A DNA stretch of 49,590 nucleotides from NCBI GenBank assembly GCA_030655755.1, contig JAUSOQ010000001.1:1-49590 (forward strand), written 5' to 3'. The position numbers and the translations under genes are program-made. The notes under the pieces are model-generated. The model saw only the letters and a program-made list of their open reading frames with translations. It was not told where the DNA came from and ran no database searches. Below are positions 1-49,590 of the stretch, piece by piece; position 1 is the stretch's first letter; each line of letters opens with the position of its first letter. This stretch comes from Coriobacteriia bacterium. Its GTDB lineage: Bacteria > Actinomycetota > Coriobacteriia > Anaerosomatales > Anaerosomataceae.

Positions 1-402
1 GGCGGCGGGGATCTTGACGAGCCGAGGCCCCACCGTCTTGGCCCACCACTTAGCAAAAGCGAGCTTGGAGCAGGGAGCGACGATCCTGTTGGCGACGCAC
101 AGGGCGACGTAGGTGCCCACCGAGGCGGCGGCATCCTTGCGCCTGGGACCTGCGATCTCGTCGACGATCTCTGCCACGCGAAGACGGGAAAGCACCGACC
201 AGACGGCCGCCAAGTCGCCGAACGCCAGATGTCGGCTGCGAACAGGCTCCCCCGGACTTGTGCCCGATAGGCGTGCAAGCACTTCCTCGGCGGGGCCCAG
301 ATACTGCTGGGAGACGATGCGCGGTTTGCCATCCACCCTCGCCGACTCCACGAGGTAGTAGTAGGCCCTACCTGAGATCAGTTTGCTCACGATGCTCGCC
401 AT
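1..402 (-). CDS. IS1634-type transposase, N-terminal part (cut by window edge)
   Basis: The minus strand is open from an ATG at 402 to the window edge (134 codons, no stop). The protein begins MASIVSKLISGRAYYYLVES and continues with a VDGKPRIVSQQYLG segment. This opening is typical of IS1634/IS4-superfamily DDE transposases, and the DDE catalytic core would lie beyond position 1. There is no Shine-Dalgarno sequence before the ATG. Instead a sigma-70-like promoter ends 8 nt upstream, so the mRNA is probably leaderless, which is common in actinobacteria. The element may have inserted next to, or partly replaced, whatever accompanied the restriction enzyme at 535-1878. Family assignment is from recognised N-terminal sequence only; terminal inverted repeats are not identified. 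Confidence 0.75.
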   Translation of the reverse strand, partial: MASIVSKLISGRAYYYLVESARVDGKPRIVSQQYLGPAEEVLARLSGTSPGEPVRSRHLAFGDLAAVWSVLSRLRVAEIVDEIAGPRRKDAAASVGTYVALCVANRIVAPCSKLAFAKWWAKTVGPRLVKIPAA

Positions 403-410
403 GCTTTTAG

Positions 411-439
411 GTAATACCACATCTCGTGCAAGAACGCAA
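411..439 (-). promoter_or_regulatory. Promoter of the IS1634-type transposase
   Basis: On the minus strand TTGCGT (434-439) and TATTAC (411-416) are separated by exactly 17 bp. The transposase ATG follows 8 nt after the -10 hexamer, consistent with a leaderless transcript. Confidence 0.4.
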
Positions 440-534
440 GCACAGGAAACGAGGGAGTGCAGGTCAGCGAACCAGAAGCGGGGAGATCATCTTCCCATCA
501 GTGGCCCTTGGGGATGCGAGCCAGGAAACTCGCG

Positions 535-1878
535 CTAGCTGTCTGCACCATCTGTAAGCTGCTTCGCCAGGTATTTCTGGTTCAGCCAGAAGGACTTCCG
601 CACGGCACGGCCGCCCGTAGGCGTTGGAAGCGTGTCCGCGCTGTTCCGTCCGTGGGGTCGCACGTGGCACACCTTGTTGTCGCTGCTCTTTGGCAGATAG
701 TCGGCCTTACCCTCCATAATCAGCTCGACTGTGCGCTCGAAGCACTCACGCCCGTGTAAATCCACGTCTGACGTGGGCATCGTCCAGAACTGTGTGTGCG
801 CAAGAGTCGGAATCTCCTGCTTGTCCATTTCATACACCACAAAGAAGAAGCGACGGGTGAGATCATTCCGGAGATCCGAACCCTCCCAATCCTGTTGCAC
901 CAGGTCTTCGTAGTCGAAGGCACTGAACGATACGGCCTCCTTCAAAGCCCCACTGGGCCTAAGTCTGACCGTCCGAACGATGACATCTGCTTTGATGAAC
1001 TCGGCGCTGTGTGAGGGGTCAATGCCAAAGATCCTCTGCGTCAGAACAGCGTAGAAGTTCTTCGCCCCGCGCTTGATGCCTACATTCAATCGTGCAGCAA
1101 TCTCATCGGCGGTCATGCCGATGTAAGGGCGGAATCGGTCGTGGACGATTTGCTCGAAGGTCTTGCCGCTCCGGTACTCCTCAGGCCTTACTGCGGACTG
1201 GAGTTTCAAGCTGTCCTCGATGACCGAATTCATGTAGCTGGCCTTCAGAGACAGGGCACGGGGCTTGGCGGACACACCAGAGAACGGCTGTTTCCTGCGA
1301 GCGGCACTCGTCGCGGCTTTCGTGCAGGCCGCCAGGTACAGCGTGTCACCCTCAGAGAGCTCGTGTGCCCGACCCGCCTTCACCTTGCCGACAATCTTGC
1401 CCCAGTCCTGACTGATGATCTCCAGGTCCTCTTCGGGGAAGTCCCAAAGGCGCACGATTTTGATGCAGAAGTCTCGAGGATCCTTGTCGGCCTCATGCAG
1501 GTAGAAGACCAGCAAGAGGTGTGAGTTCTTCGACAAGAAGGAGCTCTTCTCCCACTCCTCAGACACAACCGCCATGTAGTCAATCATGCCAAGCACAAGG
1601 CGCTCTTTAGCCACGAGCTTCTTCTTGCCACTGCGCTTCAGGGGTGTTGCCTTCAGCTCTACGCCTGCCTCAGCAAAATCGGGCTCCGGCCTGTTGTTGG
1701 GCTCATAGCAGAAGTAGTGGCGCTCGAGCGCAGCTCCGTATCCACCCTTGTTGCCCGTGAAGTCAATCTCGGGTGGGAGCTCATCGAGAATCTCACGCAG
1801 CGAATGGCCCACAAGCTTCTCGGCATACGCCAGTATCGACTCTCGGCTAGCTGGGTCGTACGGCACGGGTTGGGACAT
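535..1878 (-). CDS. Sau3AI/MutH-family type II restriction endonuclease (predicted GATC cutter)
   Basis: This 447-aa protein should cleave DNA at GATC, as Sau3AI does. The N-terminal MutH/Sau3AI nuclease domain carries PDFAEAGVELKATPLK, which gives D67, E74 and K76. That is the same D-x6-E-x-K spacing as the MutH catalytic triad. Further Sau3AI-like landmarks are KERLVLGMIDY, SSFLSKNSHLLLVFY, GRAHELSEGDTLYLAACTK and the C-terminal CHVRPH plus SFWLNQKYL. Length is close to Sau3AI (about 490 aa), so both the catalytic and the C-terminal regulatory/DNA-binding halves are present. A strong GAGGAGG ribosome site precedes the ATG at 1878. No DNA methyltransferase is visible on either side; the left neighbour is a transposase. 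The specificity is inferred from homology. Confidence 0.85.
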   Translation of the reverse strand: MSQPVPYDPASRESILAYAEKLVGHSLREILDELPPEIDFTGNKGGYGAALERHYFCYEPNNRPEPDFAEAGVELKATPLKRSGKKKLVAKERLVLGMIDYMAVVSEEWEKSSFLSKNSHLLLVFYLHEADKDPRDFCIKIVRLWDFPEEDLEIISQDWGKIVGKVKAGRAHELSEGDTLYLAACTKAATSAARRKQPFSGVSAKPRALSLKASYMNSVIEDSLKLQSAVRPEEYRSGKTFEQIVHDRFRPYIGMTADEIAARLNVGIKRGAKNFYAVLTQRIFGIDPSHSAEFIKADVIVRTVRLRPSGALKEAVSFSAFDYEDLVQQDWEGSDLRNDLTRRFFFVVYEMDKQEIPTLAHTQFWTMPTSDVDLHGRECFERTVELIMEGKADYLPKSSDNKVCHVRPHGRNSADTLPTPTGGRAVRKSFWLNQKYLAKQLTDGADS

Positions 1879-1938
1879 GTTCCCTCCTCTGCTGCATCAT
1901 ACCCCGCCCTGTCCGTCCTTCCTGCTACACTTTCCCTC

Positions 1939-2730
1939 ATGAACGCCGAGCATCCAGAAGCGCTCTTCCCCACCCTCGACCTTGCCGCTCTGCGCGAGCG
2001 AGATGGTCTCGTCATCGGCGAGATCGCCGGCCGTGACAGCGTGGCGGCGCTCATCGAGGCGGTGCACGGGCACGGGGTCTCGGCCATCCTGCCTACCGTC
2101 GCCTTCGCCGGCACCGAGTACGGAGACGCCGGGGCGCCCCTGCGCGCGATCGCGTTCCTGCGCGAGCGCATGAGTGGGCAGGCCGAGGTGCTCGAACCCG
2201 TCGAGCTGCGAAGCCCCCGGCTGTGGGCGGCGCTCAACGCCCGTTTCGCCTTCGAGATCCAACACCGCTTCGGCATCTACTCGCCATGCCTCGCGTGTCA
2301 CCTCTACATGCACCTGCTGCGCATCCCCCTCTCGTGGGCGCTCGGGAACGCACCCGTCGTCGCAGGCGAGCGCGACACACACGCAGGCGTGATCAAGCTC
2401 TCGCAGACACCACTGGGCATCGACGCCTCTCGCGAAGTACTACTTCACGCGGGAATCGAGCTCATGGAACCCATCAGGCACCTTGAACAGGACTCGGCGA
2501 TCGAAGAGCTTGTCGGTGAGGACTGGCCGCAGGACGGCAAACAGCTTGAGTGCCTGCTCTCGGGCAACTACAAGTCCTTGGACGGCAGCGTCACCTACGA
2601 CGAGGCAGCATACGCCCGCTACGTGCGAGGGTTCCTCGTGCCGACGGGCAGGGCGGTGGTAGCCGAATGGCGGGTAGAACCTGACCCCCCGTATGAGGCT
2701 ATAGTAGGAGGCGTGATCGACACCGCGTGA
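1939..2730 (+). CDS. PP-loop ATP-pyrophosphatase-like protein, function unknown
   Basis: This 263-aa cytoplasmic protein appears related to PP-loop (N-type ATP pyrophosphatase) enzymes such as QueC and tRNA sulfurtransferases. Near residue 32 it has AGRDSVAAL in place of the usual SGGxDS nucleotide loop. It has a possible zinc pair CLAC about residue 122, and a GERDTHAG...KLSQTPLGID stretch in the position where this superfamily binds substrate. I do not recognise the exact family. The ATG at 1939 was chosen because the protein sequence only becomes protein-like there. It has no ribosome site but a TACACT -10-like hexamer sits 8 nt upstream (1925-1930), suggesting a leaderless message. It is divergent from the restriction gene, which starts 60 bp away. 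Possible roles include RNA or DNA base modification. Confidence 0.6.
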   Translation: MNAEHPEALFPTLDLAALRERDGLVIGEIAGRDSVAALIEAVHGHGVSAILPTVAFAGTEYGDAGAPLRAIAFLRERMSGQAEVLEPVELRSPRLWAALNARFAFEIQHRFGIYSPCLACHLYMHLLRIPLSWALGNAPVVAGERDTHAGVIKLSQTPLGIDASREVLLHAGIELMEPIRHLEQDSAIEELVGEDWPQDGKQLECLLSGNYKSLDGSVTYDEAAYARYVRGFLVPTGRAVVAEWRVEPDPPYEAIVGGVIDTA

Positions 2731-2784
2731 TGACGGCGAGTTGCAGGCGAAAGCCCCGCAGTCGATACGGGCGAGAGGCAAGAC

Positions 2785-4347
2785 ATGATCGGCAAAAGCT
2801 CATTCGGCGATGAACTCCTGGCTTATCTGGAGCTACTGCCTATCACGACGATCATCGTACGGATGCCCGACGCCAAGATCATCTGGGGGAATCCCTCAGG
2901 ACTCTCCCTCATCGGCGCTACCGACGTTTCTCGGGTCGTCGGCAAGCGAGTGCTCGACCTCATCCCACCCGAACAGCACGGGATCGCCATGCGCAACGTC
3001 GCCATGTTCGCCGCAGGCGCGAAGTCCGTCCCGCCATATGTCTACACGCTCAAACGCCTCGATGGAACGACGACGAGCGTCCACATCGAATCCACCCTGA
3101 TCACGTTCAAGGGCGTCCTGTCGATGCTCACGATGATCGTCGACGTGTCCGAGCGCGAGAACACCCTTTCCGCACTGGCTGAAAGCGAAGAACGCTACCG
3201 GTCGCTCGTTGAGAGCTCTCCCGATGCGATCTTCGTCTGCACAGGCGACGAGATCGTATATGCCAACCCTTCAGCGCTGATCTACTCGGGCGCACAGATC
3301 GAAGACGCACTGCTCGGGCTGTCCATCTTCGATCTGCTCACCCCCGGGTTCCGCGACCAGTCCGCCAGGCGACTAGAGCACGTCTATGCGAACGGGGGCA
3401 CGTTGCCAACAGTCGAGACCGCCGGCCTAAGACTGGATGGCACGATGTACCCGGCCGAGATACGTACAACACTGATCACGTGGCAGGGAGAGCCAGCCGT
3501 CCAAGTGGTGATGCGCGATATCAGCGCACGGAAAGCCGCCGAGGCCAAGATCCACGAGTACCAGGAACACCTCCAGCAGCTCGTCAAAGAGCGAACGCGA
3601 GAACTTGAAGAAGCGATGAGAGAGCTTGATGAGATTAATCGCGAGCTCATGCAAGCGAATACAACCAAGGATTCGTTCCTGGCTGCGATGAGTCACGAGC
3701 TGCGCACACCGCTGAACTCGGTCATCGGCTTTTCGGCCATACTGCAGCGGGGACTCGCGGGCGAGCTCAATGAGGAGCAGGCCAAGCAGGTGGGGATGAT
3801 CAACGACTCCGGACGGCAGCTGCTCGCGCTCGTCGGCAACGTCTTAGACCTGGAGTGCATCGAGAGCGGGCACACCGAGATCACGGTGCACGAGTTCTCG
3901 CCCGCTGACGTTGCCATGAAGCTCGTCGAGATGCTCAGGCCACAGGCCGAAGACAAACAACTGCGCATCAAGTGCACGCTTGCCGAGGGGCTACCGGCCA
4001 AGGTCAGGACCGATCAACTCAAGCTCGAGCAGATACTGATGAACCTGCTCGCCAACGCGATCAAGTACACCCAGAGCGGGAAAGTGACGCTCGATGTGTG
4101 CGCGGATAAGACTACGATCCGCTTCGCGGTCTCCGACACCGGCCCCGGCGTACAAGCAGACCAGCGTGATCGCATCTTCGAGGAGTTCTACCAGTTCTCG
4201 ACCCGCACAGACATCGCAAAACCTGCAGGCGCCGGTCTGGGACTGGCGATCGCCAAGCGCCTTTCCGAGATGCTGGACGCTAAGCTGTGGCTGGACAGCG
4301 AGGTTGGAAAGGGTAGCATCTTCACACTTGAGCTGCCGCTGCGCTAG
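2785..4347 (+). CDS. Cytoplasmic PAS-PAS sensor histidine kinase
   Basis: This 520-aa kinase has no membrane segment. Two PAS domains (about 10-130 and 135-260, the second opening with EERYRSLVESSPDAIF) lead through a charged coiled coil (about 262-295) to a HisKA dimerisation domain with the phospho-acceptor in MSHELRTPLNS (H304). The HATPase domain follows with N-box NLLANAIKY, G1 DTGPGV and G2 GAGLGLAIAKR. It would sense an internal signal, possibly redox or a small ligand, and pass phosphate to a response regulator. None is encoded beside it, so the partner is elsewhere. Its stop lies 3 bp from the convergent methyltransferase stop, leaving no room for a terminator between them. Confidence 0.9.
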   Translation: MIGKSSFGDELLAYLELLPITTIIVRMPDAKIIWGNPSGLSLIGATDVSRVVGKRVLDLIPPEQHGIAMRNVAMFAAGAKSVPPYVYTLKRLDGTTTSVHIESTLITFKGVLSMLTMIVDVSERENTLSALAESEERYRSLVESSPDAIFVCTGDEIVYANPSALIYSGAQIEDALLGLSIFDLLTPGFRDQSARRLEHVYANGGTLPTVETAGLRLDGTMYPAEIRTTLITWQGEPAVQVVMRDISARKAAEAKIHEYQEHLQQLVKERTRELEEAMRELDEINRELMQANTTKDSFLAAMSHELRTPLNSVIGFSAILQRGLAGELNEEQAKQVGMINDSGRQLLALVGNVLDLECIESGHTEITVHEFSPADVAMKLVEMLRPQAEDKQLRIKCTLAEGLPAKVRTDQLKLEQILMNLLANAIKYTQSGKVTLDVCADKTTIRFAVSDTGPGVQADQRDRIFEEFYQFSTRTDIAKPAGAGLGLAIAKRLSEMLDAKLWLDSEVGKGSIFTLELPLR

Positions 4348-4350
4348 CTC

Positions 4351-5145
4351 CTACTCCGGCTTGCGCGCCAACATCACGAGATGCCGGTTGCGGAACGCCA
4401 CGAGTGAGCCATCGTCATACTCCGGCGCTGACCACTCGGCCATCGCCGGTGGGCACTCGGCCATGATCGCCTCGAGTTCTCGCACGGTCTTTGGCGAGCA
4501 GTCCTGGATAGCGGTCCACTCGGCGAAGTCGTGATGCTTGTCCACCAGCTCGGTGAAGGTGACCTCGAGACCTGCACGCCCTGCCAGTATCGCCCATGTC
4601 TCCGCAGTGTAGGACTGGTTGTGGCTCGGATCGCGTAACCGCTCGAAGGCATCCACCATGACCGCCGACGTACCCTGCGGGGGCAGCGTCTGGTCCTGGA
4701 AGCCGAGACGGCCACCGGGCACGAGCACGCGCTCCACCTCGGCGAAGAACGCCTGCACGTCAGCGAAATGATGTGCGGCGATGCGGCAGGTCACCAGATC
4801 GAAGTACGCATCGGGGAAGGGCAGCTGTGTGGCGTCGGCGATCTGGTAGCGGGCGGCGATCCCTTCGCTCTCGAGATGGGCGCGCGCTTCTTCAAGCATC
4901 GCGGGCGTGAGGTCCGTCACCGTCACACGCGCGCCGGCGCGCGCAAGTGCGAGAGCCACATGTCCGGCGCCGGTCGCAACGTCGAGCGCCCGCTCGCCGG
5001 GACGCGGAGCCACCTGCTCGATCAGCAGTTCGAGGTCACGCCCGCTGCGATGTGTCGCACTGTCGCGGTAACCTGCAGCACGCATACCGAAGCGCTCGAC
5101 ATTGCGTGCGGCGATGCTGCTTGCCGGGCGTACGCTCTCCCCCAT
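4351..5145 (-). CDS. SAM-dependent class I methyltransferase (UbiE-like)
   Basis: A 264-aa Rossmann-fold methyltransferase. Motif I is LDVATGAGHVALAL, followed by the acidic loop VTVTDLTPAML, motif II-like DATQLPFPDAYFD and VLVPGGRLGFQD. The closest families are UbiE/COQ5 and small-molecule methyltransferases; the substrate cannot be read from sequence. The start at 5145 is preferred over upstream in-frame codons because AGGAGG lies 4 nt before this ATG. It converges on the histidine kinase gene and is divergent from the VapBC pair. No pathway context points to a specific role. Confidence 0.85.
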   Translation of the reverse strand: MGESVRPASSIAARNVERFGMRAAGYRDSATHRSGRDLELLIEQVAPRPGERALDVATGAGHVALALARAGARVTVTDLTPAMLEEARAHLESEGIAARYQIADATQLPFPDAYFDLVTCRIAAHHFADVQAFFAEVERVLVPGGRLGFQDQTLPPQGTSAVMVDAFERLRDPSHNQSYTAETWAILAGRAGLEVTFTELVDKHHDFAEWTAIQDCSPKTVRELEAIMAECPPAMAEWSAPEYDDGSLVAFRNRHLVMLARKPE

Positions 5146-5253
5146 GTGTCCTCCTGCTGTTGGTCTCGTACGCATGATAGCGGTTTGGAGCGGTTTGTAC
5201 TCCCGATAGCCCTGCACGTTATCGTCAGGCGTGACGAGCCGGGCGATCGGGGG

Positions 5254-5286
5254 TATGCTTATAGTGAGCTATCATAATGCTAGCAT
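5254..5286 (+). promoter_or_regulatory. Putative VapBC operator region
   Basis: Just upstream of the antitoxin gene an AT-rich patch contains a perfect 10-bp palindrome ATGCTAGCAT (5277-5286) and an imperfect dyad, TTAT-N11-ATAA (5259-5277). The outer ATGCT/AGCAT arms also pair across the whole region. VapB/FitA antitoxins usually repress their own promoters at such palindromes. Assignment is by position and symmetry only. Confidence 0.4.
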
Positions 5287-5302
5287 CCTAGGAGACACGG
5301 CA

Positions 5303-5545
5303 ATGCCCCGTGACCTACTCATACGCGGCGTCCCGGATGACGTCTATGCCTCGCTGAAGCGACGCGCCGTCGAGGCCGGACGCTCCTTACAGGCCGAGGC
5401 GCTGGACGCCATCACGGCGCGTGCGAAGTACTCGATGGAGGAGTTCATCGAGCTGTCGAAGCGATGGACAAGTGATCCGATTTGCCCGGTGACCACCCTC
5501 GAGCAGATCGTCGAGGACATTCGGTCCGGGCGGGAATCCAGATGA
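5303..5545 (+). CDS. VapB/FitA-type ribbon-helix-helix antitoxin
   Basis: An 80-aa protein beginning MPRDLLIRGVPDDVYASLKR. The N-terminal strand and two helices match the FitA/VapB ribbon-helix-helix fold (DNA binding by the strand, LLIRGVP), and the C-terminal half would wrap the toxin. The stop overlaps the toxin start (ATGA at 5542-5545), the usual translational coupling. A GGAG site lies 9 nt before the chosen ATG. It should neutralise the PIN ribonuclease encoded next and, as a complex, repress the operon through the palindromes upstream. Confidence 0.85.
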   Translation: MPRDLLIRGVPDDVYASLKRRAVEAGRSLQAEALDAITARAKYSMEEFIELSKRWTSDPICPVTTLEQIVEDIRSGRESR

Positions 5546-5970
5546 GCGAAACGATCGTCGTTGATGCGAGCGCAATCGTGCCCGCACTGCTACCGACCGT
5601 CGAGGCAAACGACGTGCGTTCGCTGTTTGGCACTGCGGACCTTCATGCCCCTGATCTGCTGATTCCGGAAGTGACCAACGCACTGTGGATGCAGGTCGCT
5701 CACCGTCGATTCCCGCTCCCGATCGCACTCGAACGGGCCGCTTCACTCGACCGTCTTCCAATCACCTCACACCCCAGCGCCGTCCTCGCCGGGACCGCAC
5801 TCGCGCTCGCCGTTACTATGGGACATGCTGCGTATGACTGCTTCTACGTAGCGCTCGCAATGGCCCTGGACGCGCCATTGTGGACAGCGGACAGGAAGCT
5901 CGCAGCAGCGGTGGCAAGAGCCGGAATACCCGTGCAGATCCGACTTCTCGAACCCGAGGTGACCGACTGA
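5542..5970 (+). CDS. VapC-type PIN-domain toxin (ribonuclease)
   Basis: A 142-aa PIN domain. It opens with IVVDASAIV, whose Asp is the first metal ligand. LIPEVTNALW supplies the conserved Glu, AYDCFYVALA the third acidic residue and LWTADRKLA the fourth. VapC toxins are Mg2+-dependent endoribonucleases that cut tRNA or rRNA. The start ATG overlaps the antitoxin stop, and its own TGA overlaps the ATG of the downstream phosphoglycerate mutase (TGATG). That last overlap is odd, because it places a housekeeping glycolytic gene in the same transcript as a toxin. All acidic residues are present, so it is probably active. Confidence 0.85.
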   Translation: MSETIVVDASAIVPALLPTVEANDVRSLFGTADLHAPDLLIPEVTNALWMQVAHRRFPLPIALERAASLDRLPITSHPSAVLAGTALALAVTMGHAAYDCFYVALAMALDAPLWTADRKLAAAVARAGIPVQIRLLEPEVTD

Positions 5971-7280
5971 TGAACCCCGCACCACCCATCCTCATCGTCA
6001 TGCTGGACGGCCTCGGCGACCGGCCATGGCCCTTACTCGGCGGACTGACGCCACTTCAAGCGGCGCAGACGCCTAACCTCGACGCGTTCGCAGCGCGCTC
6101 GGCTACCGGCATCCTTGCGACGCTCGGCCCCGGCCGTGCACCGGGCACCGAACTCGCGCACTTCGTGCTCTTCGGCTATCCGCAAAGCGACTACCCCGGC
6201 CGTGCCGTGTTCGAAGCAGCCGGGCGCGATGTGGAACTCACCGCCGACCAGGTGGCGCTGCACGCGATCTTCGCCACCGTGCGTCCCGAGACTGATGGCT
6301 CGCTGACCATCGTGGAACGCTACCCCGGCGTTCCTAACGAGCACATCTCAGAGTTGGCGGCGCGCGTGGCCGAGTTCACGCACGGTGACCTCCACATCCG
6401 CTTGCAGCACGTGGGCGGTGAACAGGCCATCGTGACGATCGACGGCGGTGCAAGCGCCGACATCACCGACACCGACCCGCACAACAACGGCTGGCCGGTC
6501 GGCAGCGTTCACGCCCTCGACGACACACGTGACCCCGCCGCTGCGCGACTCACTGCCGAGGCGCTCACCGCCTACCTGCACTTCGCTTACGACGCACTGA
6601 CACCCGGTGATGCCGCCCCGGACGCAGAGCGTCCTTTCCTGCTGCTCAAGTGGACTGCACGCCGACGACCACTCGCGTCTTTCGCTTCGCACACGGGCAT
6701 GCGCGGCGCGATCGTCTCCTCGGCAGGCGTCTTCGAAGGCATCGCGCGCGAACTCGGCATGGAGCACCGCCACATGCCGTCACTCCCCGATCTGGCCGAA
6801 GACACGCGTGCACGTCTGGCCGAGGCTGCGGCGGCGTTCGCCGACGGCGCGGAGTTCGTGCTCGCGCACAGCAAGCAACCCGATGAGGCCGGGCACGAGA
6901 AGGACCCGGAGCTCAAGCGCGATGTCATCGCAGGCATCGACGCTGGGCTCGAAGGACTCGCCGAGCGCGCGGGTCTACCGCCCGACACGATCGTCGTGGT
7001 CACGGGCGACCACGGAACGCCGGCAGGCACCGCGCTCATCCACTCGGGCGATCCGGTGCCCCTCGCGATCCTCGCCGATGCGATGCAGCCCGACGACGTG
7101 ACGGCCTTCGACGAGCGTGCGTGCGCACGTGGGTGTCTCGGCCATCTGCGGGGGGAAGACTTCATGCCCGTGCTGCTCAACGCGCGGGGCAGCGTGCGCT
7201 ATATGGGAGGCAAGCTCTCGCCGCACACGGGGTTGCACTGGCCGAGGGACTACGAGCCGTTCCGACCTGACGGCGACTAG
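5970..7280 (+). CDS. apgM: 2,3-bisphosphoglycerate-independent phosphoglycerate mutase, archaeal type
   Basis: A 436-aa member of the alkaline-phosphatase superfamily that interconverts 3- and 2-phosphoglycerate in glycolysis/gluconeogenesis. The start shows ILIVMLDGLGDRP, with the metal-binding Asp, and TPNLDAFA. LGPGRAPGTELAHFVLFGY should hold the phosphorylated Ser/Thr region. HSKQPDEAGHEKD and VTGDHGTP supply further metal ligands. This is the aPGM (ApgM) group used by archaea and many anaerobic bacteria, rather than GpmI. Its ATG at 5970 shares a base with the vapC stop, and its stop overlaps the convergent PHP gene by 4 bp. No promoter of its own is evident. Confidence 0.88.
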   Translation: MNPAPPILIVMLDGLGDRPWPLLGGLTPLQAAQTPNLDAFAARSATGILATLGPGRAPGTELAHFVLFGYPQSDYPGRAVFEAAGRDVELTADQVALHAIFATVRPETDGSLTIVERYPGVPNEHISELAARVAEFTHGDLHIRLQHVGGEQAIVTIDGGASADITDTDPHNNGWPVGSVHALDDTRDPAAARLTAEALTAYLHFAYDALTPGDAAPDAERPFLLLKWTARRRPLASFASHTGMRGAIVSSAGVFEGIARELGMEHRHMPSLPDLAEDTRARLAEAAAAFADGAEFVLAHSKQPDEAGHEKDPELKRDVIAGIDAGLEGLAERAGLPPDTIVVVTGDHGTPAGTALIHSGDPVPLAILADAMQPDDVTAFDERACARGCLGHLRGEDFMPVLLNARGSVRYMGGKLSPHTGLHWPRDYEPFRPDGD

Positions 7281-7993
7281 ACCACGAGCGCGACGAGCGC
7301 TTCAAGCGTTTCGCGCAACGCGGGGAAGCTTAAGTCCGCCATCTCCAGATGCATGCGACGACGACCGATCTCCGCAGTCGAGTGCGAGTCAGAGGAGCTG
7401 ACCACGGTCACGTCATAGCCGGCGAGCATTGCGGTGTGTCGCGAGTCGACGACCTCGACAGCACGCACGTACGCGGAGGACAGCAGCGTGTCAGCGAGCG
7501 GTGAGTCGAGCAGGCGATATCGCCCGAACACACGGTCGACGTGGCCGACGATGCCGATCCCGCCGAGCGCATCGATGATCTTGAAGACCTCGCGCGGCTC
7601 GTAGGTGACGGTCACCCGGTGCAGCTCGCACAGAGGGGCGACGGGTGAGGTGAGCCCCAGAATGTTCACAAGCTCATCGAACGTCCGCATCGCATGCTCG
7701 GGCGGCAGCAGTGCGAGTATGTGTACCTCGTCGTTGCCGTGGCGGACCTTGAGTTCGGCGCCGGGCACAACAAGCAGGCGACGGCCCATCTCGGCAGCGA
7801 CCTCCTCCGCGGCGTCCATCAGCCGCTCACAGTACTCCACCGAGAAGTGGTCGGTGGCGGCATAGACATCAAGACCGGCGGACAGCGCGGTCTCGACTAT
7901 CTCCCGCGGCGTGGTCTCAAGCGAGCCACGATAGTCGCATGGCAGCAGCGGTGTGTGGTTGTGCAGATCGGCCGCGTATCCCGGCACGGTCAT
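7277..7993 (-). CDS. PHP-domain phosphoesterase
   Basis: A 238-aa stand-alone PHP protein. The metal-binding motifs appear in order: DLHNHT near the N-terminus, ATDHFSVEY, PGAELKVRHG, GHVDRVFGR and the C-terminal SSSDSH. Such trinuclear-metal hydrolases include phosphatases (histidinol phosphatase, RNase AM/TrpH type) and nucleases, and the substrate is not evident. There is no polymerase or helicase domain attached. It converges with apgM by a 4-bp overlap. The ATG at 7993 fits the first motif, which begins at residue 9. Confidence 0.8.
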   Translation of the reverse strand: MTVPGYAADLHNHTPLLPCDYRGSLETTPREIVETALSAGLDVYAATDHFSVEYCERLMDAAEEVAAEMGRRLLVVPGAELKVRHGNDEVHILALLPPEHAMRTFDELVNILGLTSPVAPLCELHRVTVTYEPREVFKIIDALGGIGIVGHVDRVFGRYRLLDSPLADTLLSSAYVRAVEVVDSRHTAMLAGYDVTVVSSSDSHSTAEIGRRRMHLEMADLSFPALRETLEALVALVV

Positions 7994-8090
7994 CCTCTCG
8001 TGTGAGCTTCAGACATTGCTTTCGAATCTACACTGCGCGACGCTACGTATCAAGTTTTCTGATTGTGTTGATAACCGGTCGCGCCGTTCG

Positions 8091-8837
8091 CTACCGGCCA
8101 AGAGCGCTCAACGCCGCGCCGTACGCCCCCACGATCTGAGCTTCATCAGGTATGCGCACCTCACCTGCGAATCCACCACGGATGAGCTCCACCATTGCAG
8201 GATTCTTCGCAACCCCACCGGCGAATACGAGCGGGCCGCGTACGTTCACGCGCTTGAGAGAACCGAGCGTCCGCTTGGCGATCGAGTCGTGCAGCCCCCG
8301 CGCGATCCGACCGCGGTCAACGCCTTTGTGTACGAGACCGGTGACCTCACTCTCCGCGAACACCGTGCACATCGAGGAGATCACCACACCCTCCTCGGCA
8401 GCAAGCGCGGCCTCTGCCATCTCGGCGAGTTCGAAGCCGAGAGCACGCGCCATGACTTCCAGGAACTTGCCCGTGCCAGCGGCACACTTGTCGTTCATCT
8501 CAAAGTCATCGACACCGCCGCTCGCCTTGAGAGAGATGATTTTCGTGTCCTGCCCACCGATGTCAAGCACCGATCCGGCTTCGGGATAGAGCGCTGTGGC
8601 GCCGAGCGCGTACGCCTTGATCTCGGTGACGACGGGACAGCCGAGGGCGCCCCGCGCCACATGACGCCCGTAGCCCGTGGCTACCACGATGTCGTGGTCG
8701 CCACGGGCAAGGAAGCCTTCATAGGCAGCGGCCGGATCGAACCCCGAGTCGGCGATCGCGTAGTCCGTGATGCGGCCGTCGTCCAGCCACACCGCGTCCA
8801 CACTCCGCGATCCGATATCCAGGCCGAGTACCCGCAT
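8091..8837 (-). CDS. ATP-dependent activator of a 2-hydroxyacyl-CoA-dehydratase-like/double-cubane protein (BadF/BadG/BcrA/BcrD ATPase)
   Basis: A 248-aa ASKHA-fold ATPase. Phosphate-binding loops are GLDIGSRSVDAV (start) and VLDIGGQDTKII. Between and after them are the two cysteines of the subunit-bridging [4Fe-4S] cluster, NDKCAAGTGKFLEVMA and ISSMCTVFAESE. FAGGVAKN is the adenosine loop. Homodimers of this type hydrolyse ATP to push an electron at very low potential into a partner protein. The gene lies 3 bp downstream of the HgdB-like gene, in the same order as E. coli yjiM-yjiL, so that protein is the obvious partner. Both are oxygen sensitive in known systems, in line with an anaerobic host. 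Confidence 0.88.
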   Translation of the reverse strand: MRVLGLDIGSRSVDAVWLDDGRITDYAIADSGFDPAAAYEGFLARGDHDIVVATGYGRHVARGALGCPVVTEIKAYALGATALYPEAGSVLDIGGQDTKIISLKASGGVDDFEMNDKCAAGTGKFLEVMARALGFELAEMAEAALAAEEGVVISSMCTVFAESEVTGLVHKGVDRGRIARGLHDSIAKRTLGSLKRVNVRGPLVFAGGVAKNPAMVELIRGGFAGEVRIPDEAQIVGAYGAALSALGR

Positions 8838-8840
8838 GTC

Positions 8841-10127
8841 CTACAGCATCTCCAGGAATGCCTCGACACGGGTGGTGAGCTGACCCGCATCTTCCATCGA
8901 GTAGTCGGTCTCCACCTTCAGCAGCGGCATCCCGTTCGCGCGAGCGGCCTTCTCCACCGTGTATCCCTCGAACTGATAGGGACCACAGAACTGCAGCGCG
9001 TAGTGGATGACGCCGTCGACGTTGTACTCCTCGGCCATGCGCATGATGTCGTCAACGCGTGCGTCATTCGGCGTGAAACACGCGCAGTTGATGCCGAGAT
9101 ACTTGTCCGTGATCGCCTCGAGCATCTCCTCGACGGTGTCACCGTCCTCGGCCACAAGTGTGTCGTAGTAGCGCGAGCCGGTGCACAGTTCCTCGGCCAC
9201 CACGACGCCGCCGGAGCGCTCCACGATGTCGTGGACCTTCCAGTTAGGGATGGCCATCGGCGAACCGGTGATGAGGATGCGCTTGGCCTCGGCCGGCGCC
9301 ACGCTCACGCCGGCCTGGATGCGCGCCTCGAGCTCGTCGGCGACCGCGTTCACCATCTGCGTGAAGCGCGGCACGTCATCGTAGAACGCGACCTGCACCG
9401 CAAGCAGCGCGTCCTTACCCGAGATCGGCACAGCAGCGGCCTTGCGCGCGGCGTTCAGGCGCTGGAGGGCACGGCGCTTGTCGTTGACTTCTTTGATGGC
9501 TGCCTTGAGCGATGCGACGTCCAGCGTGCGGCCGGTGAGCTCTTCGAGCTTGGCGGCAAGGCGGTCGATCTCGCTGCGCCACAGCGCGCGATCATCGGGA
9601 CGCTTCATCTGCGGCAACTCCATCACATGCGTGGGGTGCAGCTTGCCAAGCACCTCGTACGCCTTCTTCTTGCCATCGCACGTGGTCTCGCCCACAACGA
9701 GGTCGGCGCTCTCGAAATAGGGACACACCTTGCCGAGCTTGAAGCCCATGAAAGACTTGATGAGCGCACAGGTGTTGCGCGGCATTACCTGCTCCACTTC
9801 GGGGAACGCCCACTCGGCGCCCGCGCACAGACCGATCGACTGGCCACCGAGCGCACGGATGATCTCCTCGGGCACATACACGCAGAATGTGCCGATGATG
9901 CTGCCACCGTCGGCCTTGTGGTCCTGCAGCTCGCGAATGCGCAGACTGTGGATCTCGCTCATCACGAAGTCGAAGTAGCTCATCCCCTCGGGACGGTTCT
10001 TCTGGGATAGGTAGACAGACTCGTACGCCGGGCCGATGGCCTTCAGCAGCGCACAGTGCGCAGGAACGTTCAGACCAAGCTCCTCCCACATCTCGGTGTA
10101 GTCAACAGTCTCGACGTTGTCCGACAT
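8841..10127 (-). CDS. Double-cubane-cluster protein (HgdB/BcrBC-like, YjiM type)
   Basis: A 428-aa protein of the 2-hydroxyacyl-CoA dehydratase subunit D family. Cysteine motifs include GTFCVYVPEE, GLCAGAEWAF, RNTCALIKS, VCPYFESADLVVGETTCDGKKK, NCACFTPNDARV and YALQFCGPYQFEGY. The ETTCDGKKK and LIKS signatures, and the presence of one subunit gene instead of two, match double-cubane-cluster proteins. These use an [8Fe-9S] centre to reduce small, hard-to-reduce molecules in vitro; the natural substrate is unknown. The ATG at 10127 was chosen for its AAGGGGG ribosome site 6 nt upstream; the longer reading frame lacks a better start. A good promoter precedes it. A classical CoA dehydratase cannot be excluded, but no partner subunit or CoA transferase is nearby. 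Confidence 0.82.
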   Translation of the reverse strand: MSDNVETVDYTEMWEELGLNVPAHCALLKAIGPAYESVYLSQKNRPEGMSYFDFVMSEIHSLRIRELQDHKADGGSIIGTFCVYVPEEIIRALGGQSIGLCAGAEWAFPEVEQVMPRNTCALIKSFMGFKLGKVCPYFESADLVVGETTCDGKKKAYEVLGKLHPTHVMELPQMKRPDDRALWRSEIDRLAAKLEELTGRTLDVASLKAAIKEVNDKRRALQRLNAARKAAAVPISGKDALLAVQVAFYDDVPRFTQMVNAVADELEARIQAGVSVAPAEAKRILITGSPMAIPNWKVHDIVERSGGVVVAEELCTGSRYYDTLVAEDGDTVEEMLEAITDKYLGINCACFTPNDARVDDIMRMAEEYNVDGVIHYALQFCGPYQFEGYTVEKAARANGMPLLKVETDYSMEDAGQLTTRVEAFLEML

Positions 10128-10176
10128 GCCGAACCCCCTTCGCCATTCGTGTGGCTGATACTCCTCATTGGTTATC

Positions 10177-10205
10177 CTTATAGCAGAAGGCGCAGGCCAT
10201 GTCGA
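10177..10205 (-). promoter_or_regulatory. Promoter of the double-cubane protein/activator operon
   Basis: On the minus strand TCGACA (10200-10205) and TATAAG (10177-10182) are 17 bp apart, close to the sigma-70 consensus. It lies between the pheA stop and the operon start, about 50 nt before the ATG at 10127. Confidence 0.5.
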
Positions 10206-10222
10206 GCTTCCACGGAGCGCGA

Positions 10223-11044
10223 TTATCGAGCGTTGGGATAACTGCCGAGCAGCTTGACGGTGCGCAGTTTGAGACGCAGGCACTCGAGTGCCAGCGCGAC
10301 CGCTTCGTCCTCTACATGTCCCTCGAGATCCACGTAGAACATGTACTCGCCCAACGCCCGCCTGGTGGGACGCGACTGTATCTTGGTCAGGTTGATCTGC
10401 CCGAAGGCGAACTCGGAGAGGATCATGAGCAGGGTACCCGGCTTGTCCTGATGCATGAACAGCGCGACGGAGGTCTTATCGTGCCCTGTACGCGGCTGAA
10501 TGTCCTTGCCAAGAAGGATGAAGCGCGTCTGGTTGCCCTCGAAATCCTCGATGTCCTTGTGCAGGATCACCCCGCCGTACACCTCGGCAGATAGAGCGGT
10601 GCCGACCGAGGCCAGGCCCGGCTCCGCGACGGCCTTCATCGCCGCCTCGGCAGTGGAGTTCGCAGCCACTATAGGACGTCCGGACAGGTTCTCAGCAAGC
10701 CAGCGACGACACTGGGCGGTCGCGATCGGGATACTCACGACTGCGGTGACGTCATCTAAGGTGATACCGGGTGCGGCGATGAGCGCATGGTGGATGTCAC
10801 GCACGATCTCGCGCTGGATGTAGAGTCCCGTGTCGAAGGCGAGTGCATCGAGTGTCGCGTTGACGCTTCCTTCGAGAGAGTTCTCGATGGGTACGACGCC
10901 ATACTCGGCTCGACCATCGGAAGCGGCGGCGAAGACATCGTCGATGGTCGGACACGGCACCGGCTCGATGTCGGGAAGCTCAAGCGCAAGCAGGGCCTCT
11001 TCGGTGAACGTGCCGATCGGGCCGAGAAAGGCGCACCTGGTCAC
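10223..11044 (-). CDS. pheA: Prephenate dehydratase
   Basis: A 273-aa monofunctional enzyme converting prephenate to phenylpyruvate in phenylalanine synthesis. The periplasmic-binding-like catalytic fold opens with CAFLGPIGTFTEEAL. It contains GVVPIENSLEGSVNATLD and the catalytic TRF motif (NQTRFILLG). The C-terminal ACT domain (about 190-270, DKTSVALFMHQDKPGTL then IQSRPTRRALGEYMFYVD) gives Phe feedback control. There is no chorismate mutase domain. The start is a GTG (11042-11044) overlapping the TGA of the diguanylate cyclase gene upstream (GTGA), so translation is probably coupled to it. That is an unusual partner for an amino-acid gene. Confidence 0.93.
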   Translation of the reverse strand: MTRCAFLGPIGTFTEEALLALELPDIEPVPCPTIDDVFAAASDGRAEYGVVPIENSLEGSVNATLDALAFDTGLYIQREIVRDIHHALIAAPGITLDDVTAVVSIPIATAQCRRWLAENLSGRPIVAANSTAEAAMKAVAEPGLASVGTALSAEVYGGVILHKDIEDFEGNQTRFILLGKDIQPRTGHDKTSVALFMHQDKPGTLLMILSEFAFGQINLTKIQSRPTRRALGEYMFYVDLEGHVEDEAVALALECLRLKLRTVKLLGSYPNAR

Positions 11045-12609
11045 GGTCTCAACTCCTCATCAGGGTCGACGTCGAGTCTGCTCAGACGGATCCTTGGCGC
11101 TCTGACGCGATCCTTGCCGGTGTTCTTCGACTGGTACAGCGCGTCATCCGCCTGCCGCAGAAGTGACTCTTTGTCTTCGGCATGGAGCGGCATATTGGCT
11201 ATGCCGACGCTCACGGTGACGTGGATCGTGGACTCCCCCTCCGCGTCAAAGAAGCGGTGGAAGCTCACGGCCTCGCGGACCTTCTCGGCCACGATGAACG
11301 CGCCCGAAGCATCCGTCTCGGGCAGTATCACCGAGAACTCCTCGCCGCCATAACGCGCGACGATGTCGACCTCACGCACGGTCATCTTGATGACTCTGCC
11401 GATGGCGGCCAGAACACCGTCACCCACAAGATGCCCGTAGGTGTCATTGACGGCCTTGAAGTCGTCGATATCGAGCATCAAGAACGAGAACTGCTTGCCA
11501 TACCGACTGGCGCGGCCGATCTCATCATCAAGTCGCTGCTGGAGATAGCGGTAGTTGTAGAGGTCGGTCAGCTCGTCGGTGATGGCGAGACGTTTCGTCA
11601 GCTTATAGAGGCGCGAGTTCTCCACCGCCACGACGAGTTCCGCGGCGACCGCCTGCAACACGATGCGATCGTCAGTGCCGAGCGTGTCGATCGCCTCGCT
11701 GTCGGCGCAGAACACCACGATCATCTGGTTGTGGTCGAGCAGCTCCATGCAGGCGAAATGTTCGTCATAGATACCGAGATCACCGGTCGTGAAGTCGATC
11801 TGTCCGTACGCGCTCGAGGAGATATCGGCACGCAGACCCTTGCTGGCCGAGAACAACGTCTGACCCTTGGCCTTGTCGATGACGAAGATACACGCCGCGG
11901 AGATGTCTATGACCTTCTGCAGCGTCTCGAGTACGACCGGTCCCACCGCGTCGAAATCGAGTGTCGAGTGGATGATCTCGGTTATCTCGGCGATCGCGCG
12001 GAGTTCGGCGACGCTCCGTTCGAGCCGGGCGTTGAGTTCGGATGTATCGTCGACGCGCTCCTCGGCCTCATCCGCGCGATACGACTGCCGCTCCATCATA
12101 AGACCGACGAACCAGCCGATGGCGAGCACGCCGCAGACCTTCATGGTGATGAAGAGCACGCGCACCACCGACATGTCCAGTGACGGATCGGCGAAACGTC
12201 CGATGAGATAAGCCATGACGAGGAACGCCGAGTAAGTCCAGGAACGCGCCCTGCGAAACACCATCGCGTAGAACATCGACTCGAGCATCACCCAGACGTA
12301 GAAGGGGTCGTGCCAGACAGACGTCGCGAGCACCAGGGCGCCGAGCGCCACGCAGTCGAATGGCAGCGTGAAGTGCACGAGGCGCTGGAGATCGAGGTCC
12401 GGCACGACCATGTGCGCGATGCCGATACCGATCGTGTACAGCACCCAGGCGCCCATACCCACAAGAAAGGCCGCGTGCTCCAGAGATGTGGAGATATCCT
12501 TGGCCCAGAGAAGGTACACCCCGATCAAGAACACCGACGCGACGCTCCTGACCAACAGGAACGCCGAGCTGTTGAGTTCGATACGACCTGTGTCCGGGGA
12601 AGGAGCCAC
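11041..12609 (-). CDS. Membrane-anchored GAF-GGDEF diguanylate cyclase
   Basis: About 522 aa. Five to six hydrophobic helices (first 180 residues) are followed by a short coiled coil, a GAF-like domain (about 200-350), and a GGDEF domain ending the protein. The active-site motif is RYGGEEFSVILPE. The inhibitory I-site RxxD (REVD) sits five residues before it, so product feedback by c-di-GMP is expected. It makes c-di-GMP in response to a signal bound by the GAF or membrane region. An in-frame TTG exists at 12642, but GTG at 12609 has GAAGGG 8 nt upstream and is preferred. It is the first gene of a two-gene unit with pheA. An EAL protein that could degrade the product is encoded at 29961. Confidence 0.85.
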   Translation of the reverse strand: MAPSPDTGRIELNSSAFLLVRSVASVFLIGVYLLWAKDISTSLEHAAFLVGMGAWVLYTIGIGIAHMVVPDLDLQRLVHFTLPFDCVALGALVLATSVWHDPFYVWVMLESMFYAMVFRRARSWTYSAFLVMAYLIGRFADPSLDMSVVRVLFITMKVCGVLAIGWFVGLMMERQSYRADEAEERVDDTSELNARLERSVAELRAIAEITEIIHSTLDFDAVGPVVLETLQKVIDISAACIFVIDKAKGQTLFSASKGLRADISSSAYGQIDFTTGDLGIYDEHFACMELLDHNQMIVVFCADSEAIDTLGTDDRIVLQAVAAELVVAVENSRLYKLTKRLAITDELTDLYNYRYLQQRLDDEIGRASRYGKQFSFLMLDIDDFKAVNDTYGHLVGDGVLAAIGRVIKMTVREVDIVARYGGEEFSVILPETDASGAFIVAEKVREAVSFHRFFDAEGESTIHVTVSVGIANMPLHAEDKESLLRQADDALYQSKNTGKDRVRAPRIRLSRLDVDPDEELRP

Positions 12610-12714
12610 GCAGCGTGCCCTTCGAATAGCGGGTATTCTCAAATGAGTATAACCTTCACGAGGATCATCGCGTCAGCGACAAAGCCCCGGAAACGAACCG
12701 CACGGAGGAACTCA

Positions 12715-13479
12715 ATGGACCCGGACGAACTGCGCTCCTTGCTTCAGGCCGTGGCCAGCGGCGAACACGACGTAGAAGAAGCGGCAAGACGACTCTCCTC
12801 GCTGTCCTTCGCCGATCTCGGCGATACAAAGGTCGATCATCATCGCGGAGTGCGCTGCGGCTTCGCCGAGGTGATCTTCTGCCAGGGCAAGACGCCCTCA
12901 CAGGTGCGCTCCATCACGCGCGAGATGCTCGAGCATGGTGACGTCGTGTTGGGTACACGTGCGACCGCGGCGCACTTCCAGGCGGTCGCCCAGTTCGCGC
13001 TCGACGCGCGCTACTTCGAAGAGCCGGGGCTGCTCGTCGTCGATCGTCGTGAGACGCGACCCGCAGTGGGCCACATCGTCGTCGCTTCCGGCGGTACCGC
13101 CGACGTGCCGGTGGCCGAGGAAGCTGCGATCTCCGCCGAGGTGATGGGCAACCGCGTGACCCGCATCTACGACGTGGGCGTGGCCGGCGTCCACCGCTTA
13201 CTCGCACACCAGGAGGTCCTGCGGGACGCCAGCGTCATCATCGCGGTCGCCGGTATGGAGGGAGCACTCCCTTCGCTCGTGGCCGGACTCGTGGCGTGTC
13301 CCGTCGTCGCGGTGCCGACATCCGTGGGCTATGGCGCTTCCTTTGGCGGCATCTCGGCCCTGCTCACGATGCTCAACTCCTGTGCCTCGGGCATAGGGGT
13401 CGTCAACATCGACAACGGCTTCGGTGCGGCTGCGCTCGCGAGCCGCATCAATCACGCGGCGGCGGCAGAACCACGATGA
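12715..13479 (+). CDS. larB: Nickel-pincer cofactor biosynthesis protein LarB
   Basis: A 254-aa AIR-carboxylase-like protein. In lactobacilli LarB carboxylates the pyridinium ring of nicotinic acid adenine dinucleotide and opens its phosphoanhydride, the first step to the nickel-pincer nucleotide. The C-terminal PurE-like half shows VASGGTADVPVAEEA, DVGVAGVHRL, VAGMEGALPSLVAGL and PTSVGYGASFGGISALLTML. The start has GGAGG 7 nt upstream. Its TGA overlaps the larC start (ATGA), forming a larBC operon. LarE (sulfurtransferase) and LarA (racemase) are not in the window. Confidence 0.9.
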   Translation: MDPDELRSLLQAVASGEHDVEEAARRLSSLSFADLGDTKVDHHRGVRCGFAEVIFCQGKTPSQVRSITREMLEHGDVVLGTRATAAHFQAVAQFALDARYFEEPGLLVVDRRETRPAVGHIVVASGGTADVPVAEEAAISAEVMGNRVTRIYDVGVAGVHRLLAHQEVLRDASVIIAVAGMEGALPSLVAGLVACPVVAVPTSVGYGASFGGISALLTMLNSCASGIGVVNIDNGFGAAALASRINHAAAAEPR

Positions 13480-14651
13480 TCGCCTACCTCGACTGCGCCA
13501 CCGGCGCCAGCGGTGACAAGCTCCTCTCGGCGTTACTCGACGCAGGTTTCGACATCGATGCGCTGCGAGAAGCCCTCGTAGGCCTCGGCCTCGGCCACGT
13601 GCATGTCGAGACTACGGAAGTCACGCGGGGCGGAGTGCGCGGCCTGCACTTCGCTGTAGAAGCGCCGGACGATCATGCACACCGGCACTGGAGCGACATC
13701 CGCGCGCTCATCGAAGGTGCAGCGCTGCCGGAAACGGTGCGCAAGAAAGCGCTCGCAACGTTCGCGCTCATCGCGGAGGCGGAAGCGACCGTGCACGACA
13801 CCACGCCGGAGCAGGTGCACTTCCACGAAGTGGGCGCGATCGACAGCATCGTCGACATCGTGGGTGTGGCGCTCGGCATGCACTCGCTGGGGATCGAGGA
13901 CCTCGTCTCCTCCGTGGTGGCGGTCGGCAGCGGTACGGTCGACACCGAGCATGGCGTGCTCCCCGTTCCCGCTCCTGCAACGGCACTCCTGCTCGTTGGG
14001 ATCCCCGTCACCAGCACCGATCTTGCGGGCGAACTCACGACGCCCACCGGCGCCGCACTTGTGCGCGTACACGCGAGCGCATTCGGCCCTATGCCGCCTA
14101 TGACTCTGCGCCGGGTCGGCCACGGAGCCGGGACCCGCGAACTGACGCGACCCAACATCGCGCGCCTCATGCTCGGTGAACCCATCGCCCGGACACACCG
14201 CGACACTGATGGCGTGGTGGTTCTTGAGAGTACGATCGACCATCTGAGTGGAGAGCAGCTCGCCTATGCGGCTGACCGCCTGCGCGAGACGGCCGCGCTG
14301 GACGTGTGGATGACCCCTGTCGTGATGAAGAAGGGTCGCCCGGCGGTCGTGTTGAGCGCGCTTGCGCGCCCCGAGGACTCAAGCACGGTCGCGCACGCCT
14401 TCCTCGCCCAGACCGGGACACTCGGGGTGCGCATACTCCCCGCCGATCGCGTGATCGCCCCGCGAAGAGAGCTCACGCTGGAGACCAGCATGGGACCCGT
14501 ACGCTTCAAGATCTCCGACGCACCCGGTGCGATACCTCGCGTACGTGCGGAATCCGACGACTGCGCAAGACTCGCGCGCGAGCGCGACATGGCCGTAGCG
14601 GAGGTCGCACGTGTTCTGGCCGAAGAGGCCGATGGGCTTCTCGGGACATAG
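13476..14651 (+). CDS. larC: Nickel-pincer cofactor nickel insertase LarC, single-chain form
   Basis: A 391-aa CTP-dependent nickel chelatase that loads nickel into the pincer nucleotide. The family N-terminus AYLDCATGASGDKLLSALLD is followed by HFHEVGAIDSIVDIVG and GELTTPTGAALV, and the C-terminal half has MKKGRPAVVLS and TGTLGVRI. In Lactiplantibacillus plantarum this protein is made from two frames (larC1/larC2) by ribosomal frameshifting. Here it is one uninterrupted frame. The ATG overlaps the larB stop. A strong hairpin begins one base after the stop. Confidence 0.9.
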   Translation: MIAYLDCATGASGDKLLSALLDAGFDIDALREALVGLGLGHVHVETTEVTRGGVRGLHFAVEAPDDHAHRHWSDIRALIEGAALPETVRKKALATFALIAEAEATVHDTTPEQVHFHEVGAIDSIVDIVGVALGMHSLGIEDLVSSVVAVGSGTVDTEHGVLPVPAPATALLLVGIPVTSTDLAGELTTPTGAALVRVHASAFGPMPPMTLRRVGHGAGTRELTRPNIARLMLGEPIARTHRDTDGVVVLESTIDHLSGEQLAYAADRLRETAALDVWMTPVVMKKGRPAVVLSALARPEDSSTVAHAFLAQTGTLGVRILPADRVIAPRRELTLETSMGPVRFKISDAPGAIPRVRAESDDCARLARERDMAVAEVARVLAEEADGLLGT

Positions 14652-14684
14652 GAGAACCCGCTCGAGGGGCTCGAACGGGTTCTC
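14652..14684 (+). terminator. Hairpin terminator after larBC
   Basis: GAGAACCCG (14652-14660) pairs with CGGGTTCTC (14676-14684); TCGA/TCGA extends the stem and leaves a small loop. The hairpin begins directly after the larC TAG. The U-run is weak (TCATCGTA), so it may be an L-shaped, GC-type actinobacterial terminator. Confidence 0.6.
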
Positions 14685-14836
14685 ATCGTAGCCAGCTGTA
14701 TGTTTCCAGCGCCCGCGGCCACGGTTCTCGACGCTGGCGTCCCCGCAGGAACGCCTAGAGGGTCTTGCCCTATACATCGGAGGACCGCCACCTCACGTTT
14801 ATGGCCACCTGACGAGCGGCGACTCCCGGTAATCCG

Positions 14837-15646
14837 TCACATGACCCGGTAGCGTCCGCAGCTCTGTGACAGGAACCCCTCGGCCACCAGAGCAGCGAGG
14901 ACCTCGGCCACACGATCCGGTTCGAACACAACGGTATCGACCAGCTCCTCTGCCGTGAGACCAGGCCTGTCGACAAGCGCCCGGAGTATCCGCCCGCGCA
15001 GCTGGCGCGTCGAACCCTCGAAGCGGGACTGCTTGACGTGATGGCGGCTGCGGCGGCTCGGGTTGGGAAGCATCCTCTTGAGCTCGGTGCCGTAGTCCAT
15101 GAGCGCGTAGTACCACTCGCGCGGATCCTCCCTGTCCATCGTCGCTTCGACGAGCGGGAGGATGGCCGAGTCGGGTACACCTTCGGCGTCTTCGAAGAAG
15201 TGGTGCAGGTAGACCGTGCGGATGTTCGTCTCGATGAAGGGCACGCCCACGTCGAACGCGAAGGCGAGGACCTGCGCCGCAGTCGCGTGACCGATGCCCG
15301 GGAGCGCCATCAGACCTTCTAGCGTGTGCGGAAGGCAGCCATCATGCTCGGCCACCACGATCTCAGCAGCACGCTTGAGCGACTTGGCGCGACGGTTGTA
15401 GCCCAGACCGCTCCACACTCGAAGCACGTCTTCGAGCGACGAGGCGGCCAAGGACTCGAAGTCGGGGAACTCGTCACAGAACTCCTCCCACTTGCCCATC
15501 ACCCGTAAGACCTGCGTCTGCTGTAGCATGACCTCAGAGACGAGGATCCCGTACGGATCGCATGTTCGACGCCACGGGAGATCGCGGCCGTGCGCGGCGT
15601 AGTGTTCGGCTACCGTCTGTTTGAATAGTCCGAGCGACTCTTCCAT
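14837..15646 (-). CDS. MutY-like A/G adenine DNA glycosylase apparently lacking the Fe-S cluster
   Basis: A 269-aa HhH-GPD glycosylase predicted to remove adenine mispaired with 8-oxoguanine. The catalytic Glu lies in LVSEVMLQQTQV, and a helix-hairpin-helix is seen at ALPGIGHATAAQVLAFAF, with NIRTVYLHHF following. The residue equivalent to the helicase-type Asp is in the same domain. After MDYGTELKRMLPNPSRR, where MutY and endonuclease III have a C-x6-C-x2-C-x5-C cluster, there are no cysteines. There is also no NUDIX-like C-terminal domain; about 60 residues resembling a winged helix replace it. The ATG at 15646 gives the natural family N-terminus. Confidence 0.75.
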   Translation of the reverse strand: MEESLGLFKQTVAEHYAAHGRDLPWRRTCDPYGILVSEVMLQQTQVLRVMGKWEEFCDEFPDFESLAASSLEDVLRVWSGLGYNRRAKSLKRAAEIVVAEHDGCLPHTLEGLMALPGIGHATAAQVLAFAFDVGVPFIETNIRTVYLHHFFEDAEGVPDSAILPLVEATMDREDPREWYYALMDYGTELKRMLPNPSRRSRHHVKQSRFEGSTRQLRGRILRALVDRPGLTAEELVDTVVFEPDRVAEVLAALVAEGFLSQSCGRYRVM

Positions 15647-15781
15647 GGGGCCCTTTCAGGCAGGCGCCTCGTGACTGTATCCTACGCGATGCAGCACGTC
15701 GCGTGCCGCTTGCGGTGGTGCCCTGGGCATATCTTAGGTAGATTTGCAGACAGTCACTTCTCACCGGATCGGGGTGTTCAC

Positions 15782-16546
15782 ATGGATCTTGATCGGCAAC
15801 AGCCGCTGCTCGTCATCGAGAACCTGCACGTCGCCGTTGGCGGAAGTGAGGTCCTGCGCGGTATCAACCTCTCGATCAACGAGGGCGAGACGCACGTATT
15901 GCTCGGCCCCAACGGCGGCGGCAAGACGACGCTGCTCAACACGATCGTCGGACTGCCCGGTTACCGGATCACGCAGGGTAGCATCACCTTCAAGGGCACG
16001 GACCTGGCCGACCTCGAGATCGATGAGCGCGCGCGACTCGGTATCGGCGTCGCGTTCCAGCGACCACCCGCAGTACGCGGCATCAAGCTGCGCCAGCTCA
16101 TCGAGGTCGCCGCCGGAGAGGGTGACCACGAGGTCCTGCTCGCCGACCTTATCGGCGACCTTTCGCTGCTCAAGATGGTCGACCGGGACGTGAACATGGG
16201 GTTCTCCGGCGGCGAGATGAAGCGCTCCGAGATGGCGCAGCTCATCGCCCAGGCGCCCGAGCTGACACTCTTCGACGAGCCTGAGTCCGGTGTCGACCTC
16301 GACAACATAGCGGTCGTCGGCAAGGCGATGAACCGCCTCCTTAAGGCCGAGCGGGTCGGCAAGGGCACCCGCGCCGGGCTCATCGTCACACACACCGGAC
16401 ATATCCTCGAGTACGTGAACGCTGACATCGGGCATGTGCTCTACAACGGCAAGCTCGCCTGCAAGGGCAACCCGCTCGACTTGATCGGCGAGATAGGCAA
16501 GCACGGCTACGGCAAGTGTGTGGAGTGTGCGATATGCCAGATGTAG
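15782..16546 (+). CDS. sufC: SUF-type Fe-S assembly ATPase SufC (SMS-like)
   Basis: A 254-aa cytosolic ABC ATPase that powers Fe-S cluster assembly on its SufB partner. Walker A is GPNGGGKTTLL, the Q-loop VAFQRPPAV, the signature MGFSGGEMKRSEM and Walker B ELTLFDEPESGVD, all intact. The C-terminus ends CVECAICQM, a Cys-rich tail not present in E. coli SufC. The ATG at 15782 matches the family N-terminus. The sufB-like gene starts inside its last codons (12-bp overlap at 16534). No sufD, sufS or sufU follows, so this resembles the two-gene minimal SUF (SmsC-SmsB) arrangement of anaerobes. Confidence 0.9.
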   Translation: MDLDRQQPLLVIENLHVAVGGSEVLRGINLSINEGETHVLLGPNGGGKTTLLNTIVGLPGYRITQGSITFKGTDLADLEIDERARLGIGVAFQRPPAVRGIKLRQLIEVAAGEGDHEVLLADLIGDLSLLKMVDRDVNMGFSGGEMKRSEMAQLIAQAPELTLFDEPESGVDLDNIAVVGKAMNRLLKAERVGKGTRAGLIVTHTGHILEYVNADIGHVLYNGKLACKGNPLDLIGEIGKHGYGKCVECAICQM

Positions 16547-17787
16547 AAGCGCGTAAAACTGAGATTCACAGACTGGCCGAAGTGGCCGCCGACAAGCCCG
16601 CGACCTATGGGCCGGACCTCGACTTGGGAAGCTTCGACGTGGCCGCCGATGCGAAATCGGTGGAGTCGCTCGAATCCCTGAACAAACAGACCAAGGAAGC
16701 AGCGCTCGACATCGGTTTCGACACGACCGAGGACGATCGCTCGGGCAGTTACTTCCAGATGGACCGCTCTCCGATCTACCGCAAGGTGGAGCAGATGTTC
16801 GACAATAAGCTCGAGATCATGAGCACCGAAGAAGCGCTCGCCCTCTACCCCGAGCTGATGTATGAGAAGTACTACTGGCGCAACGTCGCGCCCGACAAAG
16901 ACAAGTACACCGCCCAGGTAGCGCTCACCCGCACCGAGGGCTACTTCATCCGCGTGAAGGCCGGGCAGAAGATCGACAAGCCCATCCAGGCGTGCCTGTT
17001 CGTCTCGGAGAACAACGTCTCCCAGAACGTACACAGCATCATCATCCTCGAAGAAGGCGCTGAGGCGAACGTGCTCACCGGCTGCACCATCCATCCCAAG
17101 GTGCGCAACGGCCTGCACGCCGGCATCTCGGAGTTCTACGTGGGCAAGGGCGCGAAGCTGACCTTCACGATGATCCACAACTGGTCCGAGGACTTCCATG
17201 TACGGCCGCGTACGGGCGTGACCGTTGAAGAGGACGGCGTCTACATCAGCAACTACGTGATGCTGAGACCCGTGTGCTCGCTGCAGACGTTCCCGGTCGC
17301 CCGTCTGATCGGCGACCGCTCGCGGGCCGTCTTCAACTCGATTGTCTACGGCCTGGACGACAGCTACGTGGACATCGGCTCGGAGACCTCGCTCGAGGGA
17401 GCGGGAACGCGCTCAGAGGCCGTTGCGCGCACCGTATCGGCCGACCGCTCCACTATCTACAGTCGCGGCCGGCTCATCGGTCGCAACAACGACTGCAAGG
17501 CGCATCTGGACTGTCGCGGCATCGTGCAGTCGGAGAGCTCCACGCAATGGGCGATCCCCGACCTCGCGAGTGTGGGAGCGCCCGGCGCCGAACTCAGCCA
17601 TGAGGCCGCCATCTCACCGATCGCCGCCGAGGAGATCTACTACCTGATGTCGCGCGGCGTGCCCAAAGACGAGGCTATCTCGATGATCACGCGTGGCTTT
17701 CTCGACCTCGACATCCCGGGCCTGCCGCCCGCGCTGCGCAGGCAGATCGACAAGGCACTGGAGGAGACAGCGAAAGAGTCGATGTGA
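16534..17787 (+). CDS. sufB: SufB/SufD-family Fe-S scaffold protein (SMS-like)
   Basis: A 417-aa SufBD beta-helix protein. A helical N-terminus is followed by the beta-helix core with HSIIILEEGAEANVLTGCT, FTMIHNWSEDFHVRPRTGV, DRSTIYSRGRLIGRNNDCKAHLDCRG and the C-terminal SHEAAISPIAAEEIYYLMSRG that contacts SufC. With only one such gene present it probably forms a homodimeric scaffold on a SufC dimer. Start ATG 16534 follows GGAG by 8 nt within the sufC coding end. Its TGA overlaps the GTG of the antiporter (GTGA), so that gene is transcribed in the same operon. Confidence 0.88.
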   Translation: MPDVEARKTEIHRLAEVAADKPATYGPDLDLGSFDVAADAKSVESLESLNKQTKEAALDIGFDTTEDDRSGSYFQMDRSPIYRKVEQMFDNKLEIMSTEEALALYPELMYEKYYWRNVAPDKDKYTAQVALTRTEGYFIRVKAGQKIDKPIQACLFVSENNVSQNVHSIIILEEGAEANVLTGCTIHPKVRNGLHAGISEFYVGKGAKLTFTMIHNWSEDFHVRPRTGVTVEEDGVYISNYVMLRPVCSLQTFPVARLIGDRSRAVFNSIVYGLDDSYVDIGSETSLEGAGTRSEAVARTVSADRSTIYSRGRLIGRNNDCKAHLDCRGIVQSESSTQWAIPDLASVGAPGAELSHEAAISPIAAEEIYYLMSRGVPKDEAISMITRGFLDLDIPGLPPALRRQIDKALEETAKESM

Positions 17788-19454
17788 ACGAAGCCGTCTG
17801 GCTCGACCTCGTCGTCGTCGGGACGCTCGTATGGCTCGGCTATATGGGCGCCCGCCTCATCGGGCGCCTGAACCTCCCGGCCGTCACCGGCTTCCTGCTC
17901 GTCGGTGTCGCGGTAGGACCGCACGGTCTGGGTCTGCTGAACGCCGAGCTACTGCACAACATCGGGTTCGCCGAGCCGCTTGCGCTCGGCCTCATCGTCT
18001 TCCTCATCGGTGAAGAGCTCACCCGCAAGATGCTCGCGAGACATCACTGGTCGTTCTGGCTGACCTCGGCACTCAACCTGCTCATCCCGGGCGCTCTGGT
18101 CGCACTCGCGGTCAACATGGTCGCGCCAAACCAGCCCGCCTACGTCTGGCTGCTGGCGGTCATCGCGATCTCCGGAGCGCCCGCCACCGTCATGGCGGTC
18201 GTGTCCGAGATGGGCGCCAAAGGCCGGGGCTGCGACACCCTGCTTGGGACCGCTGCGCTCGACAACATCGCGACGGTCGTCCTGTATTCGATCGTCACGC
18301 CGTTCCTGATGTTGTCGCTCAATATCCACGAGAGCTTCGGTGACGCCATCCTCGAGGTCGGCAAGCAGATCGGTGGCGCGCTCCTTCTGGGCATCATCGC
18401 GGGCGTGTTGCTCGCCAAGCTACTCGAAAATGTCTTCCAGGAAGGCGAGATGCTTGCCCTGGGTCTTACCAACGTCCTGCTCGTCGTAGCGCTTGCCGAG
18501 ACCATCGGCGTGTCTTCGCTACTCGCACCACTCGTCGCCGGTGTCACCGTTGCAACCCTTGAGGAGGGCCGCAACACCCGGGATCGCATCTTCCATGCAC
18601 TGCGGACCGTCGAGTACCCCGTCTACATCATCTTCTTCACGCTGGCAGGAGCGCACCTCGAACTCGCCTCCATTGCGACAGGCGGGTTTCTCGCACTCGC
18701 CTACATCCTCGCGCGCTCGCTCGGCAAGTTCATCGCCGGCTTTGGTGGTTCGCTCGCAGCAGGATACGACGCCCGCCAATCGGCATGGTTCGGACTCGGT
18801 ATGCTTCCTCAAGCGGGCGTGGCCGTTGGCCTCGCGCTGAACGCCGCCCAGGTGTTCCCGGAGATCGGCGCGACGGTGAACGCGGTGGTGTTAGCTGCCA
18901 TCGTCGTCTTCGAGATCGCCGGACCCGTGCTCACGAAGAGAGCCGTCTCGTGCATGCTCGAAGTCGAGCGCTCCGAGGAGATGGCCGAGGAGACTCCCGT
19001 CTGCCGCGGGCGCGTGATCCTCATGCCGGTGAGTCGCATGCTCACGCCTGAGCGGCTGATGCGCACCTTAGACGCTGCAATAGCACAAAACGAATGTCCC
19101 CCCACGATCGTGCTGGCCAACATCGTCACGCCCAGCCGCGGCTACACGGCCGCATATTCGCTCGCACAGGCGGAGCGGGGCCTGAAGATGCTCGCCCCGA
19201 CGGTGCGGAAGCGCGGCCTGGTCGTCGATACCCGCCTCGTACGTGCACGTTCGTTGGAGCGCGGTATCGCTGATCTTGCCGAGGAGGTCGGCGCCGATAT
19301 GGTGGTCCTGGGTGCGCCGCTGGCCCGGGGAGCGCTGGCCTCTCGGTCGCCGCTGCGCACCAAACAGCACCGCATACTGGACGCGCTCGACCTTCCCGTG
19401 CTCATCGTGCCGGGTGAGATCTCCAGCGACAAAGATCAGGCTGACCTCACGTAG
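17784..19454 (+). CDS. CPA2-type cation:proton antiporter with C-terminal universal-stress-protein domain
   Basis: A 556-aa membrane protein. About 12 transmembrane helices occupy the first 390 residues (starting LDLVVVGTLVWLGYMGARL), with the family's LPAVTGFLLVGVAVGP near the start and the LLGTAALDNIATVVLYSIV segment of Na+/H+ exchangers. Residues of about 410-550 form a soluble USP-like domain (RGRVILMPVSRM to ALDLPVLIVPGE). It would exchange Na+ or K+ for protons. GTG start overlaps the sufB stop. The last 19 bp overlap the convergent small gene at 19436. The link to Fe-S assembly in one operon is unexplained. Confidence 0.85.
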   Translation: MNEAVWLDLVVVGTLVWLGYMGARLIGRLNLPAVTGFLLVGVAVGPHGLGLLNAELLHNIGFAEPLALGLIVFLIGEELTRKMLARHHWSFWLTSALNLLIPGALVALAVNMVAPNQPAYVWLLAVIAISGAPATVMAVVSEMGAKGRGCDTLLGTAALDNIATVVLYSIVTPFLMLSLNIHESFGDAILEVGKQIGGALLLGIIAGVLLAKLLENVFQEGEMLALGLTNVLLVVALAETIGVSSLLAPLVAGVTVATLEEGRNTRDRIFHALRTVEYPVYIIFFTLAGAHLELASIATGGFLALAYILARSLGKFIAGFGGSLAAGYDARQSAWFGLGMLPQAGVAVGLALNAAQVFPEIGATVNAVVLAAIVVFEIAGPVLTKRAVSCMLEVERSEEMAEETPVCRGRVILMPVSRMLTPERLMRTLDAAIAQNECPPTIVLANIVTPSRGYTAAYSLAQAERGLKMLAPTVRKRGLVVDTRLVRARSLERGIADLAEEVGADMVVLGAPLARGALASRSPLRTKQHRILDALDLPVLIVPGEISSDKDQADLT

Positions 19455-19648
19455 TAGCGGCAGTGGTTGCGCTTTGGGCAGTCAGACGGAAGCGTGCTCG
19501 CCGTCGCCAACCACAGGTCGCCCTCGATGAAACACGTACACGTCACGCGCTTGTCCTCTTTCTTGACCGACGTGTCCCACGTGTCTTCATCGTTTAGGTG
19601 CTCGCGCCAGAAGGCGCACTTCCCCTTGATGGGCGAATATGCATCCAT
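19436..19648 (-). CDS. Small Cys-rich protein, function unknown
   Basis: A 70-aa cytoplasmic protein starting MDAYSPIKGKCAFW. It has KRVTCTCFIEGDLW and, near the end, SDCPKRNHCRYYVRSA, so five cysteines including a CTC pair and a CPKRNHC pair could bind zinc or an Fe-S cluster. The ATG at 19648 is chosen over the in-frame TTG/ATG upstream because GAGGAG lies 5 nt before it. Its 3' end overlaps the antiporter's by 19 bp (convergent). I do not recognise a family. High residue complexity and a good ribosome site argue that it is real. Confidence 0.6.
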   Translation of the reverse strand: MDAYSPIKGKCAFWREHLNDEDTWDTSVKKEDKRVTCTCFIEGDLWLATASTLPSDCPKRNHCRYYVRSA

Positions 19649-19720
19649 GCCCACTCCTCGCAGTGCCGCGTACGCTGCTCCCAGACTAGCACGATGCATA
19701 CCGACGGGCGGTCTGCCCGC

Positions 19721-21052
19721 CTAGTTGGCGGCGAGGCACTCCTCGACATGCGTCGAGCAGGGCTCGCGGTTGTCGAATAGCAGCAGCTTCTCGTCCGGCG
19801 GCAGCGCTGCACGTGCCTGGTCGCGGTGGTCGTTGGATGCAGCGAGCATCTCGCGCATCATCACGAGCAGAAGGTAGCGCCCCTTATCCGTGAGCGTGAT
19901 CTCGCGATCATTGTCGGTGGCGATCCCACCGACCGCCTTCATGAAGGTGAGTTCCATTCGCAGTCCGCGCTCGACTGGCATGCCAAAGTCCTTGAGAAAG
20001 CGCTCCTTGTCGAGACGCAGGCCAAAGAGATCGGTCACAAAGCGATAGCGCATGCGGGCCTTGCCTTTGTACTCCATGCCGCGATTGCAGACCGACATCT
20101 TGCCCGAGGCGATGCGTTGCTCATACTCTCTGAGCGAGAAGGTGTTCCCGTAGATGCGGTCGCCGATGAATGACAGTGCCCCTGAACCGACGCCAAGGTA
20201 CTCCTCGTAATCGACGATATACTCGTCTATCATGCCGCCCGCTTCACGGGAGAACGTCCACGCTGAGCCCGGCTCGAAGTCCGGCGCGAGTCCATCGCAA
20301 ATGGCCCGGTAGTAGAGACGCTCTCTCTCGAAGTCGACGGCGCCGATGTCAGCCTTGATCTGGCGCTGGTTCTTTGGCGACACCATCAGTGGGTAGAACG
20401 TCGTCTGGTTCGCTCCGGTCGCCTTGACCAGTTCGATGTCGCGCTCGATCATCTCCATCGTCTGGCTCGGGAAGTTGAAGATCATGTCCACGTTCAGTGA
20501 GTGGAACTTGCCCACCGCCGAGCAGACCGCGTCGAAGACCTGCTTGCTCGAACCGTACTTGTCGCGGCGCGCCATCTGCGTGAGCAGATCGTCGTTGAAC
20601 GACTGGACACCCACGGAGAAGCGCTGAACGCGCTCACAGAGAGCGTCGACCGTCTCATCGTTGAGCAGGTTAGGGCTCGTCTCGGCAGATACTTCTTTGA
20701 TCCCGGGGAAGAGCTGATGCGCGAGGTCGATCGTCTCGCAGAGCTCGTCGAGCAGGATGGTGGGCGTACCGCCACCTACGTAGAGAGAAGCGAAGTCATA
20801 GCCAAGATCGGCGACCATGTGCATCTCTTTGCGCATCGCCTTGAAGTACGTGCGCGCACGCGGCTCGGCATAGATGAAGCGATTGAAGGAGCAGTACGGA
20901 CAAAGACGCTCGCAGAACGGGACGTGCGCGTACAGCACATAGCCCTTGCCCGGCTGCGGCGGCGGCATCATGTCCAGCTCTATGGGATCTTGCGAGAGAT
21001 AGGACTTGTTGTAGAACCTCATGATAGAGGTGACGAGGCGTTCTGAGAGCAT
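19721..21052 (-). CDS. HemN/HemW-like radical SAM protein
   Basis: A 443-aa radical SAM enzyme of the coproporphyrinogen III oxidase superfamily (HemN, HemW, HutW/ChuW). The cluster motif is CERLCPYCSF (C-x3-C-x2-C), followed by YVGGGTPTILLDEL, SAETSPNLLND and RFSVGVQSFND, all typical of the group. A C-terminal HemN-like domain is present (MRYRFVTDLFGLRLDKERF). True HemN needs an extra N-terminal extension, and HemW needs a heme-binding H motif; I cannot decide between decarboxylase, heme chaperone or another role. A GTG at 21055 precedes the ATG at 21052; AGGA 6 nt upstream favours the ATG. Confidence 0.82.
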   Translation of the reverse strand: MLSERLVTSIMRFYNKSYLSQDPIELDMMPPPQPGKGYVLYAHVPFCERLCPYCSFNRFIYAEPRARTYFKAMRKEMHMVADLGYDFASLYVGGGTPTILLDELCETIDLAHQLFPGIKEVSAETSPNLLNDETVDALCERVQRFSVGVQSFNDDLLTQMARRDKYGSSKQVFDAVCSAVGKFHSLNVDMIFNFPSQTMEMIERDIELVKATGANQTTFYPLMVSPKNQRQIKADIGAVDFERERLYYRAICDGLAPDFEPGSAWTFSREAGGMIDEYIVDYEEYLGVGSGALSFIGDRIYGNTFSLREYEQRIASGKMSVCNRGMEYKGKARMRYRFVTDLFGLRLDKERFLKDFGMPVERGLRMELTFMKAVGGIATDNDREITLTDKGRYLLLVMMREMLAASNDHRDQARAALPPDEKLLLFDNREPCSTHVEECLAAN

Positions 21053-21055
21053 CAC

Positions 21056-21337
21056 GCGTCCTTACGCTGACTCCACGTAGGGGAGAAGCAGGCCCGTGTC
21101 GGGTGCCTCGACCTCCCGATGTTCCGGAGTCTAAGCTCGCCCGGTGACGCACCGTGCAACGGCCCTTCCTGTGCGGGTATTCGCCGCGTAGAACGTGAAT
21201 CCTACCGCTGATGCGTGCCGAACGGGTAACGACAGGGCGACGTCAGCGTACAGACACCCAGTCGCCGGTCGGCAGATCGAGCTTGTAGTCGAGGAAGTCG
21301 AAGACACGCCACCTACTGCATGCCGACAATCAAAGAC
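21056..21337. other. Intergenic region with a possible gene remnant
   Basis: No intact gene is seen between the radical SAM gene and the MarR promoter. On the minus strand at about 21246-21310 an open stretch reads VFDFLDYKLDLPTGDWVSVR and then stops. This looks like the C-terminal end of a protein with no body upstream, so it may be a decayed gene fragment. Otherwise nothing is recognised. Confidence 0.25.
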
Positions 21338-21366
21338 TTGCGTACTTCTATCACGATAAGTATATT
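21338..21366 (+). promoter_or_regulatory. Promoter of the MarR-ABC exporter operon
   Basis: TTGCGT (21338-21343) and TATATT (21361-21366) are 17 bp apart on the plus strand, followed directly by the operator cluster. The MarR gene starts 65 bp downstream. Confidence 0.55.
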
Positions 21367-21391
21367 AGCTACCTAACCGTTAGCACGCTAA
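21365..21391 (+). promoter_or_regulatory. Overlapping palindromes, probable MarR operator
   Basis: Three overlapping dyads are built from one TTAG/CTAA half-site: TTAGCTACCTAA (21365-21376), CTAACCGTTAG (21373-21383) and TTAGCACGCTAA (21380-21391). They begin at the end of the -10 hexamer and cover the expected transcription start. A bound MarR dimer there would block RNA polymerase, implying autorepression relieved by a ligand. Confidence 0.55.
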
Positions 21392-21430
21392 CTGAAAGTC
21401 TATCAGCAAGCACGACCTCGGGAGCAGACG

Positions 21431-21919
21431 ATGCATCACATGCCGCCAGAGCCACACGATATCCACCCCCCCGTGGGAGTGGACTCGGATCCATGGAGCG
21501 TGTTCCTCGAATTCAAGAACGTGATGATCCTTCAGCAACGTCTGATGATGAGCCTCTTGGCCGACGAGGAGACGCACCCCGCCCAGGCGGGATGCCTGCA
21601 CGTGCTCTCCCATAACGACGGCCTCAGCCAGAGCGAACTCGCCGACAAGCTCCACGTGTCGCGCCCAACGGTGACCACGATGCTGCAGAAGATGGAGACC
21701 ACCGGCGTCATAGAACGCAGACCAGACGAACACGATCAGCGCCTGACGCGCATCTTCCTCACGGAGTCGGGCAGAATCCTCGTCGCTCGACTCGAGGCCG
21801 TGTTCGCGCAGCTCATCCGAGCAGGCGTAGGCGCTATGGCCGAGAACGACCGCACGGAACTGCGCCGACTTCTCAGCGTACTGAACGAGAACCTCACGCG
21901 CGCGATCGACGAAGCGTGA
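21431..21919 (+). CDS. MarR-family transcriptional repressor
   Basis: A 162-aa winged-helix regulator. The recognition region is LSQSELADKLHVSRPTVTTMLQKMETTGVIERRPDEHDQRLTRIFLT, where the DEHDQR wing is the MarR signature. The N-terminal 40 residues are His/Pro-rich (MHHMPPEPHDIHPP) and may be disordered. GGGAG lies 7 nt before the ATG. It is the first gene of a three-gene unit with two ABC half-exporters and most likely represses them until a toxic substrate binds. Confidence 0.9.
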   Translation: MHHMPPEPHDIHPPVGVDSDPWSVFLEFKNVMILQQRLMMSLLADEETHPAQAGCLHVLSHNDGLSQSELADKLHVSRPTVTTMLQKMETTGVIERRPDEHDQRLTRIFLTESGRILVARLEAVFAQLIRAGVGAMAENDRTELRRLLSVLNENLTRAIDEA

Positions 21920-21965
21920 CCCCTGCTCCCCGGCCACCCGTAGCGAAGAGAAGGCGACGACCGAG

Positions 21966-23693
21966 ATGCTGAAGCTCATACGCTTCCTGAAACCCTACAG
22001 GAAGCAGATCGCACTAGTGATGGTGCTCCTGCTCGTGCAGGCCATCACCAACCTGTACCTCCCAGACCTCAACGCGAACATCATCAACAATGGTGTCATC
22101 AAAGGAGACATAGACTACATCCTGCACACAGGCGGTATCATGCTCGCCGTCACGTTGCTTTTAGGAGTCGTGTCCATCGTCTCCGTGTACTGGGGAGCCA
22201 AGACGGCCATGGCGTTCGGCCGAGACCTCCGTCACGCGGTCTTCCGCCGAGTGCAGCGATTCTCCCTGGCCGAGATGAACGTCTTCGGCGCGCCGTCGCT
22301 GATCACGCGCAACACCAACGATGTGCAGCAGGTACAGCAGGTGACCGTGCTGGCACTCAACGTGATGATCACCGCGCCGTTCATGGCGATCGGCGGCATC
22401 ATCATGGCGCTGCGCCAGGATGTGCCGCTCTCGGCACTGATCGCCGTGGTCATCCCGCTCATGGCCGTCATCATAGGCCTGGTGATGAAGACCGCGCTGC
22501 CTCTGTTCACCTCGATGCAGATCAAGGTGGACCGCGTGAACCAGGTCATGCGGGAGAAGCTCTCGGGCATGCGCGTCATCCGGGCGTTCGTCCGCAGTGA
22601 CTACGAGCAGGAGCGCTTCGACGTGGCGAACCGTGACCTCACGGACACGGCGCTCTCTGTGGCCCGGTTGTTCGCGGTCATGATGCCCACGATCATGGGC
22701 ATCTTCAACCTCACCACGGTGGCCGTCATGTGGTTCGGCGGACTGCGTATCGAAAGTGGCGCGATGCCTATCGGTAACCTGACGGCATTCCTCACCTACA
22801 TCATGCAGATCCTCATGTCGGTCATGATGGCGGTCGTCATGTTCGTGATGGTGCCGAGAGCCTCGGCCTCGGCCAAGCGCATCAACGAGGTGCTCGACAC
22901 GGAACCGCAGATCGAGGACCCGGAGACCCCCACCATTCTCGGCGACATACACGGCGAGCTGGAGTTCCGCGACGTCGAGTTCCGCTACCCGGGCGCCGAA
23001 GACGCGGTGCTCTGCAACGTGTCCTTCTCGGCAAAACCGGGACAGACGACAGCGATCGTGGGCAGTACCGGCAGCGGCAAGTCAACACTGATCAACCTGA
23101 TCCCGCGCTTCTACGACGTGACCGGTGGCCAAGTACTCGTCGACGGTCTGGACATCCGCGAGATGCGCCAGGCCGACCTGTGGGACAAGATCGGTTTCAT
23201 CCCCCAGAAGGCGTTCCTGTTCACCGGCACCATCGCGAGCAACCTGCGCTACGGCAAGGAGACCGCGACCGATGAGGAGCTGTGGCACGCGCTCCGGGTA
23301 GCGCAGGGCAAGGCATTCGTCTCAGCGATGCCTGAAGGACTCGAGGCGCCCATCACCCAGGGAGGCACCAACGTGTCCGGCGGGCAGCGCCAACGTCTTG
23401 CTATCGCCCGCGCGCTCGTGAAGCGACCCGAGATCTATGTGTTCGACGACAGCTTCTCTGCGCTCGACTTCAAGACCGACAGCGCGCTGCGCGGGGCACT
23501 GAAGGCAGAGACGCGCGAGGCGACGGTCCTCATCGTCGCCCAGCGCGTCAGCACGATCATGCACGCCGACAACATCATCGTCATGGACAAGGGCACCATC
23601 GTGGGCGCCGGCACACATGACGAACTCATGGCGAGTAGTGAAACGTACCGCGAGATCGTCAACTCACAGCTCACCGAGGAGGAGATCGCATGA
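21966..23693 (+). CDS. ABC exporter half-transporter, degenerate-site subunit
   Basis: A 575-aa membrane-ATPase fusion. Six transmembrane helices (about 15-310) are followed by the nucleotide-binding domain (about 335-570). Walker A is VGSTGSGKST and the signature VSGGQRQRLAIARAL. Walker B reads YVFDDSFSALD: the catalytic Glu is Asp. With its neighbour it should form a heterodimer with one degenerate and one active ATP site, as in TM287/288 and BmrCD. These pairs export drugs or lipids. The start ATG at 21966 is 46 bp after marR; the stop overlaps the next gene's ATG (ATGA). Confidence 0.9.
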   Translation: MLKLIRFLKPYRKQIALVMVLLLVQAITNLYLPDLNANIINNGVIKGDIDYILHTGGIMLAVTLLLGVVSIVSVYWGAKTAMAFGRDLRHAVFRRVQRFSLAEMNVFGAPSLITRNTNDVQQVQQVTVLALNVMITAPFMAIGGIIMALRQDVPLSALIAVVIPLMAVIIGLVMKTALPLFTSMQIKVDRVNQVMREKLSGMRVIRAFVRSDYEQERFDVANRDLTDTALSVARLFAVMMPTIMGIFNLTTVAVMWFGGLRIESGAMPIGNLTAFLTYIMQILMSVMMAVVMFVMVPRASASAKRINEVLDTEPQIEDPETPTILGDIHGELEFRDVEFRYPGAEDAVLCNVSFSAKPGQTTAIVGSTGSGKSTLINLIPRFYDVTGGQVLVDGLDIREMRQADLWDKIGFIPQKAFLFTGTIASNLRYGKETATDEELWHALRVAQGKAFVSAMPEGLEAPITQGGTNVSGGQRQRLAIARALVKRPEIYVFDDSFSALDFKTDSALRGALKAETREATVLIVAQRVSTIMHADNIIVMDKGTIVGAGTHDELMASSETYREIVNSQLTEEEIA

Positions 23694-25687
23694 GCGAGAC
23701 CCGCAAAGAACACGCACCCGCATTCGGGCCTCGTCCGGGTGGTCCCGGTCGCGGACCGATGGGCGGCGGCCCCATGGGCGGACACGGCATGGCTGGAGGC
23801 GGCGGAGCGAAGAGCAAGGACTTCAAAGGCTCGCTCAAGCGGCTCGGCGGATATCTCAGGCCACACCGTGTGATGCTCATACTGGTGCTTGTGCTTGCCA
23901 CCATCAGCGTGACCTTCAACATCATCGGCCCGCGCATCCTCGGCAACGCCACCAACCTGTTGTTCGAGGGCGTCATCGGCAAACAGTTCCCCGCCGGCGT
24001 GACGCAGGAACAGGCGGTCGAGGGACTGCGCGCTTCCGGTAACGAGCAGATCGCAGACATGCTCGCCAACATGAATGTCACGCCGGGTCAGGGCGTCGAC
24101 TTCGACGCCGTCGGCAACCTTCTGATGCTGATGGGCGGCGTCTACATCGTGAGCGCCATCTTCGGCTGGATGCAGCAGTACATCATGGCGGGAGTCGCAC
24201 AGCGCACCGTCTACACGCTGCGCAAGGAAGCCGACGAGAAGCTGGCCTCACTTCCGCTGAAGTACTTCGACGACAATCCCCGAGGCGACACGCTGAGCCG
24301 GGTCACCAACGACATCGACAACATCTCCAACACGCTTTCGCAGGCGGCGACGCAGATCATCACCTCCGTGCTCACCATCATCGGCGTGCTCATCATGATG
24401 TTCTCCATCAGCCCGCTTCTGGCCGGTATCTCGCTGCTCGTCATTCCGCTCAGCCTGGTGGTCACCATGGGCATAGCCAAGCAGTCGCAGAAGCAGTTCG
24501 CGGCGCAGTGGGAGCGGACCGGCACGCTCAACGGCCACGTCGAGGAGATGTTCTCCGGACACGGCGTGGTGAAGGTCTTCGGTCACCAAGAGGAAGCGAT
24601 CGAGGTGTTCGACCGCGAGAACGAGCTTCTCTACGACGCCAGCTTCAAGGCACAGTTCATCTCGGGCACGATCATGCCGTCGCTGAGCTTCCTCAACAAC
24701 CTCAACTACGTGGGCATCGCCGTCATCGGTGGCCTGCGCGTGGCACAGGGCCGCATCTCGCTCGGTGACGTCCAGGCGTTCATCCAGTATTCGCGTCAGT
24801 TCACCCAGCCGATCGTGCAGACGGCGAGCATCGCCAACACACTGCAGTCCACGGTCGCTTCGGCGGAGCGCGTCTTCGAGCTCCTGGATGCCGGAGAGGA
24901 GCGCCCCGACACCGAGACGCCGGTGCGCCTCGAGCGCGTCGACGGCCATGTGGAGTTCGCCGATGTGTCGTTCAGCTACAACCCCGAGACACCGCTCATC
25001 GAGAACCTCAGCCTTGAAGCGAAGCCCGGCCAGACCGTCGCCATCGTCGGTCCCACCGGCGCCGGCAAGACGACGCTCGTGAACCTGCTGATGCGCTTCT
25101 ACGAGATCGGCGGCGGCCGCATCCTGGTGGATGGCGTCGACACCCGCGACATGACCCGCGACGACCTGCGGAAGACCTTCGGTATGGTGCTGCAGGACAC
25201 ATGGCTGTTCAAGGGCACCATCCGGGAGAACCTCGCTTATGGCCGAGAAGAAGCGACCGAGGAACACCTCGTGCAGGCGGCCAAGGCTGCCCACGTGGAT
25301 CACTTCGTGCGAACGCTGCCCGAAGGCTACGACACGGTGCTCGACGATGAGAGCTCCAACATCTCGGCAGGTCAGCGTCAGTTGCTGACGATCGCCCGGG
25401 CGTTTTTGGCGGACCCGAGGATCCTCATCCTCGACGAGGCCACAAGCTCGGTGGACACACGCACCGAGGCGCTCATCCAGAGCGCCATGAGCCGTCTGAT
25501 GAAGAATCGCACCAGCTTCGTGATCGCACACCGTCTCTCAACGATCCGGGACGCCGACCTCATCCTCGTGATGAACGAAGGCCAGATCATCGAGCACGGC
25601 ACGCACACCGAGCTGCTCGCGGCGCACGGCTTCTACAGCGACCTGTACAACAGCCAGTTCACTGAAGCGTTCGACGAGGCTGTGTAG
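23690..25687 (+). CDS. ABC exporter half-transporter, catalytic subunit
   Basis: A 665-aa half-exporter. It has an unusual N-terminal tail of about 45 residues rich in Gly, Pro and Met (GPRPGGPGRGPMGGGPMGG) before the first of six helices. A large extracytoplasmic loop (about 80-150) lies between the first two helices. The ATPase domain has Walker A VGPTGAGKTTL, a variant signature ISAGQRQLLTIARAF and Walker B LILDEATSSVD with the catalytic Glu intact. It is the active-site partner of the degenerate subunit upstream. Translation is coupled through a 4-bp overlap. The Gly/Met tail could be a flexible regulatory or metal-binding segment. Confidence 0.9.
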   Translation: MSETRKEHAPAFGPRPGGPGRGPMGGGPMGGHGMAGGGGAKSKDFKGSLKRLGGYLRPHRVMLILVLVLATISVTFNIIGPRILGNATNLLFEGVIGKQFPAGVTQEQAVEGLRASGNEQIADMLANMNVTPGQGVDFDAVGNLLMLMGGVYIVSAIFGWMQQYIMAGVAQRTVYTLRKEADEKLASLPLKYFDDNPRGDTLSRVTNDIDNISNTLSQAATQIITSVLTIIGVLIMMFSISPLLAGISLLVIPLSLVVTMGIAKQSQKQFAAQWERTGTLNGHVEEMFSGHGVVKVFGHQEEAIEVFDRENELLYDASFKAQFISGTIMPSLSFLNNLNYVGIAVIGGLRVAQGRISLGDVQAFIQYSRQFTQPIVQTASIANTLQSTVASAERVFELLDAGEERPDTETPVRLERVDGHVEFADVSFSYNPETPLIENLSLEAKPGQTVAIVGPTGAGKTTLVNLLMRFYEIGGGRILVDGVDTRDMTRDDLRKTFGMVLQDTWLFKGTIRENLAYGREEATEEHLVQAAKAAHVDHFVRTLPEGYDTVLDDESSNISAGQRQLLTIARAFLADPRILILDEATSSVDTRTEALIQSAMSRLMKNRTSFVIAHRLSTIRDADLILVMNEGQIIEHGTHTELLAAHGFYSDLYNSQFTEAFDEAV

Positions 25688-25712
25688 CGGGCGATCCGCT
25701 CACGGGCACAAG

Positions 25713-25745
25713 ACAGGGACCCGGCCTCATCGGCCGGGTCCCTGT
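25713..25745 (+). terminator. Rho-independent terminator of the exporter operon
   Basis: ACAGGGACCCGGCC (25713-25726) and GGCCGGGTCCCTGT (25732-25745) form a perfect 14-bp stem with a 5-nt loop, followed by TCGCATTCT. It sits between the exporter genes and the convergent tRNA-Leu, and could also act on the tRNA transcript from the other strand. Confidence 0.8.
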
Positions 25746-25755
25746 TCGCATTCTA

Positions 25756-25841
25756 TGGTGCGGGTGAAAGGAGTTGAACCTTCACGGGGTTGCCCCCACA
25801 TGGACCTGAACCATGCGCGTCTGCCATTCCGCCACACCCGC
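25756..25841 (-). tRNA. tRNA-Leu(CAG)
   Basis: Read on the minus strand, a 7-bp acceptor stem (GCGGGTG/CACCCGC) encloses a D-arm, an anticodon stem CATGG/CCATG with loop TTCAGGT (anticodon CAG), a long class II variable arm (GGGG-CAA-CCCC) and the T-loop GTTCAACTC. The 3' CCA is encoded at 25756-25758. The long variable arm and anticodon give Leu. It reads CUG codons. Confidence 0.95.
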
Positions 25842-25917
25842 GTAGCGAGAGTGAATAGTAGCACTCGCCGTGCTGGGCAGACAAGGACGATGCCCGCACT
25901 GTAAGAGATTCGCTCGG

Positions 25918-26901
25918 TCAGGCCTGCGCGCCATTGGACGCTGATGATGTTCCCTCCACGCCGATTGGCATCTCGAGCGACAACCATACGGTCGTGCCGA
26001 CCGGGATCTCCCCGTCCGCCGGGGTGGAAACGTCCGCCTGTACGCTCCCGTACCGGGTGTCCACGAAGTATGTGACGAAGGCTCCGGCAAACTGCCGTTG
26101 AGTCACCGTACCGGGAATGTCGCCAGACTGCAGCGACAGCGATACGTTCTCGGGACGCATGAACTTCACTCCATCCGCCGTCTCGATCAGTGAACCACGG
26201 CCGATGAAATCGGCCACGAAATCCGTTGCCGGCAGCTGGTAGACGTCGCGTGGGACACCGATCTGTTCGACCCGGCCCTCGTTGATCACTACGATCCTGT
26301 CGGCGAGGCTCAGTGCCTCCTCCTGATCGTGAGTGACGTGGATGGTCGTCGTCCCCAGTTTGGAGTGGAGTGCCCGTATCTCGCGTCGCATCCGCTCGCG
26401 CAGCTTGGCGTCGAGGTTGGAGAGCGGCTCATCGAGAAGAAGCACCTTGGGATTGACGACGAGCGCCCTTGCGAGTGCCACGCGCTGCTGCTCGCCTCCC
26501 GAGAGCATTGCCACCCGGCTGTCATAGCGGCCGCCCAGACCGACGAGATCCAGCATCTCGCTCGCCTTGGCGTGTGCCTCTTTCTTGGCCGCGCCGGTGG
26601 CGCGAAGCCCATACGCGACGTTCTCGATGACACTCATGTGGGGGAAGAGCGCGTAGCTCTGGAAGACCGTCGCAGTGGGTCGACGGTTCGGGGGCAGGGA
26701 GGTGATGTCTTCATCCTCCAGCCGGACCTCGCCGCGCGAGGGCGTCTCGAAACCGCCGATCATCCGCAGGGTCGTGGTCTTCCCACAGCCGCTCGGTCCG
26801 AGCAGACAGATGAACTCCCCGCGCTCGATCTCGAGCGTGAGATCGTCGACGACGGCCCGGCCGTCATACTCCTTGGTCAAGCGCTTCAAGTGAAGATACA
26901 T
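25918..26901 (-). CDS. ABC importer ATPase, Fe3+/polyamine/phosphonate type
   Basis: A 327-aa ATPase of the PotA/FbpC group. Walker A is LGPSGCGKTTTLRM, the Q-loop FQSYALFPHMSV, the signature LSGGEQQRVALARAL and Walker B LLLDEPLSNLDAKLRERM. A C-terminal TOBE-like domain (about 240-315, MRPENVSLSL) follows. It energises uptake through the fused permease just upstream, whose 3' end overlaps this gene's start by 38 bp. The complex with the lipoprotein at 28604 forms a complete three-gene importer. Substrate is not determined by this subunit. Confidence 0.92.
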   Translation of the reverse strand: MYLHLKRLTKEYDGRAVVDDLTLEIERGEFICLLGPSGCGKTTTLRMIGGFETPSRGEVRLEDEDITSLPPNRRPTATVFQSYALFPHMSVIENVAYGLRATGAAKKEAHAKASEMLDLVGLGGRYDSRVAMLSGGEQQRVALARALVVNPKVLLLDEPLSNLDAKLRERMRREIRALHSKLGTTTIHVTHDQEEALSLADRIVVINEGRVEQIGVPRDVYQLPATDFVADFIGRGSLIETADGVKFMRPENVSLSLQSGDIPGTVTQRQFAGAFVTYFVDTRYGSVQADVSTPADGEIPVGTTVWLSLEMPIGVEGTSSASNGAQA

Positions 26902-28585
26902 ATCCGACCCCCTTCGTCCTCGACGTTCCGGATCTCCTGAGGAACAGCCAGGAGAATCCCAGGTTGACCGCGAGCACCACTACTATCATGAGTGTGGCGA
27001 AGACGGTGCCTTCGCCGATGTGGCCACTTCGAATCGCTCCGAACATGACGACCGTCGCCACCTTGGCGGACGGCGAGATCAGGAAGATGATCGCGCCGAT
27101 CGTGGTCATCGTGGCTGTGAACGTATTGATGAAGCTCACCAGGAATGCTGGCTTGAGTTGGGGCCAGACCACTCGTACCAGCGTCCGCATGCGACTCGCA
27201 CCGAGATCGGCTGATGCGTCCTCCAGGATCGGGTCCGCCTGGCTCAGCACGGCCGCTCCCGCCTTGGCCGACACGGGGATCTGTCGGAACATCGCATTCA
27301 GCACGACTATGGCCGCCGTGCCTGTCAACGCCAGGGGATACTGGCGGAAGGCGATCGCGTACCCGATGCCGAAGAAGGGCCCAGGGATGAGGAAGGGCAA
27401 CATGGCGACGAACTCGACCGCCCGGCGCCCGGGGAATCGGCGCCGTTCGATCACGTAGGCAAGCAGAAGTCCCAGAAAGCTGCCCCCCACGCCTGCGACG
27501 AGCGAGTATCGGATGCTTCGCCAGAAGCTCTCGATGGCGCTCCCGTTCAGGCCCTCCCAGTGGCGCAGACTGAAGGAGAAGTCGACCCCCCAGGTCTTGG
27601 TGAACGAACCCGAGACGATGGTCCCGTACTTGACCATCACGAAGATCACGAAAACCCATGTCAGAAGTGCGATTAGAACTCGCATCGTCCGTGGAAGCCG
27701 CGCCGGGTATCCCGCGTCCTCCGCCGGGGTGCCATACATGGAGGAATCTCGCATCGTGCGGCGATAGATGACAAAGGCGACAAGCGCCGGCAGCAGCAAC
27801 AGCGTGCCCATCGCGGCTGCGGTCCCCATGTCATAGAGCGCTATGACATTCAGGTACGCCTCGGTCGCCAGCACCGTGAAGTTCCCACCTATGATGATCG
27901 GCGTCCCAAAGTCCGAGAGAGATCGCACGAACGTGATGAGCCCGGCTGCGACGATCCCCGGGCGGGCAAGAGGGAGCGTCACCTTCAAGAATGTACGAAA
28001 GGACGAGGCCCCCAGGTCGAGCGAGGCCTGCTCCAGACGTGGGTCCATACCCGTGGTGACACCGTAAATGAGGAGTGCCGCCAGGGGAGTGAAACCCACC
28101 ATCTGCATCAGCAGCACACCATGCCATCCGTAAGGGTTCACATTCAGCCTGAGAAGGTCGTAGGTGATGAGACCCCTTCGGCCGAAAAGCATCACGTACG
28201 AGAGCGCCGATACGAACGGCGGGGAGATCATGGTAAGGAGCATCGTGCCGAAGACGACTTTGCCGCGAATGCCCTTCGAATGCCGCATATACAGCGCCAC
28301 GACCAGACCCAACGCGACCGACAGAACGGTCGCCGCCGTGGCGATCCAGATGCTGTTCCAGAGCAGCCCGGCGTTCTCGGAGAAGAGCCCGGCATATCTC
28401 TGAAGGGTGAGGCCCTCGTCGGAAAGGACGCTCTCCCACACGACGGCCAGCGTAGGCCACAGGATGAACACCAGGACAGCGACGATGGCCGCACCGTAGA
28501 CCCCACGCTCTAGGAGTGCGGAAGCGAGGGCGCCCCTATCGGACGCCCTCGCACGCTGTCTTGGCGGTCGAATACCTCGGCTCAT
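26864..28585 (-). CDS. Fused two-domain ABC importer permease (FbpB-type)
   Basis: A 573-aa permease with about 12 transmembrane helices made of two tandem binding-protein-dependent transport domains. Each carries an EAA-like ATPase-contact loop: ASLDLGASSFRTFLKVTLP (about 190) and ASADLGASRMRTLVRVVWP (about 475). Single-chain permeases like this are typical of Fe3+ (FbpB/SfuB) and 2-aminoethylphosphonate importers. It lies 18 bp downstream of the binding-protein gene and overlaps the ATPase gene by 38 bp. Confidence 0.9.
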   Translation of the reverse strand: MSRGIRPPRQRARASDRGALASALLERGVYGAAIVAVLVFILWPTLAVVWESVLSDEGLTLQRYAGLFSENAGLLWNSIWIATAATVLSVALGLVVALYMRHSKGIRGKVVFGTMLLTMISPPFVSALSYVMLFGRRGLITYDLLRLNVNPYGWHGVLLMQMVGFTPLAALLIYGVTTGMDPRLEQASLDLGASSFRTFLKVTLPLARPGIVAAGLITFVRSLSDFGTPIIIGGNFTVLATEAYLNVIALYDMGTAAAMGTLLLLPALVAFVIYRRTMRDSSMYGTPAEDAGYPARLPRTMRVLIALLTWVFVIFVMVKYGTIVSGSFTKTWGVDFSFSLRHWEGLNGSAIESFWRSIRYSLVAGVGGSFLGLLLAYVIERRRFPGRRAVEFVAMLPFLIPGPFFGIGYAIAFRQYPLALTGTAAIVVLNAMFRQIPVSAKAGAAVLSQADPILEDASADLGASRMRTLVRVVWPQLKPAFLVSFINTFTATMTTIGAIIFLISPSAKVATVVMFGAIRSGHIGEGTVFATLMIVVVLAVNLGFSWLFLRRSGTSRTKGVGYVSSLEALDQGV

Positions 28586-28603
28586 GCCGGGATCCTTCTT
28601 GCG

Positions 28604-29710
28604 CTACTTCTTGGAGCCGAAGTCGGCCTCCCACTTGGCCACGACATCGTCGCGGACCTGGCCCATCAGCTCGAAGTCGATCGTCTGGAGGTCAGCCTCC
28701 ATGATACCCGCGTCGATCAGCGCCTGCGGCGGCTCGACGTCGCTTCTGACGGGCAGGCGAGGATCATTATCCCGCAGAACCTCCTGGCCGTGAGGCGACA
28801 GGCACCAGTCCACAAAGACCTTGGCTCCGCCGAGATTCTCGGCGTTGGAAAGGATCGCGACGGGCGATGGCCACCAAGGCGTGCCATCCTTGGGGAAGAC
28901 GGCGACCACAGGGTAGCCCTCTGCCTTGAGGTCTTCGCCCGTGCCCGGCGCAAGGCCGACTATCGCCTCGCCAAGCGCGGCCTTTTGCGGCGGCTCGCCG
29001 CCGCGCTCGGAGTAGAATGGGATGTTGTTGTCGATCTTCGCGAAGAACTCCCAGCCGGCGTCCTCACCCATGGACTGCAGGATACCAGTGAGAATCGTGT
29101 ACGCGGTGCCCGAGATGGCGGGGTTGCTCATCGCGATCTCGCCCTTGTACGCTGGCGAGGTGATGTCCTCCCACGTCTGCGGGATATCGAGACCCTTCTC
29201 CTGAGCGACCTCTTCGTTCACCACGAAGCAGACCGTCACCAAAGACACGCCTGTCCAGTAGCCCTCAGCATCCTTGAACTCCGCCGGGACGGCGTCGGAG
29301 AACGGCGACACGTAGGGCTCGATCAGACCGTCTTCCTTGGCAGCGATGAAGCTGTCCACGCCTCCACCGAACCACACTTCGCCCACCGAATCACCTTTCT
29401 CGGCACGCAAGCGCGCGAGAACCTCACCTGAGGACATGTCCAGGTACTCGACCTTGATACCCGTGTCCTCCGTGAAGGTGGAGAAGATCTCCTCCTGGCC
29501 ACCATAGGCCGAGAAGATGTTGATGGTCGTACCCACAAGTTCTTCAGGGACGACAAGATCGGCTGTCTGTGCGGTCTCTGTCGTCTCGCCCTCGATGTCA
29601 GGGTTGTCGGCGGCCTCTTTGTCCGAGGCACTGCAGGCCGTGAGCACCGACATGCTCATGACAAGCAGCACCGCGAGAAACAGCGAGAGCCATCTCTGAC
29701 CTGTCTTCAT
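28604..29710 (-). CDS. Substrate-binding lipoprotein of the Fe3+/phosphonate-type importer
   Basis: A 368-aa periplasmic-binding-fold protein. The signal sequence ends in a lipobox (SVLTAC, Cys about 24), so the mature protein is lipid-anchored outside the membrane. The fold resembles FutA/FbpA and AEP-binding proteins: INIFSAYGGQEEIFSTFTEDTG at the start, GEVWFGGGVDSFIAAKEDGL, and an NPAISGTAYT-type hinge. Ligand residues are uncertain, so Fe3+ and phosphonates both remain possible. The ATG at 29710 is chosen over 29743 for its GGGAGG site and because the signal peptide begins there. A good promoter lies 50 bp upstream. Confidence 0.88.
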   Translation of the reverse strand: MKTGQRWLSLFLAVLLVMSMSVLTACSASDKEAADNPDIEGETTETAQTADLVVPEELVGTTINIFSAYGGQEEIFSTFTEDTGIKVEYLDMSSGEVLARLRAEKGDSVGEVWFGGGVDSFIAAKEDGLIEPYVSPFSDAVPAEFKDAEGYWTGVSLVTVCFVVNEEVAQEKGLDIPQTWEDITSPAYKGEIAMSNPAISGTAYTILTGILQSMGEDAGWEFFAKIDNNIPFYSERGGEPPQKAALGEAIVGLAPGTGEDLKAEGYPVVAVFPKDGTPWWPSPVAILSNAENLGGAKVFVDWCLSPHGQEVLRDNDPRLPVRSDVEPPQALIDAGIMEADLQTIDFELMGQVRDDVVAKWEADFGSKK

Positions 29711-29759
29711 GTATCCTCCCTTGCTTATGGGGCGGTTGCCCACCGTTCACTCCATCAGG

Positions 29760-29788
29760 ATACTATCCATAACTCTACCTTAGAGCAA
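29760..29788 (-). promoter_or_regulatory. Promoter of the Fe3+/phosphonate-type importer operon
   Basis: On the minus strand TTGCTC (29783-29788) and TAGTAT (29760-29765) are exactly 17 bp apart, 50 nt upstream of the lipoprotein ATG. Confidence 0.5.
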
Positions 29789-29876
29789 GTATTATGTGCG
29801 CTTATAGTGTTGTGCTCAGAGTGACCCCGGCCCGTGTCCCGGCAGACAGGTAACCAGCAGCCCCACATGTGAGGAC

Positions 29877-29909
29877 TCTCACGCGCATCTCATCGGCTAC
29901 TCATCTTCT
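29877..29909 (+). promoter_or_regulatory. Three 11-bp direct repeats upstream of the EAL gene
   Basis: Three head-to-tail 11-mers run without a gap: TCTCACGCGCA (29877), TCTCATCGGCT (29888) and ACTCATCTTCT (29899). The shared core is CTCAyC. A GTGAG/CTCAC inverted pair overlaps the first (29869-29882). Three bases after the last repeat comes CCGAATATCCAG, the same layout as at 30873. An 11-bp period with direct repeats is typical of OmpR/PhoB-family activators. Confidence 0.55.
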
Positions 29910-29960
29910 CGGCCGAATATCCAGTGTATGAAGTGACGTATTGAGAGGAGGTGCATCGTC

Positions 29961-30824
29961 GTGGCGAACCTGCTTGAATCCGCTCCCGTGTCCTGGAGCA
30001 CCGAGGTCTGCGGTTCCGGCTGCACGCCGACTCCGCTCAGCCGATTCGCGAGCGAGAACGAGTACCCGGCCTGCGGGGAAGACCTCCTGACCATCATCGG
30101 GAATGAGGACGTGTCCACCCTGATGCAGCCCATCCTCGACGTCCGAGCGATGTCCATCATCGGCTACGAAGCTCTTTCGCGCGGCCCGGCGGGGAGCGCG
30201 TTCCAGAATGCGGAGACCCTTTTCCAGTCGGCCCGTGCATTCGGCCTGTCCCAGGCGCTCGACCGGGTGTGTCTCAAGAAGGCCCTGCGGGCGGCGGCGG
30301 GCATCCCCGGTGATCGACTACTGTTCCTGAACATCGAGCCGGAGGGCTTAGCGGACCCCGGCGTGCAAGACGATCTGGTGACCCTATCCTCGTCGGCGTC
30401 GCTGCGGCCCAACCGGGTGGTGCTCGAACTCACCGAGCGCGGGATGATCGTCGACTTCGACGAGTTCGGAGCCGATCTCGTCGGCCTGCGCGAACTCGGC
30501 TTCAGGGTGGCGATCGACGATGCGGGAGCGGGTCACAGTTGCCTGCAATCGCTCGTGGAGGTCAGACCCGACTGGGTGAAGCTCGATATGTCACTCATAC
30601 GGGGTGTGGACACCAATGAGGTCAAGCGGGATCTCGTCGCCAGTCTCATCGGTTTTGGCGAGCGAACCGGGATGAAGCTGATCGCGGAGGGGATCGAGAC
30701 CATGAGCCAACTCACCACTCTGCAGTCACTCGGTGCGCGCTACGGTCAAGGTTTCCTGCTGTCTCGACCGAGACCACCCTTCCCGGACGACCAGGAGTGT
30801 CTCGTAGGGCAGTTAGTCTGCTGA
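29961..30824 (+). CDS. Stand-alone EAL-domain c-di-GMP phosphodiesterase
   Basis: A 287-aa soluble protein: about 50 non-conserved residues with three cysteines, then a full EAL domain. Catalytic and metal residues are all present: Y-EAL (E70), FLNIEPE, LELTERG, AIDDAGAG, KLDMSLI, AEGIE and the GQGFLLSRP glutamine. Loop 6 reads DDAGAGHS rather than the common DDFGTGYS, which may affect dimerisation. It should hydrolyse c-di-GMP. GTG start with a strong AGGAGGTG site 8-10 nt upstream. The promoter carries the triple 11-bp repeat, so it probably belongs to the regulon of the response regulator at 31938. Confidence 0.88.
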   Translation: MANLLESAPVSWSTEVCGSGCTPTPLSRFASENEYPACGEDLLTIIGNEDVSTLMQPILDVRAMSIIGYEALSRGPAGSAFQNAETLFQSARAFGLSQALDRVCLKKALRAAAGIPGDRLLFLNIEPEGLADPGVQDDLVTLSSSASLRPNRVVLELTERGMIVDFDEFGADLVGLRELGFRVAIDDAGAGHSCLQSLVEVRPDWVKLDMSLIRGVDTNEVKRDLVASLIGFGERTGMKLIAEGIETMSQLTTLQSLGARYGQGFLLSRPRPPFPDDQECLVGQLVC

Positions 30825-30861
30825 CATCTCGCTCACGCGCTCCGGGCCCGGACGTAGAGAA

Positions 30862-30905
30862 GATGAGAGATCTCTCATCACCATCTCATCACCACCTCAT
30901 CTCCA
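30862..30905 (+). promoter_or_regulatory. 18-bp palindrome plus three 11-bp direct repeats upstream of the secreted-protein/two-component operon
   Basis: A perfect palindrome GATGAGAGATCTCTCATC (30862-30879) runs into three contiguous 11-mers: TCTCATCACCA (30873), TCTCATCACCA (30884) and CCTCATCTCCA (30895). Three bases later is CCGAACATCTAAG, which aligns with CCGAATATCCAG at the same distance after the repeats at 29877. No -35 box is evident, so an activator probably bound here replaces it. Confidence 0.6.
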
Positions 30906-30959
30906 GAGCCGAACATCTAAGTAAGAACCCATAGGGGCAGAATAAGAAGGAGTGACGAC

Positions 30960-31478
30960 ATGAAACACATGGCACAGAGAACGTTGCACATGAAGCGAGT
31001 GCCCGCACTCGTCTCGATCGCGGTGGCGCTGGCGTTCGCGACCATGGGCACTGCGTTGGCGATCGGAGGCCAGATGACCTCTGGATCCACACCTGAGTCC
31101 GACTTGATAGCAAGCCAGAAGACCGCCCCGGTTGCGGAAGTCCAGTTCCGAGTCGCGGAACGTATCCGCACCGAGCTGGAAGAGCCCGAGGCCACTCGCA
31201 TACCTGAACGTGAGCGTGTGGAAGCTGAGATCCGCGAGGAGGTCCGTGTACGCGAGTGTGAGGAAGGAACCCTTCCCAAGACGCTGTGCGACGCCGACAA
31301 AGACGCGTGCACCGCACCATCCGTCTGCGGGCCTCACGATGAGGACATGGCCAGCATGAAATCGCCGACCACCGAACCCGAGCAGTGCGACCTCGACAGC
31401 AATGCTGAGAACTCGCATGATGAGACAATGGACTCGCATGATTCTGACGTTGAGCGCACCGGATGCAAGACTAGGTAG
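30960..31478 (+). CDS. Small secreted acidic Cys-containing protein, unknown function
   Basis: A 172-aa protein with an N-terminal signal or anchor helix (VPALVSIAVALAFATMGTALA, about 14-34). The exported part has a charged Glu/Arg helix (about 60-100, ERVEAEIREEVRVRECEEG) with five cysteines in all (four between about 100 and 125) and an Asp/Glu/His-rich tail (NSHDETMDSHDSDVERTGC). It could bind metal or act as a signal partner for the sensor kinase downstream. An AAGGAG site precedes the ATG. It is the first gene of a four-gene unit with another secreted protein, a response regulator and a histidine kinase. No family is recognised. Confidence 0.65.
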   Translation: MKHMAQRTLHMKRVPALVSIAVALAFATMGTALAIGGQMTSGSTPESDLIASQKTAPVAEVQFRVAERIRTELEEPEATRIPERERVEAEIREEVRVRECEEGTLPKTLCDADKDACTAPSVCGPHDEDMASMKSPTTEPEQCDLDSNAENSHDETMDSHDSDVERTGCKTR

Positions 31479-31487
31479 TGACGCACA

Positions 31488-31919
31488 ATGTACGCGTCGC
31501 TGATAAAGCGGACTTTGGTCATCGCTCTGAGCGCAACGGTGCTGGTAACCAGCGCCGTTGCGCTCGCGCTGCATTCCATCCCCCGGATCTCAGGCATGCC
31601 GAGCGTACCTGCCGTTCGGACAGCGCTGTCGTTGACCTCCTTCTCATCGGACACCGATTCCGTAGAACCGACTGATGCCGAGATGTCCCAAGATCCCAGC
31701 TCCACACAAAGCGCGGTCCCCGACACCCTCCAGCCAATACCCCCGTCAGACGCGCTTGCTCCAGCCAACCCTGGAGTCGTCGTGGCTCAGACCGTGTCTG
31801 ACCCGCAACGCGAGGTGATCGTACCCGAACCGTACGAGACACTCGACGACCCGATGGACGGTGGCTGTGACGGAGGGACAACCGATACGGGCACGAAGCC
31901 GACCGGTGACCGACACTAG
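31488..31919 (+). CDS. Small secreted low-complexity protein, unknown function
   Basis: A 143-aa protein with an N-terminal hydrophobic helix (LVIALSATVLVTSAVALAL, about 10-28) and a Ser/Thr/Pro/Asp-rich exported region that looks unstructured, ending in a Gly/Asp/Thr stretch with one Cys. It starts 9 bp after the previous secreted-protein gene and ends 18 bp before the response regulator. Two exported proteins before a two-component system suggest an envelope-sensing unit, but the sequence does not show a function. Confidence 0.55.
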   Translation: MYASLIKRTLVIALSATVLVTSAVALALHSIPRISGMPSVPAVRTALSLTSFSSDTDSVEPTDAEMSQDPSSTQSAVPDTLQPIPPSDALAPANPGVVVAQTVSDPQREVIVPEPYETLDDPMDGGCDGGTTDTGTKPTGDRH

Positions 31920-31937
31920 GGAAGGCGTGGAGCCGAA

Positions 31938-32603
31938 GTGAGGATACTTCTCGTCGAGGACGAGGCGCGCATAGCCTCGTTCGTGGTGAAGGGACTCTGC
32001 GCCGACGGCCATGTGGTGGAGCACGCGAGCACCCTGGATGAGGCCGTCAACCTGGCCGTCTCGCGTGAGTTCGACCTCGTCCTTCTCGATCTCCTCCTCC
32101 CCGACGGGCACGGGCGCGACTTCCTCGTCCGTGTCCGTCCGTCGCAACCGGACCTTCCCGTCATCGTGGTGAGCGCGGTGGAGGACGTGGAGGAGAAGGT
32201 CGAGCTTCTCGACCTGGGAGCGAACGACTACATGACCAAACCGTTCGCCTTCACCGAGCTGTCCGCCCGGGTGCGGGCAAACCTTCGCCAGGGGCAGTCC
32301 TCCTCGCGCGTGCTTCGCGCAGGGGACCTGGAACTGGACACCGCTACGCGTGTCGTGACCAGAGGAAACATCTCGGTCGACCTTCCGAGCAGGGAGTTCG
32401 CCCTCCTTGAGTACCTGATGCGTCATCCCGGCCAAGTACTCACGCGGTCCCAGATCCTGGACGCGGTCTGGGGATTCGACTTCGATCCAGGTTCCAACGT
32501 GGTCGATGTGTACGTCGGCTACCTGAGGCGCAAGCTGGACGTACCGGGAGAGTCCTCGCCGATCGAGACCATGCGGGGAGCCGGCTACCGTGTCCGTCAC
32601 TAG
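31938..32603 (+). CDS. OmpR/PhoB-family response regulator
   Basis: A 221-aa two-domain regulator. The receiver domain has acidic residues in LLVEDEA, the phospho-acceptor D51 (FDLVLLDLLLPDG), the switch Ser (VIVVSAVED) and K in YMTKPFAF. The C-terminal winged helix (about 125-220) ends SNVVDVYVGYLRRKLD...ETMRGAGYRV, the DNA-recognition part. OmpR-type factors bind head-to-tail direct repeats about 11 bp apart, as found at 29877 and 30873, making those the likely targets and giving autoregulation. GTG start. It overlaps the kinase start by 14 bp. Confidence 0.93.
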   Translation: MRILLVEDEARIASFVVKGLCADGHVVEHASTLDEAVNLAVSREFDLVLLDLLLPDGHGRDFLVRVRPSQPDLPVIVVSAVEDVEEKVELLDLGANDYMTKPFAFTELSARVRANLRQGQSSSRVLRAGDLELDTATRVVTRGNISVDLPSREFALLEYLMRHPGQVLTRSQILDAVWGFDFDPGSNVVDVYVGYLRRKLDVPGESSPIETMRGAGYRVRH

Positions 32604-34017
32604 ACCGAGACTGACGACAGGGGGTCGGGTTGCGCTGACCGTCGTCGTCTCTGTCGCGCTCGGCGTCATCATGCTCTCGGTCCTGGCTTACGCGGGCGTC
32701 TCCCGCCGCCTCACCACCCAGCGCGACGAGACCCTCGTCGCAGAGGTCGAAGCGTACGCGCAGGCTGTCTCCTCAAGCTCGGGGTTGTACGCTGACGGAT
32801 TGGCGTCGGCGACCAGGTCCTTCTTGGCGGCACGCTCGCCCGCGGGAGGTTCCACGCTCATCATCGTGCGGTTGGCTGACGGACGCTTGCTGTCCAACAG
32901 CGACGTCCGCCTGGAGGATGTCCCGGCCGATCAGGACATCCTCACCGCGACGGAACCCTCTATGGGTTTCATAGATATCGAGTATGAAGGCGAGGTCTAC
33001 CGGTCAGCCCACTCGTCGATCCAGGCGGACGACGGCACGGTCCTTGGCGTCTTCCAGGCCGCGATCCCCACCTCGCCTATCCATGAGACGGTCGCTGGAC
33101 TTGCATTGACCCTGGCGCTCTCGGGGACGCTGATCGTGATCATAAGCGCCGTGTCCTCGGCCATGGTCGCGCGCGCCAGCCTGCGACCCCTCAGGACCGC
33201 CGCCCGCACTGCGGAAGCCGTGACACACTCGACACTCGGAGAACGCATTGCCGACGAAGGCGCCACGGACGAGGTCGGCACGATGGTGCGAGCCGTCAAC
33301 TCCATGCTGGACCGGGTCGAAGACGCCTTCGCCACACAGAAGCGTTTCATCTCCGACGCCTCACACGAGATGCGCACTCCGCTCGCGGCGATCAGGGGTC
33401 ACCTGGAGATCGCCAACGATCCCCGTATCGATCCGGAGGACCGCAAGACCTCGCTCACCGTCGTGGACGAGGAACTGAGCAGGATGGGTCGCCTCGTCGA
33501 TGACCTGTTGACCCTCGCAAGGCTGGAGGGCAACGCACCCAGGCGTGAGCAGTCCCTCGATCTGTCGTTCACGGCATGGGAAGCCGCGGAGCGTGCGCGT
33601 GCTCTGGCTCCCGGCCTCGTCACCTACGAGCGTGCTGAGTCCGTGTGGGTCAAAGGCGACCCCGACCATCTGCTTCAGGCCATCTTGAACCTCGCCGTGA
33701 ACGCCGTCCGTCACACCGGGGAGAACGGTGCAGTAAGCCTGGCGTGCGAGAGTCTCGGGCCCGATGCACGCGTCATCGTCCAGGACACGGGACCGGGCAT
33801 CGCTCCGGAAGATCTGCCTCACGTCTTCGAGCGCTTCTATCGCGCGCGTTCCGAGAGGGCGAAGGAGGGTGGCGGCACAGGTCTCGGCCTGGCGATAACC
33901 GAACGTCTGGTACGCGCACATGGAGGTCGGATATCGGTCGAGAACGTGCCCGACGGAGGTGCGCGCTTCATCGTGACCCTACCGACGATCACGCCGCCGG
34001 AGGACGTCCCCGGGTGA
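32590..34017 (+). CDS. Membrane sensor histidine kinase
   Basis: A 475-aa kinase. Transmembrane helix 1 (about 14-34) and helix 2 (about 170-195) enclose an extracytoplasmic sensor domain of about 130 residues. HAMP follows (about 195-245), then HisKA with SHEMRTPLAA (H259), and HATPase with NLAVNAVRHTGE, DTGPGI and GTGLGLAI. It is the partner of the response regulator encoded with a 14-bp overlap. The outer domain could read the two secreted proteins encoded upstream in the same operon. GTG start at 32590. Confidence 0.92.
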   Translation: MSVTRPRLTTGGRVALTVVVSVALGVIMLSVLAYAGVSRRLTTQRDETLVAEVEAYAQAVSSSSGLYADGLASATRSFLAARSPAGGSTLIIVRLADGRLLSNSDVRLEDVPADQDILTATEPSMGFIDIEYEGEVYRSAHSSIQADDGTVLGVFQAAIPTSPIHETVAGLALTLALSGTLIVIISAVSSAMVARASLRPLRTAARTAEAVTHSTLGERIADEGATDEVGTMVRAVNSMLDRVEDAFATQKRFISDASHEMRTPLAAIRGHLEIANDPRIDPEDRKTSLTVVDEELSRMGRLVDDLLTLARLEGNAPRREQSLDLSFTAWEAAERARALAPGLVTYERAESVWVKGDPDHLLQAILNLAVNAVRHTGENGAVSLACESLGPDARVIVQDTGPGIAPEDLPHVFERFYRARSERAKEGGGTGLGLAITERLVRAHGGRISVENVPDGGARFIVTLPTITPPEDVPG

Positions 34018-34118
34018 GAGCATGACAACGCGGGGCCGGCCCACAACAGCACCTACCATCCCACGGGGCCGACCCGCTCGCGCTACAATCGGCACGTAAG
34101 CGCGACGGAAGGCGACGT

Positions 34119-35807
34119 GTGGAAGAGCCGCTCATCCTAGAGAGATACCGCCCCTTGGCCGAACTCGGTTCGGGCGCTCACGGCACCGTCGTCCTCGCCT
34201 TCGACACCCGCATGGCCCGACGCGTCGCGATCAAGCGCCTTCCGCTCGGCCATGAGGCCCGTAAGGCTGGTCTGGCCGAGGCCAGGACCGCCGCGATGCT
34301 CAACCACCCTGAGATCGTCGTCGTGCACGAGTGGGACACCGATGATGACGAAGCGTTCCTCGTCATGGAGTACGTGGATGGCGCCTCACTCGCAGACATC
34401 CTCGACGAGACCGGCGCCCCACTGGATGCCGACGAGGCGGCGGCAGTACTCGGCGGCGTGGCCCGCGCGCTCGCTTTCGCGCATGACAACGGCGTCCTGC
34501 ACCTCGACATCAAACCCGCCAACATCCTCATCACACGCAACGGACGCGTGAAGGTCACCGACTTCGGCGTCTCGGCGCTGACCGGCCTCTCCGGCCGCGC
34601 GCACGGTATAGCCGGGACCATCGGCTACATGCCGCCCGAGCAGATACGCGCCGAGGAACTCGATGCGCGCACCGACGAGTGGGCTCTGGCATCACTCGCC
34701 TATGAGCTGCTCACCAACGCGAATCCGTTCGACTCGGACTCGCTCGAGGGCTCGCTCTTCAAGATCGAGAATGCTGACATGCCCTTACCTTCGGACTTCG
34801 AGCCGGGCCTTCCACGCGGCGTCGACGACGTGCTGCTCGCGGCGCTCGCCCCGGAGTCCGAAGAGCGCTACCCCTCGGTCAGCGCGTTCGTGACCGCACT
34901 GCTCGATCACCTCGGAGACGCAGAGGTCGGCAGGGAGTCACTGGCTGATCTGGTGTCCGGTCTCGTCGAGGACGACGAGGACGGCATGGCCGAGGAGTAC
35001 GCCAGGCTCGGCCTGTGGGACCGCCTCGCATCCCGCGCGCACTGGTTCCGCCGAGGGTGGGCCGCAGTGCTGTGCGGCTGGCTCGTGTGGGCGGGCCTCT
35101 CGGCCTTCGGCCTCACCGACGCGGCGCTCTGGGGCGCCGCTGGTCTCGGTGCGCTCGCAGGCGCACTGGCTCCCGGACTCGGGCTCGCACTCGGCATCCT
35201 CGGTTTCGGCGCAGGACTCCTGCACGCTGACATCCTCGGCGGCGTACTCTTCTTGGTTCCCTCGATCGCGTTCTGGGTGTACGTCGGCCGTCGTGGCAAG
35301 GGCGACGCGCTCGCTCCGGCTACGGCACCCGCACTCGGCGTCCTGCGCGCGGCTCCCGCGACCCCGCTGCTTCTCGGTTTCGTGTTCGCCCCGCTGATGG
35401 CGGGGCTCTCGGCGGCGGCAGCCTCCCTCGCGACGATGGCGGTAGCGGCGGCCAGCGGCTCGACAGCGCCCTTCCTCGCCGTCGACTGGCGCTTCTTCAT
35501 CGACCCGTGGGATGCGGCCGTCATGGCCGCCAACATGCGCGCCCTTCTCGTACCCGGAGTACTCGTCACTATCGCGGGTTGGGCGCTCAGCGCGATCGCA
35601 TGTTCACTTGCGTGCGCGCACGGCACGCGCGGCTGGGCGAGCGTGGGCGCCACTCTCGGCGCGCTCGTCCTCGGCGGCTCGTATGTCGCATGGGGCGCTC
35701 TCGATCCCATCGTCACGATCGAGACCTGGGCGACCAGCGGCGGCGTGGCGCTCATGGTGATGGTAGTCGTCATCGCACTCGGCGCCCCGACGCGGGGTGC
35801 CGAGTAG
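34119..35807 (+). CDS. Ser/Thr protein kinase with a multi-helix membrane C-terminus
   Basis: A 562-aa kinase. The Hanks-type domain (about 8-270) has the Gly loop LGSGAHGTV, the lysine in VAIKRL, the metal loop DFGVSALTG and the activation-loop end GYMPPEQ. The catalytic loop reads HLDIKPANIL: Asp is kept but the preceding Arg of HRD is Leu, so it is a non-RD kinase. The C-terminal half has roughly eight Ala/Leu/Gly-rich transmembrane helices and no PASTA repeats. It opens the FhaA-FhaB-phosphatase-RodA/PBP-PknB cluster. GTG start; a TACAAT -10-like box lies at 34084. Confidence 0.85.
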   Translation: MEEPLILERYRPLAELGSGAHGTVVLAFDTRMARRVAIKRLPLGHEARKAGLAEARTAAMLNHPEIVVVHEWDTDDDEAFLVMEYVDGASLADILDETGAPLDADEAAAVLGGVARALAFAHDNGVLHLDIKPANILITRNGRVKVTDFGVSALTGLSGRAHGIAGTIGYMPPEQIRAEELDARTDEWALASLAYELLTNANPFDSDSLEGSLFKIENADMPLPSDFEPGLPRGVDDVLLAALAPESEERYPSVSAFVTALLDHLGDAEVGRESLADLVSGLVEDDEDGMAEEYARLGLWDRLASRAHWFRRGWAAVLCGWLVWAGLSAFGLTDAALWGAAGLGALAGALAPGLGLALGILGFGAGLLHADILGGVLFLVPSIAFWVYVGRRGKGDALAPATAPALGVLRAAPATPLLLGFVFAPLMAGLSAAAASLATMAVAAASGSTAPFLAVDWRFFIDPWDAAVMAANMRALLVPGVLVTIAGWALSAIACSLACAHGTRGWASVGATLGALVLGGSYVAWGALDPIVTIETWATSGGVALMVMVVVIALGAPTRGAE

Positions 35808-35900
35808 GCGTTACGGCACGGCGACACTGACGAGCCGCGGCGCGCCGGAGTTGGTATCATGAGGATTCGAGGCACGCACCTTCGGGCAGCAGGCGGTACG

Positions 35901-36617
35901 ATGGGCATTCTCTCCGACTTTGAAGACAGGGTCGCCTCAGGCATCGAAGGCCTGTTCGCCGGCGCGTTCCGCTCCCCGGTACAGCCCGCTGAACTCGCGA
36001 AAGCGCTCGGCAAAGCGATGGACGACGGCCGCGTGATCGGTGTCGGCAAGGTCTACGCACCCGTCGCGTACACTGTCGCACTGTCCCCCGATGACGATGC
36101 CAAGCTCGGAGCCTTCAAGCCCACCCTCGGCGGAGAGCTCGCCACGTACCTGGTCGATCATGCACGCGAGCGACGCTACGAACTTGCTTCCCGACCGTCC
36201 GTGGCCTTCGTGACCCATGAGGACCTTCGACTGGGACGCTTCCGCGTGAGCGCCACACTCGCCGAGACGGACGCCGAGAACGCTGCCGAGGAGTACGGAT
36301 CCCCGGCGCGACGGCAGACCGCGATCACCGACATCTCCACCGTCACTGTTAACGATATGAACCATGATGTCGCGCTCCGCGGTGAGCAGGTCATCATCGG
36401 ACGTCTGTCCGATGCACAGATCCGTCTGACCGATGCCAATGTCTCAAGGCGACATGCCGCGTTCATTCGTCTTGAAGACGGTTGGGCGATCGAGGACTTG
36501 GACTCCACGAACGGGACACGCCTGAATGGACGTCCCGTGACACGTGCTCGACTCCACAACGGCGACGTCGTTGAGATCGGCCTCACCCGGCTCGTCTACC
36601 ACGAACCGCGGACGTAG
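35901..36617 (+). CDS. fhaA: FhaA-like protein (DUF3662 plus FHA domain)
   Basis: A 238-aa cytoplasmic adaptor. The N-terminal DUF3662 domain (about 1-115, starting MGILSDFEDRVASGIEGLF) is followed by a linker and a C-terminal FHA domain with IIGRLSDAQI, VSRRHAAFI and LDSTNGTRLNGRP, the phosphothreonine-binding loops. In mycobacteria FhaA binds phosphorylated partners of PknB and tunes peptidoglycan precursor flow. The ATG at 35901 was chosen because the conserved domain begins exactly there. It is followed after 4 bp by fhaB. Confidence 0.88.
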   Translation: MGILSDFEDRVASGIEGLFAGAFRSPVQPAELAKALGKAMDDGRVIGVGKVYAPVAYTVALSPDDDAKLGAFKPTLGGELATYLVDHARERRYELASRPSVAFVTHEDLRLGRFRVSATLAETDAENAAEEYGSPARRQTAITDISTVTVNDMNHDVALRGEQVIIGRLSDAQIRLTDANVSRRHAAFIRLEDGWAIEDLDSTNGTRLNGRPVTRARLHNGDVVEIGLTRLVYHEPRT

Positions 36618-36621
36618 ACGG

Positions 36622-37041
36622 ATGGTCGACATCGTCCTCCTCTTCGGCAAGATCCTCTTCTTGGCGCTGCTGTACCTGTTCCTTCTCGCCGCGGTTCGTG
36701 CGGGCATGGGAATGGTGCGCACCGGCGGCACGAGAAAGCAGCCTAAGGGACTCGGCCTGACCGTCGCGCGTGGCCCCAAGGAGATCTTAGGCGTCACGCT
36801 CCCGCTCTCCGGCCCCATCGTCGTGGGACGCTCACCCGATGCAGACCTCGTGATCGCCGACGACTTCGTCTCCTCCTTGCATCTCAAGATCACACCCTCG
36901 GCCGATGGCGCGATCGTTGAAGACCTCGGCTCCACGAACGGGACCCTCGTGAACGGACAGCCTGCGACGCGCCCACTGGGGGTGTCGGTTGGAGACCTCA
37001 TCGAGATCGGCACCAACCAGCTCAAGGTCGTAGTCTCATGA
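36622..37041 (+). CDS. fhaB: FhaB-like membrane-anchored FHA protein
   Basis: A 139-aa protein with one N-terminal transmembrane helix (ILFLALLYLFLLAAVRAG) and a cytoplasmic FHA domain: VVGRSPDADLVI, SSLHLKI and LGSTNGTLVNGQ. This matches mycobacterial FhaB (FipA), which links kinase signalling to the divisome. Its TGA overlaps the phosphatase ATG (ATGA), so translation is coupled. Confidence 0.88.
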   Translation: MVDIVLLFGKILFLALLYLFLLAAVRAGMGMVRTGGTRKQPKGLGLTVARGPKEILGVTLPLSGPIVVGRSPDADLVIADDFVSSLHLKITPSADGAIVEDLGSTNGTLVNGQPATRPLGVSVGDLIEIGTNQLKVVVS

Positions 37042-38171
37042 ACGCCCGCCGAGAAGATCCGCACCACGCCGGTGGGAGCGATGTCGGTCGCATACGCTCG
37101 GGCAACGAGGATGCGTATCTGATCAGCCCTCCGCTGTACGCGGTCGCTGATGGCCTCGGCGGACACTCCGCCGGTGAAGTCGCGAGCCGGATCGCCGTCG
37201 AGACACTGCAGAACGCCGCACCACGACATGCTGACGCCAAAGCGCTCGGCAGGGCGGTGCGTCAGGCGAACACCGCTGTCATCACCGCAGCTGAGAACGG
37301 TCGCGGTCGTGCGGGTATGGGCACCACGATGACTGCCGCCGTGGTGGAGGGCACGCGCATCGTGATCGCACATGTCGGCGACTCCCGCGCATATCTGCTG
37401 CACCTCGGCGAGCTGCAGCAGATCACCGACGACCACTCGATGGTCGCTGACATGGTGCGCCGCGGCACGCTGAGTCTGGAGGAGTCGCGCCACCACCCCA
37501 ATCGAAGCGTCATCACACGTGCGCTCGGCTCGGATCCCAACCTCGTCGTAGACACGTTCGAGGTCGACGCCGCCCCCGGCGACCGGTTACTGCTGTGCAC
37601 CGACGGACTCACCGGAATGGTGGACGATCCGCTCATCTCGCGGGTGCTGGCCGGTTCGCACACCCCACGACTCGCCGTCGAGAGTCTGGTGGGCTATGCG
37701 AACGATGCGGGGGGACAGGACAACATCACCGTCGTCGTCGTGGACATCGAGCGTGGTCCGGGCGACCCGGGCCTACCGGCAGCAGCAGCAGACGCCCGAT
37801 CAGCGGAGCGCGGTGCAGCACGCCGCTGGATCGCACGTATCCTGTGGGTGCTCCTCGCGGCCGCGCTCATCGGCGGTGCTGCGTGGGCGGCGTACTCCTA
37901 CGCCCGCGGCCAGGCCTACCTCATCGAGGAGAGTGGCGTGATCGTTGTGTATGAGGGCGTGCCCGGTGACTTCGCCGGCATCGAACTGCACTGGCGCTCG
38001 GAAGCGACCACCGTCACCACCGACGCGCTCGATCCCATCACCGCCGCCAGACTGAAGGCAGGCGTACGCACCGACAGCCTTCAAGACGCCCAGGCGCTTC
38101 TCCAGCAATACCGCGCCCGTGCCGAGGAGTCGTTCGCCGCGACCCCGACGCCGACACCCTCGACACCCTAG
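37038..38171 (+). CDS. pstP: PP2C-family Ser/Thr phosphatase (PstP-like)
   Basis: A 377-aa membrane phosphatase that reverses PknB-type phosphorylation. The catalytic domain (about 12-240) has metal motifs RSGNEDAYL, VADGLGGHSAGE, HVGDSRAYL, LCTDGLTGMV and GGQDNITVVVV. One transmembrane helix (about 262-285) leads to a small extracytoplasmic domain of about 80 residues and a Thr/Pro-rich tail, as in mycobacterial PstP. It sits between fhaB and the SEDS-PBP fusion, in mycobacterial order. Confidence 0.92.
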   Translation: MNARREDPHHAGGSDVGRIRSGNEDAYLISPPLYAVADGLGGHSAGEVASRIAVETLQNAAPRHADAKALGRAVRQANTAVITAAENGRGRAGMGTTMTAAVVEGTRIVIAHVGDSRAYLLHLGELQQITDDHSMVADMVRRGTLSLEESRHHPNRSVITRALGSDPNLVVDTFEVDAAPGDRLLLCTDGLTGMVDDPLISRVLAGSHTPRLAVESLVGYANDAGGQDNITVVVVDIERGPGDPGLPAAAADARSAERGAARRWIARILWVLLAAALIGGAAWAAYSYARGQAYLIEESGVIVVYEGVPGDFAGIELHWRSEATTVTTDALDPITAARLKAGVRTDSLQDAQALLQQYRARAEESFAATPTPTPSTP

Positions 38172-38180
38172 GAGGCCGAA

Positions 38181-40916
38181 GTGCGCTCCCGCCGCGACAT
38201 CGAGCTCCTGCTGCTGCTCGCGGCCGCTCCCGCCGTGTTGCTACTCTTCGCACTCGTGCAGGGCAACGCCCGCGATACCCTCGCGCTCGCCGACCTCGCC
38301 GTCCCGGGCGGACTGCTGCTCGCGTTCGTCGTGGCACACCTCGCCACCCGCTACCTCGCGCCGGGCGCGGATCCGGTGCTCCTGCCTATCACCTTCCTGC
38401 TCTCGGGCGTGGGGCTGGCGTTCGTGACGCGTCTCGATCCGACGCTCGGCGCCAGTCAGACGCGCTGGGTGCTCGGCGGGGTGGTCGCGATGGTCGTGGT
38501 GCTCGCACTCGTACCTTCGCTCGAGCGCGTGGCCCGCTACAAGTACACGATCATGCTTGCCGGCGTCGGGCTGCTCCTCCTGCCGGCGCTTATCGGCGTC
38601 GAGGTGAACGGGGCCAAACTGTGGTTGCACTTCGCAGGCATGTCGTTCCAGCCGGCGGAGGTCGCCAAGATCCTCATCGTGCTGTTCCTCGCCGCCTATC
38701 TCGCCGACACGCGCGAGGTCCTCTCGGTATCGACCAGGCGCGTACTGGGCATGTGGCTTCCGCCCGCCAAACACCTCGGCCCGCTGCTGGTCATGTGGGC
38801 GGTCTCGCTCATCGTTCTGGTCGCCGAGAAGGACCTCGGCTCTTCGCTGTTGTTCTTCGGGTTGTTCCTCGTGATGATCTACGTCGCTACGGGTCGCTCG
38901 GGGTACGTGATCGTGGGTGCAGGGCTCTTCGTGATCGGTGCTGCAGCCGCATTCCTGATGTTCACGCACGTGCAGACGCGCGTCGCGATCTGGATCGATC
39001 CATTCGCCGACGCCACCGGCCGCGGCTACCAGCTCGTGCAATCGCTCTTCGCATTTGGTGCAGGACGTATGACCGGCGTGGGCGTCGGCAAAGGGCTACC
39101 CACGCGTATCCCCTTCATCGAGACCGACTTCATCTTCGCCGCCATCGGTGAAGAACTGGGGCTCCTCGGCGGGGCAGCCCTCATCATCGCCTACCTCGTC
39201 TTCTGCCTGCGCGGCCTATCCACCGCCACACGCGCTCGCTCGGACATGGCAGCATTCACCGCCGCTGGGCTGGTGGCCGCATTCGCGCTGCAGACGTTCG
39301 TCATCATCGGCGGTGTCACGCGCCTGATCCCGCTCACGGGTATCACGCTCCCCTTCGTCAGCTACGGCGGCTCCTCGATCCTGTCCAACTTCATGCTGCT
39401 CGCACTCCTGCTGCGAGCTGGTGACGCTGGCACCGGACAGGAGACCGAGATCATCCGCACAGGCTCGACGGGCATCCTCGGCAGGTTCGCCCTGGCGCGA
39501 CGCCTGGCCGGCGTGGGATGGGTCGTCGTCACGCTGCTGGTCGCGCTCATCGCAAACCTCACGTATCTGCAGGTCTTCGCCGCTGACGCGCTTGCCGCCA
39601 ACCCCGCGAACACGCGCCAGCTGGCAGAGGAGCTCCGCCAGGAACGCGGCGCCATCATCACGAGCGACGGGATGACCTTGGCCGAGTCCGTGCCCGACGG
39701 TGCAGTCTTCTCGCGCAGCTATCCGGCCGGCACGCTCGGCGCGCACGTCGTCGGCTACTACAGCCCACGCTATGGCCGGGCTGGCATCGAGGCCGCAATG
39801 AACGATGCGTTGGCCGGAAAGCGCACGTTCGCGACGTTGCGCGATATGGTCGACTCCGCCGCGGGCATCCCTGTGGCCGGCAACGATGTGCGCCTGACCA
39901 TCGACGCCGACGTGCAGGCCGCCGCGCAGGCGGCACTCGGCGACTATCGCGGCGCGTGCGTCGCCATCGATCCCCGGACAGGGGCGATCCTCGCGCTCGC
40001 GTCCTCACCCACCTACGACCCGGCGACGGTTGACGCCACATGGGAGACGCTCGCTTCGGACTCGGGTCCGGCGCCACTGGTGGATCGCGCCATCCAGTCG
40101 CTCTACCCACCCGGCTCGACCTTCAAGGTCGTGACACTCACCGGCGCGCTCGGTACCGGCATCGCCACCCCGGACAGTACGTATCCCGGGACTTCACCTC
40201 TCAAGATAGGCGGCGCAGACGTCTCCAACTATGGCGGCAGCAGCTACGGCACGGTGACGCTCAGCAAGGCGACCTACAGCTCGATCAACACGGTGTACGC
40301 GCAGCTTGCGGTGGATCTCGGCGCCGAAAAGCTCGTCGCGCAATGCGACCGCTTCGGCTTCGGCGCAAAGCCTCCCCTCGAACTGCCCACGGTCGCATCG
40401 CTCATGCCGGACCCCGCCGAGATGACCACGTGGGAGACCGCGTGGGCGGGCGTCGGTCAGCCGGTCGGCGAGCACGAGAGCCCTGCCGGACCCCAGGTCA
40501 CCGCGCTTCAGATGGGCATGATCGCCGCAGGCATTGCCAACGACGGCGTCATCATGCGCCCCTACGTCGTGGACTCGATCACCGACCGCGCCGGGCGCAT
40601 CATCACCGAGACGAGCCCGCGCGCCTACATGACCGCGACCGACCCGATCACCGCCAACACCGTGACCGAACTCATGGTGGGCGTCATCACGAGCGGGTCC
40701 GGCACGCGCGCCGCGATCAACGGCGTGAAGGTGGCCGGCAAGACCGGCACCGCCGAGGCTGGCAAGAGTGTGGAGACACACGCATGGTTTATCGCCTTCG
40801 CTCCCGCCGAGAACCCCACCGTCGCAGTCGCGATCATCCTCGAAAATGCCGGCGTGGGTGGCAGGGTCGCCGCCCCCGCAGCCAAGACGGTGCTGCAGGC
40901 GGCGTTGGCTCGATGA
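38181..40916 (+). CDS. Fused SEDS glycosyltransferase (FtsW/RodA) and class B penicillin-binding protein
   Basis: A 911-aa single reading frame. Residues of about 1-410 are a SEDS polymerase with ten or so helices (FVTRLDPTLGASQTRWVLGG, FQPAEVAKILIVLFLAAYL, EKDLGSSLLFFGLFLVM, FIFAAIGEELGLLGG, PFVSYGGSS). A further helix about 440-460 starts a transpeptidase with GAIITSDGMTLAES, the active-site S646-T-F-K649, SxN (SSINT) and K854-TG. Mycobacteria encode RodA and PbpA as two adjacent genes; here they are one protein, so polymerase and crosslinker are locked 1:1. GTG start at 38181. I see no frameshift or internal stop. Confidence 0.88.
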   Translation: MRSRRDIELLLLLAAAPAVLLLFALVQGNARDTLALADLAVPGGLLLAFVVAHLATRYLAPGADPVLLPITFLLSGVGLAFVTRLDPTLGASQTRWVLGGVVAMVVVLALVPSLERVARYKYTIMLAGVGLLLLPALIGVEVNGAKLWLHFAGMSFQPAEVAKILIVLFLAAYLADTREVLSVSTRRVLGMWLPPAKHLGPLLVMWAVSLIVLVAEKDLGSSLLFFGLFLVMIYVATGRSGYVIVGAGLFVIGAAAAFLMFTHVQTRVAIWIDPFADATGRGYQLVQSLFAFGAGRMTGVGVGKGLPTRIPFIETDFIFAAIGEELGLLGGAALIIAYLVFCLRGLSTATRARSDMAAFTAAGLVAAFALQTFVIIGGVTRLIPLTGITLPFVSYGGSSILSNFMLLALLLRAGDAGTGQETEIIRTGSTGILGRFALARRLAGVGWVVVTLLVALIANLTYLQVFAADALAANPANTRQLAEELRQERGAIITSDGMTLAESVPDGAVFSRSYPAGTLGAHVVGYYSPRYGRAGIEAAMNDALAGKRTFATLRDMVDSAAGIPVAGNDVRLTIDADVQAAAQAALGDYRGACVAIDPRTGAILALASSPTYDPATVDATWETLASDSGPAPLVDRAIQSLYPPGSTFKVVTLTGALGTGIATPDSTYPGTSPLKIGGADVSNYGGSSYGTVTLSKATYSSINTVYAQLAVDLGAEKLVAQCDRFGFGAKPPLELPTVASLMPDPAEMTTWETAWAGVGQPVGEHESPAGPQVTALQMGMIAAGIANDGVIMRPYVVDSITDRAGRIITETSPRAYMTATDPITANTVTELMVGVITSGSGTRAAINGVKVAGKTGTAEAGKSVETHAWFIAFAPAENPTVAVAIILENAGVGGRVAAPAAKTVLQAALAR

Positions 40917-41125
40917 ACACCCAGAGTGTCATGCACGCGACCTGGGAGCGTACGGGGCCCATCCTTGCCGGACTCGCCTGGTCTGTACCGACCGCGATGT
41001 GGACCGGGTTCATCGTCGGCTGGATGCCGGCTGACACGCCAAGCGCACTGGGAGCCGCGCATCCCCATGCTTCGCCGCCGCACGACGAGAGCAGGGCTTT
41101 TGCGGTAGAATATCAACGGTCGTGA
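40913..41125 (+). CDS. Possible small membrane protein between the SEDS-PBP fusion and pknB
   Basis: A 70-aa frame beginning MNTQSVMHATWERTGPI, starting at an ATG that overlaps the preceding stop (ATGA) and ending 7 bp before a possible pknB start. It has one weakly hydrophobic segment (GPILAGLAWSVPTAMWTGFIVGW, about 15-37). Tight coupling and position support it. Low conservation signals and its small size mean it could be chance. Confidence 0.35.
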   Translation: MNTQSVMHATWERTGPILAGLAWSVPTAMWTGFIVGWMPADTPSALGAAHPHASPPHDESRAFAVEYQRS

Positions 41126-41162
41126 GCAGGTTATGACCCAGATCGACAACGGGAGTCGCAAC

Positions 41163-43001
41163 GTGGAAGACATGATGTTCGGCCGCAGGTACCGGGTGAC
41201 CGAGCGCATCGGTTCCGGAGGCATGGCCGAGGTCTACAAGGCCCAGGACGAAGTACTCGGCCGCACCGTCGCCGTGAAGGTACTGCATGCGCGCTACGCA
41301 ACGGAGCCCAACTTCGTCGCGCGCTTCCGTCAGGAGGCCCAGGCGGCTGCGAACCTACAGCATCCCAACATCGTGAACATCTACGACTGGGGTCGTGAGG
41401 ACGAAACGTACTTCATCGTCATGGAGTTCGTGAAAGGCACCGACCTCAAGGCCATCGTGCAGCAGCAGGGTCCGCTCGACCCTATCCGGGCCGCCGAGTA
41501 CGCCGTGCAGGTCTGTTCGGCACTAGCCGAGGCCCACGGCTACGACGTCATCCACCGCGACATCAAGCCGCACAACATCGTCATCACTCCCGACGGCGCC
41601 GTCAAAGTCATGGACTTCGGTATCGCGCGTGCCGGGAACACGAGCATGACGCAGACCGGCTCGGTCCTTGGCACGGCGCAGTACATCAGCCCTGAACAGG
41701 CGCAGGGACGACCGCTCGGGCCCTCTTCCGACCTCTACTCACTCGGTGTGACGCTCTACGAACTCGTGACCGGGCGCCTTCCTTTTGATGCCGACACTCC
41801 CGTGGCCGTCGCGCTCAAGCAGGTCAACGAGCAGCCGGTGCCCGTGCGCCAAGTGCGCCCATCGGTGCCCGCTTCTCTTGAGGCCGTCATCATGCGTGCG
41901 TTGCGCAAGGATCCGTCCGAACGCTACATCTCGGCCAAGGAGATGCGCACCGACCTCAAGCGCGTTGTGAGCGGTGAGGCGTTGAACGCACCTGCCGCCT
42001 ACGCACCCCGACAGGTAGACGAGACCTCGGTCATGCCTGCGATGGAGCGCGCCGATCACGTCCGCACCGCCAGCAACATCCGTCCTGTGCCCGAACGGCG
42101 CGTGAGTCCATGGGTATGGGTGGCAGTGGCGGCGCTTGTCCTCGTCCTTGGGATCGGAACAGCACTCGCGCTCAACGCTCTCGGGAATGGCCAGATCGTC
42201 ACACCGCCACTCGTCGGTCTCACTGAAGAACAGGCGATCATCGAGCTGAAGTCGGCCGAGCTCGAACTCGGCGAAGTGACGACACAGAACGATCCGAGCG
42301 TCGAACTCGGGAAGATCATCAGTCAGGACCCCGAGTCGGGCACGAAGGTGGAGAAGGGCACGGCGGTCGATATCGTCGTCAGCGCCGGTATCGAGCAGGT
42401 GGAGATGCCCGATCTGACCGAGATGCCCGAAGGCGATGCTATCGATGCGCTCAAGGAGCTCGGACTGGTGTACGAGCGCTCGGCCGATGAGTACAACACC
42501 GAGCTTGCCGAAGGCATCGTGATCCGCACCGAGCCCGAGGCTCTCACGATGGTGCCCAAGGGCCAGCGTGTCGTGCTCTATGTCTCCAGGGGCACCGAGA
42601 AGGTGCAGGTGCCCGACGTGACGGGCAAGACCCTCGCAGACGCGACCAAGGACCTACAGGCCGCAGACTTCAAGGTGACCTCGACAGAGGAGTTCAGTGA
42701 CACGGTACCGAAGGGTCAGGTCATCAGTCAGACGCCCGATCCCGCTGTTTACGTGGATGCCGGCTCGACCGTGAAGCTCGTCATCTCGAAGGGCGTAGAC
42801 ATCGTGATCGTCCCCGATGTGACCGGTATGACGGAAGCCGCGGCCCGCGCTGAGTTGACGAGCAAGGGACTCGAAGCAAAGGTCGAATACGAAGATAGCC
42901 TCGAGCACGGTCTTGTGATCGATCAGGACCCGATCCCCAACGCCTCAGCCAGACGCAACGACACCGTCACCATCACGGTCGGGATCGATCCTAACCTGTA
43001 G
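41163..43001 (+). CDS. pknB: PknB-like Ser/Thr kinase with four PASTA repeats
   Basis: About 612 aa. The cytoplasmic kinase (about 5-270) has IGSGGMAEVYKA, VAVKVL, the RD catalytic loop HRDIKPHNIV, MDFGIA and GTAQYISPEQ. After a juxtamembrane linker, one transmembrane helix (VWVAVAALVLVLGIGTALAL) leads to four extracellular PASTA domains of about 65 residues, which bind muropeptides/lipid II. It controls wall growth together with the upstream FHA and PP2C proteins. An in-frame ATG lies at 41133, but GTG at 41163 has GGGAG 7 nt upstream and is preferred. The 3' end overlaps the convergent phosphoribosyltransferase by 11 bp. Confidence 0.92.
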   Translation: MEDMMFGRRYRVTERIGSGGMAEVYKAQDEVLGRTVAVKVLHARYATEPNFVARFRQEAQAAANLQHPNIVNIYDWGREDETYFIVMEFVKGTDLKAIVQQQGPLDPIRAAEYAVQVCSALAEAHGYDVIHRDIKPHNIVITPDGAVKVMDFGIARAGNTSMTQTGSVLGTAQYISPEQAQGRPLGPSSDLYSLGVTLYELVTGRLPFDADTPVAVALKQVNEQPVPVRQVRPSVPASLEAVIMRALRKDPSERYISAKEMRTDLKRVVSGEALNAPAAYAPRQVDETSVMPAMERADHVRTASNIRPVPERRVSPWVWVAVAALVLVLGIGTALALNALGNGQIVTPPLVGLTEEQAIIELKSAELELGEVTTQNDPSVELGKIISQDPESGTKVEKGTAVDIVVSAGIEQVEMPDLTEMPEGDAIDALKELGLVYERSADEYNTELAEGIVIRTEPEALTMVPKGQRVVLYVSRGTEKVQVPDVTGKTLADATKDLQAADFKVTSTEEFSDTVPKGQVISQTPDPAVYVDAGSTVKLVISKGVDIVIVPDVTGMTEAAARAELTSKGLEAKVEYEDSLEHGLVIDQDPIPNASARRNDTVTITVGIDPNL

Positions 43002-43614
43002 CCCCATCCAGCAACGCCAGGACTTCGGCATCGGTCGTCTGGTCGAACTCGCGGTAGAACTGACCGACGGCTGCAAAGTCGTACGGCTCCTCGATGGTGA
43101 CCAGATCGAGACCCTCTGAGCGCATCTGCTTTGCCGTGCCCCACGGCGCGACCGGCACAGCGACGATGACGTGCTGCGCGCCGTGTCGGCGCAGGTACTC
43201 GACGGCCTTGCGTATCGTGAGACCTGTGGCGATCCCGTCATCGACGACCACGGCGGTCCGGCCCTGGACCGCGAGCGCCGCTCGACCACGGCGGTACGCC
43301 TCCACTCGCCGCCGTACCTCGACCGATCGGGCCGCCGCTTCTGTCTCCACGTAGCCTTCCGGAAGGCGTATGCCCTGCGCGATGGTCACGTCCCCGTCAG
43401 CATCAACCGCGCCGATGGCGTACTCCGGCTGTCCGGGCGCGCCCAACTTGCTGGCGATGACGATATCGAGTGGCAGTCCGAGTGCTTTGGCAACCTCGGC
43501 AGCCACAACGAGACCACCCCTCGGCACACCGAGGATGAATGCGTCGGCTCCCTCCAGGCGACCACGCAGTATTTCGGCCAGGCGACGGCCGGCGTCCTGC
43601 CTATCGGTGAACAC
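42991..43614 (-). CDS. Type I phosphoribosyltransferase domain protein
   Basis: A 207-aa PRTase-fold protein. Early motif ILGVPRGGLVVAAEVAKAL, then LDIVIASKLGAPGQPEYAIGAV, and the PRPP loop VVVDDGIATGLTIRKAV. This group is often annotated as a putative phosphoribosyltransferase/hydrolase and the substrate is unknown. The start is decided by the ribosome site: GGAGGTGATC, almost fully complementary to 16S rRNA, lies 5-8 nt before GTG at 43614, making the protein start MFTDRQDAG rather than at the ATG at 43629. It converges with pknB. Confidence 0.82.
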   Translation of the reverse strand: MFTDRQDAGRRLAEILRGRLEGADAFILGVPRGGLVVAAEVAKALGLPLDIVIASKLGAPGQPEYAIGAVDADGDVTIAQGIRLPEGYVETEAAARSVEVRRRVEAYRRGRAALAVQGRTAVVVDDGIATGLTIRKAVEYLRRHGAQHVIVAVPVAPWGTAKQMRSEGLDLVTIEEPYDFAAVGQFYREFDQTTDAEVLALLDGATG

Positions 43615-43714
43615 TGCGATCACCTCCATAGGAGACTCTACCCAGGGTGAGCGGTGCGAGGACAATCGATCGCCTGCCTGCAAGTAAAGGCCACCCTGCA
43701 TGCCGTCCCGCGAG

Positions 43715-43855
43715 TTACTGCTTATTCAAGGTAGCGTTGTCCTGCATGTGCTTGAAGAACACTCCCGGTCGAGCTTGCCATCGAGGATCCCGGCTGGTCC
43801 CCATGATCTGGGATGCTTCCGCAGGGGGCCCGTCCCCTTGCGTGATGGGGACCAT
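43715..43855 (-). pseudogene. Possible small gene or gene remnant
   Basis: A 46-codon minus-strand frame starting MVPITQGDGPPAEASQIMG and ending PGVFFKHMQDNATLNKQ. The composition is protein-like, and the frame is open further upstream, from a stop near 43885, without another start. It looks like the C-terminal end of a lost gene, or a short gene with no ribosome site. No family is recognised. Arms GGTCCCCAT (43796) and ATGGGGACC (43845) within it can pair. Confidence 0.25.
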
Positions 43856-43877
43856 GGAGTACGTCGGGTCTCGAGTA

Positions 43878-43942
43878 ATACTAAACTGTCAATTGCATAC
43901 TAAAGTCATTGGGTTTAGTATTCTCTTGTGACTTTAGTATGC
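43878..43942 (+). promoter_or_regulatory. Promoter and four-half-site operator of the AbiE-type antitoxin gene
   Basis: Two ATACTAAA sites (43878, 43897) and two inverted TTTAGTAT sites (43914, 43933) are placed symmetrically, 19 bp apart in each pair. The inner and outer copies make a perfect 14-bp inverted repeat GCATACTAAAGTCA (43895) / TGACTTTAGTATGC (43929). The promoter TTGCAT (43893) - 17 bp - TAGTAT (43916) lies within it. AbiEi antitoxins autorepress by binding inverted repeats, which fits. Confidence 0.65.
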
Positions 43943-43955
43943 AAAGGAGCGCGAC

Positions 43956-44924
43956 ATCGAAAGCGTCGAGGAGTATCTTCGCGAAACACTGCATACGCCG
44001 ACCCGCTTGAAGCGCTGGCGTGGCGAGACCGCGCTGCCCGGCTATCTGCGAGGGCAATATCGTTTCTTCGAAGGCATGATTGGCAACGTCCACATTCTCT
44101 TCCTGCAAAGCACCAAGGAGCCCGTGCCTAGCGTTGCTAAGAAACACGAGCATGCGCTGCAGCAGCACTGGGATGGGCCAGTGGCGTTCGCATTTGACCG
44201 CATCACGCCGCGCACCCGCCAACGCATGGTGAGCGAAGGACTATCGTTCGTGGTCCCCAGAAGCCAGATATACCTTCCCCTCCTCGGCATGAACCTTCGA
44301 GAGAGATACAAGACGCGTACCCAAAGAGTGGATAGGCTGCGGCCCTCTGCGCAGGTGTTATTCCTAAGTCTTCTCACGATGCCCTTGCCCGCAACGAACA
44401 CTCCAAGCGTGTTCGCGAAGCAGCTCGGCTACACGCCGATGGCAATGGGGCAGGCCTTGGATCAACTCGACGATGCGGAGCTTGTGCGCGTACACAAGGC
44501 AGGTCGCGAGCGCTTGTTCGAATTGGCTGGTGAACCTGCCGAGATCTGGCTGAAGGCGCAATCGGTACTCGCAAGCCCCGTCAAACGCAAACGCTACCTG
44601 GTGGGCACTGCTGAGCAGATCAGCGAGGGACTCGCATGCGGCCTCAGCGCGCTGGCCAACTACTCTGCTATAGCCGAACCGCGTGTCCCTGGGGTTGCGC
44701 TCATCAGTGCACGGACGAAGAACCTGCTAGAGACTCGAGGCGTGCTTGAACTGCCCTCTGTAGTCGAGGCCGATCTCGAGGTGGAGGTTTGGACCTACGC
44801 GCCGGGACTCCTGTCGAATGGCCCGACTGTCGACTGCCTCTCCCTATATCTGTCTCTTAGAGACGATCAAGACGAGAGAGTCCAGTCCGCGCTCGAAGAG
44901 ATGATGCGAGGCGTCAAATGGTGA
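43956..44924 (+). CDS. AbiEi-like type IV antitoxin/transcriptional regulator
   Basis: About 322 aa from 43956, or 305 aa from TTG 44007. The conserved opening IESVEEYLRETLHTPTRLKRW lies upstream of the TTG, and AAAGGAG is placed 6 nt before the AUC codon at 43956; there is no ATG, GTG or TTG in between. So either AUC initiates or a start codon was lost. The middle has VVPRSQIYLPLLGMNLRERY and a helix-turn-helix-like region (TPSVFAKQLGYTPMAMGQALDQLDDAELV). AbiEi-type proteins block the AbiEii nucleotidyltransferase and repress their operon. The stop overlaps the start of the broken toxin gene (ATGGTGA). Confidence 0.65.
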   Translation: MESVEEYLRETLHTPTRLKRWRGETALPGYLRGQYRFFEGMIGNVHILFLQSTKEPVPSVAKKHEHALQQHWDGPVAFAFDRITPRTRQRMVSEGLSFVVPRSQIYLPLLGMNLRERYKTRTQRVDRLRPSAQVLFLSLLTMPLPATNTPSVFAKQLGYTPMAMGQALDQLDDAELVRVHKAGRERLFELAGEPAEIWLKAQSVLASPVKRKRYLVGTAEQISEGLACGLSALANYSAIAEPRVPGVALISARTKNLLETRGVLELPSVVEADLEVEVWTYAPGLLSNGPTVDCLSLYLSLRDDQDERVQSALEEMMRGVKW

Positions 44925-45548
44925 GAGGTCTCAACATGTTCCGTGACCGATTCGCGGGACTCGCGGACCGCTATGTCCTTATCGGCGGCGCGGCTGTAGA
45001 AGTCGCGATGGACGCGGCGGCCCTGGAGTTCCGCGTGACCAAGGACCTCGACATCGTTCTGTACGTCGAGTCCCTCGACGCTGAGTTTGCTCGGGCGTTC
45101 TGGGCATTCATCGCAGAGGGAGGGTTCGAGCCTCTCGGCGATCCTGCTCGACGAGGACTACCACGAGTTCGTGCAGAAGAGGGCTCGCGTTCAGGACGGT
45201 CTGTCGGTGTTGGCCGCCGAGTACATCGTGCCGTTGAAGGCCCGTGCGTGGATCGACCTCACCGCGCGACGCGAACACGGTGGCGACATCTCCAGCAAGG
45301 ACATCAAGAAGCACCGGAACGACATCATTCGGCTCAGTCAGTTGATCGCGCCAACGGAACGGGTCGAGCTTCCCGGGCCCATATACGACGACCTGGCCGA
45401 CTTCACCGCACGAGCACTGCACAGCGGCGCCGAACCGGCGACGTTTGGTGTTGTGGGGATGACTCTGGAGAGCGTGCGATCGCTGTTGGACACCGTGTAC
45501 AAGCGCGCAGAACAGAGTCCATGGACGGAGTCCCGTCCACACGATTAG
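44918..45548 (+). pseudogene. AbiEii-like nucleotidyltransferase toxin, inactivated by internal deletion/frameshift
   Basis: The first 70-odd codons from ATG 44918 read a nucleotidyltransferase start: YVLIGGAAVEVAMDAAALEF then TKDLDIVLYVE (GG...DxD). Near 45130-45145 the sense jumps to another frame, which continues SSLSAILLDEDYHEF, EYIVPLKARAWIDL, KDIKKHRNDIIRLSQL and stops at 45548. Intact relatives have roughly 45 more residues between these parts, so a deletion not divisible by three joined them. The original frame runs on to 45703 as nonsense. The catalytic half is truncated and the toxin is probably dead, while the antitoxin remains intact. Confidence 0.75.
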
Positions 45549-45665
45549 TCAACGTCAGGCGATCGTCGGAGACTCGTACACTACTACCGGGGACGGGAAC
45601 CTATTGGTTGCAAGAACCAGACTCGGCTAACATGTATTGGCGTTCAAGCAGTAAACGCACCATAC

Positions 45666-45741
45666 GCCCTCGTAGCTCAGGGGATAGAGCACAGGTTTCC
45701 TAAACCTGGTGTCGCATGTTCGATTCATGCCGGGGGCACCA
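45666..45741 (+). tRNA. tRNA-Arg(CCT), likely integration site
   Basis: Acceptor stem GCCCTCG/CGGGGGC, D-arm with GCTCAGGGGATAGAGC, anticodon stem CAGGT/ACCTG with loop TTCCTAA (anticodon CCT), T-loop GTTCGATTC, and an encoded CCA end (45739-45741). An integrase gene lies 84 bp beyond the 3' end, so this tRNA is the probable attachment site of the island to the right. No second copy of its 3' end is present in the window. Confidence 0.95.
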
Positions 45742-45825
45742 CAGAAGTCGCAGGTGGGAGAGGGTGAACTCCTCTCCCCCTTTGCATCTTGGAACGCTTG
45801 TGCTGAGATTCTTGCTGAGAGACAC

Positions 45826-46758
45826 CTACGCAGCGGACGCATCCACATTCCCCGCGTCCTCCCTTCCGAGCCAGTCACTGACGTCCTTCCGAACTCGATC
45901 GGCCTCCTCGAACGGTGTTTTCGTGTAGTACTTCATCGTCGTCGAGTACGACCGATGACCCATGACCTCTTCGAGGTACGCTGGCGTCCTGCCAGCAGCT
46001 GCCAGATGTGAGGCATACGCCTTGCGTAGGTCGTGCAGATGCAAGTCAGGCAACCCCGCTACCGACAACGCTTTGGCGAGCTCCCGGTTCGGTGACCCGT
46101 CAGATAGAGGTAACCCGTCACGGCGACAGAAGATCAGCCCATTGGGATCGACGACCTGCCTCCGTCTTTGATCTACCAACGGGATCAAAGACCCCGGCAG
46201 TGGGACCATGCCCACACTCGCTCTCGTTTTCGTAGACGCGACGACCACGTCACGCATCGACTTGGTGATCGTCATGCTGCGGCGCTCGATATCGCAATCT
46301 GAGAACTGAAGGGCTAACTGCTCACCTTTTCTAGTCCCGGTTAGTGCCGCCATCGCGACAAGCAGCCTCCATGAAGGAGAGGTCGCTTCGATGAGCTCGT
46401 GAAGTTCATCACCGGTCAGATAGTGCATCTCCGGTCGCTCCTGCCGGGGAAGCACCACCTTCGACACCGGGTTCTCTGTGATCAGACCACACATGACCCC
46501 GTACTCGAGTATCTGCCGCAGCACCTGGACGTGGTTACGCACTGTCCTCGCGGCCAACCCGCTTTCCCTTGTGTCGGCAATCCGTCCCTGTACTACCTCC
46601 GTACTCACCTCCTCAAGAGGAACACCTCCGAACGCAGGAACTAGATGCCGTCGAACAACACCCTCGTACTCCCGATATCCGGAAGTCTTCATCAGTACTC
46701 TCGGCGCTCTCAGGGTAGCGTATGTGGCTGCGAGGCGATGTGCCGTGATGCGTTGCAA
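45826..46758 (-). CDS. Tyrosine-family integrase of the tRNA-Arg island
   Basis: About 310 aa. The N-terminal SAM-like DNA-binding domain (about 10-95; MKTSGYREYEGVVRRHLVPAFG, SGLAARTVRNHVQVLRQIL) is followed by the catalytic domain with R in TGTRKGEQLAL, H-x-x-R in HLHDLRKAYASH, GHRS and the nucleophile Tyr in MKYYTKTP. All five key residues are seen. It points toward tRNA-Arg, as is typical for islands inserted at tRNA 3' ends. The start is uncertain: the open frame runs to 46845, but TTG 46758 fits the domain start and the divergent promoter. Confidence 0.88.
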   Translation of the reverse strand: MQRITAHRLAATYATLRAPRVLMKTSGYREYEGVVRRHLVPAFGGVPLEEVSTEVVQGRIADTRESGLAARTVRNHVQVLRQILEYGVMCGLITENPVSKVVLPRQERPEMHYLTGDELHELIEATSPSWRLLVAMAALTGTRKGEQLALQFSDCDIERRSMTITKSMRDVVVASTKTRASVGMVPLPGSLIPLVDQRRRQVVDPNGLIFCRRDGLPLSDGSPNRELAKALSVAGLPDLHLHDLRKAYASHLAAAGRTPAYLEEVMGHRSYSTTMKYYTKTPFEEADRVRKDVSDWLGREDAGNVDASAA

Positions 46759-46811
46759 AGTCCAACGCAGTACAGTAGAATGCAGCACAATACAACACCG
46801 TACCGTACAGT
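46753..46811 (+). promoter_or_regulatory. Promoter and repeat region of the island cargo operon
   Basis: TTGCAA (46753-46758) and TAGAAT (46776-46781) are 17 bp apart. GTACAGT occurs twice (46770 and 46805), flanking the likely transcription start, and the second copy is part of GTACCGTAC. This may be an operator for the 63-aa protein encoded first. Confidence 0.45.
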
Positions 46812-46833
46812 GCGACGCGACAACGAGGCCACA

Positions 46834-47025
46834 ATGGGAAAGCAAATCACGGTCTACCCTGACTCGGATGGACCAGATCTCAAGGGTTTGATTGCGAAGC
46901 TCAGTAAGCGTCGCGACCTACCGTACTACAGGCGATCGGAGAGCGCGGTCGCCGCGATGCTGCTTCAGGAAAGAATCGAGCAGGTGCTTGACGGGGAGGC
47001 TGGTGAAGCACGTGACTGGGCATGA
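46834..47025 (+). CDS. Small protein, first gene of island operon, possibly a regulator
   Basis: A 63-aa protein starting MGKQITVYPDSDGPDLKGLIAKL, then a basic segment SKRRDLPYYRRSESAVAAMLLQERIEQVLDGE. A short N-terminal strand followed by two helices resembles a ribbon-helix-helix DNA-binding protein or small antitoxin, but I do not recognise the family. GAGG lies 6-7 nt before the ATG. The repeated GTACAGT motif in its promoter would suit autoregulation. The phosphoribosyltransferase gene starts 49 bp later. Confidence 0.5.
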   Translation: MGKQITVYPDSDGPDLKGLIAKLSKRRDLPYYRRSESAVAAMLLQERIEQVLDGEAGEARDWA

Positions 47026-47074
47026 GTTGGATGCTAGTATTGCTCCATGTTCGACGATCCTTGAGGAGTATCGC

Positions 47075-47659
47075 GTGTCCAAGTACCTAGAGTTCTTGCG
47101 CCCGTTGGTTCAGTCTGCCCTTGTGCATGAGCCAACGGTTCTCGCATCTGGCGTCACCAGCAGTTTCTACTTCGATGGCAAGCTCGTAACGCTTCGGCCA
47201 GACGGCGCCTACTATCTTGCCCGCTATCTGCTCGAGAGCATTCCATCTGATGATTACGATGCAATTGGTGGCCTGACCACCGGGGCAGATCCCATTGCCG
47301 CCGCGGTATCCGCCCTATCATACGAGTTCGGTTGCCCGAAGACCGCCTTCATTGTGCGCAAGGAGCACAAGGAGCACGGCCGCAGAAAGCGGATTGAAGG
47401 ACCCTTGGCCGAGGGAGCACGCGTCGTGATCGTCGACGACGTGGCTACTAGCGGGGGCTCGATCATGGACGCCGTGCACGCGGTCGAGACGGAGAGAAAC
47501 TGCAAGGTTGTCAGAGTGGTAGCCCTTGTTGATCGCCAGCAAGGGGCGCAGGAACTCTTCGAGTCAAGGGGCTACAAGTTCACTCCTGTCTTCACCGCTG
47601 AGGAGTTGGGCGTTTCGGCAGAGGAGATTCATGCCCAGCGAGTTGCAGCGACTGCTTAG
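47075..47659 (+). CDS. Orotate-phosphoribosyltransferase-like enzyme encoded on the island
   Basis: A 194-aa PRTase of the PyrE type. SSFYFDGKLVTLRPDGAYYLA matches the N-terminal hood, AIGGLTTGADPIAAAVS the first loop, FIVRKEHKEHGRRKRIEG the mobile catalytic loop, and VVIVDDVATSGGSIMDAV the PRPP site. It could make OMP, but a pyrE copy on an integrated island is more likely to serve another purpose. GTG 47075 is chosen over in-frame upstream codons because GAGGAG is 6 nt before it. The next gene starts inside its last codons (29-bp overlap). Confidence 0.82.
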   Translation: MSKYLEFLRPLVQSALVHEPTVLASGVTSSFYFDGKLVTLRPDGAYYLARYLLESIPSDDYDAIGGLTTGADPIAAAVSALSYEFGCPKTAFIVRKEHKEHGRRKRIEGPLAEGARVVIVDDVATSGGSIMDAVHAVETERNCKVVRVVALVDRQQGAQELFESRGYKFTPVFTAEELGVSAEEIHAQRVAATA

Positions 47660-47942
47660 CGAGCCGCTGAGCCTGAGATCGCTGTGGAAGATCCAGGCTG
47701 CCGCCCTTGAGGCTACCGGAGATGCAGCACAGCCACTTGGGTACTTCGTGGTCGCTTCGATTGCTGGTAGCATGGCCGGGCGCATGGAAGGCGATTCGGT
47801 TTCTGCAGACGCAGCCCAGGTCAGGGACGAGGTAGTTCGGCCAGCGTTGGCAGCAGTGATCACAGCTGCCAAGACCCCTGACACTAACCGCCTGGTGTCA
47901 GCCTCGAACGAGGCCATCAGGAGCTTCCTGCTCTCACAGTAG
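47631..47942 (+). CDS. Small helical protein downstream of the island PRTase, unknown function
   Basis: A 103-aa, Ala-rich, mainly helical protein (MPSELQRLLSEPLSLRSLWKI, then GYFVVASIAGSMAGRMEGDSV). It may be a membrane-associated or partner subunit: the middle GYFVVASIAGSMAG is mildly hydrophobic. It overlaps the PRTase gene by 29 bp and has its own GAGGAG site, so the two are likely co-translated and may work together. No family is recognised. Confidence 0.55.
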   Translation: MPSELQRLLSEPLSLRSLWKIQAAALEATGDAAQPLGYFVVASIAGSMAGRMEGDSVSADAAQVRDEVVRPALAAVITAAKTPDTNRLVSASNEAIRSFLLSQ

Positions 47943-48114
47943 TGGAGGCTGCCCCAGGGACCTTGGCCGATGGCGCTAACGTGGTGCGGATGAGCTGCAA
48001 GCCGCCTGGCCATTGGCTGAAACCCCAAGTGTGTCCACCGGGCGGCTTGTCTGCTCGATCCGCTTGTTCGCCCGCCACGTGACCAGGGCTCGTCAAGTCT
48101 CCAGCGGCGCGCGT

Positions 48115-49188
48115 CTAGGACACCGCGCCTTCGTCTTCTGCCGGATAGTCCTTTGGGACGCGGCAAAGTTCGACCACCGACTCTCCAATGATCAGGATGG
48201 TCCCATCGTTCCAGATTGGGGTGATGGGCGTGTCAGCCAGAGCGGCCTCAGTCCTGGCGCGCAAAGCGGCGTGGTCCAAGTCGGGGGCTGCAACGAAGCC
48301 GAGGTGCGCGGTAGTCAAGTTCTGTATCCGCCGTTCAAGAGTGGGAGCCCGCCGCTCGGCCTTTTCGAGCTCAGACTTCAGGTCAAACGCCCTGCGAGCG
48401 GCTCCGTACGTATCGTCCCCGGTTGGGATATCTTCTTTCAGACGGGCAATCTTCGCTGGCAGATCATGCAGCTCCGCTTCAGTGCGGCGAAGAAGATCAT
48501 CGAGCCGAAAGACAAGCACAGGCAGGTCGTCGGAGTAGTTCGCTACGTCCCTGGCATCATCGAGCTTCGCGAGGAATAGATAGCCATGATCCTGAGATTC
48601 GAACGTGAGGAACTGCGTGTCCTCGCTCGCCCCATTCGCCAGGAGGTTGCGGTCACCGGGGACATAGCCGGCGAGTTCAAGTCGGCGGCGGATGCCGCGA
48701 GCGGTGATTGGGAGGTCGCTGCCTTCAGCCTGCTGCCCAGGCTCAGTCTGCGTAATGGCGTCACGGATTGCCCGCTCGAGTTCGTCTGCCATGTTGCGAT
48801 CGTTGTACTTGATCGTGTCCTGGCTCTGGATGTTGAACGCGAGCGCCATTCCGTCTCTTTGAAGCGGAATCACATGCTTGCGTAGAGCGGTCATGAGTCC
48901 GTACTCGTAGTAGACGTTCGGGTTGGCGAGGCTGGCGCCATCGCGTTCTACTTCATCCAGAATCGCGACGCAGAACCGCGACTCGATAATCCTCCCGCAG
49001 ATCTTGGTACAGACGATATCCTGCCCGTAGGCTCGCTCTTTGACAGCGACCACTGCCTCAATCCCATGAGCTGCAAGCTTCGCCTCGAGGAGCGCCAGAA
49101 GCGGCTCGAGAGAGTCGTCAGTTGGACACGCAACGAAGCACGCCTTCGATGCACCGAAGACCTTCTCGCAGCGGTGCTGACGCCGCAT
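48115..49188 (-). CDS. TIR/deoxyribosyltransferase-like domain protein, possible defence effector
   Basis: A 357-aa protein. The N-terminal 130 residues look like a TIR- or nucleoside-deoxyribosyltransferase-type flavodoxin fold: KACFVACPTDDSLEPLLALLE, ESRFCVAILDEVERDG, then NPNVYYEYGLMTALRKHVIPL, where the Glu of YYEYG is the residue conserved in both families. The C-terminal part (about 150-357) has a coiled coil (AELHDLPAKIARLKEDI and KSELEKAERR) and no recognised domain. Such proteins often cleave NAD+ or nucleotides in phage defence. Start ATG 49188 is placed just before the fold; an ATG at 49284 would add 32 residues. It converges on the PRTase operon. Confidence 0.55.
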   Translation of the reverse strand: MRRQHRCEKVFGASKACFVACPTDDSLEPLLALLEAKLAAHGIEAVVAVKERAYGQDIVCTKICGRIIESRFCVAILDEVERDGASLANPNVYYEYGLMTALRKHVIPLQRDGMALAFNIQSQDTIKYNDRNMADELERAIRDAITQTEPGQQAEGSDLPITARGIRRRLELAGYVPGDRNLLANGASEDTQFLTFESQDHGYLFLAKLDDARDVANYSDDLPVLVFRLDDLLRRTEAELHDLPAKIARLKEDIPTGDDTYGAARRAFDLKSELEKAERRAPTLERRIQNLTTAHLGFVAAPDLDHAALRARTEAALADTPITPIWNDGTILIIGESVVELCRVPKDYPAEDEGAVS

Positions 49189-49474
49189 GAAACAGTTCTC
49201 GTTCGTGCGAAGTGGCGCTGTCCGTTCCGACTCCAAACCATATGGCCTGAGGTAGGGACGGGAATCGAATTCTCGCCAAGGCATTGCTCATCGCTCCCAG
49301 GTTGAAGACAGTCACTTAGACATGATAGCGCGAAGCCAAGAGCTGCTGGGTCGGGCGAACGTATTTGCGCATCAGCTGACGCTTTGCGCTTCCTTCAGTC
49401 TATCGCTCCTGGCGTTCTGCTGTTGCGCTGGTTAGCCGTCAACCGGGCGCCTAGTGTCGCGTAACAGAAGTATA
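49189..49474. other. Intergenic region between the TIR-like gene and a transposase
   Basis: No gene is supported here. The sequence holds an alternative upstream start for the TIR-like frame (49284) and a competing 65-aa minus frame (49118-49315) with GGGAG before an internal ATG. The right part probably contains the left end of the next insertion sequence, but its inverted repeat cannot be confirmed without the other end. Confidence 0.3.
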
Positions 49475-49503
49475 TTGACGGTTCGTGTGTGGTTTGGGAT
49501 AAT
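49475..49503 (+). promoter_or_regulatory. Strong promoter of the right-edge transposase
   Basis: TTGACG (49475-49480), 17 bp, GATAAT (49498-49503): the best sigma-70 match in the window. The ATG follows 5 nt after the -10 box, so the transcript should be leaderless. Confidence 0.65.
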
Positions 49504-49508
49504 GAGCC

Positions 49509-49590
49509 ATGGCCAATCACACGAAAGTCCTCATGGTGCCGGAGCACGATGCTGAGCTGCTGCGACAGCGGGTACGATCGAAGTCCTTGC
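49509..49590 (+). CDS. Probable IS630-type transposase, N-terminal fragment cut by window edge
   Basis: An ATG at 49509 opens a frame to the window end (27 codons): MANHTKVLMVPEHDAELL then RQRVRSKSL. The pattern of a short strand, then acidic helix, then RxRVRSxS resembles the start of IS630-family transposases just before their helix-turn-helix. There is no ribosome site and a consensus promoter directly upstream. With so few residues the family is tentative. Confidence 0.4.
   Translation, partial: MANHTKVLMVPEHDAELLRQRVRSKSL

Follow-up and report, generated by a model that had tools for sequence, protein, structure and literature searches.

An inverted-plus-direct repeat promoter element associated with a CusR/AgrR-like response regulator precedes cytochrome genes in Anaerosomatales and a predicted c-di-GMP phosphodiesterase gene in one of its genomes

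The AgrR box of Cupriavidus metallidurans is a 16-bp inverted repeat of 6-4-6 layout (ATKACA-N4-TGTMAT, consensus ATKACANNNNTGTMAT), at which in-phase direct half-sites and the inverted pair are both required for class II activation, including positive autoregulation (PMC7380067). The promoter element described here shares with this system the operator geometry, the in-phase direct half-sites, an OmpR-family regulator, and (both predicted here) a class II position and positive autoregulation. It differs in its half-site (ATGAGA/CTCAT), in two extra direct half-sites that are near-constant here but occasional in AgrR, and in its targets, which are cytochromes or an EAL enzyme here and silver/copper resistance in AgrR. 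The palindrome geometry is also shared with E. coli CusRS and Pseudomonas CopRS (PMC11195947), as is a very small regulon, while PhoB/OmpR operators resemble the element in having direct half-sites one 11-bp helical turn apart and in the domains of their regulator, but lack the inverted half-site, which is part of the conserved element here. Streptomyces CutR was considered as a known counterpart and set aside, its site being TAWATAAA (PMC12802291). Anaerosomatales/OPB41 Coriobacteriia are known to carry many multihaem cytochromes (PMC9686372), and the targets in the relatives examined here are such proteins; the main text of that paper mentions neither histidine kinases nor c-di-GMP. Literature searches, with relevance judged on titles and abstracts, returned no description of the promoter element, and no account was found of multihaem cytochromes under the control of an OmpR-type response regulator.

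The stretch of DNA analyzed (hereafter the window) comprises 49,590 nucleotides from a Coriobacteriia bacterium and holds two copies of the element, sites A and B, within the following locus:

29867–29872, + strand: site A, inverted half-site ATGTGA (one mismatch to the consensus ATGAGA, and perhaps shifted)
29877–29909, + strand: site A, three 11-bp direct half-sites, TCTCACGCGCA TCTCATCGGCT ACTCATCTTCT, followed by CGG and then CCGAATATCCA (read directly, pattern search, matrix score)
29915–29920, + strand: site A, putative −10-like element GAATAT within CCGAATATC (conserved A at +38 and T at +42)
29961–30824, + strand: predicted EAL-only c-di-GMP phosphodiesterase, 287 a.a (Pfam PF00563, E 7.4e-49; BlrP1 alignment)
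30863–30868, + strand: site B, inverted half-site ATGAGA, forming the 6-4-6 pair ATGAGA-GATC-TCTCAT (read directly, 47-site alignment)
30873–30905, + strand: site B, three 11-bp direct half-sites, TCTCATCACCA TCTCATCACCA CCTCATCTCCA, followed by GAG and then CCGAACATCTA (read directly, pattern search, matrix score)
30911–30916, + strand: site B, putative −10-like element GAACAT within CCGAACATC (read directly, 47-site alignment)
30960–31478, + strand: P2, acidic protein of 172 a.a with an N-terminal hydrophobic segment, no CxxCH, and no family match
31488–31919, + strand: P3, small protein of 143 a.a with an N-terminal hydrophobic segment and a REVIVPE motif
31938–32603, + strand: OmpR/PhoB-type response regulator (RR), 221 a.a, phosphoacceptor D51 (domain profiles; nearest NCBIfam model TIGR01387, CopR/SilR)
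32590–34017, + strand: sensor histidine kinase (HK), 475 a.a, with N-terminal sensor, HAMP, HisKA, and HATPase domains (domain profiles; nearest NCBIfam model TIGR01386)

By direct reading, both sites consist of three CTCAYS repeats, a 7-nt gap, and CCGAAYATC. With numbering from the first CTCA (index 0; 29878 in site A and 30874 in site B), each site has its direct half-sites at positions 0, 11, and 22, its inverted half-site from −11 to −6, and CGAnnnT from +36 to +42, giving a full element of ~55 bp that is composed of the inverted pair ATGAGA-N4-TCTCAT, two more in-phase direct half-sites, and the −10-like CGAnnnT at a fixed distance. Transcription would start near 29927 from site A and near 30923 from site B. 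The original prediction, made from the letters of the window, had described three gapless 11-bp repeats at each of two promoters, three bases between the last repeat and CCGAAYATCYA, and an inverted arm upstream; the sequence agrees, for the repeats letter for letter. Its term “identical” does not hold, as site A is the less perfect of the two, with CTCACG (rather than CTCAYC) as its first repeat and the arm ATGTGA in place of the ATGAGA of site B; the strength of site A is uncertain, given this degeneracy. The comparison with PhoB/OmpR-style direct repeats stands for the 11-bp direct half-sites and falls short in that the inverted pair also belongs to the operator, as in AgrR/CusR. Plain PhoB-type direct repeats were thus rejected as the operator, the inverted arm being conserved to the same degree as the repeats in an alignment of 47 sites.

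With up to two mismatches, the triple repeat occurs only at sites A and B in the whole genome (2,128,586 bases), and the reversed pattern gave no match. The genome beyond the window was searched with patterns, and relaxed versions of these returned the same two sites plus places at chance level. The window itself was scanned with a position-weight matrix trained on 45 sites from other genomes (window excluded), alongside six first-order random windows. Site B scored 47.3 and site A 44.4, whereas the highest score elsewhere in the window was 2.6 and the highest over the random windows 3.4. Could such repeats simply arise by chance in GC-rich DNA? Within the window, the bare triple repeat (up to three mismatches) is only mildly unusual (2 found against 0.56 expected, with 11 of 100 shuffles reaching 2), which is not decisive; the comparative evidence is. 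Given the uniqueness of the sites in the genome, the absence of the reversed pattern over 69 genomes (counted as refuting), and the strong linkage to RR orthologues described below, we regard a chance origin as vanishingly improbable.

A first scan with the bare pattern over 149 genomes and a parallel search with the RR of the window converged on the same neighborhoods. An extended pattern was found at 48 places in 28 of the 69 genomes of the order Anaerosomatales, with none for the reversed control. Bearing in mind that this pattern was built from sites of the simpler one and that conservation at its own positions is partly circular, the aligned 47 sites retain CTCA at 0, the TCA core of the half-sites at +11 and +22 (94–100%), the CGA with its A at +38 (100%), and the T-R-A-G of the arm (68–98%), which reads T-R-A-G-A in the alignment. 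The T at +42 is 94% conserved though absent from the search pattern. The distance from index 0 to the start codon is 83 and 86 nt at the two window sites, and 81–96 nt in most of the relatives whose multihaem gene adjoins the RR. As the T at +42 falls outside the search pattern and the matrix was trained without the window, these two results, together with the start-codon distances, provide non-circular support for the element. The absence of the repeats from orthologous promoters had been named as the result that would count against the prediction; they were searched for in the relatives and are present.

The element also travels with the RR. Orthologues with 64–71% identity are encoded in 22 of 60 relatives (best matches elsewhere are paralogues at ~47% or less), and in most loci with enough flank the site is on the same strand, usually 0.5–3.9 kb upstream of the RR; both sites of this genome lie 1–2 kb upstream. 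Across the 61 genomes that both searches covered, site and RR are found together in 22, the RR only in 1, the site only in 2, and neither in 36; both site-only genomes are incomplete drafts, and the RR-only genome, G055, has a weak candidate site scoring 21.7. Fisher’s test for this co-occurrence gives a p of 2.7e-13, which overstates the evidence as the genomes are related. Presence and absence of the pair alternate within and between families, and a genome of the same genus (G001) has neither site nor RR orthologue. Taken together, the co-occurrence, the upstream position, and an operator geometry in keeping with the RR’s best profile match lend good support to the proposed action of the downstream OmpR-type RR on the repeats. 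The sites may instead bind another OmpR-type regulator, such as a 45%-identical paralogue on contig C81, with the linkage being coincidental, as OmpR-family half-sites can be shared between regulators and the genome holds seven RR matches at E < 1e-30. However, loci of the C81 type (L081, L095, and L096) have no site, nor do genomes that keep other RRs but not this orthologue, including the same-genus genome, and we therefore consider this reading very unlikely.

Both domains of the RR, the receiver (PF00072, 82.3 bits) and the winged-helix Trans_reg_C (PF00486, 93 bits), scored over cut-off, placing it in the OmpR/PhoB type. Its best NCBIfam model was TIGR01387 (CopR/SilR), yet the score of 201.8 bits is below the cut-off of 279.2, and the HK is likewise nearest to TIGR01386 (CopS/SilS) at 225.5 bits, below the cut-off of 292.55. 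The 6-4-6 inverted-repeat operator seen in CusR/CopR/SilR is present at site B and conserved in the 47 sites, and direct half-sites at +11 and +22 stand beside the inverted pair, as in AgrR-type operators. An alignment of HK orthologues revealed no conserved Cys, His, or Met in the sensor region, on which ground metal sensing by the HK was rejected, and no copper genes were found in the immediate neighborhood. Given the profile scores below cut-off and a sensor without conserved metal ligands, we do not assign a heavy-metal system, though the RR appears to resemble the CusR/CopR group at the DNA level.

The genes for P2, P3, the RR, and the HK are tightly spaced (gaps of 9 bp and 18 bp, then an overlap), and site B is therefore most likely the promoter of this operon, which would make it autoregulatory. 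P3 matches, in position and in its REVIVPE motif, the small protein found upstream of the RR in relatives. Autocontrol of the regulator and the kinase were both missing from the original prediction, whose main claim, a single OmpR-type two-component system controlling the EAL phosphodiesterase and two secreted proteins, now appears to have strong comparative support.

In relatives, the locus comprises the site, a multihaem cytochrome (15–27 CxxCH; matches to Cytochrom_NNT and Cytochrome_C7), sometimes an acidic protein (0 or 1 CxxCH), the small protein ending in REVVxPxxREDD, the RR, and the HK. Sites unlinked to the RR lie mostly ahead of secreted multihaem or single-haem proteins. At 38 of the 45 non-window sites, an ORF starting 40–220 nt downstream encodes a hydrophobic leader and CxxCH, against a background of 3.1% for random places in the same loci. 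In relatives, the promoter thus probably drives secreted c-type cytochromes, both multihaem and single-haem, a regulon that the original prediction had not recognized; its description of a “c-di-GMP/envelope” regulon suits this species and not the rest of the order.

Some targets depart from the usual form. At L131 and L132, the protein encoded behind the site is secreted and has two CxxCH motifs, followed by repeats resembling cell-wall-binding repeats. For L152 (G008 C3:44800-49300) and L083, we noted a promoter 88% identical over ~231 nt to that of a single-haem gene in G015; behind the G008 promoter, Cas9-like and Cas1-like ORFs occur instead of the haem gene, as though a cytochrome promoter had acquired a CRISPR-Cas9 locus behind it.

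In the present genome, the cytochrome of the relatives’ locus is absent (best matches 31% identity), and an EAL gene behind the element was seen in no other genome examined. This gene looks like a lineage-specific recruit, with its control by site A resting on one genome. The protein carries all the motifs EAL, N, E, DD, K, E, and Q when aligned with BlrP1 (3gfx), and would hydrolyze and so lower c-di-GMP, a plausible substrate given 14 GGDEF matches in the genome; one of these is a GGDEF domain protein at 11107–11586 of the window (minus strand). The EAL protein is a paralogue (~50% identical) of a degenerate GGDEF + EAL protein present in 46 of the 69 genomes of the order, with this genome’s own copy on contig C77. 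Divergent from site A lies an Fe(III)/FbpABC-type ABC transporter (25918–29743, minus strand; SBP_bac_6/8, fused BPD_transp_1, and ATPase). The missing cytochrome and the less perfect site A would also fit promoters that are decayed relics of ancestral cytochrome promoters, with no meaningful control of the EAL gene. We find this quite unlikely, as a matrix from other genomes gives high scores to both sites, their distances to the start codon agree with those in relatives, the EAL protein retains its catalytic residues, and site B remains in place ahead of the regulator operon.

On the basis of what the sequence itself shows (the two sites, how they are conserved, their link to the regulator, and their targets), we favor, with a probability of about 0.85, an explanation in which sites A and B are class II activator promoters of the CusR/AgrR-like RR at 31938–32603; binding, activation, the effect of phosphorylation, and EAL activity are steps that we infer. 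The adjacent HK would sense an extracytoplasmic cue and phosphorylate the RR at D51, upon which RR dimers would occupy the inverted pair ATGAGA-N4-TCTCAT and, through cooperative binding, the two in-phase half-sites over the −35 region. They would thereby bring in RNA polymerase at a promoter that has no more than a weak −10 (CGAnnnT). The EAL phosphodiesterase would be switched on from site A, causing c-di-GMP to fall, and P2-P3-RR-HK from site B in a positive feedback loop. The locus may have lost its cytochrome and gained the EAL gene while keeping promoter and regulator. Activation is deduced from the weakness of the −10 and from the position of the repeats over the −35 region, and its main mechanistic rival is repression, with the RR blocking RNA polymerase until a signal relieves it. 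The half-sites do overlap the inferred −35 region, from which position some OmpR-type regulators, such as CutR in Streptomyces, repress (PMC12802291); however, a −35 is not evident in the promoter, the −10 is weak, and the constant phasing of the half-sites relative to the −10 is reminiscent of the class II activation described for AgrR (PMC7380067), making a mainly repressive role unlikely.

A search of 84,980 species genomes with an exact pattern gave 77 stretches, among them some from Nocardioides, Aeromicrobium, Streptomyces, Geodermatophilaceae, Nesterenkonia, and some Chloroflexota, indicating that the element is not confined to Anaerosomatales. Among 63 loci outside the order, about half hold a related RR (~45–56% identity) within the 8 kb fetched, and 23 places turned up in 396 evenly sampled genomes from the phylum, compared to 1 for the control. 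In other Actinomycetota (L200 and L218 among the loci), the element lies ahead of DUF4956 proteins, Asp-rich small secreted proteins, and a cupredoxin-like protein, and in Streptomyces ahead of a carbonic anhydrase-like ORF adjoining a related RR-HK pair.

We tentatively suggest a phylum-wide two-component system of Actinomycetota whose rigid inverted-plus-direct operator serves redox and envelope surface proteins, which may be multihaem cytochromes in OPB41-like Coriobacteriia and may have been rewired to the lowering of c-di-GMP in this species. If true, this would be a direct regulatory tie between the sensing of extracellular electron transfer and second-messenger control. Little appears to have been described of how Gram-positive anaerobes regulate their multihaem cytochromes; the sequence signature of the element, TGAGA-N5-CTCAYS-N5-CTCATC-N5-CTCATS-N7-CCGAnnnT, predicts regulon members in largely uncultured genomes, and the analysis names a candidate regulator. 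It would also document a case in which promoter and regulator were retained and a predicted c-di-GMP phosphodiesterase took the place of a cytochrome as the target.
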